A stretch of DNA of 56,198 nucleotides, taken from NCBI RefSeq assembly GCF_006538705.1, contig NZ_BJLP01000024.1, positions 1-56,198 on the forward strand. Direction: 5' to 3'. The DNA is from Cellulomonas uda. Lineage in GTDB: Bacteria > Actinomycetota > Actinomycetes > Actinomycetales > Cellulomonadaceae. The notes beneath the pieces were generated by a model. The model saw nothing but the letters and a program-made list of their open reading frames with translations. It was not told where the DNA came from and did no database searches. Shown here in pieces: positions 1 through 56,198 of this stretch; position 1 is the first letter of the stretch, and each line of letters opens with the position of its first letter. Both the position numbers and the translations under genes were made by a program.

Positions 1-557
1 TCGCCGGCGGCAGGAGCGTCGGCAGCGGCACCGGGCGGCTCGTCGGTCGCGCCGCGGGCGGCACCCGAACCTCGTCCACCCGAGCGCGCGCTCGTCGTGC
101 GCTCGGTCGTGGTGCGCTCGATCGAGGTGCGCTCGGTCGAGGTGCGCGACCCGCTGCGGGACGCGGTGTCCGCGCCGCGCAGCTCGGCGATCCCGAGGTC
201 GGCGACACCGGCGTCGTCGAGGAGGTCCTCGAGCTCGGCGGTCGCGGCCTCGAGGGCGGCGAGGGACTCGTCGTCGAGCGTGACGTCCTCCGCGGCGAGG
301 CTGGCCTCGTGCGCGGTCTGCATCGCCTCGAACGCGGCCCCCGCGACGGCCGTGCGCGCCTCGCGCATGGCGGTGCGGTCGGAGCTCGCCGCCGCGGTGC
401 TCTGCGCGACGAACGCACCGAGCGAACCGGTGAGGGCGACGACGACGAACCCCTGGGCCAGTCGGCGGGGGGTCACACGGAAGGGGCGCGGGCGGGCCGG
501 GACAGCCGCGTGGCGGCCGCTGCCGGACGTGCGCCGGCGCTGCGGCTCGTCATTCAT
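1..557 (-). CDS. Secreted or membrane-anchored protein, N-terminal part (cut by window edge)
   Basis: The reading frame starts at ATG 557 and stays open to base 1, giving about 185 visible residues. A basic N-terminus (about 30 residues, rich in Arg) is followed by a hydrophobic segment (FVVVALTGSLGAFVAQ) at about 35-50 that ends in an Ala-rich, signal-peptidase-like site. Next comes an Ala/Glu-rich helical stretch and then a Ser/Thr/Arg linker made of 15-bp repeats (bases 97-141, repeating ERTS/ERTT). This layout, a helical region then a linker, is common in actinobacterial secreted cell-wall proteins, but the catalytic domain lies outside the window. I therefore do not assign a function. 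The start is supported by a leaderless-type -10 hexamer seven bases upstream. High confidence that it is a gene, low on its role. Confidence 0.72.
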   Translation of the reverse strand, partial: MNDEPQRRRTSGSGRHAAVPARPRPFRVTPRRLAQGFVVVALTGSLGAFVAQSTAAASSDRTAMREARTAVAGAAFEAMQTAHEASLAAEDVTLDDESLAALEAATAELEDLLDDAGVADLGIAELRGADTASRSGSRTSTERTSIERTTTERTTSARSGGRGSGAARGATDEPPGAAADAPAAG

Positions 558-564
558 CGCGTCC

Positions 565-570
565 ACGTTA
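565..570 (-). promoter_or_regulatory. Leaderless -10 element TAACGT
   Basis: TAACGT on the minus strand, then seven bases, then ATG 557. This places the transcription start at or next to the start codon, the same layout as before several other genes in this window. Confidence 0.5.
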
Positions 571-1145
571 AGAACGTTCGGACGGGGGACGGCGTGACGT
601 GAGGTCAAGGTTCTGCGAAGGCTTTCGAGGGCGCTTCGCACATGTCGGACACGCCCGCTGCCGGAGGGCGCGTCGGGCCGTGGACGGGTCGCGCGGCGCC
701 TCGGGGGTGTCGGCCCAGGTCAGTCGGCGGATGTCCCGACGAGGCCGTGAAGAGCGTTCTACATGAATCGGGCAGCCGCTCGCGACGCGCCGGACATCGC
801 TCACCATCACACTTCCGCCACATTTTTCACCCGCTCGGGGCGGCGTGTCGCGCGGGTCACAGTGGGACCTTCACCCGGTCGCGGAGCGCCGCGACCTGCA
901 CAAACGCCCCACCTCTGCGCGAACCGGACATGGCGTCCCGCTCGACGCCGCCGCCGCATCCGCGGCACGGGACGCACGGCAACGGCGTGCGCGCCGTCAC
1001 ATCTCCGCCAGGTGCGGCTAGCCCCTCCCGAGGTGGGTGGCGGCGAGTCAGGTAGCGCGGAGCGGATGGCGCGGAGCCGATGCTGCGGACCGGATGGCGG
1101 AGTCGATGCTGCGGAGCGGGTGGATCGGCCGCGGCGATGGGGTCA
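571..1145. other. Gene-free interval
   Basis: About 575 bases with no convincing coding frame on either strand: the open frames are short, Arg-rich and mutually overlapping. Bases 740-840 are visibly less GC-rich than their surroundings. Bases 1055-1135 hold degenerate repeats of a GCGGA(G/C)CGGATG-like unit, just before the 39-bp repeats. I see no tRNA, recognisable riboswitch or clear terminator. Confidence 0.4.
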
Positions 1146-1260
1146 GCGATGCGGGTGCGCGACGCCCCGCGTCGGTGGGGGTCAGCGGTCCGGGTGCGCG
1201 ACGCCCCGCGTCGGTGGGGGTCAGCGGTCCGGGTGCGCGACGCCCCGCGTCGGTCGCAGC
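1146..1260. repeat. Three 39-bp direct repeats at the 3' end of the GMC gene
   Basis: Units begin at 1146, 1185 and 1224 and share the core GGGTGCGCGACGCCCCGCG. The unit is 13 codons long, so the repeats stay in frame with the minus-strand oxidoreductase gene. The first unit met by the ribosome supplies the last codons (ending HPDR). The stop TGA (1221-1223) falls at a unit boundary and recurs in the next unit. Confidence 0.85.
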
Positions 1261-3161
1261 GCGCCCGGCGCACCGGCCGGGACCACCGGGCGGGCCGGGG
1301 CGACCGGGGCCAGGCGCAGGTAGGGCTCGCCCGGTGCGGGACGCGGGTCGACCTCGCCGCGGTTGGGCCACAGTGCGCACGCGCGCTCGGCCTGCGCGGT
1401 GATGGTGAGCGACGGGTTCACGCCGAGGTTCGCCGAGATCGTCGAGCCGTCGACCACGTGCAGCCCGGGGTGGCCGTGGACGCGGTGGTACGGGTCCACC
1501 ACGCCCTCGTCGCGGGTCCGCCCGATCGTGCACCCACCGATGAAGTGCGCCGTCATGGGCACGTCGACGACCTCCGCGAGGCTCGAGGCCGGGAACCCGC
1601 CGAGCCGCCGCGCCATCGCCCGGTACGCGGCGTGCGCCTGCGGGATCCAGGTGGGGTTCGGCTCGCCCTCCCCCGGCGTCGACGTCAGCCGCACCCGGCC
1701 GCGCCACGTGCGGCGGGGGCGCACGACGATCGACGCCCCGCCCGTCTGCATGACGAGCCCGATCACGGTCCGTTGCGACCAGGACCCGATGCCCAGCACC
1801 AGCGACGCGACCTGCCCGGGGTGCCGCGCGACCGTCCCGAGCCACCGCAGCGCCCGCTCGGCCCGCGCCCCACCGGGCCGCCCGTCGACCGGTGCGCCCG
1901 CGCCGCCGCCCGTGCGAGTGCGACCCGCGGTGAGGGCCGTGGAGAGCAACCCCATGAGGTTCGACCCGCGTCCGTACCGCACGGGCTCGAGGTGGGTGCG
2001 CTCGTCGAGCCACACGGACGACGTGATGGCGACGCCGCGGGTCAGGTCGGGCGCCGAGCGCCGGTCCCGCCACCGGGCGACCGCCCCGCCGAGCGCCTCG
2101 GAGTTCGTCCGCGTGAGGTGGCCGAGCCGGTCGGACAGCTCGGGCAGCACGCCGTCGGCCTTGAGGCGGTGCAGGAGCGCCTGCGTCCCCCACGCACCGG
2201 CGGCGAGCACGACCTGCCCGGCGCGCAGGGTCCTGCGGCCCCGGCGTGGGTGCCCGGTCGCGGCGACGTCGACCTCCCACGTCCCGTCGGCGGCGGGGCG
2301 CACGGACGCCACGGTGGTGAGCGCACGGACGCGCGCGCCCGCACGCTCGGCGAGCGCGAGGTAGTTCGTCGTCAGCGTGTTCTTCGCGCCGAACCGGCAG
2401 CCCGTCATGCACGCGCCGCACTGCGTGCACCCGCGACGCTGCGGCCCGACCCCGCCGAAGAACGGGTCGGGCACCGCCTGGCCGGGCTCGAGCCGTCCGT
2501 CCCGCCCGAACACCACGCCGACCGGCGCGAGGCGGAAGGACGCCCCGACCCCGAGGTCCTGCGCGGCGCCGCGGACCACCTCGTCGGCCGGTGTGGTGCT
2601 GGGGTTCTCGACGACGCCGAGCATGCGCCGCGCCTGGTCGTAGTGGGGCGCGAGCTCGGCGCGCCAGTCGGTGATGCCCGCCCACTGCGGGTCGTCCCAG
2701 AACTCGTCACGCTCGGGCTCGTACAGCGTGTTCGCGTAGACCAGCGAGCCGCCGCCGACGCCCGCGCCGGCGAGCACGACCACGTCGGGCAGCACGTGGA
2801 TCCGCTGGATGCCCGTGCACCCGAGCCGCGGCGCCCACAGGAACCGCCGCACGTCCCAGGACGTGCGCGGCAGCGTGTCGTCGGTGAAGCGCCGGCCTGC
2901 CTCGACGACGAGCACGCGGTAGCCCTTCTCGACGAGGCGCAGCGCCGCGACGCTCCCGCCGAAGCCGGATCCGACGACGACCACGTCGGCGTCGAGCGGG
3001 TCGTCGGCACGCTCGTCGGCGTGCTCGTCGGCGTGCTCGTCGGCACGATCGTCGGCCTGGTCGTCGGCACGCTCGTCGTCGGCGACGACGCCCGGCGCCC
3101 GGGGCGCGGCGGGGTGCGCGGGCGGGTGCGACGACGTCGTCGTGGTCCGGGGGGCGCTCAC
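1221..3161 (-). CDS. GMC-family FAD-dependent oxidoreductase (cholesterol-oxidase-like)
   Basis: About 646 residues from GTG 3161. A dinucleotide-binding motif GSGFGGS (about 64-70) follows an acidic linker. A second conserved GMC block (AGAGVGGGSLVYAN) lies near 131-144, and the C-terminal GMC signature (VVDGSTISANLGVNPS) near the end. Residues 245-255 hold a Cys cluster, CTQCGACMTGC, seen in the bacterial cholesterol-oxidase-like subgroup. The likely reaction is FAD-linked oxidation of an alcohol, possibly a sterol-like one; the substrate is not readable from sequence. The N-terminal 60 residues are low-complexity (Asp/Glu/His/Ala) and come from 12-bp tandem repeats at about 3005-3086, so the true start is less certain than the domain. 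It is divergent from the PCMT-like gene, with 111 bases between them. Confidence 0.85.
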   Translation of the reverse strand: MSAPRTTTTSSHPPAHPAAPRAPGVVADDERADDQADDRADEHADEHADERADDPLDADVVVVGSGFGGSVAALRLVEKGYRVLVVEAGRRFTDDTLPRTSWDVRRFLWAPRLGCTGIQRIHVLPDVVVLAGAGVGGGSLVYANTLYEPERDEFWDDPQWAGITDWRAELAPHYDQARRMLGVVENPSTTPADEVVRGAAQDLGVGASFRLAPVGVVFGRDGRLEPGQAVPDPFFGGVGPQRRGCTQCGACMTGCRFGAKNTLTTNYLALAERAGARVRALTTVASVRPAADGTWEVDVAATGHPRRGRRTLRAGQVVLAAGAWGTQALLHRLKADGVLPELSDRLGHLTRTNSEALGGAVARWRDRRSAPDLTRGVAITSSVWLDERTHLEPVRYGRGSNLMGLLSTALTAGRTRTGGGAGAPVDGRPGGARAERALRWLGTVARHPGQVASLVLGIGSWSQRTVIGLVMQTGGASIVVRPRRTWRGRVRLTSTPGEGEPNPTWIPQAHAAYRAMARRLGGFPASSLAEVVDVPMTAHFIGGCTIGRTRDEGVVDPYHRVHGHPGLHVVDGSTISANLGVNPSLTITAQAERACALWPNRGEVDPRPAPGEPYLRLAPVAPARPVVPAGAPGALRPTRGVAHPDR

Positions 3162-3272
3162 CCGCCTAGTGTCGGTGGTGAGCGCGGCGTGCGCCGCCAC
3201 CGCCACGTGCGGCGCGCGCCGTCCCGGACGGAAGCGGACGTACCACCTCGCCCGAGGCGACGGAGGCGGCGA

Positions 3273-3977
3273 ATGCGCGGTGACGGACCTGGCGACGAGC
3301 ACGGCCGAGCTGACGGGCACGGCCGAGTTGACGGGCACGGCCCAGGTGACGAGCACGGACGAGGCGACGAGCGCGACGGCACGCACGAGGCACCCGCCGC
3401 GAGCCCGCGGGTCGCGGACGCGATGCGGGCGGTGCCGCGCGCGGACTTCCTGCCGCCGGCGCAGCGCGGCAACGCCACGCAGGACCAGGCGCTGCCGCTG
3501 TGGCAGGGGTCGACGTGCTCGCAGCCGAGCACGGTCGCGGCGATGCTGCGCCTGCTGGACGTGCCGCGCGGCGCGAGGGTGCTCGACGTGGGCGCGGGCT
3601 CGGGCTGGACGACGGCGCTGCTCGCGTGGCTCGTCGGGCCGCAGGGCGAGGTGCTGGGTCTGGAGCTGGAGCCGCAGATCGCGCAGTGGGGCGCGCAGAA
3701 CCTCGAGCGGTTCGTCGCGCAGCACCGCGCCGAGGTGGGTCGCGCGCGGCTCGAGCGGGCCGAGCCGCGCACGGTCGGGCGCCCGCGCGCGGGCGGGTGG
3801 GACCGGGTGCTGGTGTCGGCGGCGGCGCGGACCGTCCCCGACGTGCTCGTCGGGATGCTCGCTGACCCCGGGCGGCTGGTGCTGCCCGTGCGGTCGACCA
3901 TGCACCTCGTCGTGCGGGCGGACGGGCAGGTCAGCGTCTCGACGCACGGCTCGTACGCGTTCGTCCCGCTGCGCTGA
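3273..3977 (+). CDS. Protein-L-isoaspartate O-methyltransferase-like SAM methyltransferase
   Basis: 234 residues from ATG 3273, with GGAGG six bases upstream. The SAM-binding motif LDVGAGSGW is at about 104-112. It is preceded by the PCMT-type substrate segment (STCSQPSTVAAML) near 84-96, matching the family's ISQPS motif. PCMT proteins methylate isoaspartyl residues so that aged proteins can be repaired in the cytoplasm. The first 50 residues are Gly/Asp/His/Glu-rich and encoded by 18-bp tandem repeats (about 3294-3372), which is not part of the family fold. The gene is transcribed away from the GMC oxidoreductase and ends just before the duplicated RNase H tail. PCMT-like rather than proven PCMT, because related methyltransferases share these motifs. 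Confidence 0.8.
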   Translation: MRGDGPGDEHGRADGHGRVDGHGPGDEHGRGDERDGTHEAPAASPRVADAMRAVPRADFLPPAQRGNATQDQALPLWQGSTCSQPSTVAAMLRLLDVPRGARVLDVGAGSGWTTALLAWLVGPQGEVLGLELEPQIAQWGAQNLERFVAQHRAEVGRARLERAEPRTVGRPRAGGWDRVLVSAAARTVPDVLVGMLADPGRLVLPVRSTMHLVVRADGQVSVSTHGSYAFVPLR

Positions 3978-4020
3978 CCGGACGCCGCCGCACCCGAGCG
4001 CACCTGGCCCCCCGGACCAC

Positions 4021-4419
4021 AAGAGCGGGTCCATCCCGACGAGACCGGGGTTGCTCCGGGTCCCAGCCGCCGAAGCCGGAACAAGCACGGCCTCGGCAGG
4101 CGCGTCCCCGACGAGACCGGGGTTCCTCCGGGTATCCACGCTCGAACCCGGAGCAACCACGGGGTCGACGACGGTGGGGTCGACGACGGTGGGGTCGACG
4201 ACGGTGGGGTGGGTGACCTCAGTGGCGGCGACCGTGGGGTCGGGGTGGGGTCGGGATCAGAAGAGCGGGTCCATCCCGACGAGACCGGGGTTGCTCCGGG
4301 TCCCGGCCGCCGAAGCCGGAACAAGCACGGGCTCGGCAGGTGCCTCCCCGACGAGACCGGGGTTGCTCCGGGTATCCGCGCTCGAAGCCGGAGCAACCAC
4401 GGGGTCGACGACGGTGGGG
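4021..4419. repeat. 240-bp tandem duplication at the 3' end of the RNase H gene
   Basis: Bases 4021-4179 and 4261-4419 match at about 150 of 159 positions with exactly 240-bp spacing. The second copy encodes the last 53 residues of the RNase H protein. The first lies beyond its stop codon and is not translated as part of it. Each copy contains two sub-repeats built on GACGAGACCGGGGTT, each able to pair with a nearby CCGGAGCAACC-type arm. Bases 4160-4209 add three 15-bp units (GGGGTCGACGACGGT). Confidence 0.9.
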
Positions 4420-4949
4420 GCGGTGGCCTCGGAGTCGACGGCGGGGGCGGTGGCTCCGGAGTCGACGGTGGGGGTGGGGGGCGCGGACGTGGGGGGTGGG
4501 GGGAGGGTGCCGGCGCGGGCGGCGCGGGCGGCGATGCCCGCGAGCTCGTCGGCGCGCTCGTTGAAGCGGTCGCCGCGGTGGCCGCGCACCCACGAGAACG
4601 TGACGGGACCGGTGCGCTCGCGGATCGCCTGGTCGATCGCCTGGACCAGCGCGAGGTTCTGGACCGGGCCGCCGCTCGCGGTGCGCCAGCCGCGCCGGCG
4701 CCAGCCGTGCACCCACTCCGACGAGCACTTGATCGCGTACTGCGAGTCCGCCTCGATGCGCAGCGGCTCGGGGCCGGGGTGCGCGAGGACCGCCTCGAGC
4801 ACGGCCGTGAGCTCGGCGACCTGGTTGGTGCCGGAGGGTGCGCCGCCGCTCGCGCTCGTGCCGTCGTGGTTGGCCCACGCCCAGCCGATCGCGCCGCCGG
4901 GGTTGCGCAGGCAGGAGCCGTCGGTGCTCACGGTGATCATCGGCGCCAT
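4257..4949 (-). CDS. rnhA: Ribonuclease HI with repeat-derived C-terminal tail
   Basis: 230 residues from ATG 4949; the core fold ends near residue 145. The catalytic carboxylates are visible: D10 in STDGSC, E46 in QVAELTAV, D68 in IEADSQYAI and D134 in RADELAG, with the conserved H124 in VRGHRG. RNase HI cuts the RNA strand of RNA-DNA hybrids during replication and repair. The last 85 residues are a Pro/Ala/Thr-rich tail ending in two TRSNPGLVG repeats from the duplicated palindromic DNA; typical RNase HI proteins lack this tail. No good ribosome-binding site is visible before ATG 4949, and ATG 4940 is an alternative. Confidence 0.9.
   Translation of the reverse strand: MAPMITVSTDGSCLRNPGGAIGWAWANHDGTSASGGAPSGTNQVAELTAVLEAVLAHPGPEPLRIEADSQYAIKCSSEWVHGWRRRGWRTASGGPVQNLALVQAIDQAIRERTGPVTFSWVRGHRGDRFNERADELAGIAARAARAGTLPPPPTSAPPTPTVDSGATAPAVDSEATAPTVVDPVVAPASSADTRSNPGLVGEAPAEPVLVPASAAGTRSNPGLVGMDPLF
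4361..4398. repeat. Perfect 11-bp inverted repeat inside the RNase H 3' end
   Basis: GGTTGCTCCGG (4361-4371) and CCGGAGCAACC (4388-4398) flank a 16-base loop. The equivalent in the other copy (4121-4131 with 4148-4158) has one mismatch. The unit resembles a small palindromic (REP-like) element that has become coding sequence. Confidence 0.8.
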
Positions 4950-5227
4950 TGTCCGGCACGGCGCCCGGCCCGCGCGCCGCGCGTCCACGGCGAGCACCGA
5001 CGGCCGGCGCGTGGTCGGACGGCCCGTGGGCGTCCGGCGGGCGGCCCCGCGCGCGGGTCGCCGCGTACCGGGCATGTCCCCCAGGCGCGACACAAGTGTT
5101 TCGATCTGGTTACAAACGCCCGGAGAGCTCTACCGATCAGTAACGTGCCCCGCACGTCTGCTCCTTGCCGCCCATGACGGCCGGCACGGCACCGCCGACG
5201 TCCCGAGAGATCCACGAAGGGGCACGC

Positions 5228-8200
5228 ATGTCACGACCAGTCCGGCGACCAGTCCTCGCCTCAGCCACAGCGGTGTCCGTCGCGCTCACGAGCGCGCTGC
5301 TCGCCACGTCCGCCACGGCCACGCCGTCCGGTCCGGACCTCTCCGACCGCCCGGACGCGTCCCGGGTCTCGACGACCCTCGCCGAGGCGCGCAAGACCAT
5401 CGGGTTCTCCACCGACGACGGCCGGATCACGGCGCTCGTCGAGCTCGACACGGCCACGGGCGTCGAGGTCGCGGCGCAGGGTGCCGACGCGGTCCTCGAC
5501 GCCGCCGAGACGACCGAGGCGCTCGCGCAGGACGTCGTCCCCGCCGAGCTCACCGCGAAGAACGCGGACTCGGCCACCCCCAAGCGGCTCGGCACGGTCA
5601 CCAACCTCATGGCGGGCACGCTCGTCACGGGCGACGCGGAGAAGATCGCGGCCCTCGCCTCGTCGGACAAGGTCACGGCGATCTACCGCGTCGCGACGAA
5701 GAAGCCGATGAACGCGGGCAGCGACACGTTCACGCGCGCGCTGCAGACCTGGCAGGACACGGGCAACACGGGTGAGGGCGTCTCGATCGCCGTCATCGAC
5801 ACGGGCCTGGACTACACGCATGCCGCGTTCGGCGGTGCGGGCACGCAGGACGCGTACGACGAGGCGTACGGCGAGGACGGCACGCAGCCGGTCGACCCGT
5901 CGTGGTTCGACGCGGCCAAGTACGCGGGCGGGTACGACTTCGTCGGCCCGGACTACGACGCGAGCCTCGAGGAGCCGGGCTCGACGGACGTCCCGGCGCC
6001 CGACGAGAACCCGATCGACTCGCTGTCGACCTCCCCGAACTCGGGCCACGGCACGCACGTCGCCGGCACGGCCGCGGGCTACGGCGTCGACGCGGCCGGT
6101 GAGACGTTCGAGGGTGACTACTCCGAGCTCACGGACCTCTCGGACTGGAAGGTCGGCCCGGGCTCGGCGCCGCATGCCTCGATCTGGGCGTTCAAGGTGT
6201 TCGGCGACATCGGCGGCTCGACGGACGTCACGGCCCTCGCGCTCGACCGCGCGGCGGACCCGAACGGCGACGGTGACCTGTCCGACCACGTCGACGTGGT
6301 CAACATGTCGCTCGGCTCGGACGGCTCCCCGGCGGACGACCCGGACAACGTGCTCGTCGACCGTCTGACGAACCTCGGCGTGGTCGTCGCGGTCGCGTCG
6401 GGCAACGCGGGCGACATCACCGACGTCGGCGGTGCGCCGGGCAACGCTGCGAGCGCGCTGACGGTCGCCAACTCGGTGGCCGCGCCGGTCCTGGACGCCG
6501 CGCGCGTCGAGGACGCGTCGGACGCCGCGCTGGAGGGCCGGACGTTCGCGGGCCAGAACTCGGTCGCGTACGCGGGTGCGGACGTCACCGCGCCGGTCGT
6601 GTCGCTGGGTGAGACGTTCGACGGGTGCTCGGCGTTCACGACCGAGCAGGCCGCCGCGGTCGCGGGCAAGATCGCGTACCTGTGGTGGGACGAGACGCCG
6701 GCGCGTGTGTGCGGCTCGGTCGCCCGCTTCAACAACGCGACGGCCGCGGGTGCCGTGGGCGTCGTGCTGCCCACGGACGTCGCGGTCTTCTCCGCGGGCA
6801 TCTCGGGCAACGCGGCGATCCCCGGCTTCCAGATGACGCGGACGACGACGGAGGCGCTCCTGCCCGAGATCGAGGCGGGCACGCTCACGCTCACCATCGG
6901 TCCGGGCCTCGCGATGCGCGGCGCGCAGGACGGTGCTGCCGACCTGCTCAACTCGAGCTCGTCGCGCGGTGTGCACGGCTCGCTCGGCATCGTGAAGCCG
7001 GACGTCGCGGCGCCCGGCACGGGCATCCTGTCGGCCGCGTCCGGCGGCGGCGCCGCCGGTCACGTGCTCTCGGGCACGTCGATGGCGACCCCGCACGTCG
7101 CGGGCATCGCGGCACTGGTCCGCGCGGAGCACCCGGGCTGGACCGCCGCGCAGGTCAAGGCGGCGGTCATGAACACCGCGACGCACGACGTGACGACCGA
7201 GGCCGACGGCGGCGGGATCGCCTACGGCCCCGAGCGCGTCGGCTCCGGCCGCGTGGACGCGCTGGCCGCGGTCAGCACGGACGTCATCGCGTACAACTCC
7301 GACGACGCGAACCTCGTGTCGGTGTCGTTCGGCGTCGTCGACGTGGCGGACGAGGTCGTGACCCGCAAGGCCACGCTCAAGGTCGCCAACTACGGCACCA
7401 CGGCACGCACGTACGACACCGCGTTCGTCGCGGCGTCCACGGCGGGCGGCGCGTCGGTCACCGTCTCGCCCGCGCAGGTCACGGTGCCTGCGGGCGGCAA
7501 GGCGGCGACGGTCACGCTGACCCTCACGGCCGACCCGAGCACGCTCGAGCGCGAGATCGACCCGACGCAGGAGACCACCCAGTTCGGCGAGGAGCGCGAG
7601 TACGTCACGACCCTCTCGGGCCGTGTCGTCCTGACCTCCACGGACGACGACCAGGAGCTGCGCGTGCCCGTCCAGGCCGCGCCGCGCCTCGTCGCCGACC
7701 TGTCGGCGTCGAAGGTCACGTTCACCGACGGCTCGTCGGCCGCGGAGCTGGGGCTCTCGGGCCGCGGCGTCGACGCGGGCGGCTGGACGTCGCTCACGTC
7801 GCCGCTGATCCTGGCGCGCACGAGCCCCCGCCTCGAGCGGGACGCGTCGCTGACGACCTCGGCGTCGGCGATCGCGTCGGGCGACCTGCGGTACGTCGGC
7901 TGGTCGTCGAACGCGCAGTACTTCGAGTCGCTCGGCATCCCGAGCGACTACGCGACGCTCAACATCGGCATCGCGACGGACGGCGACTGGGCCTCGATCG
8001 GCACCACGATGATCCCGGTGATCGACACGGACATCGACGGTGACGGCGAGGCGGACCTGCAGTCGATCGTCACGAAGTACGACCCGGAGGTCGACGTCAC
8101 GGTCGTGCTCACGTACGACCTGCACGCGGACCCGTCCGACGGACCGGTCGACGTGCAGTACGCCAACGGCGTGACCGGTGCCGACACCGGGCTGTTCGAC

Positions 8201-9076
8201 AGCAACGTGGTCGTCGCGCCGATCGGTCTGGAGTACGCGGGCATCGAGTCCGGTGCGACGCCGACCGTCCAGGTGTGGACGTACTCGCCGTACGCCCGCG
8301 ACGAGGTCGTCGACTCGGTCGCGCCGTTCACGGTGTCGCCGTTCGACGCGCCGTTCTGGTTCGAGACGCAGGACTTCGTCCTGTCCGTCGGCGACGACGG
8401 CGTCTCGATCCCGGTACACCGCTCGGCGACCGCGAAGTCCGGCAAGCTGCTCGTCCTGCAGCACCACAACGCGGGCTCGGCGCGCGCGCAGGTCGTGGAC
8501 GTCAGCGTCCCGGTCCGCACGGCGACGAAGCTGGCGTTCACGCCGGGCAAGACGCACGCGGACAAGGCCACGCTCACCGCGACGGTCTCCCCCGCGGCGG
8601 CGGGCAAGGTCGAGTTCTTCGACGGCCGCACGTCGCTGGGCAAGGTGACGGTCTCGAGCGGCAAGGCCACCAAGCAGGTCGCGGTGACCCTCGGGTCGCA
8701 CTCCTACAAGGCGGTCTTCACGCCGACGAGCCCGACGGCGTACGGCTCGTCCGGCTCGGCGGCGGTCAAGGTCACGAAGTCCGCGACCACGACCTCGCTG
8801 ACGCTGTCGCCGACGACCGTGAAGAAGGGCACCTCCGCGAAGGCGGTCGTCACGGTCAAGAGCACGTCGAAGCCGCCGACCGGCAAGGTGGTCATCAAGG
8901 AGAACGGCAAGGTGATCGCGTCGGGGACGCTCAAGGTCTCCGGCACGACCGGCAAGGTCACGATCACGCTGCCGAAGACGCTGGCGGTGGGCAAGCACTC
9001 GCTCACGGCGTCCTACGCGGGCTCCGGCTACACCGGCAGCTCGTGGAAGACGGCGACGCTCACGGTCACGCGCTGA
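5228..9076 (+). CDS. Secreted subtilisin-like serine protease (S8) with PA and Ig-like domains
   Basis: 1282 residues from ATG 5228, with AAGGGG upstream. A signal peptide (about 1-32, ending TSATATP) is followed by a propeptide-like region. The catalytic domain carries Asp191 in VIDTGLDYTH, His274 in GHGTHVAGT and Ser618 in GTSMATPHVAG. A protease-associated (PA) insert lies between His and Ser (about 440-560). After the catalytic domain come beta-rich regions and two Ig-like (Big_5-type) repeats near the C-terminus (about 1100-1282), rich in Lys/Thr/Val. The protein is probably exported and digests extracellular protein; the Ig-like modules may tether it to wall or substrate. The layout matches large actinobacterial S8 proteases. 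A strong hairpin terminator follows. Confidence 0.93.
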   Translation: MSRPVRRPVLASATAVSVALTSALLATSATATPSGPDLSDRPDASRVSTTLAEARKTIGFSTDDGRITALVELDTATGVEVAAQGADAVLDAAETTEALAQDVVPAELTAKNADSATPKRLGTVTNLMAGTLVTGDAEKIAALASSDKVTAIYRVATKKPMNAGSDTFTRALQTWQDTGNTGEGVSIAVIDTGLDYTHAAFGGAGTQDAYDEAYGEDGTQPVDPSWFDAAKYAGGYDFVGPDYDASLEEPGSTDVPAPDENPIDSLSTSPNSGHGTHVAGTAAGYGVDAAGETFEGDYSELTDLSDWKVGPGSAPHASIWAFKVFGDIGGSTDVTALALDRAADPNGDGDLSDHVDVVNMSLGSDGSPADDPDNVLVDRLTNLGVVVAVASGNAGDITDVGGAPGNAASALTVANSVAAPVLDAARVEDASDAALEGRTFAGQNSVAYAGADVTAPVVSLGETFDGCSAFTTEQAAAVAGKIAYLWWDETPARVCGSVARFNNATAAGAVGVVLPTDVAVFSAGISGNAAIPGFQMTRTTTEALLPEIEAGTLTLTIGPGLAMRGAQDGAADLLNSSSSRGVHGSLGIVKPDVAAPGTGILSAASGGGAAGHVLSGTSMATPHVAGIAALVRAEHPGWTAAQVKAAVMNTATHDVTTEADGGGIAYGPERVGSGRVDALAAVSTDVIAYNSDDANLVSVSFGVVDVADEVVTRKATLKVANYGTTARTYDTAFVAASTAGGASVTVSPAQVTVPAGGKAATVTLTLTADPSTLEREIDPTQETTQFGEEREYVTTLSGRVVLTSTDDDQELRVPVQAAPRLVADLSASKVTFTDGSSAAELGLSGRGVDAGGWTSLTSPLILARTSPRLERDASLTTSASAIASGDLRYVGWSSNAQYFESLGIPSDYATLNIGIATDGDWASIGTTMIPVIDTDIDGDGEADLQSIVTKYDPEVDVTVVLTYDLHADPSDGPVDVQYANGVTGADTGLFDSNVVVAPIGLEYAGIESGATPTVQVWTYSPYARDEVVDSVAPFTVSPFDAPFWFETQDFVLSVGDDGVSIPVHRSATAKSGKLLVLQHHNAGSARAQVVDVSVPVRTATKLAFTPGKTHADKATLTATVSPAAAGKVEFFDGRTSLGKVTVSSGKATKQVAVTLGSHSYKAVFTPTSPTAYGSSGSAAVKVTKSATTTSLTLSPTTVKKGTSAKAVVTVKSTSKPPTGKVVIKENGKVIASGTLKVSGTTGKVTITLPKTLAVGKHSLTASYAGSGYTGSSWKTATLTVTR

Positions 9077-9117
9077 CCCTCACCCGCGCGTCGGCCTGAG
9101 TCGACGACGTGGACCGC

Positions 9118-9161
9118 GACGGGGTGTCGCGGCGGGCTCCGGCCCGCTGCGGCACCCCGTC
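9118..9161 (+). terminator. Hairpin terminator after the protease gene
   Basis: A 20-base arm (9118-9137) pairs with 9142-9161 around a TCCG tetraloop. The two imperfect positions are G-U pairs in RNA. There is no T-run, as is usual in high-GC actinobacteria. Confidence 0.85.
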
Positions 9162-9247
9162 CGTGTGTCCGCCGGAGCCTGGCAGCCGCGCGGAGCAACT
9201 CGGTGCATGTGTCTCATGTCACGTCCCGGCCGTGCCGATGACGGGGC

Positions 9248-9778
9248 ATGACCACGTTCGAGGACCTCGACCTCGGCGAGGCGTTCGGCGACTTCGGTGA
9301 CGCGGCCGCTGCGCCCCGCCGACGCTCGCGCGCCTGGGGAGCCGCCGCGTTCCTGCTCGCGATCGCCCTGCTGGTGGTGGGTGTCGTCTGGCTCGACGCC
9401 GCCCGGCGTTCGCCCGTCGACGTGAGCGCCGCACCGTCGGACCTCGTGCCCGCGCTCGCCGCTGAGCAGACGGCCGCGGACCGGATCGCCGACGCGGACC
9501 TCGACCTGATCGACGTCGTCACCACGACGACGCGCCGGCTGGGCACGTCCGCGTGGGGCGAGCACTACGTGGGCCTGACGGCGGGCGGTGCGGTGTGCCT
9601 GCTGACGGTCGTCGAGGGCGACGTGCCCGGGCAGTCCTGCGCACGCCCGACGACGCACCTCGTGCTCACCACGGCGGACGTGGACGGCCGCGACGTGGTG
9701 TGGCTCGCCGCGCAGGGTGCGGGGCCGACCGACGCGGGCTGGGCGCAGCTCGCCCCGAACCTCTGGGTGCGCGACTGA
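9248..9778 (+). CDS. Hypothetical single-pass membrane protein
   Basis: 176 residues from ATG 9248. An acidic cytoplasmic N-terminus (about 1-20) and an RRRSR patch precede one transmembrane helix (AAAFLLAIALLVVGVVWL, about 31-48). The remaining 125 residues lie outside and contain two cysteines (in GGAVCLLTV and GQSCARP) that could form a disulphide. I recognise no family. It converges with the exonuclease gene, 24 bases apart. The third-position GC bias supports it as a real gene. Confidence 0.75.
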   Translation: MTTFEDLDLGEAFGDFGDAAAAPRRRSRAWGAAAFLLAIALLVVGVVWLDAARRSPVDVSAAPSDLVPALAAEQTAADRIADADLDLIDVVTTTTRRLGTSAWGEHYVGLTAGGAVCLLTVVEGDVPGQSCARPTTHLVLTTADVDGRDVVWLAAQGAGPTDAGWAQLAPNLWVRD

Positions 9779-9802
9779 CGCGACGCCGACGCGTGCGCCG
9801 GG

Positions 9803-10768
9803 TCAGCCGGCGAGCGCCGTCACGACGCGCGTGATCGACGACGCGATCCCCCACCGCTCCGCGAGCGCGACGAGCGCGTCGGGGTCCGCGGGCGTCGGGG
9901 GCAGGTGGTCGTCGACGTCCGGCACGGGTGCGTCGTGCGCGACCCGCACCACGCGCGGCGCGACCGCGAGGTAGTCGGCGGCCTCGGTGAGCCGGCGCAG
10001 CTGCGTCGCGGTCAGGCCGCGGTCGCCCGCGTCGCGCGCCGCGAGCACGCCGTCGAGCGAGCCGTACCGCCGCACGAGCGCGGCCGCGGTCTTCTCCCCG
10101 ATGCCCGGCACACCGGGCAGCCCGTCCGACGGGTCGCCGCGCAGCGCCGCCATGTCCGCGTACGCGGCGCCGGAGTCCACGTCGTACCGCTCGCGCAGCC
10201 GCGCCAGGTCGACGACCTCGAGGTCCTTGATGCCCTTGACGGTGTAGAGCACGCGCACGCGCGTCTCGTCGTCGACGAGCTGGAACAGGTCACGGTCGCC
10301 CGTCACGACGTCCACGGGGTCCCGCTCGTCGGCGGGGCGGGCGCGTTCGCGCGCGACGAGCGTGCCGATCACGTCGTCGGCCTCGAACCCCGGCGCGCCG
10401 AGCCGCGCGATCCCGAGCGCCGCGAGCACCTCGGCGATCACGGGCACCTGGGGCGCGAGCGTGTCCGGGACCTCCTCGACGCTCGTCGTGCCGCCGCCCG
10501 GCGCCGGGACCTGCGCCGCGACGCGGTGCGCCTTGTACGAGCTGATGGCCTCGACCCGGAACTCGGGACGCCAGTCGTCGTCCCAGCACGCGACGAGGCG
10601 CGTGGGCCGCCGGTCGACGACGAGCCGCGCGATCATGTCGAGCAGGCCGCGCACGGCGTTCGTCGGCGAGCCGTCGGGCGCGCGCCCCACGGACTCGGGC
10701 ACGCCGAAGTACGCCCGGAAGTACAGCGACGCGGTGTCCAGCAGCAGCAGCGGTCGACGGTCCGTCAT
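9803..10768 (-). CDS. 5'-3' exonuclease / flap endonuclease (PolA N-terminal type)
   Basis: 321 residues, all of the exonuclease-domain type with no polymerase domain. Metal-binding acidic motifs are visible: LLLDTASLYFRAYFG, CWDDDWRPE, FEADDVIGT and VVTGDRDLFQL. A helix-hairpin-helix (GLPGVPGIGEKTA) follows. Stand-alone proteins of this type remove 5' flaps and RNA primers. ATG 10768 has GTGAGGA upstream and a TACGGT hexamer further back. The gene lies 63 bases downstream of the membrane-protein gene on the same strand and may be co-transcribed with it. Confidence 0.92.
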   Translation of the reverse strand: MTDRRPLLLLDTASLYFRAYFGVPESVGRAPDGSPTNAVRGLLDMIARLVVDRRPTRLVACWDDDWRPEFRVEAISSYKAHRVAAQVPAPGGGTTSVEEVPDTLAPQVPVIAEVLAALGIARLGAPGFEADDVIGTLVARERARPADERDPVDVVTGDRDLFQLVDDETRVRVLYTVKGIKDLEVVDLARLRERYDVDSGAAYADMAALRGDPSDGLPGVPGIGEKTAAALVRRYGSLDGVLAARDAGDRGLTATQLRRLTEAADYLAVAPRVVRVAHDAPVPDVDDHLPPTPADPDALVALAERWGIASSITRVVTALAG

Positions 10769-10831
10769 CGGTTCGTGGTCCTCACCCGGGCCACCGTAGA
10801 GGAGACCACCCCCACGGGAGCAGACCCCGCG

Positions 10832-11437
10832 TCACGCGGCGGGTGCCGGGGGTGCGGCGGCCGTCTGCTGCGGCGGCAGGCCGAGCCGCTCGCGGAACAG
10901 CCGGCGCTGCACGTACCAGCCGGTGCCGGCGACCGCGAGCCACACGACGAGCATCACGGTCTGCTCCCAGCCCTCGTCCGGGTGCGCGAGGAACCCGAGC
11001 CCCTCGGGCCACAGCGCCGCGACACCGGACAGGATGACGCTCGCGCCGCCCAGCGCGGTGCACCACAGCAGCGCGCGGCGCGCGTACTTCTCCGCGAGCA
11101 GCGCGCACGCGAACGCCGTGACGACGACGAGCACGATGCCGAGCAGCGCGCTCGTGCCCGGGTCCGCCAACGCGGACCACAGCTTCGCGCCGATCACGGC
11201 CCCCGCGACGAGCCCGACGACGAACGTCGCGAACCGGAAGACCAGCGACACCGTGAGCCACACGAGAACCGCGGAGCCCAGCCCCACCCACAGCGCGGTC
11301 CACGGGTCCGCGTCGAACGCGTCCGCGACCAGGTACCCGATCGCGAACCCCGCCGCGATCAGCGCGAGGTTGACCGAGCGCACGCCGTAGAAGCACAGCA
11401 GGACGCCGACGAGCAGCACCACCAGGGCCGTGGTCAC
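10832..11437 (-). CDS. Multi-spanning membrane protein (DUF4203/TMEM198-like)
   Basis: 201 residues from GTG 11437, with about six or seven hydrophobic helices across most of the length and a short Pro/Ala/Gln cytoplasmic tail. Pattern and length resemble the DUF4203 family, of unknown function; this is a resemblance, not a certain assignment. The start is chosen because TAGCGT lies exactly seven bases upstream (leaderless layout). An upstream GTG at 11446 is in frame but overlaps that hexamer. Confidence 0.75.
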   Translation of the reverse strand: MTTALVVLLVGVLLCFYGVRSVNLALIAAGFAIGYLVADAFDADPWTALWVGLGSAVLVWLTVSLVFRFATFVVGLVAGAVIGAKLWSALADPGTSALLGIVLVVVTAFACALLAEKYARRALLWCTALGGASVILSGVAALWPEGLGFLAHPDEGWEQTVMLVVWLAVAGTGWYVQRRLFRERLGLPPQQTAAAPPAPAA

Positions 11438-11444
11438 CTCGCCC

Positions 11445-11450
11445 ACGCTA
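11445..11450 (-). promoter_or_regulatory. Leaderless -10 element TAGCGT
   Basis: TAGCGT, seven bases, then GTG 11437. The identical hexamer and spacing precede the PAP2 and radA genes. Confidence 0.55.
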
Positions 11451-11480
11451 GACCCGCAGGTCACACCCGGCACGACGGAA

Positions 11481-11512
11481 GGCCGGCCGGTGCTGGTGCG
11501 CACCGACCGGCC
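11481..11512 (-). terminator. Terminator of the sigma/anti-sigma operon
   Basis: GGCCGGCCGGTGC (11481-11493) pairs with 11500-11512 at 12 of 13 positions, the other being G-U capable, around a six-base loop. On the minus strand it is followed by CCTT. Confidence 0.7.
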
Positions 11513-11580
11513 TCACGTCCCTGCCCGTCCCGGGGACGTACCCACCCGGTCCGGACGACGAGCACGCGTCCCGCGGACCC

Positions 11581-13038
11581 CTAGCGCGTGAGGTCGAGCT
11601 GGTCGTCCGCGACGGCGATCACGCTCCACGTGGCGCCCGAACCGTCGGACAGCTCGTACGCCGGGACGAGCACCGAGGCGCCGTCCTCGAGCACCTGCAG
11701 CGCCACACCGAGCCGCGCGTCCGTGATCGCGACCTGCGTGACGGGCCACGCGATCGGGTCGCCCGCGCGCGGCGTCGCCGGCACGGTCGGCTCGTCGGCC
11801 TTCGCCGCCTCGGTGTCGAGCTTGTTCTCGAGCACCGCGCCCCCGCGGGCCGAGGCCGCGAGCGGCCACACCCCACCCCAGCCGCCCGCGAAGCGCGGGT
11901 CGTTGAGCCGCTCGACCGCGTCGGCCGCGCTGACCACGTCGTAGTCGCCGAGCTCGACGACCGGCGCGAGCGGGCCGTACGCCGACTGCACGCCGTCCGC
12001 CATGACCGTGAAGTTCCACACGGCCTGGGTCGCCTGGCCGTCGACGACGAGCGTCGCGAGCACGTTGGTGCCCGCACCCTGGTCGGTCGTCACGTCGAAC
12101 GTGAAGTCGTCCGCGTCGAGGCCGAGATCGTCGAGCGTGGCCTCGGCGGCCGCGGTCGCGTCCTTCGCCGACGGGCCGTCCTGCGCGCAGTCCGCGCCGC
12201 CCGTGGACCCGGGCTCGGCCGCACCCTCCGGGACGTCGCCGTTCGGCTTGTCGGGCATCGAGATCTGCTCGCAGCCCCACGGGTCACGCGTCGGGTCGTA
12301 GTAGGCGATGCTCGCCAGGCCGTCGGCGCTCAGGCTCACGGTGGGCGCCGAGCCGTCGAGCGCGCCGATCGTGAGGCCGTACTCGTCGCTCAGCTCACCG
12401 GAGACGCCGAACACCTTCGCGGCCGCGCGCAGCGTCGCCTCCGAGTACACGGACGCGGCGTCGAACGCCCACGCGGCGTGCTCGCCGGTCGCGTCCGACA
12501 GGCCCTCGCCGTGGAACACCTGCCGCCCGCCGTAGCCCCACGCGGGCATCATCCGGTCGGCCCCGCCCTGGAGCTCGGCGGGCGCCTGCAGCGAACCGAC
12601 GCTCGAGGGCCCCTCCGCACGGTGCGCCGGATCCATGGCCCCGTCGACCTCCTCGCTCGCGCCCGCCGCCGACGAGTCCAGCGAGATCGCCGCCGCGACC
12701 TGCGGCGAGCCGCCCTGCGCACCGATCGCGTAGCCGCCGCCACCGACGGCCGCGAACGCGGCGACCGCCGCCGCGGCCCCCACCCAGCGGGTGCGGCGCA
12801 GGCGTCGGGCGCGCGCCGCGGCGAGCTCGTCGGGCTGCTCGTCGGGCTGCTCGGCGTGCTGATCGGCGTGCTGATCGTCGGGCAGCGGCATCCGCACGCC
12901 CGTGCTCGCGGCGAGCGCCGCGTGCAGGCGTCCCGTGTCGAGCGTCGCGCCCGCCGCGGGGTCCGCCGCCGTGACGCGGCGCAGCGCGTCGTCGACGAGC
13001 GCGGGGTCGACCGGACGGTCGTCGTCGTGCGTGCTCAC
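11581..13038 (-). CDS. Probable membrane-anchored anti-sigma factor
   Basis: 485 residues from GTG 13038, with GGAGGAG immediately upstream. The N-terminal 80 residues are cytoplasmic-type and include a Gln/Asp/Glu/His low-complexity stretch. One transmembrane helix follows (about 86-107, WVGAAAAVAAFAAVGGGGYA). The C-terminal 370 residues are extracytoplasmic, with a few cysteines (GCEQ, GADCAQD) and no recognised enzyme motif. Position directly after an ECF sigma gene and this topology support a role in holding the sigma factor at the membrane until a signal arrives. No zinc-type HxxxCxxC motif is visible, so it is not a ZAS anti-sigma factor. Confidence 0.72.
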   Translation of the reverse strand: MSTHDDDRPVDPALVDDALRRVTAADPAAGATLDTGRLHAALAASTGVRMPLPDDQHADQHAEQPDEQPDELAAARARRLRRTRWVGAAAAVAAFAAVGGGGYAIGAQGGSPQVAAAISLDSSAAGASEEVDGAMDPAHRAEGPSSVGSLQAPAELQGGADRMMPAWGYGGRQVFHGEGLSDATGEHAAWAFDAASVYSEATLRAAAKVFGVSGELSDEYGLTIGALDGSAPTVSLSADGLASIAYYDPTRDPWGCEQISMPDKPNGDVPEGAAEPGSTGGADCAQDGPSAKDATAAAEATLDDLGLDADDFTFDVTTDQGAGTNVLATLVVDGQATQAVWNFTVMADGVQSAYGPLAPVVELGDYDVVSAADAVERLNDPRFAGGWGGVWPLAASARGGAVLENKLDTEAAKADEPTVPATPRAGDPIAWPVTQVAITDARLGVALQVLEDGASVLVPAYELSDGSGATWSVIAVADDQLDLTR

Positions 13039-13167
13039 GGCTCCTCCAAAGGGTCCTGCGCGTCGTGCCGGACGCGCGTCCTGCCCCCTCTGTGTGCGGG
13101 GCGCGTCGCGTCTTGCACGACGAGCGCGGCGCACCGTCCCCAGCTCGTCCTCGCCTCGGTCCTCGGC

Positions 13168-13890
13168 TCAGTCCTGGTCGTCCGACGAGGCCGCCCACGC
13201 CGCGGCGAGCCGCGAGCGAGCACGGCTGAGTGCGGCGTCCGCACCGCCCCGGCCGATCCCGAGCACGTCCGCGAGCGCCTGACCCGTCAGGCCCTCCCAC
13301 GCGTTGAGCAGGACGATCTTGCGGTCGCGCGGGCTGAGCGCCGCGAGCGCGGTGCGCACCTGCTCGTCGTGCACGGCGCGCAGCGCGGGGTCGTCGTCGT
13401 CGACCGTCTCCGGCAGGTGCTCGACCGGCACGGGCCGGCCCTTGCGCCGGTGGTTGGCCAGCACGTACCCCGCGGTCCGGTAGAGCCAGGGCAGCTCGGC
13501 ACCCTCGGGGACGTCGGCGCGGCGGCGCCACGCGATCGTCAGCACGTCGGCCGTGAGGTCGTCGGCATCCTGGCCCGCGCGGCGCACGAGGAACCGGAAC
13601 ACGTCGCGCTGGTGCGCACGCACGAGCGCGGTGTACCAGTCGGCGCCGCGGTCCGGGCGCGTCGCGTCGTCGGGCGCGTCGGTCGAGAGCTCGTCGGCAT
13701 GCGCGTCGTCGGCGTGCGCGTCGTCGGCCGCCTTGTCCCGCTCGTCGTGGTCGTCGTCGGTCACGTCGTCACGCTCGTCGTCGGGCGCGTCGTCGCAGGC
13801 CTCGTCGCGCGGCAGCAGGCGCAGCGCGACGGGGCTCGTCCTCTCGGGCGCGTCGGCCAGGGCGGCCAGCTCGTCGCGTGACACGGGCAC
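13168..13890 (-). CDS. ECF-type RNA polymerase sigma factor with acidic N-terminal extension
   Basis: 240 residues from GTG 13890; GTG 13884 is an alternative with GAGGTG close upstream. Sigma region 2 lies at about 90-135 (HQRDVFRFLVRRAGQDADDL) and region 4 at about 175-230 (LSPRDRKIVLLNAWEGLTGQ followed by an HTH). Residues 30-80 are an unusual Asp-rich stretch with repeated DDAHA units encoded by 15-bp repeats near 13690-13725; ordinary ECF sigmas start close to region 2. It directs RNA polymerase to a small regulon and is paired with the anti-sigma gene downstream (129-base gap). Confidence 0.88.
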   Translation of the reverse strand: MPVSRDELAALADAPERTSPVALRLLPRDEACDDAPDDERDDVTDDDHDERDKAADDAHADDAHADELSTDAPDDATRPDRGADWYTALVRAHQRDVFRFLVRRAGQDADDLTADVLTIAWRRRADVPEGAELPWLYRTAGYVLANHRRKGRPVPVEHLPETVDDDDPALRAVHDEQVRTALAALSPRDRKIVLLNAWEGLTGQALADVLGIGRGGADAALSRARSRLAAAWAASSDDQD

Positions 13891-14032
13891 CTCGTCTCGT
13901 CAGTCCTCGACCGGCAGTGCGGGGCGCGCGACGGCACACCCTGCACCCCTCCATGTCGCGAGACCGAGGCATCTTGCACACCTCGTCGCAGACTCCTCGT
14001 CCGGCCGCACGCACGACGCGCACGGCCGCCGG

Positions 14033-15667
14033 TCAGAGACCGTCGGCGACGATCGCGGTCGCGCGCAGCCACGCGTCACGCGTCGCGGGACGCAGCGACT
14101 CGTACGCGATCGGCCCGCCGGACACGAGCGACGGGTCGTACGGGACCTCCACGACCGCGCGCGTCAGCGCCCCGAAGTGGCTGCGCAGCCGCTTGCGCAG
14201 GTCCTTGTCGATCTTGCGGTCCGGCGCGGACAGGATCGTCACCGCGCGGCGCACCGCGTCGTCGTTGCCCGTCGCACGCAGCGCGTCGAGCGCCCAGGCG
14301 GCGGACTGCGCGGTGTCCTCGCGGATCGTCGAGACGACGACCACCTGGTCGGCCGCGTCGATCGCCGCCTGCCAGTTCGACGCCCGCATGTTGTTGCCCG
14401 TGTCGATCACCAGCACGCGGTAGAACCGCGACAGGACCCGGTGGAGCGCGGCGAACGACGCGGCGTCCATCGACGACGCCGACCCGGCGCTCTCGTCGGA
14501 CGCGAGCACGTCGAACTGCTCGTCCGTCTGCGTGCGCACGTACCCGTCGAGGTCGCCCACCCGGACCGTCGCCGCACCACCGAGGGACGGCAGCGCCTGC
14601 AGCAGGTCGACCGCGGTGTGCTGGTGGTCGGTGTGCGCCGAGCGCCAGCCGAGCGTGCCGCGGGTCTCGTTGTTGTCCCACGCGAGCGTGTAGCCGCCGC
14701 GCTGCAGGCCGAACGTCGCGGCGAGCAGCATGGTCGCGGTCGTCTTGTGGGCGCCGCCCTTGGGGTTGAGCACGACGACCGTGCGCGGGCCGTCGAACGT
14801 GCGCCGCACCGCGGCGGTCTGCACGCGGCGCTGCTGCTCCGCGCGTCCCGGACCGAGCTTGACGCCACCGAACGTCGCGCGCCGCAGGCCGGCGCGCCAG
14901 CCCTGCTCCGCGGGACCCGTCGAGGCCTGGTGCCGCTTGGCGAGCAGGTCGTCGAGCGTGGGCAGCGTCGCGGAGGTGCGCTCGGCCTCGCGCGGCGGCG
15001 CGTCGACGCCCGCAGCGCTCGCGGCGGGGGCTGCCGGGCTCGTCGGGTCCGCGCTCGTCGAGCCTGCGCTCGTCGAGGACCCTGCGCCCGTCGGGGACCC
15101 TGCGCCCGTCGGGGACCCGGTGCTCGTCGGGAACCCGGTGCTCGTCGGGGAGGCTGCGCTCGTCGGGGAGGCTGCGCTCGTCGAGGACCCTGCGCTCGGC
15201 GACGGCGCACCGGCGGTGGTCGGGGCGGCACCCGGGAGGGACGCGGCCGCGGCGGGCCCGGCGAGCTCGGCGTCGAGGGCGCTCGTACCGGATCCCGGCA
15301 CCGCACCCGGCGCGGGCACCTCGACTCCGTCGGCGGCCGCGAGCGCGGCCTCGGCGACCGTGGCGGCCTCGGCGGCCGCGGCACCCGCCGAGTCGTTCGC
15401 CGGAGCCTCGTCCACCAGGCCGTCCGGGTGGATCAGCAGCGACCACATGCCGTCGGGGTCGCGGACCTGGACGGGGACGGGCGCACCCACCTCACCGGCG
15501 ATCGCGGCGATCCGCTCGGTGATCGCCGCGCCCGCCTCCTGGAGGTTGGCCATGCGGATGCGCTCGATCACCCCGTCGACCGAGATCTGCCCGGTGCCGT
15601 CGTCCCGCACCTCCGCGGTGACCTGCGGCAGCCGCGCGATCCGGGTGGTGCTGTCGGTGTCGCTCAT
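14033..15667 (-). CDS. ParA/MinD-type P-loop ATPase with long Pro/Ser linker
   Basis: 544 residues from ATG 15667, with AGGAGGG seven bases upstream. An N-terminal domain of about 95 residues is joined by a long Ala/Ser/Pro/Thr linker (about 95-230) to a C-terminal SIMIBI ATPase. The Walker A motif is NPKGGAHKTTA near residue 300, a KGGxxKTT deviant form with Ala-His in place of the usual Val-Gly. A Walker-B-like VLVIDTGNN follows at about 420. The layout resembles ATPases near type VII secretion and cell-wall loci (EspI/MinD-like), but no secretion genes are visible here. The linker contains seven 18-bp DNA repeats. Role unknown. Confidence 0.82.
   Translation of the reverse strand: MSDTDSTTRIARLPQVTAEVRDDGTGQISVDGVIERIRMANLQEAGAAITERIAAIAGEVGAPVPVQVRDPDGMWSLLIHPDGLVDEAPANDSAGAAAAEAATVAEAALAAADGVEVPAPGAVPGSGTSALDAELAGPAAAASLPGAAPTTAGAPSPSAGSSTSAASPTSAASPTSTGFPTSTGSPTGAGSPTGAGSSTSAGSTSADPTSPAAPAASAAGVDAPPREAERTSATLPTLDDLLAKRHQASTGPAEQGWRAGLRRATFGGVKLGPGRAEQQRRVQTAAVRRTFDGPRTVVVLNPKGGAHKTTATMLLAATFGLQRGGYTLAWDNNETRGTLGWRSAHTDHQHTAVDLLQALPSLGGAATVRVGDLDGYVRTQTDEQFDVLASDESAGSASSMDAASFAALHRVLSRFYRVLVIDTGNNMRASNWQAAIDAADQVVVVSTIREDTAQSAAWALDALRATGNDDAVRRAVTILSAPDRKIDKDLRKRLRSHFGALTRAVVEVPYDPSLVSGGPIAYESLRPATRDAWLRATAIVADGL
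15066..15191. repeat. Seven 18-bp in-frame tandem repeats in the ParA-like gene
   Basis: Seven consecutive units of the type GCGCTCGTCGAGGACCCT, preceded by one 15-bp variant. They encode (A/S)G-S-(S/P)-T-(S/G) linker repeats. Confidence 0.88.
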
Positions 15668-15851
15668 CGGTGGTCCCTCCTCGTCGGCCCCCCGGTGGCG
15701 AAACTACGCGAATGTCCGGTTCCGCGCGCGCGCCGGAGCAGGCGAAAACCTCGCGCGACCTGCGGGGGATGGCCCCGATCCTCCCATGAGGATGCCTCGG
15801 GCACCGATCGGCGGCCGTCGACCCGACCCGCCGCGGCACACCGCCCGAGGG

Positions 15852-16382
15852 TCAGGAGTCGTCGACCTCGAACCAGACGACGGTCCGGCCGGGCTCGTGC
15901 GTGGTGCCCCACGCGGACGACAGCGCGTCGACGATCGCCAGGCCACGTCCGTTGGGCGCGGTCGGCTCGGTGCGGCGCAGGTGGGGTGTGCCGCCGCCGT
16001 GGTCCGTGACCTCGACGTGCAGGACGCCGGCGGTCACGGTCACGCGCACCACCACGTCGCTGTCGTGCGGACCGTGCACCACGGTGTTCGCGACGACCTC
16101 TCCCGTCAGCAGCTCCGCGACCTGGTTCGCGGCGCCGCCGATGCCCGCGGCCGCCGCGATCTGCATGACCCAGTGCCGCGCGGTCCGGGGCGCCGAGGGG
16201 GTCGCCGTGAGCACGAGCTCGTCGTGTACCTCCGGCGCGCGCAGACGCACGCTCGCCGCGCTCCGGATGTCCCTCACCTCGCCCACGCCAACAGGGTGCA
16301 CGACGATCCGCGGTTCCGCTGGTCGAGCGTCCCGTTCGTGGACACGCGGGATCCCGGACGCGGGGGTCTGCGTGGTGGGCAC
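15852..16382 (-). CDS. Anti-sigma-type ATP-binding protein (RsbW/SpoIIAB-like HATPase)
   Basis: 176 residues from GTG 16382. The GHKL fold is seen as an N-box (ELLTGEVVANTVVHG, about 91-105), G1 (DHGGGTP) and G2 (GRGLAIVDAL). Such proteins are serine kinases that bind and inhibit sigma factors or phosphorylate anti-anti-sigma factors; many stand alone in actinobacteria. The start is uncertain: CACGAT lies six bases before GTG 16382, but GTG 16286 also has a CACCCT hexamer six bases upstream and gives a typical 144-residue protein. It is divergent from the LigD-type gene, sharing about 60 bases. Confidence 0.85.
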   Translation of the reverse strand: MPTTQTPASGIPRVHERDARPAEPRIVVHPVGVGEVRDIRSAASVRLRAPEVHDELVLTATPSAPRTARHWVMQIAAAAGIGGAANQVAELLTGEVVANTVVHGPHDSDVVVRVTVTAGVLHVEVTDHGGGTPHLRRTEPTAPNGRGLAIVDALSSAWGTTHEPGRTVVWFEVDDS

Positions 16383-16428
16383 GCGGGCATCGTGCCATCA
16401 CCGAGTGACGCGCGTCACCTCGGACACC

Positions 16429-16434
16429 TAGGTT
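16429..16434 (+). promoter_or_regulatory. Leaderless -10 element TAGGTT
   Basis: TAGGTT, six bases, then ATG 16441. This decides the start against the in-frame GTG at 16435, which directly abuts the hexamer. Confidence 0.55.
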
Positions 16435-16440
16435 GTGGAC

Positions 16441-17526
16441 ATGCCGTCCAAGACTCCCGCGACCGAGATCGACGTCCGTGGCCGGACCGTGCGCGTGTCG
16501 AGCCCGGACCGGGTCTACTTCCCGGCGCGCGGGCTGACGAAGCTCGACGTCGTGCAGTACTTCGTCCAGGTCGGGGACGGGATCCTCGGCGCGCTGCTCG
16601 ACCGTCCGACGACGCTCGAGCGCTGGCCCAAGGGCGTGTTCGAGGGTGCGAGGCTCGCGACGCGCGCGGACTCGTCGGGCGACGCGTTCTACCAGAAGCG
16701 CGTCCCGGCGGGCGCGCCCGACTACGTGCGCACCGCCCGGATCGCGTTCCCGTCGGGCCGCACGGCCGACGAGGTGGCGCCCGGCGAGCTCGCCGTCGTC
16801 GCGTGGGCCGCGAACCTCGGCACGCTCACGTTCCACCCGTGGCCCGTCACGTCGCGGGACGTCGAGCGTCCCGACCAGCTGCGCATCGACCTCGACCCGC
16901 AGCCCGGCACCGACTTCTCCGACGCGGCGCGCGTCGCCCCGCACGTGCGCGAGCTGCTCGCCGAGCACGGCCTCGAGGGCTGGCCCAAGACGTCCGGCGG
17001 GCGCGGCATCCACGTGTTCGTGCCGATCGAGCCGCGCTGGACGTTCGTCGAGGCCCGCCGCGCGACGATCGCGTTCGGCCGCGAGCTGGAACGCCGCCTG
17101 CCCGGCGAGGTCACGATGAAGTGGTGGAAGGAGGAGCGCGGCGCCAAGATCTTCGTCGACTACAACCAGATGGCCCGCGACCGCACGATCGCGTCGGCGT
17201 ACTCGGTGCGCACGAACGCGCGCGCCACGGTCTCGGCGCCGCTCACCTGGGACGAGGTCGCGGACGTGCACCCCGACGACTTCGACGTGACGACGATGCC
17301 CGCGCGGTTCGCCGCCGTGGGCGACCTGTTCGCACCGCTCGCGGCGCACGCCCCCGGGCGGTTCTCGATCGACTCGCTGCTCGAGCTCGCGCAGCGCCAG
17401 GAGCACGACGAGGGGCACGGGGACCTGCCGTACCCGCCGGAGTACCCGAAGATGCCCGGCGAGCCGCCGCGCGTGCAGCCGTCCCGCGCGCGCAAGCCGG
17501 CGAGCGAGGCCGACGACGAGGGCTGA
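16441..17526 (+). CDS. Stand-alone LigD polymerase domain (primase-polymerase, NHEJ type)
   Basis: 361 residues. The AEP/LigD polymerase signature is clear: D150 and D152 in RIDLDPQPG, H191 in SGGRGIHVFVPI, a third acidic residue in IFVDYNQ (about 240), and the ARDRTIASAYSVR motif. This enzyme adds nucleotides at DNA ends during non-homologous end joining. The ligase and phosphoesterase domains of LigD are absent, and no ku gene lies in the window. Such split versions are known in actinobacteria, where polymerase, ligase and Ku can be separate genes. It converges with the carboxypeptidase gene, their stops three bases apart. Confidence 0.92.
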   Translation: MPSKTPATEIDVRGRTVRVSSPDRVYFPARGLTKLDVVQYFVQVGDGILGALLDRPTTLERWPKGVFEGARLATRADSSGDAFYQKRVPAGAPDYVRTARIAFPSGRTADEVAPGELAVVAWAANLGTLTFHPWPVTSRDVERPDQLRIDLDPQPGTDFSDAARVAPHVRELLAEHGLEGWPKTSGGRGIHVFVPIEPRWTFVEARRATIAFGRELERRLPGEVTMKWWKEERGAKIFVDYNQMARDRTIASAYSVRTNARATVSAPLTWDEVADVHPDDFDVTTMPARFAAVGDLFAPLAAHAPGRFSIDSLLELAQRQEHDEGHGDLPYPPEYPKMPGEPPRVQPSRARKPASEADDEG

Positions 17527-17529
17527 GGC

Positions 17530-18663
17530 TCAGCCCACGTACTCGAAGTGCCAGTACTCGGGGTTGCTCCCGCCCTGGCGCGCCCACGAGGGCTGCACCC
17601 ACCCGAACGACGGCCCCGTGCCCACGAGCCACGTGTGCTGCGGTGTGCCGTACCCGTACTCGCACGGCAGCTCGGGTACGTCGAGCGCGTACCCCGTGCC
17701 GTGCTTCGACGTCCCGGGCCGGGCCGCGATCGAGCCGAGCGCCTCGCGCATCGCGACCTGCGTCGCGTAGTCCCGGTACGTGAGGTCCAGGTCGAGGTCG
17801 TGCCCGAACTCCGCGCGGAACGCGACGTTGAGCCGCTCGAGGGCCGCGGTCGCCTCGGTGCGCAGGTAGTACCGCGTGCCCTTCGGGTCCACGCCCCAGG
17901 ACGTGGCCGCGAGCATCGACCCCGGTAGCCTGCCGTTGGAGCCGTCGCCGCCCTTCGTCGGCGGCGACGTGTAGAACGGCGGGCCGTCGTACGTGGTGCG
18001 GCACCGGTCGTCGTCGGACCCGCCGGGGTCGCGGCCGGCCGGTGGTGGCGCGGGCGTGCGGGCGGCCTCGCGGGCCCGCGCCTCGCGCTCGGCCACCCAC
18101 TCCTCGTGGGACGCGGCGACCGCGGCGCGGGCTGCGACGACCTCGGCCGCGAGCGCGCGCAGCGCGGCGACCGACCCGCCCTCTCCCGCCGGCCCGCCCC
18201 CGCCCGCCGAGCCGCCCTCGCCCGCCTCCGCGTCCTGCGGCGTGGACTCGAGCGCGTGCTTGGCGCGCTGCAGCACCTGCGCGAGCGCGTCGCGCACCGC
18301 GTCGTCGGCCACCTCGCCGTCGGTCGCGTCGAGCGTCGCACCGCCGTCCTCGACCGCGGCGAGCAGCGCGGACCGGGCCTCCTGCCGGGTCGTCGCCGCG
18401 AGCGAGGCCGACGCGCGTGCGGCCGCCACCTCGCGCGCGGCCGCGTCGTCGGCGAGCGCCCGCGCCGCGACGCTCGCGGACGCGCTCGCCTGCACGTCCG
18501 CCGCGGCCGCGTCCCGGCGCCCGTCCAGCACGCCGACCCCGACGGCGGCACCGGCGAGGACGCACAGCACGACGGCGCCCGCCACCGCCACCCGGCGGGC
18601 TGTGCGTCGGGCCGTGCGTCGGGCCGTGCGGTGGGCCGTGCGGCGTGAGGTCCCGGAGGCCAT
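17530..18663 (-). CDS. D-alanyl-D-alanine carboxypeptidase, M15/VanY family
   Basis: 377 residues from ATG 18663. A basic N-terminus made of HRTARRTARR repeats precedes a membrane anchor (about 26-48). An Ala-rich coiled-coil-like region (about 55-215) and a Pro-rich linker lead to the C-terminal M15B domain. Zinc ligands are seen in SKHGTGYALDV (H321, D328) and YWHFEYV (H372), with the YRDYATQ motif upstream. The enzyme probably trims peptidoglycan stem peptides outside the membrane. CACACT six bases before the ATG fits a weak leaderless promoter; no Shine-Dalgarno sequence is seen. Confidence 0.88.
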   Translation of the reverse strand: MASGTSRRTAHRTARRTARRTARRVAVAGAVVLCVLAGAAVGVGVLDGRRDAAAADVQASASASVAARALADDAAAREVAAARASASLAATTRQEARSALLAAVEDGGATLDATDGEVADDAVRDALAQVLQRAKHALESTPQDAEAGEGGSAGGGGPAGEGGSVAALRALAAEVVAARAAVAASHEEWVAEREARAREAARTPAPPPAGRDPGGSDDDRCRTTYDGPPFYTSPPTKGGDGSNGRLPGSMLAATSWGVDPKGTRYYLRTEATAALERLNVAFRAEFGHDLDLDLTYRDYATQVAMREALGSIAARPGTSKHGTGYALDVPELPCEYGYGTPQHTWLVGTGPSFGWVQPSWARQGGSNPEYWHFEYVG

Positions 18664-18798
18664 CGGGCGAGTGTGCCGGGTGGAGGAACCGGACGCAACG
18701 CACGGACCACCCGGCCCGTGCGACCCGTCCGGGTGCAACTCGCGCACATCGGCCCCGGTCCGCTCAAGCGGCACAGGTCGCACGCCGATGGCATCGGC

Positions 18799-20040
18799 AT
18801 GACCGAAGCCTCCGCCATCCCCGCGGCGGGTGCTGCCGCGCTCGCCGCCGCCGGGATGCGGGAGCTCACCGCCGACGAGCGCGGACACCTCGACCGGCTG
18901 CGTGGCCACCTCGCCGCGAGCGGTGCGCCCGTCGCGACGGTCGCGGGCCTCGGTGACCTGCTGCAGGCCGCGCACGCGGCGTGGGTCACGACGCCTGCGG
19001 GGCAGCGGCCCGACCCGAGCCCGATGATCACGTCCATCGCGGTCGGCGTGGGCGACCTCATCCGTGCGTCCGCGCCCGCCGCGCGGTGGGTCCTGCACGT
19101 CGACGGGCCGTCGGCCTCGCCCGCGCTGCTGTCCACCGACGGGTCGGCCGCGGTGGTCCCGTTCGCCGACGTCCGGCGCCGCTGGGCCGACGGCGCCGCG
19201 CGCGCCGACGAGCGCGCGGCGGGCGGTCACGGGCCCACCGACCAGGCCCAGCCCGACCCGACCGAGGTCGAGGGCGACGCCGCGTGGCTCGAGCGCTACG
19301 TGAGCGCCGCCGCCTCGCACCTCGCCGCGGCCGAGGCCGCGCCCGCCGCCCCCGAGCCGCACGAGCCCGCCGTCGACGTGCAGGACCACGTGCGAGACCA
19401 CGTCCCCGCGCCGCGCCCGCCCGTCCCCGACGAGCACGCATGGGAGCCCGAGCACGCGTACGCCGCCCCGGACCACCCCGTCGAGCCGGCGCCCGACACC
19501 GCCCCGCGCGGACGCCGCGCGACCCACGCCCGCGGCGCGGCCGAGCTCCCCGACGAGCCCGTCGTGCGCTACCGCACGCCCGGCGAGCTGCCGTACGTGC
19601 CGTCCGTCGACGCCCAGAACCTCGCGCTGCGCGCGCTCGACCGCGGCCTCACGCACGCGATCTCCGACGGGCCCGCGCCGTTCGCGCTGCGCGACGACGG
19701 CACCAACGTGCACGTCAAGTGGTTCCACGCCGACAACGACGAGGCCCTCGGCCTCGCGGAGCGGTGGGTCGCGGACGGCATCGGGCTGCGCGCCGCGATC
19801 GGCTGGGTCGTCCCGCTCGACGACGACGCCGCGGCGCACCTGCCCGGGCTCGGCGCCGTCCCGCCGGACGACACCGCGGCGTCGCTCGGCGCCGACCACG
19901 CGGTCGTCGTGCTCGCGTCCGACTCGCGCATGCCCGGCATGGTCGTGGCCCACCGCTTCTCCAGCGGCGCGCGCACGGGCGCGGCGGGCTGCCCGATCGG
20001 CGAGCCCGTCGTCGTCGGCCCCTGCCCGACGGTCCTGTAG
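18799..20040 (+). CDS. DUF3806-like hypothetical protein
   Basis: 413 residues from ATG 18799. The first 130 residues (LTADERGHLDRLRGHLAASG to a PDPSPMITSIAVGVGD segment) resemble the actinobacterial DUF3806 domain, of unknown function. A long Pro/Ala/His/Asp-rich disordered middle (about 160-270) joins it to a C-terminal globular part (about 275-413) that I do not recognise. No signal peptide or membrane helix is visible, so it is probably cytoplasmic. It converges with the EEP-family gene, 21 bases apart. Confidence 0.75.
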   Translation: MTEASAIPAAGAAALAAAGMRELTADERGHLDRLRGHLAASGAPVATVAGLGDLLQAAHAAWVTTPAGQRPDPSPMITSIAVGVGDLIRASAPAARWVLHVDGPSASPALLSTDGSAAVVPFADVRRRWADGAARADERAAGGHGPTDQAQPDPTEVEGDAAWLERYVSAAASHLAAAEAAPAAPEPHEPAVDVQDHVRDHVPAPRPPVPDEHAWEPEHAYAAPDHPVEPAPDTAPRGRRATHARGAAELPDEPVVRYRTPGELPYVPSVDAQNLALRALDRGLTHAISDGPAPFALRDDGTNVHVKWFHADNDEALGLAERWVADGIGLRAAIGWVVPLDDDAAAHLPGLGAVPPDDTAASLGADHAVVVLASDSRMPGMVVAHRFSSGARTGAAGCPIGEPVVVGPCPTVL

Positions 20041-20061
20041 CGAGCGGCCGCCGGCCCCGCG

Positions 20062-21030
20062 TCAGGCGACCGCGAACTCGACCCACAGCGGGTAGTGGTC
20101 GCTCACGCGCCACGACACCTCGGTGCGCGACAGGCCAGGGAACACGTGCGGGAGGAAGTCGAACCCGCCCGCGCGGCGCGTGTACGTCAGCCCCTCGAGC
20201 AGCGACGCGCCCGTCGGCTCCGAGAACCACGCGACCTGGTCGTAGAAGTGCCGGTCGTTGTCGTCGTCGAAGATGGTGCGCGGCACCTGGTCCAGCTCGC
20301 TCGGCGCCCACAGACCCGTCGAGACGAACGCCTCGTACAGCGGGTTGCCCAGGCGGTCGAGGTTGAAGTCCCCGAGCACCAGCAGGTTCGAGCTCCAGTC
20401 GTCCTCACGGTCCGCCCACCGGCGCATCCACTGCGCGAACTGCTCGATCTCCACCACGCGCGCAGCGGGCGTCCCCCACAGCACGTGCACGGTCGTCAGG
20501 ACGAACGACACCGGCTCCCGCGCGTCCCCCGCGGCCCGCACCCGCTCGAACCCCACCGCGTACGGGGTGCGCGCGAACTGGTCGGCGGCCCGCCCCGCGA
20601 CCGGCGGGAGCACGATCTCCCCCACGAGCCCCGAGGGCTCGACGCGCGACGAGTCGTACAGGAACGCGAGCCGCTCCCCGTTGCCGGCGCTGCCCTCCGT
20701 GACGTCGGACGCGAGCACGCGCCACGTCGGCCCGAGCCGTGAGCGCAGGACCCGCAGCGCCCCGGTCGAGCGACGCACCTCCTGCAGCGCCACGACGTCC
20801 AGCTGCTCGACGACCGCCGCGACCAGCGCGACCGCCGTCCAGTCCCGCTTGGGGGACGTGCGCGGTCCGGCGGCCCACGTGGGGCTCACGTCACCGAACG
20901 CGCGCAGGTTCCACGTGCCGATCAGCAGGTTGTCGTCCGTGCGGGGCGGGACCGCCGCCCGGACCTGCGCGCGCAGCGCCTCGACCTGCGCCACGACCTG
21001 GTCGGGCGTCGCCGGCGGACCCGTGGGCAC
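20062..21030 (-). CDS. Endonuclease/exonuclease/phosphatase (EEP) family protein
   Basis: 322 residues from GTG 21030, chosen because GGAGGGG sits six bases upstream. EEP motifs are in order: IGTWNLRAF, VVALQEVR (metal-binding Glu), TVHVLWG, LVLGDFNLDR (catalytic Asp-x-Asn) and VSDHYPLWVEF (catalytic Asp-His). The fold covers DNases and phosphoesterases acting on nucleic acid, inositol phosphates or lipids; the substrate is not evident. No signal peptide is seen. Confidence 0.88.
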   Translation of the reverse strand: MPTGPPATPDQVVAQVEALRAQVRAAVPPRTDDNLLIGTWNLRAFGDVSPTWAAGPRTSPKRDWTAVALVAAVVEQLDVVALQEVRRSTGALRVLRSRLGPTWRVLASDVTEGSAGNGERLAFLYDSSRVEPSGLVGEIVLPPVAGRAADQFARTPYAVGFERVRAAGDAREPVSFVLTTVHVLWGTPAARVVEIEQFAQWMRRWADREDDWSSNLLVLGDFNLDRLGNPLYEAFVSTGLWAPSELDQVPRTIFDDDNDRHFYDQVAWFSEPTGASLLEGLTYTRRAGGFDFLPHVFPGLSRTEVSWRVSDHYPLWVEFAVA

Positions 21031-21091
21031 GCTCACCCCTCCATGGCACCACCGCGCGGGTGGGCTCACCACCCCCGCAGCGGGCGAAGTC

Positions 21092-21385
21092 TCACGCCTG
21101 CGGCGCGCGCCCCTCGTCCGCCGTCGCCTCCGGCTGGGCGGGCGGCTCAGCGGGCGACTCGGCGGGCGGCGCGGCCGGCGGTTCGACTCGCGCCGCCACG
21201 GCCGCCGCGCGCACGCGCACGACGGTCGCGACGAGCCACACGACGCCGATCAGCGCGAACGGCCACGGGTAGCGAGGCGCCGAGAACACGGCGGCGACAC
21301 CGATGACCAGACCCGCGGCGAGCGCGGACAGCACCTGCCGGTCCCGCAGGACGCGACCGAGGACGGACCGAGGCTTCGAGGACAT
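21092..21385 (-). CDS. Small two-helix membrane protein
   Basis: 97 residues from ATG 21385, with GGGGAGA eight bases upstream. A basic N-terminus precedes two hydrophobic helices (about 20-37 and 43-60), followed by an Ala/Pro/Glu-rich tail of 35 residues that carries short repeats. No family recognised. Confidence 0.72.
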   Translation of the reverse strand: MSSKPRSVLGRVLRDRQVLSALAAGLVIGVAAVFSAPRYPWPFALIGVVWLVATVVRVRAAAVAARVEPPAAPPAESPAEPPAQPEATADEGRAPQA

Positions 21386-21522
21386 GCCGCCATTCTCCCC
21401 GCCCGGGCGCACGACGAAGCCGCCTGCTCCCGCTGGCGGCGCACGGGTGCGGCCAGCAGTGCGTCCTGCTGGTCGACGGTCAGGGCGGGGCGCGTGCTGG
21501 ACGTCGCCGCACCTCCTGAGGG

Positions 21523-22194
21523 TCAGGACATGACGAGGCGCGGTGCGAGGTCGCCGACCCTGCGACCGAGCTCGGCGACGGCGAGGTCGAACGCGTCGTC
21601 GGTGCCGGCGGGCACCGGGTCGGGGATGGACCAGTGGACGTCCGCGGTCAGGCCGACCTCTTCGTGGGCGCGGTCGCACACGGTGATGACGAGGTCGTCC
21701 TCGCGTCGCACGGAGTCGAGGTGCTGGGGGTGCTGGTCGCGCAGGTCGAGGTCGTGACGACCGGCGGCCGCGACCGCGCCAGGGGCGATGGCGGAGGCCG
21801 GGTGCGTGCCGGCGGAGACGGCGGGGATGGTGCTCGCGCGACGCCAGAGGGCGACGGCGAGGTGGGAGCGGGCGGAGTTCGCGGTGCAGATGAACAGCAC
21901 GCGCGGCGGCTTGGGGAGCGCGGTGGTGAACGGTCCGAGCTCGGTCGGCAGGAGCCGCAGGTAGGTGCGGCGCCGGTCGCCCTCGGAGCGGGTGCGCTCG
22001 ACGAGGCCGTGCTCGACGAGGACGTTGACGTGGTGCGCGAGCAGGTTCGAGGGCATGGACAGCTCGGCGGCGAGCTCCGACGGAGAGGCGTCGCCGCGGG
22101 AGAGCAGGTCGACGACGGCGAGACGTCCGGGGTCGGACAGGGCCCCGTGCAGGGCCGCTCGGCGCTCGACCTGACGCATCCACTCAGTGTTCAT
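21523..22194 (-). CDS. ArsR-type HTH fused to arsenate reductase / low-MW phosphatase domain
   Basis: 223 residues. The first 90 form a winged-helix ArsR-type domain (LSRGDASPSELAAELSMPSN recognition region) that lacks the arsenic-binding cysteines of classical ArsR. Residues 97-223 form a low-molecular-weight phosphatase/arsenate reductase domain with the CX5R loop FICTANSARS (C103, R109) and a late Asp-Pro motif (SIPDPVPAG). The fusion suggests one protein that binds DNA and reads or reduces an arsenic oxyanion; this is inference. It is divergent from the arsC pair and shares a dyad-rich 46-bp intergenic region with it. Confidence 0.88.
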   Translation of the reverse strand: MNTEWMRQVERRAALHGALSDPGRLAVVDLLSRGDASPSELAAELSMPSNLLAHHVNVLVEHGLVERTRSEGDRRRTYLRLLPTELGPFTTALPKPPRVLFICTANSARSHLAVALWRRASTIPAVSAGTHPASAIAPGAVAAAGRHDLDLRDQHPQHLDSVRREDDLVITVCDRAHEEVGLTADVHWSIPDPVPAGTDDAFDLAVAELGRRVGDLAPRLVMS

Positions 22195-22240
22195 TGAGTC
22201 AATCTTGACTGAGCGGCATGCCGCCGGTCAACATGTCGGC
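22185..22240. promoter_or_regulatory. Divergent promoter/operator region of the arsC cluster
   Basis: Repeated ACTCA/TGAGT half-sites (ACTCAGTG, TTGAGT, GACTGAG) run across the start codon of the fusion gene, as expected for ArsR-type autoregulation. On the plus strand TTGACT (22205-22210) is followed 17 bases later by TCAACA and then GTG 22241. On the minus strand CAAGAT lies seven bases before ATG 22194. Confidence 0.5.
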
Positions 22241-22717
22241 GTGACCTCTTCCGAACGGCCGTCGGCCCCACCCTCGCTCGGCCGACGCCTCACCGCCGAA
22301 GGCGGTCCTGGCGCGATGATCAACGTGCTGTTCGTGTGCGTGCACAACGCCGGCCGCTCCCAGCTCGCCGCCGGGCTCGCCGAGGCCATCGGCGGCGGTC
22401 GCCTGAGCGTCGCCTCGGCCGGCACGGAGCCCGAGGACCACGTGAGCGACGTCGTCATCGGTTCGCTCGCCGAGGTCGGCGTCGACTGGACCGGCCGCAC
22501 CCCGACGCGCCTGACACGCCAGGCCGTCGAGGCCGCCGACGTCGTCGTCGCACTCAAGCCCTCCCTCGTCCTGCCGCAGGTCGACGGCGTCCGCTACGAG
22601 ACCTGGCCGCTGCCCGACCCCGCAGGCTGGGACCTCGACGGCATCCGCCCCCTGCGCGAGCACCTGCGCGAGCGCATCGAGTCCCTGGCGTCGAGCTCGA
22701 CACCCACCACACCCTGA
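22241..22717 (+). CDS. arsC: Arsenate reductase-like (LMW phosphatase fold), single-Cys type
   Basis: 158 residues from GTG 22241; ATG 22316 is an alternative that removes 25 residues and starts right at the fold. The phosphate-binding loop is FVCVHNAGRS (C33, R39), and the WPLPDPAGWD segment carries the general-acid Asp. No other cysteine is present, so the second and third redox cysteines of thioredoxin-linked ArsC are missing. It could use mycothiol/mycoredoxin as some corynebacterial ArsC do, or have lost activity; sequence cannot decide. It is followed 12 bases later by the second arsC. Confidence 0.87.
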   Translation: MTSSERPSAPPSLGRRLTAEGGPGAMINVLFVCVHNAGRSQLAAGLAEAIGGGRLSVASAGTEPEDHVSDVVIGSLAEVGVDWTGRTPTRLTRQAVEAADVVVALKPSLVLPQVDGVRYETWPLPDPAGWDLDGIRPLREHLRERIESLASSSTPTTP

Positions 22718-22729
22718 AGGAGCACACCC

Positions 22730-23152
22730 GTGACCACGACCGACTCCCCCAGCGTCCTGTTCGTCTGCGTGCACAACGCCGGCCGCTCCCAGATGGCCGC
22801 GGGCTTCCTCACGGCACTGTCCGGCGGTGCCGTCGAGGTCCGCTCGGCCGGCTCGATGCCCGCCGACCAGGTCAACCCCGTCGCCGTCGCTGCGATGGCG
22901 GAGGTCGGCATCGACATCGCTGCCGAGCAGCCCAAGATCCTCACCGCCGACGCCGTGCAGTCCTCCGACGTCGTGGTCACCATGGGCTGCGGCGACGCCT
23001 GCCCCTACTTCCCCGGCGTCCGCTACGAGGACTGGAAGCTCGACGACCCGGCCGGCCAGGGCATCGAGGCCGTCCGCCCCATCCGTGACGAGATCCGCAC
23101 GCGGGTCCTGGGCCTGCTGGACCAGCTCGGCGTCCAGCCGGTCAGCGCATGA
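22730..23152 (+). CDS. arsC: Arsenate reductase, LMW phosphatase (thioredoxin-type) family
   Basis: 140 residues from GTG 22730, with AAGGAG directly after the previous stop. The catalytic loop is FVCVHNAGRS (C13, R19). Two further cysteines occur in TMGCGDACPYF (C87, C91), in the place of the resolving Cys pair of S. aureus ArsC, and the DDPAG Asp is present. It probably reduces arsenate to arsenite in the cytoplasm. Its stop overlaps the start of a trxB-like frame (ATGA), which points to an original arsC-trxB operon now broken. Confidence 0.92.
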   Translation: MTTTDSPSVLFVCVHNAGRSQMAAGFLTALSGGAVEVRSAGSMPADQVNPVAVAAMAEVGIDIAAEQPKILTADAVQSSDVVVTMGCGDACPYFPGVRYEDWKLDDPAGQGIEAVRPIRDEIRTRVLGLLDQLGVQPVSA

Positions 23153-23190
23153 CGAGCGTGCGCGACCTCGTCATCGTCGGATCGGGCAGG
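23149..23190 (+). pseudogene. trxB (thioredoxin reductase) N-terminal stub
   Basis: ATG 23149 overlaps the arsC stop. The first 13 residues, MTSVRDLVIVGSG, are a typical thioredoxin-reductase start. The expected PAG continuation of the FAD motif is lost at about 23188, where sequence belonging to the convergent arsA 3' end begins. The frame runs on only to 23334 as non-homologous residues. I read it as a deletion or inversion junction. Confidence 0.6.
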
Positions 23191-23198
23191 CCGGCGGC

Positions 23199-24974
23199 TC
23201 AGCCGGTCGCGGTCGAGCCGAGCACCGATGAGCTCGTCGCCAACGCCCTGAGGCCCTCGACATCGACCGGCTCGGCCGCCTGGAGCGCGATCACCGCATG
23301 GCGAGGCGCGAGCATCTCGACCCGGTCGAGGTAAGGGCGCTCGGCCTGGGCGCGCCGGCGGAGCAGCGCGCTCCTCGGCCGGGCCGCAGCCAGCGACTGG
23401 TCGACCACCCACGCCCACGGATGGATCCCGGCCCGCTCGAGGTCCGCGGCCAGCTCCTCGGCCTCCAGCACCGGGGTCATCTCCGGAAGGGTCGCGACGA
23501 TGACCCGGGTGTGGTCCCGGTTCTGCAACCGCATCAGGGGTGTGGTGTAGGAGACGCCCTCGGCCATGTGACGTGCGATCTCTCGGTGGTAGGACCCGGT
23601 CGCGTCCATCAGGAGCAGGGTGTGGCCGGTGGGCGCGGTATCCATCACGACGATGCGTCTGCTCGACTCGTGCACCACCCGGGAGAACGCCTCGAACACC
23701 GCGATCTCCTCGGTGCACGGGCTCATGAGGTCCTCGGCGAGCACAGCGCGCCCGGCGTCGTCGAGCCGCTTGCCCTTGGTGGACATCACGCGAGCGCGGT
23801 AGTCCGCCACGGCCTGCACAGGGTCGATCCGTGAGACGCGCAGGCCCGGGACCTCGGCGAGCGCGGGGTCGATGCGCCCCGCCGGGTCCGTCGTCGTGAG
23901 ATGGACGTCCAGACCTCGGTCCGCGAGGGCCACGGCGATCGCGGCGGCGACGGTGGTCTTGCCGACCCCGCCCTTCCCCATCGTCATGACGAGCCCCGTG
24001 CCGGTGGCGGCGAGCTCGTCGACCAGCCTGTCGAGACCCGGCGCCGCGACGTCCTCCAGGTCGGACGTCTCGTCCGCCGACCCCTGGGGTGCGTCGTCCA
24101 GCAGCGCGCGCAGCGCCTCGAGCCCCGCCGCGTTCACGGGCTTGAGGCTCACCTCGTCGCGCCGGATCGACCTGAGACCGGTGGGCATCTCGGCCAGTGC
24201 CGCCTGCTCGCGCTCGCGGATCGCCGCACCGAGCGCGTCGTCGGCCGCATCGACGGGAAGGACGGCGTTGATCACCAGCGCCGCGGGCGCGATGCCGATC
24301 GCGGCGAGCTCCTCTGCCGCGCGGGCGACCTCGGCCAGGCTCGACGGCTGCGGGCGAGCCACGAGCACCAGTGCGGTCCGCGTCGGGTCCGTCAGCGCCT
24401 CCACCGCGCCCGCGTACACCGCGCGCGCCTGGTCCAGGCCGGACAGCGGACCGAGGCACGAGGCGTCGCCCTTGCCACCGTCGAGGAACGTCGTCCAGTC
24501 ACCGGGCAGCTGCAGCAGCCGCAAGGTGTGACCGGTGGGCGCGGTGTCGAAGATGACGTGGTCGTAGGCGGCCGTCGTCTCGGGGTCTGCGAGCAGCGAC
24601 GTGAACTCGTTGAACGAGGCGACCTCCGTCGTGCACGAGCCGGACAGCTGCTCGGTGATCTCGGCGATCTCCTTGGCCGGCAGGAGATCCCGCACCGGGC
24701 CGATGATGCGCTCGCGGTAGGCCTCCGCCGCCTGAGCCGGGTCGATCTCCAGCGCATCGAGGCCGCGCACGGCGGGGACCGGCGTGATGCGGTTGCCGAT
24801 CGTGATGCCGAAGACCTGTCCGACGTTGGACGCGGGGTCGGTCGAGACCAGCAGGACCCGCCGCCCACGGTCAGCAAGCCGGACAGCAGAGGCGCACGCC
24901 AGCGACGTCTTGCCGACGCCACCCTTGCCGGTGAGCAGCAGGACGCGGGCAGGGTCGTCGAGGTAGCGCATCAC
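23199..24974 (-). CDS. arsA: Arsenite-transporting ATPase ArsA
   Basis: 591 residues, two homologous halves. P-loops: GKGGVGKTS (about 16-24) and GKGGVGKTT (333-341). Each half also has the DTAPTGHTL signal-transduction motif. The three arsenite-binding cysteines expected for ArsA appear at C114 (SGSCTTEVA), C173 (ASCLGPL) and C420 (MSPCTEEIA). ArsA drives arsenite export by a membrane pump, but no arsB or acr3 is in the window. It lies six bases downstream of arsD on the same strand, and its 3' end meets the trxB stub. Confidence 0.95.
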   Translation of the reverse strand: MMRYLDDPARVLLLTGKGGVGKTSLACASAVRLADRGRRVLLVSTDPASNVGQVFGITIGNRITPVPAVRGLDALEIDPAQAAEAYRERIIGPVRDLLPAKEIAEITEQLSGSCTTEVASFNEFTSLLADPETTAAYDHVIFDTAPTGHTLRLLQLPGDWTTFLDGGKGDASCLGPLSGLDQARAVYAGAVEALTDPTRTALVLVARPQPSSLAEVARAAEELAAIGIAPAALVINAVLPVDAADDALGAAIREREQAALAEMPTGLRSIRRDEVSLKPVNAAGLEALRALLDDAPQGSADETSDLEDVAAPGLDRLVDELAATGTGLVMTMGKGGVGKTTVAAAIAVALADRGLDVHLTTTDPAGRIDPALAEVPGLRVSRIDPVQAVADYRARVMSTKGKRLDDAGRAVLAEDLMSPCTEEIAVFEAFSRVVHESSRRIVVMDTAPTGHTLLLMDATGSYHREIARHMAEGVSYTTPLMRLQNRDHTRVIVATLPEMTPVLEAEELAADLERAGIHPWAWVVDQSLAAARPRSALLRRRAQAERPYLDRVEMLAPRHAVIALQAAEPVDVEGLRALATSSSVLGSTATG

Positions 24975-24980
24975 GCCCCC

Positions 24981-25367
24981 TCAGCAGCAGGAGGACGACG
25001 AGCCGCCGCAGCAGGTGCCACCGCCGGCGGAGGTCACGGCGGTCAGCGGGAGCACGCCGCCCGGCTCGAGGCCCGCGTACCGCACGAGCTCGGCTCGCGT
25101 CGGGTAGCGCCCCGTCAGCACGATCGCGCCGTCGACCACGACGACGGGCAGGCCGTCGGAACCGGACACGCGCAGGAACTCACGGACCGGCTCCACCTGG
25201 GAGAACGCCGCCGGGTCGTTGGCGAGGTTGTGGCGAGCGGCATCGGCGCCCCGCGTGACCACGTGGTCGAGGTCAGCCGTGAACGCGAGGAGGGACTCGC
25301 TCGGGTCAGGACCGCAGACGCCGGTGTTGCAGCACAGGGCAGGTTCGAAGACGCGGATGGACGGCAT
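24981..25367 (-). CDS. arsD: Arsenite metallochaperone ArsD
   Basis: 128 residues from ATG 25367, with AAGGA upstream. The metal-binding cysteines of ArsD are all visible: C12, C13 and C18 in ALCCNTGVCG, and the C-terminal pairs C119-C120 and C127-C128. ArsD delivers As(III) to ArsA and weakly represses its operon. The upstream gap holds a dyad operator inside a promoter. Confidence 0.94.
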   Translation of the reverse strand: MPSIRVFEPALCCNTGVCGPDPSESLLAFTADLDHVVTRGADAARHNLANDPAAFSQVEPVREFLRVSGSDGLPVVVVDGAIVLTGRYPTRAELVRYAGLEPGGVLPLTAVTSAGGGTCCGGSSSSCC

Positions 25368-25402
25368 GACCAGATCCTTCGACGAGAGTGACGTGACCCT
25401 CG

Positions 25403-25431
25403 AACGTATCGACGCATCGACAAACGTCGAA
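25403..25431 (-). promoter_or_regulatory. arsDA promoter with embedded dyad operator
   Basis: Minus strand: TTCGAC (25431-25426), a 17-base spacer, then TACGTT (25408-25403). The spacer and -35 carry the dyad TCGACG-N10-CGTCGA (25409-25430), placed to block polymerase when ArsR is bound. Confidence 0.6.
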
Positions 25432-25465
25432 GCGACCAAGGTCCCGCCGTCGCCGCCGGCGGCTC

Positions 25466-25828
25466 TCAGCGCCGGCCGAGGACCGCGTCTGCTGACGCAC
25501 CGAGAAGCTCACGCGCGCCGGGCGCCACCGCGAAGTGCGCCCACCTCCCCTGCTGGCGTCGCGTGACAAGCCCCGCATCCGCGAGGATCTTCATGTGGTG
25601 CGAGACCGTCGGCTGCGACAGCCCGACAGGCTCGGTCAGGTCACACACGCAGGCGTCACCACCCGGCGCCGAGGCGATGATGGAGAGCAGGCGCACGCGC
25701 GCAGGATCGGCCAGCGCCTTGAAGGTCTTCGCCACCTCCGCCGCACGCGTGGGGTCGATCGCACCCACGGGGGCCTCGCACAGGCATGCGTCGGCGAGGT
25801 CGGTCGCCAGGGGATGCGTCGTGGTCAC
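25466..25828 (-). CDS. arsR: ArsR-family arsenic-responsive repressor
   Basis: 120 residues from GTG 25828. The winged HTH contains GLSQPTVSHHMKIL (about 69-82). Candidate As(III) ligands are C60 and C62 in ACVCDL, at the classical position before the recognition helix, plus N-terminal C15 and C17 in ACLCEAP. It probably represses itself and arsDA; similar dyads lie before both. CACGAT six bases before the GTG suggests a leaderless message. Confidence 0.93.
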   Translation of the reverse strand: MTTTHPLATDLADACLCEAPVGAIDPTRAAEVAKTFKALADPARVRLLSIIASAPGGDACVCDLTEPVGLSQPTVSHHMKILADAGLVTRRQQGRWAHFAVAPGARELLGASADAVLGRR

Positions 25829-25845
25829 ACCGCGATCGTGTCACA

Positions 25846-25871
25846 TCGACCGACATCGAATCGACGGTCGA
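25846..25871. promoter_or_regulatory. Dyad operator upstream of arsR
   Basis: TCGACCG-N12-CGGTCGA, with a central ATCGAATCGA. It is built like the dyad before arsD, which supports autoregulation by the same ArsR. Confidence 0.55.
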
Positions 25872-25924
25872 ACGTCTCGAGGTGCCGGCAACGGTCGACC
25901 GCCCCGCCCGACCGCGAGACACGA

Positions 25925-25968
25925 AACCCGCGCCGTTCCAGCCTGAGATGGCTGGTCAGACGCGGGTT
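25925..25968 (-). terminator. Terminator downstream of tRNA-Thr
   Basis: AACCCGCG (25925-25932) pairs with CGCGGGTT (25961-25968). Inner arms CCAGCC (25938-25943) and GGCTGG (25950-25955) also pair. On the minus strand the stem ends in TTTCG. Confidence 0.75.
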
Positions 25969-25973
25969 CCTGG

Positions 25974-26049
25974 TGGAGCCGCCTTGGGGAATCGAACCCC
26001 AGACCTTCTCATTACGAGTGAGACGCTCTGCCGACTGAGCTAAGGCGGC
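25974..26049 (-). tRNA. tRNA-Thr (anticodon CGT)
   Basis: 76 bases with an encoded CCA. The acceptor stem is GCCGCCT with AGGCGGC; the D arm is GCTC...GAGC. The anticodon stem TCTCA/TGAGA encloses loop CTCGTAA, reading ACG (Thr). The T arm TGGGG/CCCCA encloses TTCGAAT. A terminator follows its 3' end, and the arsenic cluster begins just beyond. Confidence 0.97.
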
Positions 26050-26093
26050 GCTGCCGGGACTGGTCAGGACCAGCCGGTCCGGCGAGCGCGCCC

Positions 26094-26122
26094 ACTGTAC
26101 CCGTAGGGGTGCCGGGTCTCCA
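26094..26122 (-). promoter_or_regulatory. Possible tRNA-Thr promoter
   Basis: Minus strand: TACAGT (26099-26094) with TGGAGA 17 bases upstream (26122-26117). The start would lie about 40 bases before the mature tRNA. The -35 match is weak. Confidence 0.35.
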
Positions 26123-26172
26123 AAGCGAGCCGTCGTCGGTCCGCCCGGGGCCCACCACCGGCCGTCGGCGCG

Positions 26173-27825
26173 TCAGCAGCGGGTGCCCTCCGCAGGGACC
26201 TCGCCGTCCAGCAGGTAGGCGTCGACGTTCTCGGTGACGCAGTCGTTCGAGCGCCCGTACGCGGTGTGTCCCTCGCCCTCGTAGGTGAGCAGCACGCCCG
26301 AGTCGAGGATCGACGTGAGGGCCACGGCCTGCTCGTACGGGGTCGCGGGGTCGTTCGTCGTGCCGACGACGAGGATCGGCGCGGCGCCGGTCGCGGAGTA
26401 GTTGTCGAGCCCGCCGACCTCGGGCACGGCCCACTGCGCGCACAGCACGCCGCCGTACGTGAACAGCGAGCCGACGGTCGGCGCGGCGGCGACGATGCGC
26501 TCCGCCTCAGCCGCCATCTCGTCCGGGTCGGCCGTGGGGCGTCCGTCGGCGCAGCCGATCGACCAGAACGCCTCGGTCTGGTTGGCGGAGTAGGTGCCGT
26601 CCGACGAGCGGTTGTAGTACGCGTCGGACAGCGTGAGCAGGACCGAGCCGTCGTCGTCCTGGATCGCGGCGCGCAGGCCGGACGTCAGGTAGCTCCAGTA
26701 CGACTCGGAGTACAGCGTCACCGCGATGCCGGTGAACGCGAGCGCCTGCGTGAGGGGGCGGTCGTCGTCGCCCGTGTCGAGGGGTGCGGAGCGCGCCCGG
26801 TCGAGCAGGCGCCGGACCTGCTGCATGCCGTCGTCGACGCCGCCGCCGAGCGGGCACGACGCGCCCGCCTGGCAGTCCGTCACGTACGCGCGCAGCGCGT
26901 TCTCGAAGCCCACGGCCTGCTCGAGCGCCGACTGCTCGGGCGTGAGCGTCGGGTCGATCGCACCGTCGAGGACGAGGCGCCCGACGTTGCCGGGGAACAG
27001 CGCCGCGTACGTCGCGCCGAGCTGCGTGCCGTACGAGTAGCCCAGGTAGTGCAGGCGGTCGTCACCCAATGCGGCACGCAGCACGTCCAGGTCACGCGCC
27101 GCGCTCACGGTGTCCACGTGCCCGAGCAGCGGGCCCGTGCGCTCGAGGCACGCCTGCGAGAAGTCCGCGTAGCGGTCGATCGCGGCCTGCACGCCCTCGG
27201 GCGTCGAGTAGTCCGCGTCGAACGCGGTCAGCTCGTCCATCTGCGGGCCGTCGTAGCAGGCGATCGCGGGCTCGGAGTGCTGCACGCCGCGCGGGTCGAA
27301 GCCCACCAGGTCGTACCGCTCCTGCACGTCGTCGCTCACCGTGTCCCGCGCGCTCGCCAGGAAGTCCAGGCCGGACCCGCCGGGGCCGCCCGGGTTGAGC
27401 AGCAGCGAGCCGATGCGGTCGCCCGAGGCGCGGCTGCGCGCGAGCGCGAGGCTCGTGGTCTCGCCACCCGGGTCCGCGTAGTCCACCGGCACGACGGCGG
27501 TCGCGCACTCGCCTGCGTCGCAGTCCTCCCACTCGAGCCGCTGGGAGTAGAACCGCTCGAGGTCCGCGTCCGGCGCGCTCGACGCGTCGGGGGCGGAGGT
27601 CGCCGCGGAGCCGGCGGTGGTCTGGACGGACGACTGGTGCTTCGTCGTCGGCGAGCAGCCCGCGACGACGAGCGCCACGACGACGAGCACCCCCGTCAGG
27701 ACGCCGCGGCGCGAGCCGACGGCCGAGACCGGGGCCAGGGCCGAGGATCGGCGGGAGGTCGAGGAGCGGGAGGTCGACGAGCGGGAGGTCGAGGAGCGGG
27801 AGCCGGCGCGAGCGGGACGAAGCAC
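26173..27825 (-). CDS. Lipoprotein alpha/beta hydrolase, tripeptidyl aminopeptidase (TAP/SlpD-like)
   Basis: 550 residues from GTG 27825. A basic, Ser/Arg-repeat N-terminus (three 15-bp repeats at about 27757-27801) precedes a hydrophobic segment and the lipobox VVAGC (C57). The alpha/beta hydrolase core has the oxyanion region LLNPGGPGGSG, nucleophile elbow GYSYGTQ, and the late Asp and His (GTTNDPATP, GEGHTAYG), with a C-terminal TAP-type domain. Such enzymes release tripeptides from protein N-termini outside the cell. This gene commonly follows holB in related actinobacteria. The n-region is long for a lipoprotein signal, so the start may lie further in. Confidence 0.9.
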   Translation of the reverse strand: MLRPARAGSRSSTSRSSTSRSSTSRRSSALAPVSAVGSRRGVLTGVLVVVALVVAGCSPTTKHQSSVQTTAGSAATSAPDASSAPDADLERFYSQRLEWEDCDAGECATAVVPVDYADPGGETTSLALARSRASGDRIGSLLLNPGGPGGSGLDFLASARDTVSDDVQERYDLVGFDPRGVQHSEPAIACYDGPQMDELTAFDADYSTPEGVQAAIDRYADFSQACLERTGPLLGHVDTVSAARDLDVLRAALGDDRLHYLGYSYGTQLGATYAALFPGNVGRLVLDGAIDPTLTPEQSALEQAVGFENALRAYVTDCQAGASCPLGGGVDDGMQQVRRLLDRARSAPLDTGDDDRPLTQALAFTGIAVTLYSESYWSYLTSGLRAAIQDDDGSVLLTLSDAYYNRSSDGTYSANQTEAFWSIGCADGRPTADPDEMAAEAERIVAAAPTVGSLFTYGGVLCAQWAVPEVGGLDNYSATGAAPILVVGTTNDPATPYEQAVALTSILDSGVLLTYEGEGHTAYGRSNDCVTENVDAYLLDGEVPAEGTRC

Positions 27826-27831
27826 CCGCAC

Positions 27832-27837
27832 ACGGTA
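27832..27837 (-). promoter_or_regulatory. Leaderless -10 element TACCGT
   Basis: TACCGT, six bases, then GTG 27825. Confidence 0.45.
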
Positions 27838-27932
27838 ACCGCACCACCCCCGCCCGAGCGGCGCCCCACCCCCGGATGTGGACGGCCCGGCCCGTCGACG
27901 CGACGAGCGCGTGCGCGTCGCTCTCGTGCGGC

Positions 27933-29069
27933 TCAGGCCTGGGGGCGCAGCGCGATCGCCATGGCCTCGACGGCCAGGAGCGGGGCGACGTTGCCCTCGA
28001 GCCGCGTGCGGGCCGTCCCGATCGCGTCCATGCGGCGCAGCGTCTGCTCGGGCGTGGCGGCCGCGGCGAGCTCGCGCACGGTCTCGGCGTGGTCGAGGTT
28101 GACCAGCGACACGTCGGCGCCGAGCTGCACGACGAGCACGTCCCGGTAGAGCGACAGCAGGTCGAGCATCGCCCGGTCGAGGACGTCGCGCTGCGCGCGC
28201 GTGGCCCGGCGCTTCTGGTCCTCCTCGAGCTGGCGGACCTGACCGCGCACGGCGGGCGGGAGCGTCGCCGCGCCCTCGGCGCCGAGCGTGCGCAGCAGCG
28301 CGGCACGCTCGGCGGCGTCGCGCTCCTCGGTCGCGGCCTTCGCGTCGGCCTGCGCGGTCGCGACCAGGTCTCCCGCGGCCAGGACCGCGTCCCCGACGCC
28401 CCGGATACGCGCGGCGATCTGCAGCACCTCGGTGCGCCGCCGCCGGGCCTCGGGGTCGCGCGCGAGCCGGCGCGCGATGCCCACGTGGCTCTGCGCCGCG
28501 CGCGCGGCGACCTCGGCCACCTGCGGGTCGATGCCGTCGCGGCGGACCAGCAGGTCCACCACGGCCGCCACGGGCGGCACGCGCAGCGCGACGGCCCGCG
28601 ACCGCGAGCGCAGCGTGACGAGCACGTCCTGCGGGCTGGGGGCGCACAGCATCCAGACGGTGCGCGGCGCGGGCTCCTCGAGCGCCTTGAGCAGGACGTT
28701 CGACGTCTTCTCGACCAGCCGGTCGGCGTCCTCGACGAGGATCACCCGCCAGCGTCCCTCGGCGGGCGACCGCTGCGCGAGCTCGACGAGCGGGCGCACG
28801 GCGTCGATGAGGATGTTGACGCCCTCGGTCGCGACGACCTTCACGTCGGGGTGCGTGCCCGCCAGGACGGTGGTGCACGCGTGGCACCGCCCGCACCCGC
28901 CCTCGGTGCACTGCAGCGCGGCGGCGAACGCGCGGGCCAGGTTGGAGCGGCCCGAGCCGGGCGGGCCGGTGAACAGCCAGGCGTGCGTCATGGCCTGCGG
29001 GTCGACGACGGCGCGCTGCAGCTCCGTGATCGCGGGCTCCTGCCCGACGAGACCCTCCCAGACGCTCAC
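27933..29069 (-). CDS. holB: DNA polymerase III delta' subunit
   Basis: 378 residues from GTG 29069, which overlaps the tmk stop (GTGA). P-loop-like GPPGSGRSN near 35, with Arg in the usual Lys position. A zinc module follows (C-x4-C-x2-C-x2-C: CTEGGCGRCHAC). The LVEDADRL (Walker B-like) and ALEEPAPRTVW motifs are also typical of clamp-loader delta'. It helps load the sliding clamp. Translational coupling to tmk is the usual arrangement. Confidence 0.94.
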   Translation of the reverse strand: MSVWEGLVGQEPAITELQRAVVDPQAMTHAWLFTGPPGSGRSNLARAFAAALQCTEGGCGRCHACTTVLAGTHPDVKVVATEGVNILIDAVRPLVELAQRSPAEGRWRVILVEDADRLVEKTSNVLLKALEEPAPRTVWMLCAPSPQDVLVTLRSRSRAVALRVPPVAAVVDLLVRRDGIDPQVAEVAARAAQSHVGIARRLARDPEARRRRTEVLQIAARIRGVGDAVLAAGDLVATAQADAKAATEERDAAERAALLRTLGAEGAATLPPAVRGQVRQLEEDQKRRATRAQRDVLDRAMLDLLSLYRDVLVVQLGADVSLVNLDHAETVRELAAAATPEQTLRRMDAIGTARTRLEGNVAPLLAVEAMAIALRPQA

Positions 29070-29767
29070 GCGGCACCCCCCGCCACGGGCTCGGCGGGCA
29101 CGCCCAGCAGCGGCGCGACGCGCTCGCGCACCGCGCGGGCCAGCTCGTCGGGTGCGGTGGTCGCGTCGAGGACGAGGAACCGGGCGGGGTCGGCCGCGGC
29201 ACGCTCGAGGAACGCCTGGCGGGTGCGTCGGTGGAACTCGTCGCCCGCGCTCTCGAGCCGGTCGGGGCTGCCGGTGAGGCGCGAGCGGCCGAGCACCGGG
29301 TCGACGTCGAGGAGCACCGTCACGGCGGGTAGCAGCCCGCCCGTCGCCCACAGCGAGAGCCGCTCGACCTCGTCGGCACCCAGGTCCCGGCCGTGCCCCT
29401 GGTAGGCAACCGACGAGTCGAGGTACCGGTCGGTGACGACGAGCGCGCCGCGCGCGAGCGCGGGCCGCACGAGCGAGGCGACGTGGTGCGCACGGTCGGT
29501 CGCGTACAGCAGGGCCTCGGTGCGCGCGTCGACGTGGTCGCCGTGCAGCACCGCGTCCCGCAGGAGCCGGCCGAGCTCGGTGCCGCCGGGCTCGCGCGTG
29601 AGCACGACCTCGCGGCCGAGGCCGCGCGCCCAGTCCCCGAGCAGGCGCGCCTGGGTGGACTTGCCCGCACCGTCGCCGCCCTCGAGGGACACGAACACGC
29701 CGGGCAGCGGCGCGTCCGGCCCGGGGGGAGGCGCGGGCAGGCTCGTCGGACCGGCGGGCGATGTCAC
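29066..29767 (-). CDS. tmk: Thymidylate kinase
   Basis: 233 residues from GTG 29767. P-loop EGGDGAGKST (about 29-38), TREPGGT, and the DRYLDSSVAYQG motif identify dTMP kinase, which makes dTDP. The family usually starts close to the P-loop, so the Pro-rich first 22 residues are an extension. TAGCCT lies six bases before the GTG. Confidence 0.95.
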   Translation of the reverse strand: MTSPAGPTSLPAPPPGPDAPLPGVFVSLEGGDGAGKSTQARLLGDWARGLGREVVLTREPGGTELGRLLRDAVLHGDHVDARTEALLYATDRAHHVASLVRPALARGALVVTDRYLDSSVAYQGHGRDLGADEVERLSLWATGGLLPAVTVLLDVDPVLGRSRLTGSPDRLESAGDEFHRRTRQAFLERAAADPARFLVLDATTAPDELARAVRERVAPLLGVPAEPVAGGAA

Positions 29768-29773
29768 GGCGCC

Positions 29774-29779
29774 AGGCTA
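29774..29779 (-). promoter_or_regulatory. Leaderless -10 element TAGCCT
   Basis: TAGCCT, six bases, then GTG 29767. It suggests tmk-holB has its own promoter, now that topA is not adjacent. Confidence 0.5.
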
Positions 29780-29825
29780 GCCGCCCGCGCCCACATCACC
29801 GCCCCCGCGGGTGCGGGGCCGTGGG

Positions 29826-30830
29826 TCACTCCCCGGGGTACGCGAGGCCGATCTGCCGGCGCACCTCGTCGAGCGTGCGCAGCACCTCGACCGTGCCCTG
29901 CCAGGTCATGCGCGGGCTCTGCGTCTCGCCGTCGGCGATGCGCCGGGCGACCTCGGCGGCCTCGTACTGCAGGCCCTTGGTGCCGGGCTGCTCGAACGTC
30001 CACACACGCCCGTCGTTGCGCGTGACGCGGAACGACGAGGGTCCGTAGAACGGCCCGGCGACCTCGATGTACCCCTCGGTGCCGGAGACGAGCGCGACGG
30101 TGGGCGTGCGGGCCCACAGGGTCGTCGAGAGCGTCGCCTGCGTGCGCTCGCCGTACGCGAGGACCACCGAGACGTGCCCGTCGACGCCGGTCGAGGTGAG
30201 CTGGCCGACGGCGTGCACGGAGTCGGGGACGCCCAGCAGGTCGTGCGCGAACGAGACCGGGTAGACGCCCAGGTCGAGCAGCGCGCCGCCGGCGAGCTCG
30301 GGGGCGTACAGGCGCGAGGCCGGGTCGAACGCCATGTGCTGGCCGTGGTCGGCGGTCACGTTGACCACGTCGCCGATCTCACCGGCATCGATGACCTGGT
30401 GCAGCGCCGCGACGTGCGGCAGGAACCGGGTCCACATGGCCTCCATGACGAACACGCCCGCATCGCGTGCGGCGTCGAAGACCTGCTGCGCCTCGTCGGC
30501 GTTGCGCGTGAACGCCTTCTCGACGAGGACATGCTTGCCCGCGCGGATCGCGAGCAGCGCGTGCTCGAGGTGCTCGGAGTGGGGCGTGGCGACGTAGACG
30601 ACGTCGACCTGCGGGTCCTCGACGAGCGCCTCGTACCCGAGGTGCGTGGTGGGGATGCCGTGCGCGGTGGCGAACCGCTCGGCGCGGTCCCGGTGCCGCG
30701 AGCCGACCGCGACGACCTGCGCGCGCGTCTGGCTGCCGACGGCGTCGGCGAACGTGCCGGCGATGCGGCCGGCGCCGAGGATCCCCCAGCGGACGGGCGG
30801 GGCGGTGCGGGGGTCGGGAGTGCGAGCCAT
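29826..30830 (-). CDS. Gfo/Idh/MocA-family NAD(P)-dependent oxidoreductase
   Basis: 334 residues from ATG 30830. An N-terminal Rossmann fold (WGILGAGRIAGTFADAV, about 15-31) is followed by the EKAF motif (catalytic Lys) near 105 and the C-terminal alpha/beta domain (GGALLDLGVYPVS). The family oxidises or reduces sugars and related alcohols; this subgroup resembles dihydrodiol/xylose dehydrogenases. It is divergent from the GH26 mannanase, so a role in sugar use is plausible but not shown. No signal peptide; cytoplasmic. Confidence 0.9.
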   Translation of the reverse strand: MARTPDPRTAPPVRWGILGAGRIAGTFADAVGSQTRAQVVAVGSRHRDRAERFATAHGIPTTHLGYEALVEDPQVDVVYVATPHSEHLEHALLAIRAGKHVLVEKAFTRNADEAQQVFDAARDAGVFVMEAMWTRFLPHVAALHQVIDAGEIGDVVNVTADHGQHMAFDPASRLYAPELAGGALLDLGVYPVSFAHDLLGVPDSVHAVGQLTSTGVDGHVSVVLAYGERTQATLSTTLWARTPTVALVSGTEGYIEVAGPFYGPSSFRVTRNDGRVWTFEQPGTKGLQYEAAEVARRIADGETQSPRMTWQGTVEVLRTLDEVRRQIGLAYPGE

Positions 30831-30836
30831 GGCGTC

Positions 30837-30842
30837 AACCTA
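30837..30842 (-). promoter_or_regulatory. Leaderless -10 element TAGGTT
   Basis: TAGGTT, six bases, then ATG 30830, the same layout as before the LigD-type and argA genes. Confidence 0.55.
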
Positions 30843-30879
30843 GCGTGTGGACCGTTTTGGTCGGGCTCGTGCACTTTCT

Positions 30880-30902
30880 TTGCTCGCTTGACTTAGTTAG
30901 CC
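30880..30902 (+). promoter_or_regulatory. Probable promoter of the GH26 gene
   Basis: A conspicuous A/T-rich island (TTTCTTTGC...TTGACTTAGTTAG) in an otherwise GC-rich region, 75-95 bases before ATG 30976. The exact -10/-35 pair is unclear. Confidence 0.35.
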
Positions 30903-30975
30903 TCGGTCGCCATCGGCCCGACGGTGGGCCGTGCGGTCCCCGGCGCGCCCGCCGGGTCGTTCGACGGAGAACGCG

Positions 30976-33900
30976 ATGACCACCTCAGCAGCCACCCGCC
31001 CCGCCCGCCGAGCGGTCGCGCTCGTCGCCGCCGCGGCCCTGACCCTCACCGGCCTGACGGCGGCGGCCGGCAGCGCGCACGCCGCCGACGACCCCGCGCC
31101 CGGCTCGGGCGGCACCGTCGCGATCGCGGACACCGACGCCACCGCGCAGACCCGCTCCCTGATGCGCTACCTGCGCGACCAGGAGTCCGGCGGCATCCTG
31201 TTCGGCCAGCAGCACGCGACCGACGAGGCCGTCTCGTCGTCCGTCACGGGTCCCGACGGCAAGCCGCTGAAGTCGGACGTGCACGACGTCACGGGCGACC
31301 TGCCGGGGATCTTCGGCTTCGACACGCTCGCCCTCAAGGGCGACGAGAAGCCCGGCTCGCACACCCGCACCGACGAGGAGAACGCGCTCGCGCTCGCCGC
31401 GGAGATGGTCCGCGCCGACGGCCTCGGCGCGCTCGTCACGCTCTCCGCCCACATGCCGAACTTCGTCACGGGCGGCTCGTTCTACGACACCGAGGGCCGC
31501 GTCGTCAGCCACATCCTGCCGGGCGGCGACACCAACGCGGAGTATCGCGCGTACCTCGACCTGGTGGCGCTGGCCGCGCAGAGCGCGCAGCGCACGGACG
31601 GCTCGCTCGTGCCGATCGTCTTCCGACCGTTCCACGAGAACACCGGCTCGTGGTTCTGGTGGGGCGCCGCGCACGCGAGCGTCGGCGAGTACAAGGAGAT
31701 CTTCCGGTACACGGTCGAGTACCTGCGCGACGTCTTGGGCGTGCACAACCTGCTCTACGCGTTCTCCCCCAACGGCACGTTCGACGGAGACGCCGCGCGC
31801 TACCTGGAGACGTACCCCGGCGACCAGTGGGTCGACGTGCTCGGGTACGACAACTACGAGAACTCCGACGCCGCCGACGACTCGACCGCGTGGGTCGCGG
31901 CCGTCGTCGACGACCTCGAGATGGTGGTCGACCTGGCGGCCGAGCGCGGCAAGGTCCCCGCGTTCACCGAGTTCGGCCGCAACGGCGACCGCACCATCAA
32001 GCCCAGCGGCAACAAGTCGCTGCACTACTTCACCGAGCTGCTCGACGGCCTGAGCGCCAGCCCCACGGCGAGCCGGGTCGCGTGGATGCTCACGTGGGCG
32101 AACTTCGGCTCGGGCCAGATCTACGTCCCGTACGCAGGCCACGAGATGGCGGCGGACTTCCAGGCGCTGTACGACGACGACGCGTCGGTGTTCGCGAGCC
32201 AGACGGGCGACCCGTACACGCTCACGGCCACCGCCGGGGCGCAGGAGCCCGCGCTGCGGGTCGTCACACCGGCCGACGGTACGCGCGTCACCACCGCGAC
32301 GACGACCGTGCGCGCCAAGGTGACCGCCGCGCCCGGGGTCGACACCGTGACGTTCACGGCCGCGGGGTACGAGCCGCTCGAGCTGGCGCCCGACGACGAC
32401 GGCTACTGGTCGGGCACCTGGGAGGTCGGCGAGGACGCCCTGACGAACCGCACCGTCCCGGCGGCGGTCACCGCGACGGGCGGCGGTCACGACCTGTCGG
32501 CCGACGTGTCGCTCATCCTCGGCTCGGCGCCCGTGCTGCCGGTCGGCACGGTCGACGACTTCGAGGGGTACGGCGACGACGTCGCGCTGCGCGCTGCGTA
32601 CACGACCGCCAACGCGACCTCGTCGGCCATCGCGCTCGCCGACCACGGCGACGGCCAGGCGGTGCGCCTGTCGTACGACTTCCCCGCCTCGCGCACGGGC
32701 TACCTGGGCTTCGGGAAGTCGTACGCGCCGACGCAGAACTGGTCCGGCTTCGGGCAGCTCGACCTGTGGGTCGACCCGGACGCGTCCGGTCACAAGCTCG
32801 TCGTCCAGGTCCAGGCGGGCGGCGTCACGTTCGAGGCGTACCCGTCGCTCGCGGGCGACGAGCCGTACGTCGCCTCGATCCCGTGGACCGAGTTCACCGT
32901 CGCGCCGTGGGACACCGCGAACCTCGGGCAGACGCTCACCTGGGAGCGGCTCGCGAAGGTCTCCCAGTTCTTCGTCTACCTGAACGACGCCGGGGGCGAC
33001 GCACCGCTCACGGGCTCGGTCCTGCTCGACGACATCCACGCGACGGGCGAGGGCGAGTACGTCGACCCCGAGCCGTCGGCCGATCCGATCCTCGTGGACG
33101 ACTTCGAGTCCTACGCCGACGAGGCCGCGTTCGACGCCGCGTGGGGCAACCGCGCCAAGACCGACCTCGTCAGCCTGTCGACGGACGCCGGCGAGGGCGA
33201 GCAGGCGCTCGCGTTCACCTACGACCACGCGGACGGCGCGTGGCAGGACGTCGCGCGCTGGCTCGGCGGGCAGGACTGGTCCGGCCGGGACGCGCTGTCA
33301 CTGCGGGTCAAGGGCGACGGCACGGGCAACCAGCTCGCCGTCCAGCTCGGCCTGGGCGGCGGGACGTACTACCTCGCGCAGGTCCCGCTGACCGACACGT
33401 CGTGGCACGTCGTCGAGATCCCGTTCTCGTCGTTCGCACCGTCCTGGCCGCAGGACCTCACCACACCGATCTCCGACGAGGCACTGGGCGTGGTGAACGA
33501 GCTCGTGCTCGCGTCGAGCTCGCAGAGCGGGTCGGGCACGTTCGGGGTGGACGAGATCCGCGTCGTGGGCGGTGACGCCGAGCCGGAGGTGCCGGACGGC
33601 ACGCCCGAGGTGCTGGACCGGTTCGACCAGTACGGCGCCACCACGGACCTGCGCGCCGCGTGGAACAACATCGCCGAGCAGGAGTGGGGCGACGGCTGGC
33701 AGCTCGCGCTGGCACCCGGCAAGGGCGCGGGCGGCTCGGCGGCCGCCGCGTTCGCCTACGACTTCTCGACGACCACCTACCTGCAGGAGTCGCGCTGGCT
33801 GGGCGGACACTCGTGGGCCGGGCTCGACGGCATCTCCGCGTGGGTCGACCCCAACGGCTCGGGCCAGTCGCTCTCGCTGCGGTTCCGCACGGTGTCCGCG

Positions 33901-34716
33901 TCGGGCACGGGCGACGACTGGTACTGGGACCTCCCGGTGCCGCTCACGGGCTCCGCGCGCACCGTGCGTGCGGCGTTCGCCGACGCGGTCGCGACGTGGC
34001 CGGCCGGGATCGACCCGGCGACGCGGCCGACACGCGCACAGCTCGCGAAGGTCAACGAGGTCATCCTCATGGCCACGCAGGCCGACCCCGCGCTGCCCGC
34101 CACCGGCACGTTCTACCTCGACGACCTCGAGGTCGGCGACTTCCCCGCCGAGCCCACCGAGGTCGCACCCGCCGTGACGACGCAGCCCACGGCCGTGACG
34201 GGGAAGATCGGCACGACCGTCACGCTCACGGCCCAGGCGTCGGGCCTCCCGGCGCCGACCGTCCAGTGGCAGTTCCGCAGCAAGGGCGCCGCGTCGTGGC
34301 GGCCGATCACCGGCGCGACGTCGACGACCCTCACGCTGCGGCTCGCGAAGGCCCACGACGGCGGGCAGGTGCGCGCGGTGTTCACCAACGTGGCGGGCAC
34401 GGCGGCCTCGGCCGGCGCCACCATCACCGTGACGAGGACGAAGCCGCGCATCACGGCCCAGCCGCGGTCCCTCACCGTCGCCCGCTACCGCGCCGCGACG
34501 TTCCGCGTCACCGCCACCGGCTACCCCGCCCCCGCCTACCAGTGGTTCCGCAAGGCGCCCGGCAGCGCGGCGTGGGTCAAGGTGACGGGCGCGACCTCGT
34601 CGAGCCTGACGGTCAAGCCCCGCACGACGAAGGACTCGGGCACCCGGTACCGGGTCGTGGTCTCCAACAGCCAGGGCTCGGTGACCTCCGCGGTCGCCAC
34701 GCTGCGCGTGCGCTGA
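30976..34716 (+). CDS. Secreted multi-domain GH26 beta-mannanase
   Basis: 1246 residues from ATG 30976, with GGAGAA upstream. Signal peptide about 1-36 (ends GSAHA). The GH26 domain (about 45-420) has acid/base E221 in FRPFHENTGSWFWW and nucleophile E332 in PAFTEFGRNG. An Ig-like/linker region follows (about 425-525). Three related beta-sandwich modules then begin near 528, 705 and 878 with DDFEGYG, DDFESYA and DRFDQYG; they resemble CBM11/CIA30-type carbohydrate-binding modules. Two Ig-like domains close the protein (about 1060-1246). It probably binds plant cell-wall polysaccharide and cuts mannan outside the cell. A perfect 16-bp hairpin follows. It sits inside the usually contiguous topA-tmk-holB block. 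Confidence 0.93.
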   Translation: MTTSAATRPARRAVALVAAAALTLTGLTAAAGSAHAADDPAPGSGGTVAIADTDATAQTRSLMRYLRDQESGGILFGQQHATDEAVSSSVTGPDGKPLKSDVHDVTGDLPGIFGFDTLALKGDEKPGSHTRTDEENALALAAEMVRADGLGALVTLSAHMPNFVTGGSFYDTEGRVVSHILPGGDTNAEYRAYLDLVALAAQSAQRTDGSLVPIVFRPFHENTGSWFWWGAAHASVGEYKEIFRYTVEYLRDVLGVHNLLYAFSPNGTFDGDAARYLETYPGDQWVDVLGYDNYENSDAADDSTAWVAAVVDDLEMVVDLAAERGKVPAFTEFGRNGDRTIKPSGNKSLHYFTELLDGLSASPTASRVAWMLTWANFGSGQIYVPYAGHEMAADFQALYDDDASVFASQTGDPYTLTATAGAQEPALRVVTPADGTRVTTATTTVRAKVTAAPGVDTVTFTAAGYEPLELAPDDDGYWSGTWEVGEDALTNRTVPAAVTATGGGHDLSADVSLILGSAPVLPVGTVDDFEGYGDDVALRAAYTTANATSSAIALADHGDGQAVRLSYDFPASRTGYLGFGKSYAPTQNWSGFGQLDLWVDPDASGHKLVVQVQAGGVTFEAYPSLAGDEPYVASIPWTEFTVAPWDTANLGQTLTWERLAKVSQFFVYLNDAGGDAPLTGSVLLDDIHATGEGEYVDPEPSADPILVDDFESYADEAAFDAAWGNRAKTDLVSLSTDAGEGEQALAFTYDHADGAWQDVARWLGGQDWSGRDALSLRVKGDGTGNQLAVQLGLGGGTYYLAQVPLTDTSWHVVEIPFSSFAPSWPQDLTTPISDEALGVVNELVLASSSQSGSGTFGVDEIRVVGGDAEPEVPDGTPEVLDRFDQYGATTDLRAAWNNIAEQEWGDGWQLALAPGKGAGGSAAAAFAYDFSTTTYLQESRWLGGHSWAGLDGISAWVDPNGSGQSLSLRFRTVSASGTGDDWYWDLPVPLTGSARTVRAAFADAVATWPAGIDPATRPTRAQLAKVNEVILMATQADPALPATGTFYLDDLEVGDFPAEPTEVAPAVTTQPTAVTGKIGTTVTLTAQASGLPAPTVQWQFRSKGAASWRPITGATSTTLTLRLAKAHDGGQVRAVFTNVAGTAASAGATITVTRTKPRITAQPRSLTVARYRAATFRVTATGYPAPAYQWFRKAPGSAAWVKVTGATSSSLTVKPRTTKDSGTRYRVVVSNSQGSVTSAVATLRVR

Positions 34717-34726
34717 CCCCACGGAC

Positions 34727-34766
34727 GACGACGCCCCGCCGGATGGGCTGCCGGCGGGGCGTCGTC
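34727..34766 (+). terminator. Terminator of the GH26 gene
   Basis: Perfect 16-bp arms (34727-34742 and 34751-34766) with an eight-base loop. Confidence 0.92.
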
Positions 34767-34783
34767 ATGTCCGGGAGTGCCGC

Positions 34784-34823
34784 GTCACGACGACGACGTG
34801 GCGCTCGTCCTCGGCTTGGCGCG
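34784..34823. repeat. Duplicate of the topA 3' end (distal copy)
   Basis: 40 bp identical at 38 positions to 35324-35363, which encodes the last residues and stop of topA. In the same phase it would read RAKPRTSATSSS and stop. The two copies lie 540 bp apart as direct repeats and bracket a gene fragment. Confidence 0.9.
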
Positions 34824-34835
34824 GGCGGCACGCGG

Positions 34836-35321
34836 TCACGTCGTGCCGGACTGGTCCGCAGCGAGTGAACGCACCGAGCGGACGTCCTTCAGATCCGATG
34901 CCCACAGCGGCTTCCCGTGAGGGTCGTCGGCGGCGAGCGGTGCGGTGAGCGCCGCCCTCGCCGCGTGCGCCTGCTCGGGGTCGGTCGCGCCGAGTGACGG
35001 CTCCACGTCGACCACAGGCGGCCCTTCGTCGCTGGCGACGTCGCTCACCGTGAACTCGAACGGCAGCACGTAGGCCTCCGAGCCGCGCTCGCCCACGGAC
35101 CGGACCGGACCGGGCCCCCCGACCACACCCGACGCCGCCAGATCCGCCGACGTCAGCACGTCGTCGAATCCCACGTACGGCTCGACCTCGTCGCCCGAGA
35201 TCCGAAGGGTGACGAAGTCAGCCGTGGACGGCAGAGCCGTGGCATCGCTCGTGCAACCCGCAAGTGTGCCGACGGCCGAGGGACCCGACGGCGAGGGCGG
35301 CGACGGAGCGGAATCTCTGGT
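34836..35321 (-). pseudogene. Decapitated lipoprotein fragment downstream of topA
   Basis: One frame runs from the topA stop to TGA 34836-34838. It contains a lipobox-like TLAGC (near 35260) followed by about 140 residues of a polar, Asp/Ser/Pro-rich globular sequence, but no ATG, GTG or TTG and no hydrophobic core before the lipobox. The only usable start is GTG 35174, giving 112 residues without a signal. I infer that the signal peptide was lost when this piece came to lie beside topA. It ends 13 bases before the second copy of the topA tail. No family recognised. Confidence 0.55.
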
Positions 35322-35323
35322 GT

Positions 35324-35363
35324 GTCACGACGACGACTTGGCGCTCGCCCTCGGCTTGGCGCG
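35324..35363. repeat. topA 3' end (original copy of the 40-bp repeat)
   Basis: Encodes the topA C-terminus AKPRASAKSSS and stop, and is repeated at 34784-34823. Confidence 0.9.
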
Positions 35364-38027
35364 GCGAGCCGGGGCCTTCTTCTTGGCCGGGGCGGACGCG
35401 CGCTTGTCGGCGAGCAGCTGGACCGCCTGCTCGGGCGTGATCGACTCCGCGGTCACGTCCTTGGGCAGCGTCCGGTTGGTCACGCCGTCGGTCACGTACA
35501 GCCCGAACCGGCCGTCCTTCACGACGATCGGCTTGCCCGACGTCGGGTCGTCGCCCAGCTCGCGCAGCGGCGGCGTCGCGGTCGCGCCGCGCCCGCGCTT
35601 GGGCTGCGCGTAGATCGCGAGCGCCTCCTCGAGCGTCGTCGTGAACAGCGCCTCCTCCGACGCGAGCGTGCGCGAGTCCGTGCCCTTCTTCAGGTACGGG
35701 CCGTAGCGGCCGTTCTGCGCGGTGATCTCCGCGCCCGACTCGGGGTCCACGCCGACGACGCGCGGGAGCGAGAGGAGCTTGAGCGCGTCGTCGATCGTCA
35801 CGGTGTCGAGCGACATCGACTTGAACAGCGACGCGGTGCGCGGCTTCGGCGCGGCGGCCAGGGCCTTCTTGCGTGCCGCGGCGGACAGGCCCGGGTCGAG
35901 CTCGGGCTCGGGCAGCAGCTCGGTGACGTACGGGCCGTAGCGGCCGTTCTTCGCGACGATCGTCGTGCCCGTCGTCGGGTCGGTACCGAGCACCTGGTCC
36001 CCCTCGGGCTCGCTGTCGAGCAGCGCACGCGCCCGCTCGACCGTGAGCTCGTCGGGCGCGAGGTCCTCGGGCACCGACGCACGGCGGGGGTTGCCGTCCT
36101 CACCGAGCACCGACGGGTCCTCGAGGTACGGACCGTAGCGGCCCACGCGCAGCGTGATGCCCTCGCCGATGTCGATCGAGTTGACCTCGCGCGCGTCGAT
36201 GTCGCCGAGGTTCGCGACGAGGTCGCGCAGGCCCTCACCCTCGTCGGAGTCGCCGAAGTAGAAGTGCGTGAGCCACGCGACGCGGTCCTTCTCGCCCGAC
36301 GCGATCGCGTCGAGGTCCTCCTCCATCGAGGCGGTGAAGTCGTAGTCGACGAGCCGGTCGAAGTTCTCCTCGAGCAGGCGCGTCACCGCGAACGCCAGCC
36401 ACGACGGCACGAGCGCCTGGCCGCGGCTCGTGACGTACCCGCGGTCGAGGATCGTCGAGATCGTCGCGGCGTACGTCGAGGGGCGGCCGATCCCGCGCTC
36501 CTCGAGCGCCTTGACGAGCGACGCCTCGGTGAAGCGGGGCGGCGGTGACGTGCGGTGCCCGTCCGCGGTGAGGTCACGGCCCGTGAGCGGGTCGCCCTGC
36601 GCCATCTTCGGCAGGCGCGCGTCCTTCTCGTCGGCCGGCGCCGCGTCGTCGTCGTACCGCGAGACGTCGCGGCCCTCCTCGTACGCCGCGAGGAAGCCGC
36701 GGAACGTGATCACGGTGCCGGACGCGGAGAACACGGCGTCCCGCCCGTCGGCCGCGACGGCGCCGAGGCGCACGGACGCGGTCTGCCCGCGCGCGTCCGC
36801 CATCTGCGAGGCGACCGTGCGCTTCCAGATCAGCTCGTACAGCTTGAACTGGTCGCCCGAGAGCTCGCGCGCGACCTGCGCCGGCGTGCGGAAGTGGTCG
36901 CCCGCGGGGCGGATCGCCTCGTGCGCCTCCTGCGCGCCCTTCGCCTTGGAGGCGTACACGCGCGGCGCGTCGGGGACGTACTCCGCGCCGTACAGCTCGG
37001 CCGCCTGGCGCCGCGCGGCGGAGATCGCCTGCGTCGACAGCACGGGCGAGTCGGTACGCATGTACGTGATGTAGCCGTTCTCGTACAGCGTCTGCGCGGT
37101 GCGCATGGTCTGCCGCGAGGACATCCGCAGCTTGCGCGACGCCTCCTGCTGCAGCGTGGACGTGGTGAACGGCGCCGCCGGCCGGCGCGTGTACGGCTTC
37201 GTCTCGAGGCTGCGGACCTCGAACGCCGCACCGTCGAGCGCGGCGACGAGCGACGTCGCGGCGGCCTCGTCGAGCTGCACCGCGTCCGTCTTGAGCACGC
37301 CGCGGTCGGTGAAGTCACGGCCCGAGGCCACACGCGAGCCGTCGAGAGCCGTGAGCCGCGCCTGGAAGGCGGGCTCGTCGTCGTCGGCCACCGCGAACGT
37401 GCCCGTGAGGTCCCAGTAGTCCGCCGGGACGAACGCCATGCGCTCGCGCTCGCGCTCGACGACGAGCCGCGTCGCGACCGACTGCACGCGGCCCGCGGAC
37501 AGGCCCTGACGGACCTTGCGCCACAGCACCGGGCTGACCTCGTAGCCGTACAGGCGGTCGAGGATGCGGCGGGTCTCCTGCGCGTCGACGAGGCGGTCGT
37601 CGAGCTCGCGCGTGTTCTCCAGCGCCCGCGTGATCGCCTCGCGCGTGATCTCGTGGAACACCATGCGCTTGACCGGCACCTTGGGCTTGAGCTCGGCCAG
37701 CAGGTGCCACGCGATGGCCTCGCCCTCGCGGTCCTCATCGGTCGCGAGGTAGAGCTCGTCGGACTCCTTGAGGAGCTTCTTCAGCTCCGCGACCTTCTTC
37801 TTCTTGTCGGAGTCGACCACGTAGTAGGGCTGGAAGCCGTTCTCGACGTCGACCGCGAACTTCCCGAAGGGGCCCTTCTTCATCTCGGCCGGCAGCTCCG
37901 AGGGCTGCGGCAGGTCACGGATGTGCCCGACGCTCGCCTCGACGTCGAAGTCGTCGCCCAGGTACCCCGCGATCGTGCGGGCCTTGGCGGGCGACTCGAC
38001 GATGACGAGCTTGCGCCCTGCCGACAT
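35325..38027 (-). CDS. topA: DNA topoisomerase I
   Basis: 900 residues from ATG 38027, with AAGAGG six bases upstream. The Toprim domain starts KLVIVESPAKARTIAGYLG and includes the DEDREGEAIAWHL metal site near 93-105. The type IA catalytic Tyr lies in GYITYMRTDSP. The C-terminus carries several repeated FGxY/GRYGPYV modules (at least four) and a basic Lys/Ala/Arg tail, as in actinobacterial TopA. It relaxes negative supercoils. In related genomes topA is followed by tmk-holB; here about 5.5 kb with three other genes or fragments intervene. Confidence 0.97.
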   Translation of the reverse strand: MSAGRKLVIVESPAKARTIAGYLGDDFDVEASVGHIRDLPQPSELPAEMKKGPFGKFAVDVENGFQPYYVVDSDKKKKVAELKKLLKESDELYLATDEDREGEAIAWHLLAELKPKVPVKRMVFHEITREAITRALENTRELDDRLVDAQETRRILDRLYGYEVSPVLWRKVRQGLSAGRVQSVATRLVVERERERMAFVPADYWDLTGTFAVADDDEPAFQARLTALDGSRVASGRDFTDRGVLKTDAVQLDEAAATSLVAALDGAAFEVRSLETKPYTRRPAAPFTTSTLQQEASRKLRMSSRQTMRTAQTLYENGYITYMRTDSPVLSTQAISAARRQAAELYGAEYVPDAPRVYASKAKGAQEAHEAIRPAGDHFRTPAQVARELSGDQFKLYELIWKRTVASQMADARGQTASVRLGAVAADGRDAVFSASGTVITFRGFLAAYEEGRDVSRYDDDAAPADEKDARLPKMAQGDPLTGRDLTADGHRTSPPPRFTEASLVKALEERGIGRPSTYAATISTILDRGYVTSRGQALVPSWLAFAVTRLLEENFDRLVDYDFTASMEEDLDAIASGEKDRVAWLTHFYFGDSDEGEGLRDLVANLGDIDAREVNSIDIGEGITLRVGRYGPYLEDPSVLGEDGNPRRASVPEDLAPDELTVERARALLDSEPEGDQVLGTDPTTGTTIVAKNGRYGPYVTELLPEPELDPGLSAAARKKALAAAPKPRTASLFKSMSLDTVTIDDALKLLSLPRVVGVDPESGAEITAQNGRYGPYLKKGTDSRTLASEEALFTTTLEEALAIYAQPKRGRGATATPPLRELGDDPTSGKPIVVKDGRFGLYVTDGVTNRTLPKDVTAESITPEQAVQLLADKRASAPAKKKAPARRAKPRASAKSSS

Positions 38028-38108
38028 GCGTGCCTCTTCCTGTCTGACGGCCCGCACCGGCTGAGTGCCGCGCGTGGCCCGTACGTCTGGGGACTCTACG
38101 ACGACCCG

Positions 38109-39023
38109 TCAAGCGCTTCGCAACCGGCGTCCCGCGGCATGGCGCAGCGCGAGCGCGGTCGCGAACGTCGCGGCGCACGCCGCGACCGTGCCGAGCACAC
38201 CGCCGCCGTACGCCCACAGCAGCTCCGAGCGCGTGCCCGCACCCGGGACCGCCTGCCACGTCCGTGCGAGCGCGGCCACCGCACCCGCCCCGGCCAGGAG
38301 CGCCACGGTCCACAGCGCGCCGAGCGTGCCGCCCTGCAGCCGCGGGGTCGGCGGCGGGCCGTCGACGTCCGGCCCGGGCCGCGGCGGCCACGACGCCGTG
38401 AGCGCGCACGTCGCCGCCGTCCACGCGAGCACGACGAGCACCGCCGCCAGCACGTCCGACGGCCGGTGCCACTGCCCGACGAGCGTCGAGACCCCGGTCG
38501 CCGCGGCGTACGCCGCACCGACCGCCGCGACGAGCGGGCGCATCCGCGCCGGCACGACGAGCAGCAGGACGACCGCGATGCTCGTCGCGGCCGTGGTGTG
38601 CCCGCTGGGCAGGGTGTTCTCCGCGCTGCCCGTGTTCACGCCGTGGTCGGGGCGCGGCAGCACCAGGTACTTGAGCACCTGCGTCGTGAGGTTCGCACCG
38701 CCCATGACGAGCGCGACCTGCACCGCGAGCTCCCAGCGCCGCCGCACCACCGCGATCCCCACCGCCACGACCAGCACGACCGCGATCGCCGAGACGGACA
38801 CGACGTCGAGCACCCGCTCGGCCATCCGCCACAGCTCCGTCTGCCCGTACACCGCGCCCTCGACCGCGGCGGCGTCGACCAGCTGCCCCTGCTCGGTGTC
38901 GACGAACACCGCCCACAGCCCCAGGACGCCCGCGAGGCTCGCGACGCTCACCGCGAGGCACGCCGCGACGACCGCGCTGCGGCGGGTGCGCGCAGGCGTC
39001 GTCGGGGTGGCCGTGGTCGTCAC
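38109..39023 (-). CDS. PAP2-family membrane phosphatase
   Basis: 304 residues from GTG 39023, chosen by the leaderless hexamer. At least six transmembrane helices. PAP2 motifs: KYLVLPRP, LPSGHTTAA (catalytic His in PSGH) and GQWHRPSDV (last His/Asp motif). It probably dephosphorylates a lipid phosphate or undecaprenyl pyrophosphate at the outer membrane face; the substrate is not defined. Divergent from the TetR gene, 102 bases apart. Confidence 0.9.
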   Translation of the reverse strand: MTTTATPTTPARTRRSAVVAACLAVSVASLAGVLGLWAVFVDTEQGQLVDAAAVEGAVYGQTELWRMAERVLDVVSVSAIAVVLVVAVGIAVVRRRWELAVQVALVMGGANLTTQVLKYLVLPRPDHGVNTGSAENTLPSGHTTAATSIAVVLLLVVPARMRPLVAAVGAAYAAATGVSTLVGQWHRPSDVLAAVLVVLAWTAATCALTASWPPRPGPDVDGPPPTPRLQGGTLGALWTVALLAGAGAVAALARTWQAVPGAGTRSELLWAYGGGVLGTVAACAATFATALALRHAAGRRLRSA

Positions 39024-39030
39024 GACGTCC

Positions 39031-39036
39031 ACGCTA
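39031..39036 (-). promoter_or_regulatory. Leaderless -10 element TAGCGT (PAP2)
   Basis: TAGCGT, seven bases, then GTG 39023. Confidence 0.55.
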
Positions 39037-39112
39037 GGCCACCGCGCCGTGCGGGCGACGAGCCCTCCACGACGTGACCACCGCGTGCGCACGGACCGCG
39101 CACGCGACCGCC

Positions 39113-39118
39113 TAGGGT
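39113..39118 (+). promoter_or_regulatory. Leaderless -10 element TAGGGT (tetR)
   Basis: TAGGGT, seven bases, then ATG 39126. It decides the start over the in-frame GTG at 39117, which overlaps it. Confidence 0.55.
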
Positions 39119-39125
39119 GGCCGCC

Positions 39126-39773
39126 ATGGACGACGAGGCGGCGGCCCCGACGCCGGGTGCCAGGCGCCTGCGGCGCGCGGCGACCGAGGCGCGGCGTGCG
39201 CAGATCGTCCGCGCGGCCGCCCGGACGTTCGGCACCAAGGGGTACCGCACCGGCTCGCTCGCGGACGTCGCCGAGCAGGTCGGCATCACGCACGCCGGCG
39301 TGCTGCACCACTTCGGCACCAAGGAGCAGCTGCTCGTCGAGGTGCTGCAGATGCGCGACGAGCAGGGTGTCGCCGACCTCGAGGGGCAGCACATCCCCGG
39401 CGGGATCGAGCTGTTCCACCACCTGGTGCGCACCGCGCGCGCCAACGCCGAGCGCCGCGGCATCGTGCAGGGCTACACCGTGCTGACCGGCGAGTCCGTG
39501 ACCGAGGACCACCCCGCGCGCGCCTGGGTGACCGAGCGGTTCACCACGCTGCGCGGCGACGTCGCGGCCGCGGTGCGCGAGGTCGGCGGGCCGGACGTGT
39601 CCGACGACGACGCGCGGCGCGCCGCGAGCACGGTCATCGCGCTGATGGACGGCCTGCAGGTGCAATGGCTGCTCGACGAGGACGCGGTCGACCTCGCGGA
39701 GGCCACGCGCGTCGGCATCGAGGCGGTCCTGCGGGCTGCCTGCCCGTCGGCGGACATCCCCCACCTGGGCTGA
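39126..39773 (+). CDS. TetR-family transcriptional regulator
   Basis: 215 residues from ATG 39126. The N-terminal HTH (RAAARTFGTKGYRTGSLADV ... GVLHHFGTKEQLL, about 30-75) is classic TetR. The C-terminal ligand domain (about 85-215) ends in an Asp/Glu-rich helix. The ligand is unknown; the divergent PAP2 gene is a possible target. A five-unit 19-bp array lies just after its stop. Confidence 0.92.
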   Translation: MDDEAAAPTPGARRLRRAATEARRAQIVRAAARTFGTKGYRTGSLADVAEQVGITHAGVLHHFGTKEQLLVEVLQMRDEQGVADLEGQHIPGGIELFHHLVRTARANAERRGIVQGYTVLTGESVTEDHPARAWVTERFTTLRGDVAAAVREVGGPDVSDDDARRAASTVIALMDGLQVQWLLDEDAVDLAEATRVGIEAVLRAACPSADIPHLG

Positions 39774-39788
39774 CGACGGCCGACCCGC

Positions 39789-39883
39789 GCCGCGAGGTCG
39801 AGCATCGCTCGCCGGGTCGTGCATCCCTCGTCAGGTCGTGCGTTCTTCCGCACGACTCACCGAGGAACGCACGACCTCGCGGG
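39789..39883. repeat. Head-to-head array of five 19-bp units
   Basis: Three contiguous 19-mers on the minus strand (39789-39807, 39808-39826, 39827-39845) meet two on the plus strand (39846-39864, 39865-39883) with no spacer. The common core is (A)YGCACGACCY followed by CGAG or CGGG. Examples: GAACGCACGACCTGACGAG and GAACGCACGACCTCGCGGG. The outer unit pair can form a 13-bp perfect stem (39833-39845 with 39865-39877). The array is non-coding, between tetR and the orphan winged-helix gene. Confidence 0.88.
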
Positions 39884-39959
39884 ACGGAGGAGGCCCGTTC
39901 TCAGGGATCTCACAGGGAGGGCTCAGGCGTGGTCCAGGGCCGGTGGGCACCGTGGGCGC

Positions 39960-40283
39960 ATGACAGCGACCACGACGGACCAGCGCACCCTCGTCGTCGG
40001 CGACCTCGAGCTCGACGAGGTCAGCGGCGAGGTCACGCGCGCCGGCGACCCCATCCACCTCACGCCCACCGAGCGCGCCCTGCTCACCTACTTCATGCGC
40101 AACCCGCGCCGCGTGCTGTCCAAGCGGATGATCCTGGACCGCGTGTGGCGCGACGACCGCGGCGGTGCCGACGGGGTCGTCGAGCTGTACGTCAGCTACC
40201 TGCGGCGCAAGATCGACCGCGGGCGCGCGCCGATGCTGCACACGCAGCGCGGCATCGGCTACGTGCTGCGCCCGCCCCTGTGA
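39960..40283 (+). CDS. Orphan OmpR/PhoB-type winged-helix DNA-binding protein
   Basis: 107 residues from ATG 39960. The whole protein is a Trans_reg_C domain (LTPTERALLTYFMRNPRRVLS, the VWRDDRG loop, LYVSYLRRKID, RGIGYVLRP). No receiver domain exists in frame upstream, so it cannot be controlled by phosphorylation in the usual way. It follows the 19-bp array by 76 bases and may bind it (inference). Upstream GTG/ATG choices would only add low-quality residues. Confidence 0.85.
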   Translation: MTATTTDQRTLVVGDLELDEVSGEVTRAGDPIHLTPTERALLTYFMRNPRRVLSKRMILDRVWRDDRGGADGVVELYVSYLRRKIDRGRAPMLHTQRGIGYVLRPPL

Positions 40284-40331
40284 CCTGGCGCGGGTGACCG
40301 TCGCCGCGGCGAGGTCGACCCCCGCCGCGCG

Positions 40332-41369
40332 TCAGACCGGGAACGCCCGGTAGAAGTCGAGGACGTCGGCGACGGGACCCTCCGCACGGAACACCGCCGT
40401 GCGGTTGTACCAGACCACGACCCCCGTGCCGTCGCCGAGGTCGACCGCGGTGTAGGTGCCGACGATCGCGTCGTCCCCCACCCGGACCGCGTCCGACTGC
40501 GGAAGCGTGTCGTCGGACGACTGCGCGGGGGCGGGCTTGGCGGGCAGCGACGCGTCGTCACCGGACTGCGCGCCGTCGCTCTGCTCGGTGCCGCTCTGCT
40601 CGGTGCCGTTCGGCACGGTGCCCGCCTGGTCGCCCTGCGCGGTGTCGGTCGGCAGCTCGGCGGTGAGCGACTCGGCGAACGCCTTGGCCTCCGCGTTGCT
40701 CGCCCACTGGCCGGACTGCACGGTGAACGTGCCGCTCGCGCCGTCGGTGAACTGCTCCGACCATGCCTCGAGCGCACCGGCGTCGGTCCACGTGTCGTCG
40801 ACGCCCGACGACGCGAGCGCGTACTGCAGCACGGACGCGGGGAGCACCTGGGCGAACGGCGTGTCCGCCTCCCGCGCGACGGGGTCGACCGCGGGCGTCG
40901 GGGAGGGCAGGCGGATCGTCGTGGCCGCCACGGGGGTGGCGGAGTCGCCCGACCGGTTCGCCAGGACGATGCCCGTGACGACACCGCCGACGACGAGCAC
41001 GCCCGCACCGATCGCGACGGGCAGCAGCCACCGCGGACGCCGACCACCCGCGGCCGTGGCGTCGCCCGTGGGCGGCTCACCGGCCGCGGTGCCGGCGGGT
41101 GCCGGCTGCGACGCGTGCGCCGGGGTGCGGGGCGCGGCGTGCTGCGGGGGGTGCGACGCGCCTGACCCGGCCCCGGGGGTCGCGGCACCGCTCTGACCGG
41201 TGGCGAACGCGGCGTGCGCGCCGCCGCCGACCCGCGGCGTGACCGTCGGCTCGGCGGGTGGGGGCGTGGTGCCGCGGGTGGGCAGCACGCGCGGCTGGTA
41301 CGGCGTGCCGCCGGGCGTCGTCGGGCCCGCGGGGGTCGTCGGGTCCTGCGGTGCGCCGCTGTCGCTCAT
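40332..41369 (-). CDS. Single-pass membrane protein with Pro-rich cytoplasmic domain
   Basis: 345 residues from ATG 41369, with GAGGGGG six bases upstream. A Pro/Thr/Gly/Ala-rich N-terminal 130 residues is followed by a transmembrane helix (about 147-168, LLPVAIGAGVLVVGGVVTGIVL) and an external domain of about 170 residues with a GTEQS repeat pair. The pattern is common in actinobacterial envelope proteins; no family recognised. It converges with the winged-helix gene. Confidence 0.8.
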   Translation of the reverse strand: MSDSGAPQDPTTPAGPTTPGGTPYQPRVLPTRGTTPPPAEPTVTPRVGGGAHAAFATGQSGAATPGAGSGASHPPQHAAPRTPAHASQPAPAGTAAGEPPTGDATAAGGRRPRWLLPVAIGAGVLVVGGVVTGIVLANRSGDSATPVAATTIRLPSPTPAVDPVAREADTPFAQVLPASVLQYALASSGVDDTWTDAGALEAWSEQFTDGASGTFTVQSGQWASNAEAKAFAESLTAELPTDTAQGDQAGTVPNGTEQSGTEQSDGAQSGDDASLPAKPAPAQSSDDTLPQSDAVRVGDDAIVGTYTAVDLGDGTGVVVWYNRTAVFRAEGPVADVLDFYRAFPV

Positions 41370-41508
41370 GGGTCCCCCTCGTTGGCTCCGTGCGGACCTG
41401 CGCAGCCTACCCAGCGTCGCGGGTGGGGGTCCGCGAGCCCGCGCGGCGCGGACACGCTCGTGTCGCACCGCTGCCGCACGGGGTGCGGGGGATGTCGGAG
41501 GCGGCGGC

Positions 41509-41514
41509 TAGCGT
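41509..41514 (+). promoter_or_regulatory. Leaderless -10 element TAGCGT (radA)
   Basis: TAGCGT, seven bases, then GTG 41522. Confidence 0.55.
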
Positions 41515-41521
41515 GCGCGCC

Positions 41522-42943
41522 GTGGCGACGAAGAGCGGACGGTCCTCGGCTTCCCGGACCCCGGGGTTCCGGTGCACCGAGTGCGGGTGGACGACGACGA
41601 AGTGGGTCGGCCGGTGCGGCGAGTGCCAGTCGTGGGGCTCGGTGGTCGAGGAGGCGGGCCCGGGCGGCGGTGCGCCGCGCACCGCGGCCGCTCCCCCGTC
41701 GCGCGGTCCCGCGCGGCCGATCGACGAGATCCCGGCCGAGACCGCGCAGGCGCGCCCGACGGGCGTCGACGAGCTGGACCGCGTGCTCGGCGGCGGGCTC
41801 GTGCCCGGTGCGGTGGTGCTGCTGGCGGGCGAGCCGGGGGTGGGCAAGTCGACGCTGCTGCTGGACGTCGCGGCGCGCGCCGCGCGGGGCGGCCGGCGCG
41901 TGCTGTACGTGACGGGCGAGGAGTCCACCGCGCAGGTGCGGCTGCGCGCGGGCCGGATCCGCGCGCTCGACCCGGCCCTGTTGCTGGCCGACGAGACGGA
42001 CCTGGCGAGCGTGCTCGGTCACGTCGAGCAGTCCGACCCGGACCTGCTGGTCCTGGACTCGGTGCAGACCATCGCGTCGGCGCAGGTCGAGGGCTCGGCC
42101 GGCGGGGTCGCACAGGTGCGTGAGGTGAGCTCGGCGCTGATCCAGGCCGCGAAGTCGCGGGACATGCCGGTGGTGCTCGTCGGGCACGTGACCAAGGACG
42201 GGTCGGTGGCGGGGCCGCGCACGCTCGAGCACCTCGTCGACGTGGTGTGCCAGTTCGAGGGTGACCGGCACTCGCGGCTGCGCCTGCTGCGCGCCACGAA
42301 GAACCGGTACGGGCCGACGGACGAGGTCGGCTGCTTCGACCTGTCGGAGTCGGGCATCGTCGGGCTGCCGGACCCGTCGGGGCTGTTCGTGTCGCAGGCG
42401 CTGCACGCGGTGCCGGGCACGTGCCTGACGGTGACGCTCGAGGGCCGCCGCCCGCTCGCGGTCGAGGTGCAGGCGCTCGTCGCTCCCTCTGCCGCCCCGA
42501 ACCCGCGGCGCACGACCAGCGGGGTCGACTCGGCGCGGCTCGCGATGGTGCTCGCGGTGCTGCAGCGCCGGCTCGGTGCGCGCCTCGCGGACCAGGACGT
42601 CTACGTCTCGACGGTCGGCGGCGCGCGGGTGGTCGAGCCCGCGGGCGACCTCGCGCTCGCGCTCGCCGCGATCGGCTCGCGGGAGGACGTGGCGCTGCCG
42701 CGCGGGCTCGTCGCGCTCGGCGAGGTGGGGCTCGCGGGCGAGATCCGGGCCGTCCCGGGGATCGGCCGACGCCTCGCCGAGGCGGCCCGGCTGGGCTTCC
42801 GGCGCGCGCTCGTGCCCGCGTCGTCGGTGGACGACCTGGTGCCGCCCGAGGGGGTGCACGTGCTCGGCGCGACGGACCTGGCGCACGCCGTCCAGCTCGT
42901 CATGACGGCCGCTTCACCCGCCCAGCCGGCGCCGGTTGCCTGA
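41522..42943 (+). CDS. radA: DNA repair protein RadA (Sms)
   Basis: 473 residues from GTG 41522. Zinc finger C-x2-C-x11-C-x2-C at the N-terminus (CTECGW...[10 protein letters not shown]), Walker [10 protein letters not shown] (about 105-113), RadA-specific KNRYG motif, and a C-terminal Lon-like domain. RadA promotes branch migration of recombination intermediates. It is followed 32 bases later by disA, as in many actinobacteria and bacilli. Confidence 0.96.
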
Positions 42944-42962
42944 GCGTCCCGGGAGGCATCGT

Positions 42963-42968
42963 TACCAT
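42963..42968 (+). promoter_or_regulatory. Leaderless -10 element TACCAT (disA)
   Basis: TACCAT, seven bases, then GTG 42976. Confidence 0.5.
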
Positions 42969-42975
42969 CAGTCGC

Positions 42976-44052
42976 GTGGCTGCCACGCACTCCCCCGACG
43001 ACCTGCTGCGCTCGACCCTCGCAGCGGTCGCGCCGGGCAGCGCCCTGCGCGACGGTCTCGAGCGGATCCTGCGGGGCCGCACGGGCGCGCTGATCGTCTG
43101 CGGCTTCGACCGCACGGTCGAGAGCATCTGCTCGGGCGGGTTCGTGCTGGACGTGGAGTTCTCGGCGACCCGGCTGCGCGAGCTGTGCAAGATGGACGGC
43201 GCGGTGGTGGTCGACCGGGACATCAGCAAGATCCTGCGCGCCGCGGTCCAGCTGCTGCCGGACGTGACGATCGAGACGTCCGAGTCGGGCACCCGTCACC
43301 GCACCGCGGAGCGCGTCGCGAAGCAGACCGGCCTGCCCGTGATCTCGGTGTCCGCGTCGATGCGGATCATCGCGCTCTACGTGGGCAACCAGCGGTACGT
43401 GCTCGAGGACTCGACCACGATCCTGTCCCGCGCGAACCAGGCGCTCGCCACGCTCGAGCGGTACAAGACCCGCCTCGACGAGGTGTCGGGCACGCTCTCG
43501 GCGCTCGAGATCGAGGACCTGGTGACGGTCCGCGACGTCTCGGCGGTGGTGCAGCGCCTGGAGATGGTGCGCCGCATCTCCGACGAGATCGAGAGCTACG
43601 TGGTCGAGCTCGGCACCGACGGCCGGCTGCTCGCGCTGCAGCACGACGAGCTCGTCGGGACGATCGGCTCGGACCGCGAGCTCGTGATCCGCGACTACCT
43701 CGACGCGTCGCGCAACGACCTGGACACCGTGCTGCAGTCGCTCGCGGTGCTCGACTCGACGGAGCTGCTCGACATCGCGCGGATCGCCCGCGTGCTGGGC
43801 CTGCCCGGCGGCGGCGACGCGCTCGACGCGGCGGTCGGCCCGCGCGGGTACCGCCTGCTGTCGCGCGTCCCGCGGCTGCCGAACACGATCGTCGACCGGC
43901 TGGTGTCGCACTTCGGCGGCCTGCAGAAGCTGCTCGCGGCGGGCATCGACGACCTCATGGCCGTCGACGGCGTGGGCGAGCAGCGGGCTCGCGCGGTGCG
44001 CGAGGGCCTGTCCCGGCTCGCCGAGTCGAGCATCCTCGAACGCTACGTCTGA
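42976..44052 (+). CDS. disA: DNA integrity scanning diadenylate cyclase DisA
   Basis: 358 residues from GTG 42976. The DAC domain shows the DGA (KMDGAVVVD, about 73-81) and RHR ([11 protein letters not shown], about 112-122) motifs. A helical linker and a C-terminal helix-hairpin-helix DNA-binding domain ([20 protein letters not shown]) follow. It makes cyclic di-AMP from ATP and senses branched DNA. The neighbours radA and mutY fit a genome-maintenance cluster. I saw no c-di-AMP riboswitch in the window. Confidence 0.96.
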
Positions 44053-44126
44053 CGCTCGAGCTCCGTCCCACCGCCCCTGCGAGCGACGGCGAGCGACATC
44101 CTTCAGCGCAGACGTCTGCGGGAGCA

Positions 44127-44471
44127 CTACGTCGCAGGACGCTCCTGCGCGGCGGCCTCGTCGTCGCGGCGCACGGCGGGTGCCGTCGGCTCGTCGTAGC
44201 CGAGCCGCCCACGCCGGACGACGAGCACGCCGAGGACGACGGACAGCACGATCACGACGAACGTCTGGCGGTCCTGGCGGGCGTCCTGGCACGCGGCGTC
44301 CCGGTCGGACACCGGGCTGCCGTCGACGTGCACGGTGTCGGCGAGCTCGAACCCGATCGACCGGCAGTCCACCCGCTCGCCGCCCTCCGTGCGGAAGCCG
44401 GGCGGCGTGAGCAGCAGGAACCCGAGCACGCCGAGGACCACGAGGGTCCAGCCCCACTGACGCCACGTCAT
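44127..44471 (-). CDS. Small two-pass membrane protein
   Basis: 114 residues from ATG 44471 (AGGGAG five bases upstream; GTG 44477 also in frame). Helices at about 7-24 and 69-87 flank an external loop with two cysteines (DCRSIGF and AACQDA) that could form a disulphide. A Glu/Ala/Arg cytoplasmic tail follows. No family recognised. It converges with disA. Confidence 0.72.
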   Translation of the reverse strand: MTWRQWGWTLVVLGVLGFLLLTPPGFRTEGGERVDCRSIGFELADTVHVDGSPVSDRDAACQDARQDRQTFVVIVLSVVLGVLVVRRGRLGYDEPTAPAVRRDDEAAAQERPAT

Positions 44472-44586
44472 GCGCACTCCCTGTCACGATCCGGTCCGTC
44501 GGACGCTTCGGACCCCCTGGGCGATCCGGGCGAGCCGTACCGTACCGGACCCCGGGCACCCGACGCGGGGCTCGGACCCGACGGCA

Positions 44587-45240
44587 TCACCGCAGGTCGA
44601 AGACCGCCTTGGCGACGACCTCGTCGTCGATCAGCAGGCGTGCGGTGTACGTGCCGGGGCGCGGGGCGGGCTGGCCGGCGGTGCAGCCCTTGACGGACCG
44701 CACGCGCGGCCAGCGGTAGGTCTCCTTGCTCGGCTCGTCGGGCCCGAGCAGCAGCGGACGGCTCTCGGCGTCGCGCCCGCAGTGCCAGGACGCCCACACC
44801 GTGTCGTCGCCCGAGACGACGCTCACGCGACGCATGCCGTCACCCGCGTCGACGAGGCACGGCTCGTCGCCGGTGTTGGTGTAGGTGATGCGGAACGACG
44901 GCCGCTCCGTGCCCTCGTAGGCGGTCTTGGTGGCGTCGAACCCGACGTCGAGGTCGGCGACGCGGCAGACCGGGACGCCGGCGGCGCGCGCGGCGGCCTC
45001 GACGGGCGAGAGCGTGGGCGCGGCGTCGGGGGTGGTCGCGGCGGCCTTCGGGGTGCGCGTGGTCGGCGCGGCGGGCGTGCCGTCGTCGGGGCGCGTCACG
45101 GCCCGCACGACGAGCACGGCGGCGACGACGAGCACGGCGACGACCGCGAGCGCGACCAGCCGCCGCACGACGTACACCCGGCGGGGCAGCACGGGCCGCG
45201 GCCCTCCGGCCCGTGGGCGTCCCGCTCTCGGCTCCGCCAC
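44587..45240 (-). CDS. Single-pass membrane protein with external beta-rich domain
   Basis: 217 residues from GTG 45240, with GAAGGGG six bases upstream. A basic Pro/Arg N-terminus precedes one helix (about 26-46) and a Thr/Ala/Pro linker. The external domain has four cysteines (PVCRVAD, EPCLVDA, SWHCGRD, VKGCTAG). The beta-rich pattern (PSFRITYTNTGDEPC) recalls domains that adopt Ig-like folds. Function unknown. Divergent from mutY across an intergenic 12-bp repeat array. Confidence 0.78.
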   Translation of the reverse strand: MAEPRAGRPRAGGPRPVLPRRVYVVRRLVALAVVAVLVVAAVLVVRAVTRPDDGTPAAPTTRTPKAAATTPDAAPTLSPVEAAARAAGVPVCRVADLDVGFDATKTAYEGTERPSFRITYTNTGDEPCLVDAGDGMRRVSVVSGDDTVWASWHCGRDAESRPLLLGPDEPSKETYRWPRVRSVKGCTAGQPAPRPGTYTARLLIDDEVVAKAVFDLR

Positions 45241-45248
45241 GTGCGCCC

Positions 45249-45344
45249 CTTCCCGTCGTCCTGCCCGTCGCACTGCCCGTCGGACTGCCCGTCGGACTGC
45301 CCGTCGACCTGTCCGTCGACCTGTCCGTCGACATCCCCGTCGTC
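45249..45344. repeat. Eight 12-bp tandem repeats in a divergent promoter region
   Basis: Contiguous 12-mers of the type CTGCCCGTCGGA, degenerating at the ends. They start nine bases upstream of the membrane-protein start and end 98 bases before mutY. Unlike the other short arrays in this window, this one is not inside a called gene. Confidence 0.9.
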
Positions 45345-45441
45345 GGTGTCCGACGACGTCGGCGCCCACGGTACGAGCCGCGCCGGGGTGCACGCGCGCT
45401 GCGCGGTCCGGCGCGCCGCCGATCGTTGGCAGGATGCGGGG

Positions 45442-46386
45442 GTGAGCCTCGTCCCGCCCGCCTCCGGGCCCGCACCGGCACCCGCACCGGCGCCGGCACC
45501 GGTCGACCTCGTCGGGCCGGTCGTGGACTGGTTCGACGAGCACGCGCGGGACCTGCCGTGGCGCGCGCCGGACCGCACGCCGTGGGGTGTGCTGGTCAGC
45601 GAGGTCATGCTGCAGCAGACGCCCGTGGTGCGGGTGGAGCCGGCGTGGCGCGCGTGGCTGGGGCGGTGGCCGACGCCCGCGGACCTGGCGGCGGCGCCGA
45701 CGGCGGACGTGCTGCGTGCGTGGGACCGGCTCGGGTACCCGCGCCGGGCGCTGCGCCTGCAGGAGTGCGCGCGGGTGCTCGTGGAGCGGCACGGCGGGCG
45801 GGTCCCGGACGACGAGGACGCGCTGCTGGCGCTGCCGGGGGTCGGTGCGTACACGGCGGCGGCGGTGCGCGCGTTCGCGTTCGGGCGGCGCGCGGTGGTG
45901 CTCGACACGAACGTGCGACGGGTCCTGGCGCGGGCGGTGGACGGTGAGGCGCTGCCGGCGCCGACGCAGACGCGCGCGGAGGTGGAGCGGGCGCGGGCGC
46001 TGGTCCCGGCGCAGGACGCGACCGCGGCGCGGTGGGCGGCGGCGAGCATGGAGCTCGGGGCGCTGGTGTGCACGGCGCGCTCGCCGCGCTGCGGGCAGTG
46101 CCCGCTCGTCTCGTCGTGCGCGTGGGTGGCGGCGGGGCGGCCGGGCGACGTGCACGCGCACCGGCGGCGCACGCAGGCGTGGCACGGCACGGACCGTCAG
46201 GTCCGCGGCCGGGTGATGGCGCTGCTGCGCGGGTCCCCCGTGCCGGTGCCGCGGCACGTGCTCGACGAGGCGTGGCCGGCGACGCCGCAGCGGGCCCGTG
46301 CGCTCGCGGGGCTGCTGGCGGACGGCCTCGTCGTGGAGGTGGCGGCGGGCGCGGACGAGGCGCCGGCGTACGCGCTGCCGGGCTGA
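45442..46386 (+). CDS. mutY: A/G-specific adenine glycosylase (MutY), short form
   Basis: 314 residues from GTG 45442, after a CAGGAT-type hexamer. HhH-GPD fold: MLQQTPVVRVEPAW, the HhH LPGVGAYTAAAV, and catalytic Asp in VVLDTNVRRV. Iron-sulphur cluster C-x6-C-x2-C-x5-C (CTARSPRCGQCPLVSSC). It removes adenine mispaired with 8-oxoguanine. The C-terminal NUDIX-like domain of E. coli MutY is missing and replaced by a short winged-type tail, as in many actinobacterial MutY proteins. Confidence 0.92.
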   Translation: MSLVPPASGPAPAPAPAPAPVDLVGPVVDWFDEHARDLPWRAPDRTPWGVLVSEVMLQQTPVVRVEPAWRAWLGRWPTPADLAAAPTADVLRAWDRLGYPRRALRLQECARVLVERHGGRVPDDEDALLALPGVGAYTAAAVRAFAFGRRAVVLDTNVRRVLARAVDGEALPAPTQTRAEVERARALVPAQDATAARWAAASMELGALVCTARSPRCGQCPLVSSCAWVAAGRPGDVHAHRRRTQAWHGTDRQVRGRVMALLRGSPVPVPRHVLDEAWPATPQRARALAGLLADGLVVEVAAGADEAPAYALPG

Positions 46387-46396
46387 CGCGTGGGGG

Positions 46397-46918
46397 TCAG
46401 AGCTCGACGAGCATGCGCGTGTTCCCCAGGGTGTTGGGCTTGACCCGCGCGAGGTCGAGGAACTCGGCGACGCCGTCGTCGTGCGAGCGAAGCAGCTCGG
46501 CGTAGACCTCCGCGTCGACCGCCTGGCCCTCGATGGCGTGGAACCCGTGCTGGGTGAAGAACTCGACCTCGAACGTGAGGCAGAACAGGTGCCGCAGCCC
46601 GAGCGCGCGGGCGCGGTCCATGAGCGCGGTGAGCAGCGCGTGCCCGACGCGTCGGCCGCGGAAGGACCGGTCGACCGCGAGCGTGCGGACCTCGGCGAGG
46701 TGCTCCCACATGACGTGCAGCGCGCCGCACCCGACGACCTGCCCGGCGGTCGCGTCCTCGTCGGACTCCGCGACGAGGAACTCCTGCACGGACTCGTAGT
46801 AGCCGACCCACTCCTTGGCCAGCAGGATGCGCTCCTGCGCGTAGGGCTGGACGAGCCCCCGGATCGCGCGCACGTCGGCGGGCAGTGCTGGACGGACGTG
46901 CACGGGCGCTGCGGTCAC
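46397..46918 (-). CDS. argA: Amino-acid N-acetyltransferase (ArgA-like GNAT)
   Basis: 173 residues from GTG 46918. It matches from memory the mycobacterial ArgA type: GCGALHVMWEHLAEVRTLAVD, acetyl-CoA site FRGRRVGHALL, and conserved C-terminal VAEFLDLARVKPNTLGNTRM. It probably acetylates glutamate for arginine synthesis. TAGGTT lies six bases before the start. It converges with mutY, ten bases apart. Confidence 0.88.
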   Translation of the reverse strand: MTAAPVHVRPALPADVRAIRGLVQPYAQERILLAKEWVGYYESVQEFLVAESDEDATAGQVVGCGALHVMWEHLAEVRTLAVDRSFRGRRVGHALLTALMDRARALGLRHLFCLTFEVEFFTQHGFHAIEGQAVDAEVYAELLRSHDDGVAEFLDLARVKPNTLGNTRMLVEL

Positions 46919-46924
46919 GGGTCC

Positions 46925-46930
46925 AACCTA
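46925..46930 (-). promoter_or_regulatory. Leaderless -10 element TAGGTT (argA)
   Basis: TAGGTT, six bases, then GTG 46918. Confidence 0.55.
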
Positions 46931-46977
46931 GGTGCCGCCCGTGCCGGTGCGGTGCGGGTGTCCGGTTCCGCGCGTCG

Positions 46978-47967
46978 TCAGCCGCGCGTGCGGGTGCGGC
47001 GCACGGGGGCGGGCTCGGCGGCGTCGAGCAGGCCGACGGCGGTCGTCTCGTCGACGACGAGGTCGGTCACGACGCCCGCGCGCAGGGCTGCGAGCAGCGG
47101 CGCGACCTTGTTGTCGCCGGCGACGATGCACACGCGCCGCGGGAGGCGCTGGAGCTCGGTGGGGGTGGGTCCGGTGGCGCGGGCGTTGAGCGGGACGTCC
47201 TCCCAGGACCCGTCGGCGCGCAGGAAGACGGTGCACACGTCGCCGACGACGCCTTCGTCGTGCAGGACGCGCACGTCCGCGTCGTCGAGGTACCCGGCGG
47301 AGTACACGTGGGAGGGCACGGCGCCGGCGACGGCCCCGACGGAGAACACCGCGATGTCCGCACGTCGTTGCATGTCGAGCACGCGCCGCACGGAGCGTTC
47401 GCGCCACATGGCGGCCTTGGTGTCGGAGAAGTCGAAGAACGCGGGGACCGAGAAATGGTGCACGGCGGCCGCGAACGCGGTGCCGAACGACGAGATGAGG
47501 TCGCTGGCGTAGTCGACGCCGGACGTGCGCATGTTCGCGGCGCCGTTGAGCTGCACCACGGCGGACCCGCGGGTGGGTTTGGGCACGAGGTAGCGGGACA
47601 CGGACGCGAGGGTGGTCCCCCAGGCGACGCCGAGGACCATGTCGGAGTCGAACCACGAGGTCAGGAGCTTGGCGGCGGTCATGGACACCTGGTCGAGCCG
47701 CTCGATGTGGGACGACGAGTCGGGGACGGGGACGACGTAGGCGTCGATGCCGAACGCGGCGGACAGCGACCGGCCGAGGCCGGGGGCGCGTGTGCTCGCC
47801 GGGCGCAGGGTGATCTCGACGAGGCCGGTCTCCCGCGCGCGCTTGATGAGCCGGGACACCGTGGACCGGGAGGTGCCCAGGTGCCGCGCGATGACCTCCA
47901 TCTTCAGGTCCTGGAGGTAGTACATCGACGCGGCGCGCAGCACGTCCTGCTCGCGGTCCAGCTCCAT
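46978..47967 (-). CDS. SorC/DeoR-type sugar-binding transcriptional regulator
   Basis: 329 residues from ATG 47967. N-terminal HTH (MEVIARHLGTSRSTVSRLIK, about 23-42) and a C-terminal sugar-phosphate-binding domain (VLGVAWGTTLASV, VCIVAGDNKVAPLLAALRAG). Divergent from glpD-glpF-glpK, so it probably controls glycerol use in response to a phosphorylated sugar or glycerol-3-phosphate. The intergenic region holds a GTGCAC dyad. Confidence 0.92.
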   Translation of the reverse strand: MELDREQDVLRAASMYYLQDLKMEVIARHLGTSRSTVSRLIKRARETGLVEITLRPASTRAPGLGRSLSAAFGIDAYVVPVPDSSSHIERLDQVSMTAAKLLTSWFDSDMVLGVAWGTTLASVSRYLVPKPTRGSAVVQLNGAANMRTSGVDYASDLISSFGTAFAAAVHHFSVPAFFDFSDTKAAMWRERSVRRVLDMQRRADIAVFSVGAVAGAVPSHVYSAGYLDDADVRVLHDEGVVGDVCTVFLRADGSWEDVPLNARATGPTPTELQRLPRRVCIVAGDNKVAPLLAALRAGVVTDLVVDETTAVGLLDAAEPAPVRRTRTRG

Positions 47968-48000
47968 CGCTCCCCCTCACGACGGCGGGCGCGGCCCGGG

Positions 48001-48016
48001 GTGCACGTATGTGCAC
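48001..48016. promoter_or_regulatory. Candidate operator GTGCAC-GTAT-GTGCAC
   Basis: Two perfect GTGCAC palindromes separated by four bases lie between the regulator and glpD, 34 bases upstream of the regulator start. TTGCGC at 48022-48027 with a GACCAT-like hexamer 18 bases on may be the glpD promoter. Confidence 0.55.
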
Positions 48017-48115
48017 TCCGGTTGCGCATTCGTTCCGGTCGTGATGACCATAGCGAGCGCCGCCGGATCGGGCGACAGGGACGACGACGGACGAGCACCA
48101 CCAGGAGGACGTGCG

Positions 48116-49861
48116 ATGAGGACCGCTGCACTGACGGCCCAGGCACGGCAGGACGCGCTGACGAGGTTGCGCGAGTCCGCGCGGCAGGGCGACGAGCTCG
48201 ACGTCCTCGTCGTCGGCGGCGGCGTCACGGGCGCGGGCATCGCGCTCGACGCGGTGACCCGCGGGCTGTCCACCGCGCTCGTCGAGGCGCAGGACTGGGC
48301 GAGCGGCACGTCGAGCCGCTCGAGCAAGCTGGTGCACGGCGGCCTGCGCTACCTGCAGATGCTCGACTTCCACCTGGTGCGCGAGGCGCTCACCGAGCGC
48401 GACCTGCTGATCCAGCGGATCGCGCCGCACCTGGTCAAGCCGGTCTCGTTCCTGTACCCGCTGGAGAACCGGGTGTGGGAGCGCGCGTACGTCGGTGCGG
48501 GCGTCGCGCTGTACGACACGCTCGCCACCGTCTCGGGATCGCGCCGCGCGATGCCGATCCACCGGCACCTGACGCGCAAGGGCATGGAGCGCCTGTTCCC
48601 CGACCTGCGCCACGACGCGGCGATCGGCGCGGTCCGGTACTGGGACGCGAGCGTGGACGACGCCCGCCTGGTCTCGACGCTGGTCCGCACGGCCGTGAGC
48701 TACGGCGCGCACGCCGCGAGCCGCACGCAGATCCTCGACCTGCAGACGACGACGGGCGGCGCGGTCACGGGCGCGGTCGTCGAGGACCTCGAGACGGGCG
48801 AGCGCATCGACGTGCGCGCCCGCCACGTCATCAACGCGACGGGCGTGTGGACCGAGCAGACGGAGTCGCTCGCCGGCTCCGAGGGCGGCCTGCGCGTGCT
48901 GGCGTCGAAGGGCATCCACATCGTCGTGCCGCGCTCGCGGATCGCGGGCGACACGGGCCTGATCCTGCAGACCGAGAAGTCGGTCCTGTTCATCATCCCG
49001 TGGTCGCGGTACTGGGTGATCGGCACGACCGACACCCCGTGGGAGCAGGAGCTCACGCACCCGGTCGCGACGAGCGCCGACATCGACTACGTCATCGAGC
49101 ACGCGAACGCCGTGCTCGCCCGGCCGCTCACGCGCGACGACGTGATCGGCACGTGGGCCGGCCTGCGGCCGCTGCTGCAGCCCGGCACCAAGGAGGGCAC
49201 GTCGTCGGCCAAGGTGTCGCGCGAGCACACCGTGGCCTCCCCCACGCCGGGCCTGACGGTCATCGCGGGCGGCAAGCTCACGACGTACCGCGTCATGGCG
49301 AAGGACGCCGTGGACTTCGCGATCGGCTCGCGCGCGACGACCTTGCCGTCGCTCACGCACGACCTGCCGCTCGTGGGCGCGGAGGGCCTGCCGGTCGTCC
49401 AGCGCCAGTCGCGTGCGATCGCCCGGCGGTACGGCTGGGACCGCCCGCGCATGGACCACCTGCTGCACCGGTACGGCTCGCTGCTGGGCGAGCTGACGGA
49501 CCTGTGCGACGAGCGCCCCGAGCTCGCCCAGCCGCTCACGCACGCACCCGCGTACATCGGCGCGGAGGTCGTGTACGCCGCGAGCCACGAGGGCGCGCTG
49601 CACCTCGACGACGTACTCATGCACCGCACGCGCCTCAACTACGAGCAGGCGGACAAGGGGGTGAGCGCGCTCGAGGAGATCGCCGCGCTCGTCGCGCCGG
49701 TGCTCGGCTGGGACGACGCGACGACGCGCCGCGAGGTCGAGGCGTACCGCGCGCGCGCCGAGGCCGAGGACGCCGCGGCGCAGGAGCCCGACGACGCGTC
49801 GGCGGAGAAGGTGCGCCTGCGCGCGCTGGACCTGGCCCCGATGCGACCGCTGGAGTCCTGA
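48116..49861 (+). CDS. glpD: Glycerol-3-phosphate dehydrogenase
   Basis: 581 residues from ATG 48116, with AGGAGG upstream. FAD-binding LDVLVVGGGVTGAGIALDAV (about 28-47), SRSSKLVHGGLRYL, GTTDTPW and the GGKLTTYRVMA motif are diagnostic of aerobic GlpD. A C-terminal helical domain follows. It oxidises glycerol-3-phosphate to dihydroxyacetone phosphate at the membrane. First gene of the glp operon, 79 bases before glpF. Confidence 0.96.
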   Translation: MRTAALTAQARQDALTRLRESARQGDELDVLVVGGGVTGAGIALDAVTRGLSTALVEAQDWASGTSSRSSKLVHGGLRYLQMLDFHLVREALTERDLLIQRIAPHLVKPVSFLYPLENRVWERAYVGAGVALYDTLATVSGSRRAMPIHRHLTRKGMERLFPDLRHDAAIGAVRYWDASVDDARLVSTLVRTAVSYGAHAASRTQILDLQTTTGGAVTGAVVEDLETGERIDVRARHVINATGVWTEQTESLAGSEGGLRVLASKGIHIVVPRSRIAGDTGLILQTEKSVLFIIPWSRYWVIGTTDTPWEQELTHPVATSADIDYVIEHANAVLARPLTRDDVIGTWAGLRPLLQPGTKEGTSSAKVSREHTVASPTPGLTVIAGGKLTTYRVMAKDAVDFAIGSRATTLPSLTHDLPLVGAEGLPVVQRQSRAIARRYGWDRPRMDHLLHRYGSLLGELTDLCDERPELAQPLTHAPAYIGAEVVYAASHEGALHLDDVLMHRTRLNYEQADKGVSALEEIAALVAPVLGWDDATTRREVEAYRARAEAEDAAAQEPDDASAEKVRLRALDLAPMRPLES

Positions 49862-49940
49862 GCCCCACCCCCCGAACGCCCGCGCCCCCCGGCGCGGGAG
49901 CACGTGACAACGAAGTCCCGTCTCCGAGAAGTGAGGACCC

Positions 49941-50687
49941 ATGGACGTCTCGCTCATGCAAGTGTTCGTCTCCGAGGTCGCCGGCACGACCCTGCTGCTC
50001 CTGCTCGGTGCGGGGGTCGTCGCCAACGTGATCCTCCCGGGCACCAAAGGCTTCGGGGGCGGCTGGCTGCTCATCAACTTCGGATGGGGCCTCGCCGTCT
50101 TCGCCGGTGTGTACGCGGCGTACCTGTCCGGCGCGCACCTGAACTTCGCGGTGACGATCGGTCTGCTGGCCAACGGCGCCGACGAGTACGCGCCCGGGGT
50201 CGCCGTCACGGCGGCGTCCACGTTCGTGTACCTCGCGGCGGAGATGCTCGGCGCGTTCCTCGGTGCCGTGCTCGCGTTCCTCGCGTACAAGAAGCACTTC
50301 GACGAGGAGGCGGACCCGGGCACCAAGCTCGCGGTGTTCTCCACGGGCCCGGCCGTGCGCAGCTACGGCTGGAACTTCGTGACCGAGGCGATCGGCACGT
50401 TCGTGCTCGTCTACGTCATCCTCATGTTCGCCAAGAACCCGGCGAACCTCGGCCCGCTCCCGGTCGCGCTGCTCGTCGTCGGGATCGGTGCGAGCCTCGG
50501 TGGCCCCACGGGCTACGCGATCAACCCGAACCGTGACCTCGGCCCGCGCATCGCGCACGCGCTGCTGCCCATCAAGGGCAAGGGCTCGAGCGACTGGGGG
50601 TACGCGTGGGTCCCGGTCCTCGGCCCGATCGTCGGCGGTGCGATCGCCGGCCTGCTCGCGCAGTGGACGCTCGACTACCTGGGCTGA
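49941..50687 (+). CDS. glpF: Glycerol facilitator / aquaporin (MIP family) with altered NPA motifs
   Basis: 248 residues from ATG 49941. Six hydrophobic helices with the two re-entrant loops of MIP channels. The loops read GAHLNFAVT and GYAINPNRDLGPR. The canonical NPA is therefore NFA in the first loop and NPN in the second, which may change pore size or selectivity. The position between glpD and glpK makes glycerol the likely cargo. The second loop keeps the Arg of the selectivity filter. It is 47 bases before glpK. Confidence 0.93.
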   Translation: MDVSLMQVFVSEVAGTTLLLLLGAGVVANVILPGTKGFGGGWLLINFGWGLAVFAGVYAAYLSGAHLNFAVTIGLLANGADEYAPGVAVTAASTFVYLAAEMLGAFLGAVLAFLAYKKHFDEEADPGTKLAVFSTGPAVRSYGWNFVTEAIGTFVLVYVILMFAKNPANLGPLPVALLVVGIGASLGGPTGYAINPNRDLGPRIAHALLPIKGKGSSDWGYAWVPVLGPIVGGAIAGLLAQWTLDYLG

Positions 50688-50734
50688 CCGCGCACGTCAC
50701 CCATCCCCCACTCACGACGAGGTGAAGGAAGCTG

Positions 50735-52258
50735 ATGTCTGACACGAAGTACGTCATGGCGATCGACCAGGGCACGACGAGCACGCGCGCGATCATCTTC
50801 GACCACAAGGCGCGGATCATCGCGACCGGGCAGAAGGAGCACGAGCAGATCTTCCCGAGGGCGGGCTGGGTCGAGCACGACGCGACCGAGATCTGGGTCA
50901 ACACCCGCGAGGTCGTCGGGCAGGCGCTCGGCCGGGCGAGCCTGCAGAACTCCGACATCGAGGCCGTCGGCATCACCAACCAGCGCGAGACCGCGGTCGT
51001 CTGGGACAAGCGCACGGGTGAGCCGGTCCACCACGCGATCGTCTGGCAGGACACGCGCACGCAGAAGATCTGCGACGAGCTCGGCGCTCTGGGGGGCGGC
51101 GCGGAGCGGTACAAGGACCGGGTGGGGCTGCCGCTGGCGACCTACTTCTCGGGCCCGAAGATCCGCTGGATCCTCGACAACGTCGAGGGTGCGCGCGAGA
51201 AGGCCGAGGCGGGCCACCTGGCGTTCGGCAACACCGACTCGTGGGTGCTGTGGAACATGACGGGCGGGCCGGACGGCGGCGTGCACGTCACCGACGTGAC
51301 GAACGCGTCGCGGACCATGCTCATGAACCTCGACTCGCTCACCTGGAACGAGGAGATCGCGGGCGAGATGGGCATCCCGATGTCCATGCTGCCCGAGATC
51401 CGCTCGTCGTCCGAGGTCTACGGCGAGGGCCGCGCGAAGGGCCTGCTCGCGGGCGTGCCGATCGCCGGCATCCTCGGTGACCAGCAGGCCGCGACGTTCG
51501 GGCAGGCGTGCTTCGAGGTCGGGCACGCGAAGAACACGTACGGCACCGGCAACTTCATACTCATCAACACCGGGACCGAGATCGTGCCGAGCAAGAACGG
51601 CCTGCTCACCACGGTCTGCTACAAGATCGGCGGCGCGGACGCGGTGTACGCGCTCGAGGGCTCGATCGCCGTCACCGGGTCCCTGGTCCAGTGGCTGCGC
51701 GACAACCTCGGGATCATCTCGTCGGCGCCCGAGATCGAGCAGCTCGCGGCGAGCGTCGAGGACAACGGCGGCGCGTACTTCGTGCCCGCGTTCTCAGGGC
51801 TGTTCGCGCCGTACTGGCGGTCCGACGCTCGCGGTGCGCTCGTCGGGCTCACGCGGTTCGTCAACAAGGGGCACATCGCGCGCGCGGCCCTCGAGGCCAC
51901 GGCGTTCCAGACGCGCGAGGTCCTGGACGCCATGAACGCCGACTCGGGCGTGGACCTCACCGAGCTCAAGGTCGACGGCGGCATGATCGCCAACGAGGCG
52001 CTCATGCAGTTCCAGGCCGACATCCTCGGCGTGGACGTGGTGCGGCCGAAGATCGCCGAGACGACCGCGCTGGGCGCCGCGTACGCGGCGGGCATCGCGG
52101 TCGGCTACTGGAGCGGCGAGCAGGACGTCATCGACAACTGGGCCGAGGACAAGCGCTGGACCCCGCAGATGGACACCGCCGAGCGCGACCGGCAGTACCG
52201 GCTGTGGAAGAAGGCCGTGACGCGGACCTTCGACTGGGTCGACGACGACGTGCGGTAG
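50735..52258 (+). CDS. glpK: Glycerol kinase
   Basis: 507 residues from ATG 50735, with AAGGAAG upstream. FGGY-family motifs: [18 protein letters not shown] at the N-terminus, [25 protein letters not shown], and [19 protein letters not shown] in the C-terminal half. It phosphorylates glycerol to glycerol-3-phosphate, trapping it in the cell. Last gene of the glp operon; a hairpin terminator follows. Confidence 0.97.
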
Positions 52259-52278
52259 TCCCGCTCGAGGGGCAGGCA

Positions 52279-52311
52279 GGAGGGCCGGGACGGGCGTCGT
52301 CCCGGCCCTCC
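52279..52311 (+). terminator. Terminator of the glp operon
   Basis: 14-bp perfect arms (52279-52292, 52298-52311) with a five-base loop. Confidence 0.9.
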
Positions 52312-52352
52312 GTCATGTCCCGCGCGTCCACTCCTCGAAATGAGACAGCCAC

Positions 52353-52547
52353 GTGAGCGTCGCGGCGGGCGTGCTCGTGGCGCTCGAGGACGCAGCCGCC
52401 GCCCCCTCGCCGGTCCCGACCACCACCCCGACCCCGGCGCTCGCCGTCACGGGCACCTCGGCCGGACGGGTCCTGACGCTCGGCGCGGGCCTGCTCCTGG
52501 TGGGCGGCCTCGTCGTGGCGCTCGCCTCGCGGCGTCGGCGGGTCTGA
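52353..52547 (+). CDS. Very small LAXTG sortase-type anchor protein
   Basis: 64 residues from GTG 52353; an in-frame TGA lies just upstream, so it cannot be longer. A Pro/Thr-rich middle leads to LAVTG (about 30-34), then a hydrophobic helix (LTLGAGLLLVGGLVVALA) and RRRR. This is the sorting signal of class E sortase substrates. The N-terminus is only weakly hydrophobic and not a convincing signal peptide, so the gene may be the surviving 3' end of a larger surface protein. No sortase gene is seen here. Confidence 0.55.
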   Translation: MSVAAGVLVALEDAAAAPSPVPTTTPTPALAVTGTSAGRVLTLGAGLLLVGGLVVALASRRRRV

Positions 52548-52554
52548 CCACGCG

Positions 52555-52595
52555 GACGAAGGCCGCCCCGGTTCCTCCCCGGGGCGGCCTTCGTC
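52555..52595 (+). terminator. Strong hairpin terminator
   Basis: 17-bp perfect arms (52555-52571, 52579-52595) with a seven-base loop, directly after the LAXTG gene. Confidence 0.92.
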
Positions 52596-52693
52596 ATCTC
52601 ACCCGGTCGAGCCCGGGTTACGGGCCCACGAGGTTCCGCCGCGCACTACGGTCGGCGCAGGCGGACGTGCCGCCGGCGGTCACGGAGGTCATG

Positions 52694-53035
52694 ATGAGGT
52701 CGAGCCAGTGGAAGCCGTCCGCGGGGACCGTCCTGTGGGGCGTCGTCATCCTGATCTTCGGGGTCGTCATCTACCTGGCCGGCCAGCAGCAGAACCTGCG
52801 GTCGATCGTGCTCGACGGCTACGACACCAGCGCGGGGGTGCCGACGATGGTGCTCGGCGCGATCATCGGGCTCATCGGCCTCGTCACGCTGCTCATCGGC
52901 GTGTGGCAGGCCGTGACGAACATCGACCTCGCGAGCATGATGGCCGCGCGCGTGCTCTTCGACCAGGAGCAGGCCAAGGCCACCGACGCCGGCGCTGACG
53001 CGAAGAACGGGCAGCCGACGGACGCCGACGCCTAG
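52694..53035 (+). CDS. Small two-pass membrane protein
   Basis: 113 residues from ATG 52694, chosen over ATG 52691 because GGAGG is better spaced. Helices at about 12-29 (TVLWGVVILIFGVVIYLA) and 52-72 (MVLGAIIGLIGLVTLLIGVWQ), then an Ala/Asp/Gln tail. No family recognised. Downstream the base composition drops sharply. Confidence 0.78.
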   Translation: MRSSQWKPSAGTVLWGVVILIFGVVIYLAGQQQNLRSIVLDGYDTSAGVPTMVLGAIIGLIGLVTLLIGVWQAVTNIDLASMMAARVLFDQEQAKATDAGADAKNGQPTDADA

Positions 53036-53281
53036 CGTCGGTTGTGCCGACCATACGTTGGGCCCGATTTTCGTCGTGAGCCCGCCGAGTCCGCCCGCAG
53101 ACGCCTTCCGCGAGCGCCACATCTTCCGGCGGTCAACGCCATGTTGGCATCGATCTCATCACGAGTCCACGACGATGGTGGCATCCCCCAGTGCGGAATG
53201 CGAGTAATGCGTACCGCATTAGGCGGGCCGGCTGCGGCCGTCATCGGACTCGACGACATCGCACTGGAACTGCGAGGCAGG
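53036..53281. other. Start of a lower-GC patch
   Basis: Base composition changes abruptly after the membrane-protein stop (for example ATACGTTGG, CGATTTTCG and GAGTAATGCG). No supported gene begins here; an open frame from 53042 has no good start signal. Confidence 0.4.
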
Positions 53282-53839
53282 ATGGGAACCGCTGCGCGTG
53301 ATGCAAGGCGCGCACGTGCGCGCTCGGCACCAAGCCGCCGCGCCGTGGGTCCGTTTTTTCGACGCGTCGCGATGGCCCTCTTTGTCATCGGACTCGTATG
53401 GGTGATCGCAGCTCGACTCAGCACCGAGAATCTTCAACCCGTGCGACACGATGCAACTACAATCTCCTTCGAACCAGTCAGCCAGGCCGAATACACAGGG
53501 GCATAGCGAGTCCGACCTACGCAACCATCGAGAGCGACAGGCTGGGGATTAGGAACTTTCTCGGCAAACGCCCGAAGGCAGTCCTGCGCATCAAGCGCAC
53601 GATCCTGCTGCAGAACGCACCCACCGAAACGATGAACTGGCGCTTCACCGCCAGTCAAGACTTCACATACCTCGCTCCAATCTGCGATCCGCCAACAGAG
53701 GGAGGAAAACGACAGGAGTGTGACTTCACCTGGCGCGACGGACTTGCCAATGAGCCCGTCGAGGTAGAACCTCTGCCCGTCTCAGTTCCTATAGTCACAA
53801 CCAGCCAGACCGTGATCCCGGTGCAGATCGAGGTAATCG
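53282..53839 (+). pseudogene. Frameshifted, IS-interrupted membrane protein remnant
   Basis: ATG 53282 opens a frame with a basic N-terminus and one transmembrane helix (MALFVIGLVWVIAARL), ending at TAG 53504-53506. An overlapping frame (open from 53398) continues with a plausible external domain (RPKAVLRIKRTILLQN, then NWRFTASQDFTYLAPICDPP) up to the IS end at 53840. One extra G in the GGGG run near 53498 would join the two. Base composition is foreign. Function unknown. Confidence 0.45.
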
Positions 53840-53863
53840 GGCTCTTCACAATGCAGGGTGTAG
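53840..53863. repeat. IS terminal inverted repeat (transposase 3' side)
   Basis: Starts GGCTCTTCACAATGC and overlaps the transposase stop codon. Confidence 0.85.
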
Positions 53864-55159
53864 TCGGGGTCCGAAGCCGCCGGTCTCGAGGAGGCTGCGG
53901 GTGATGTAGTTCGTCAGGTTCCGGAAGCCGAGGGCGGAGCCGCGCAGGTGTTCGAGCCGCCCGTTGATGGCCTCGGTGGGGCCGTTGCTGGTGCCGGGGC
54001 GGTCGAAGAACGCGAGGACGTCCGCGGCACGCTTCTTCAGGGTCCGGCCGAGGGTGATGATCTCGACCAGCGACGTCGGTACTCCGGTAGCGACGCAGTC
54101 GATCAGCGCGGTCATGATCTTCTTGCCGGTGGTCCGGTCCGGGTGCCGGTAGGCGCCGATCATCCGCTGGTAGATGCCCCAGGTCGCCTCGACGGGCACG
54201 TGCTCCTCGTCGGCGAACAGGGCCTCGAGGCGGGCGGCTTGCCGGTCGGTGAGCAGGTCAGCACCGGTGTGCAGGGTCCGCCGGGCCCGGTAGAGCGGAT
54301 CGGTCGCGAGGCCGCGGTGCCCGTGGAGCTCCTGCTGGACCCGGCGCCGGCACTTGTCGAGGGCGTCACCGGCGAGGCGCACGACGTGGAACGGGTCCAT
54401 GACCGCGACCGCGTCGGGGAGCTCTTCGGCGGCGGCGGTCTTGAACCCGGTGAACCCGTCCATCGCGACGACCTGGACGCCCTGCTGCCACGCCTTGGGC
54501 CGCCCGGCGAGCCAGTCCTTGAACACCGCCTTGGAGCGGCCCTCGATCATGTCGAGCAGTCGGGACGGCCCCGTGCCGTCCTTCACGGGGGTCAGGTCGA
54601 TGATGACGGTGACGTACTTGTCGCCACGGCGGGTGTGCCGCCACACGTGCTCGTCCACGCCGATGACGGTGACCCCGTCGAACCGGGCCGAATCGGCGAT
54701 CAGCACGCGGTGGCCTTCGGCGAGGACGGCGTCGTTGACCGTGTTCCAGGCCACGGCGAGCGCGTCGCGCAGCCGGGCGACGGTCAGGTGCTGGACCACC
54801 AGCCCGTTCAGCGCCCACGCCAGCGCGGCACGGGAGAGCTTCGCACGCGTCTCCGCCGCCCGGGTGGTGTCCTGCCGCCACACCCGCTCACAGGTGGGAC
54901 ACCGGTAACGGCGCACCCGCACGTGCAGCGTGGTGGGCCGCCACCCGAACGGCTCGTGCGCCAGTCGGCGCGTGACCGTGTCCCGCACGAGGCCCTCCGC
55001 ACCGCACTGGCGGCAGAACTCGTCGCCCGGCACCGGGACGACCCGGCACTCGAGCACCGTGCGGCGGTCGGTGACGTGCTGGCCGACGACGACCAAGCCG
55101 AGATCGTCCAGACGGGCGAACGTGGTCAGGTCAGGCGGCCAGAAGATAGCGTCGTCCAA
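53846..55159 (-). CDS. ISL3-family transposase
   Basis: About 437 residues from TTG 55159; a GTG at 55228 would add 23 residues across a hairpin. Zinc-binding N-terminal module (CRQCGAEGL ... CPTCERVW, about 45-92), then an HTH region and the DDE domain: GVDEHVWR (first Asp), VVAMDGFTGF (second Asp) and a late Glu in SNGPTEAINGRLEHLRG. Length and motifs match ISL3 transposases, and no internal stop is present, so it may be active. Confidence 0.92.
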   Translation of the reverse strand: MDDAIFWPPDLTTFARLDDLGLVVVGQHVTDRRTVLECRVVPVPGDEFCRQCGAEGLVRDTVTRRLAHEPFGWRPTTLHVRVRRYRCPTCERVWRQDTTRAAETRAKLSRAALAWALNGLVVQHLTVARLRDALAVAWNTVNDAVLAEGHRVLIADSARFDGVTVIGVDEHVWRHTRRGDKYVTVIIDLTPVKDGTGPSRLLDMIEGRSKAVFKDWLAGRPKAWQQGVQVVAMDGFTGFKTAAAEELPDAVAVMDPFHVVRLAGDALDKCRRRVQQELHGHRGLATDPLYRARRTLHTGADLLTDRQAARLEALFADEEHVPVEATWGIYQRMIGAYRHPDRTTGKKIMTALIDCVATGVPTSLVEIITLGRTLKKRAADVLAFFDRPGTSNGPTEAINGRLEHLRGSALGFRNLTNYITRSLLETGGFGPRLHPAL

Positions 55160-55217
55160 CGTCGAGGTCTTTCGGATGGGTTGGTGTGAGAACCCCCATC
55201 TTCGGAAGACCTCGACG
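55160..55217. repeat. Long hairpin abutting the transposase start
   Basis: CGTCGAGGTCTT at 55160 begins a 21-base arm that pairs with 55195-55217 with few mismatches. The stem covers the region just before TTG 55159 on the minus strand, where a ribosome-binding site would be. Confidence 0.75.
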
Positions 55218-55278
55218 CCTTCCCCCACCTCGACACGCCCGCCACCACGCCCGACGTCTCACGACATCGTCGACACTC

Positions 55279-55302
55279 CTACACCCTCATCTGTGATGAG
55301 CC
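55279..55302. repeat. IS terminal inverted repeat (transposase 5' side)
   Basis: Reads CTACACCCT...TGTGA.GAGCC, the inverse of the other end. Confidence 0.85.
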
Positions 55303-55852
55303 GTCATCGCGGGCGTCCTCGCAGGTGTCCTTGGGGGGCACTGCGGGCATCGGCGCGCTCCTCACGAAGACGTTCACTATCGACGACTTCATCCACATCG
55401 CCAACGCTGGCACGGTCGACGTTGTCGCGTGGACCGAAGACGCCGGCACGTGGTTCAGCCCCTACGAGGCCGTCATGCCCGGTGACACGTACACCGCGAC
55501 CCTGACGGTCGAAAACGCCGGCACGTCGGACGCGTACATCGCGCTTATCGGCAGGGACATCGTCAACCCCGAGCTGCTTGAGTTCGGCACCCTGACCATC
55601 AAGGAGAACGAACGCCCGCTCGAGCCGGCCGCCGAAGCACCCCTGTGGGACGGGCGGGCTTACAAGGTTGGTCAGTACACCGGTGGCCAGCGGAGGACCT
55701 ACACCGTGACCGTCACGTTCGACGAGAGCCCCGATGCGGACGCGTGGGCTGCCGCCGCACAGCAGGGAGCATCGATGGACCTCGATGCGGTCGCCACGCA
55801 GGTCAAGGGCAACCCCGACGATGAGGCCGCGCTCATCGGGTACGGCAGCTGA
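55303..55852 (+). pseudogene. SipW-dependent secreted protein (TasA/camelysin-like), 5' end lost to the IS
   Basis: From GTG 55325 a 175-residue frame is open: an exported beta-rich domain (FTIDDFIHIANAGTVDVVAW, GDTYTATLTVENAGTSDAYIAL, TYTVTVTFDES), as in TasA/CalY-type proteins. The signal-peptide core VIAGVLAGVLGG is encoded immediately after the IS at 55303-55338, but in another frame. Removing one G from the GGGGGG run near 55333 joins the core to the domain. The start codon and promoter lie beyond the IS. The gene is therefore probably inactive, unless it starts at GTG 55325 without a signal. The neighbouring signal peptidase supports the assignment. Confidence 0.6.
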
Positions 55853-56198
55853 TGATGCGGACGCTGCGGTACGCGGGGGCGGGGTTGCTGGGTGTGTGCC
55901 TGGCCGCCCCGCTCCTGGCGGGACCGGCCGGGTTCGGGGTGCACCGCGTCGAAACCGGCTCGATGGCGGGCACATACGACCCGGGCTCGGTGGTGCTGAC
56001 CCAGCGCGGGACCGGTGAGGTCGCAGTCGGGGACGTTATCCGTGTTGACGCAGACCGCACGGACGACGACGAGGGGTTCATCCACCGGGTCGTGGAGCTC
56101 GTGCGGGCCCCGGACGGTGCGGTGGCGGGGTATGTCACGCGTGGGGATGCGAACGACCACAACGACATCGACCCCGCGTCACGGGAAGCGGTCGCGGG
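55852..56198 (+). CDS. SipW-like signal peptidase I, N-terminal part (cut by window edge)
   Basis: At least 115 residues from ATG 55852, which overlaps the upstream stop (TGATG). A membrane helix at about 5-25 is followed by the catalytic Ser in ETGSMAGTYDPGS (S26 family) and GFIHRVVEL. His rather than Lys as the second catalytic residue is the mark of SipW/ER-type peptidases. TRGDANDHND follows. It would process the adjacent TasA-like protein. Confidence 0.85.
   Translation, partial: MMRTLRYAGAGLLGVCLAAPLLAGPAGFGVHRVETGSMAGTYDPGSVVLTQRGTGEVAVGDVIRVDADRTDDDEGFIHRVVELVRAPDGAVAGYVTRGDANDHNDIDPASREAVA

Follow-up and report, generated by a model that had tools for sequence, protein, structure and literature searches.

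The array of head-to-head 19-bp units at 39789..39883 of the window (the whole 56,198-nucleotide stretch of Cellulomonas uda DNA analysed here) belongs to a dispersed palindromic repeat family whose unit is spelled differently from species to species and whose copies lie mostly just past stop codons, where a hairpin predicted on either strand likely ends or shields transcripts. We put the probability of this reading at about two in three. The repeat occurs in multiple copies, has a 19-bp mirror architecture, sits at gene ends, differs in presence and absence between relatives, and has no strand preference. In the model that we consider the most likely, non-autonomous mobile DNA would carry a hairpin that acts at transcript ends alike on both strands.

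Architecture of the array

The array consists of five units with 19-bp spacing, three on the + strand and two on the - strand, whose head-to-head junction is at 39845/39846 with zero spacer, as the preliminary description had seen in the sequence. In this register, unit L0 begins at 39834 on the + strand and unit R0 ends at 39857 on the - strand. The parts are as follows.

39790..39800, + strand: outermost 11-bp inverted arm, pairing with 39872-39882, within inverted repeat I1
39796..39814, + strand: degenerate outer unit L2 (GGTCGAGC), unit score 10.9, within the shuffle range and identified by the 19-bp register
39815..39833, + strand: 19-bp unit L1 (GGTCGTGC core), second-best unit match in the window (20.5)
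39815..39876, no strand: 62-nt core made of unit L1, the central palindrome and unit R1; 69.9 bits on the + strand and 66.2 bits on the - strand with covariance model R1, 74.0 bits with the matrix of G033 copies
39834..39857, no strand: central 24-nt near-palindrome of two units head to head, centred at 39845/39846, from the sequence and the alignment of 14 copies
39858..39876, - strand: 19-bp unit R1, mirrored, best unit match in the window (27.1)
39872..39882, - strand: outermost 11-bp inverted arm, partner of 39790-39800, within inverted repeat I1

The outer pair had been described as a perfect 13-bp stem. This needs correction: the exact pair at the outermost position spans 11 bp, and the exact 13-bp pair (39833-39845 with 39865-39877) joins the third and fifth units.

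The five-unit array is real and beyond chance. When single units were scored with a 19-bp matrix, L1 and R1 exceeded the maximum of 30 shuffles (18.5), and L2 and L0 (13.1) fell within the shuffle range. As covariance model R1 was trained on this array too, its two scores are not independent; the independent test was a 62-nt matrix built from 22 copies of the closest relative, G033, and zero copies of C. uda. This matrix gave its 74.0 bits at position 39815, compared to -43.6 for the next non-overlapping place in the window and -2.4 for the best of 100 dinucleotide shuffles. The predicted RNA fold had an energy of -75.8 kcal/mol on one strand (z -5.6) and of -81.6 kcal/mol on the other (z -6.0), and none of 200 shuffles was as good on either strand. 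A search of Rfam returned four matches, all below the gathering cut-off (the best at 25 bits where 70 are required), and these three miRNA hairpins and one guanidine-III match were chance-like. The array is not a CRISPR, as had been noted: there are no unique spacers between direct repeats, and the units abut, are mirrored and have only three variable bases each.

A repeat family in C. uda and its closest relative

The genome-wide search for further arrays that the preliminary description had proposed did find them. Covariance model R1, built from 14 of the 15 C. uda places, identified 15 places in the C. uda genome including this array, followed by noise at E of at least 0.3, and 23 places in G033. 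Simple patterns gave the same picture, with 23 matches for a 14-nt unit pattern vs 3 for the reversed pattern, and 16 for a 23-nt centre pattern vs 0 for its reverse, both in the C. uda genome. The 14 C. uda copies aligned on their centre shared a common register with no gaps, and every copy had a central 24-nt palindrome between mirrored 19-bp units. Unit positions 4, 5, and 16 were invariant or nearly so (71, 72, and 72 of 72 units, respectively), and the spacer positions varied.

No phage record was found for the repeat. A single 43-bp match to a Paracoccus plasmid (E 6e-3) was taken as chance, two viral contigs that matched the central pattern were missing the flanking units, and three Bradyrhizobium loci with the central pattern had one common conserved surrounding and matched the cross-species model described below over the centre only, at 21-23 bits, so these loci were left out of the family.

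Unit spelling changes between species and the layout is largely retained

The spelling of the unit differs by species, being GGTCGCGGGTTCCTCGTCG in G002, GATCGTGGGTTCGTCGCGA in G022, and GGTCGGGGGTTTGGCGTGT in G138. Most of the printed elements are still mirrored around a 24-nt centre with a period of 19 bp, a few have a period of 20, and the weakest cross-species matches fit the layout poorly. The cross-species covariance model, R2, was built from 42 sequences out of 62 listed elements, C. uda copies included, so its matches are not independent; moreover, a palindrome is usually scored twice, once per strand, in its match counts. With a match limit of 1e-4, R2 matched 36 of 81 same-genus genomes, C. 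uda included. At the level of the family, matches were found in 47 of 150 genomes and 12 of 25 genera. In both counts, genomes with a single weak match close to that limit could be chance matches. In a sample of the order, 21 of 297 genomes matched, nine of them outside the family (17 matches in G241 and 1-4 in each of the other eight), and here too chance could account for the weakest single matches. Other genera of the family have the head-to-head symmetry and the 19-bp spacing as well.

The elements lie mostly at gene ends

To describe the genomic context, genes were called with a script based on codon usage, for which five genes of the window served as the training set. Among 62 elements from nine genomes, 37 were in co-directional gaps, 21 in convergent gaps and 3 in divergent gaps, and 1 was at a contig end; in a second set of 25 elements, the numbers were 12, 10, and 1, respectively, with 2 undecided. 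The C. uda copies were 9 co-directional, 3 convergent and 2 divergent, with 1 remaining. Only 4 of the 87 elements (3/62 and 1/25) were inside a script-called ORF.

Of the 87 elements, 75 lay in called gaps that were 100 bp or longer; these were counted, gap-sharing elements separately, and compared with the remaining gaps of that length in the same loci as the control. Tandem, convergent and divergent gaps held 46, 25, and 4 of these elements and made up 87, 10, and 62 of the control gaps, respectively, so divergent gaps were depleted (Fisher p ~1e-8) and convergent gaps enriched (2e-7). In tandem gaps, 38 of 46 elements were closer to the upstream stop; measured from its centre, an element was at a median of 71 nt from that stop and 154 nt from the following start. 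When the strand of the loop was compared to that of the gene in C. uda and G033, the counts were 10 to 12 with 2 undecided, indicating no strand preference.

An intrinsic terminator of local origin would account for a GC-rich hairpin 16 nt past the stop of the upstream TetR-family gene. Such a terminator needs neither a sequence common to 14 other copies nor a 19-bp period, and the dispersed family already contradicts it. Further, no T tract (at least 6 T in 12 nt) was present at any of 174 element ends, which upholds the preliminary view that the array is not a simple terminator. We give a local origin of this kind hardly any credence.

The proposed model starts from these positions. On either strand, the transcript past a stop codon would fold into a long imperfect hairpin, which could terminate transcription without a T tract, a mechanism discussed for Streptomyces stem-loops that have no U tract (PMC8269248), or could stabilise or protect the 3ʹ end. 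Copies would persist at gene ends since a strand-symmetric hairpin there may be harmless or useful.

The array is probably separate from the control of its neighbouring genes

The array sits between two regulator genes, and its outer arm begins 16 nt past the stop of the first.

39126..39773, + strand: TetR-family gene, upstream of the array (gene call; PF00440, E 9.5e-13)
39900..39937, + strand: four YHCAG 5-mers at an exact 11-bp spacing (39900, 39911, 39922, 39933), in all 7 same-genus sequences aligned
39960..40283, + strand: winged-helix (Trans_reg_C) gene, downstream of the array (gene call; PF00486, E 8.7e-23)

Because of this position, and because the units are conserved and iterated with spacer bases freer than most of the unit, the array could be an operator bound by the adjacent TetR or winged-helix protein, and one helix-turn-helix regulator is also among the 20 proteins scanned next to other copies. 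The distribution of the family speaks against it. There are 14 further copies in the C. uda genome, and the 20 neighbour proteins scanned at 13 of these 14 were unrelated metabolic, repair or regulatory proteins or had no Pfam match (peptidase, prenyltransferase, LPMO, RecR, DnaX, malic enzyme, and others); no transposase family was found among them. The elements mostly follow stops and avoid divergent promoters. Both the TetR and the winged-helix genes matched in 29 of 30 loci checked, C. uda included, and in all six relatives read, which retain the two genes, the array was missing at the orthologous site, with nothing found by R2 in the gap. In G021 and G026, just 5 and 9 nt lie between the matching blocks where C. 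uda has the array.

The winged-helix gene, furthermore, has conserved 11-bp direct repeats of its own. Operators of the OmpR/PhoB type consist of direct repeats at about 11-bp spacing in the regulated promoter. The array is inverted with 19-bp spacing and does not match this type; the 11-bp block stands apart from it. Judged from its sequence, the block at 39900-39937 is likely the real regulatory block of the winged-helix gene, separate from the array, and likely an autoregulatory site. An operator function of the array is therefore very improbable. Among the three functions that had been offered for the array, the mobile repeat and the structured RNA fit the evidence, and the operator array does not.

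Pairing and covariation of the arms

Across the 42 sequences of R2, both sides were changed in 20 of 29 pairs. The cross-species covariation score was 0.375 vs 0.203 for shuffled alignments, with none of 500 shuffles as high, and stricter counts were reached by 6 and 15 of 500 shuffles. Within the C. uda genome alone, the number of robust covariation pairs was not beyond that of shuffles (265/500). Compensatory changes in an inverted doublet able to form one hairpin were thus seen across species, and within C. uda alone the count was not beyond that of shuffles. For 87 elements, the median hairpin arm was 37 nt with mismatches allowed (range 0-67).

The arms were also compared through the free 3-nt spacers, omitting the G033 copy that is identical to a C. 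uda copy (L125) and a weak C. uda copy (L153:3600). In 36 C. uda and G033 copies, the spacers mirror-matched across the palindrome at 1.97 of 3 positions vs 1.20 expected, a value reached by none of 5000 shuffles. For the C. uda copies alone, the match was 1.57 vs 1.18 (p 0.07), which was not significant, and there was no excess arm match in G002 alone or G022 alone. The two halves of the central palindrome matched slightly less than shuffles (8.19 vs 8.69 of 12). As tandem units also had matching spacers (1.56 vs 1.03), the arm matching may stem from unit-to-unit copying and not from selection for pairing.

Gain, loss and probable spread of copies

The absence of the array at its site in all six relatives means that it was either gained or lost. 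Several elements of C. uda and G033 are orthologously placed (e.g., those on C. uda contigs C42, C64, C51, and C19), and others differ: the C. uda copies at C9:42147 and C86:1606 are missing in G033, and the G033 copies in loci L126 and L132 are missing in C. uda, the site of the former corresponding approximately to 27850-27942 of the window. G138 carried 11 copies with differing flanks and the loop in both orientations, and their pairwise identity was 92-100% (mean 97%) once they were oriented alike. Near-identical copies in different flanks point to recent spread. We infer that copies would spread as non-autonomous mobile DNA moved by a putative enzyme.

Smaller-scale changes were also observed. 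At locus L123 of G033, an element plus its flank is duplicated in tandem (L123:4831 and L123:4968, 137 bp apart), so local duplication also raises the copy number, and in G138 an exact tandem duplicate of an outer 19-bp unit (L206:1937) indicates that the units themselves amplify. One C. uda copy (L159, C42:25200) is identical to a G033 copy (L125, C1:832854) over the printed stretch, with flanks 98.9% alike on the right and 91.7% on the left; the other C. uda-G033 flanks compared were mostly 82-92% alike. The identity of these two sequences may reflect recent transfer or unusually strong conservation.

No mobilising enzyme was found. PF01797 (Y1_Tnp) matched in none of 16 genomes, C. uda included and G138 outside the set, and in 5 of 14 control genomes with the same search; a RAYT was accordingly rejected as the mover for the genomes in that set. 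The repeat could instead be a MITE, derived by deletion from a DNA transposon that has terminal inverted repeats and mobilised by the transposase of that parent. It is a short inverted-repeat element with presence and absence between relatives, and the 11 near-identical copies in G138 would suit such an origin. No target-site duplication was seen, where the flanking intergenic DNA has diverged and the element ends are not sharp, and no full-length parent was seen within the loci read. Tandem 19-bp units in variable number are atypical of MITEs. We regard a MITE as quite improbable.

A second palindromic repeat family, of the CGACCCCGnnnTTGCTCCGG...CCGGAGCAAnnnCGGGGTCG type, was noticed as doublets 72 bp apart in G033. 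It is present in the C. uda window at 4014-4447, within two 194-nt copies that are 90% alike. The G033 counterpart of the gap that holds the array in C. uda contains two copies of this second family, 72 bp apart, and further doublets of the family are present at two other loci of G033 (L085, L121, and L124 being the loci concerned). The swap of one palindrome for another in this gap, a single case, would fit gene-end hairpins that are interchangeable.

Listed copies are concentrated towards the origin

With dnaA as the marker of the origin, we located the 23 places of G033 and the best-scoring listed places of seven other genomes. Among the matches listed for these eight chromosomes from five genera, 69 of 84 places were in the origin-proximal half, and the quintiles from origin to terminus held 34, 29, 10, 10, and 1 of them. 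The bias was kept without G033, as 48 of 61 places among the matches listed were origin-proximal. A terminator role leaves this bias unexplained.

The gradient from 34 to 1 place would suit a binding array for a DNA-binding protein, for example one that organises the nucleoid or chromosome, with a specificity that follows the unit spelling of each species. The near-invariance of unit positions 4, 5, and 16 next to variable spacer positions is in line with this idea, as is the recurrence of the symmetry and the 19-bp spacing in other genera of the family. The patchy occurrence in 36 of 81 same-genus genomes and the turnover of sites argue against an essential chromosomal role, placement tracks gene ends, and no candidate protein was found. 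We consider a binding array unlikely, and the transcript-end hairpin carried as mobile DNA remains our preferred reading.

Relation to known repeats

REPINs are described in the passages of PMC3116915 that define them as REP doublets, in which two conserved inverted words around a spacer are predicted to form a long hairpin; they are extragenic, show compensatory changes, occur in tandem clusters too, and are associated with RAYT tyrosine transposases. The repeat described here resembles them in its inverted doublet hairpin, its extragenic position and its compensatory changes. It differs in the absence of PF01797 from the 16 genomes tested (C. uda included, G138 outside the set) and in having a word every 19 bp, with at least 4 copies per element, in 15 elements in C. 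uda and 23 in G033.

According to the parts of PMC3733652 that deal with them, GTAG and CGTC REPs lie after genes, between convergent and co-directional ORFs, and form species-specific families; the CGTC REPs are likewise without a known transposase, and most REP families are reported to be spread throughout the genome. Our repeat is like REP/BIME sequences in its multiple extragenic palindromic copies, its position after genes and rarely between divergent genes, and its species-specific spelling, and it is unlike most REP families in that its places favour the origin half among the matches listed. The GTAG tag was found in 0 of 174 units within the last seven positions, the place before the central palindrome, and CGTC was no constant tag either: 26 of the 174 units had it at positions 15-18, and it was common only in G002 (16/18, vs 2/30 in C. 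uda). The CGTC of G002 (L133-L139) is located before the central palindrome, inside the paired arm; judged by sequence, it may be a coincidence or a link to the CGTC REP superfamily. In summary, the element behaves like a REPIN yet lacks both a constant tag and a Y1_Tnp/RAYT, and it is therefore not classed as a REPIN.

According to the relevant sections of PMC3733652, descriptions of the tagged REP families and of RAYT, the mover proposed for them, come mainly from proteobacteria, and neither 'Actinobacteria' nor 'Cellulomonas' occurs in the main text of that paper. It mentions untagged REP-like families for M. tuberculosis, Deinococcus, and others, which enter this comparison by mention and not by sequence. 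The RepRanger REP catalogue tabulates REP counts for three Actinomycetota genomes (PMC12306157), so REP-like sequences in Actinomycetota are already on record; the passage concerned gives counts only, with no mirrored 19-bp layout there. For Streptomyces, an account in PMC8269248 reports 3ʹ ends that overlap between the two strands, as well as stem-loops without a U tract. The likeness lies in bidirectional transcript ends and U-tract-less stem-loops in a GC-rich actinomycete. The Streptomyces ends were defined by RNA and are not described in that account as one repeat family, whereas the C. uda elements are known from sequence alone. Among the matches listed from the open-access literature, there was no published report of the present repeat family, most subscription papers being outside the scope of the search.

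Tentatively, the family could represent a separate class of mobile DNA defined by its layout, with no Y1/RAYT, a gene-end position, origin-proximal retention, and a word-reading protein that would co-evolve with the spelling. Its layout would be a species-specific word of ~11 bp that recurs every 19 bp, in mirror order on the two sides of a 24-nt palindrome, and its range would extend across one family and, at least sporadically, into other families of the order. We regard such a class as possible but doubtful.

A repeat that is REPIN-like, with no RAYT found, and that combines a fixed 19-bp layout with respelling between species and an origin bias makes a clean comparative case. It bears on two questions: what mobilises 'ownerless' palindromic repeats, and whether hairpins at gene ends are selected as terminators or are tolerated there. 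Identifying the protein that reads the unit would answer the first of these.
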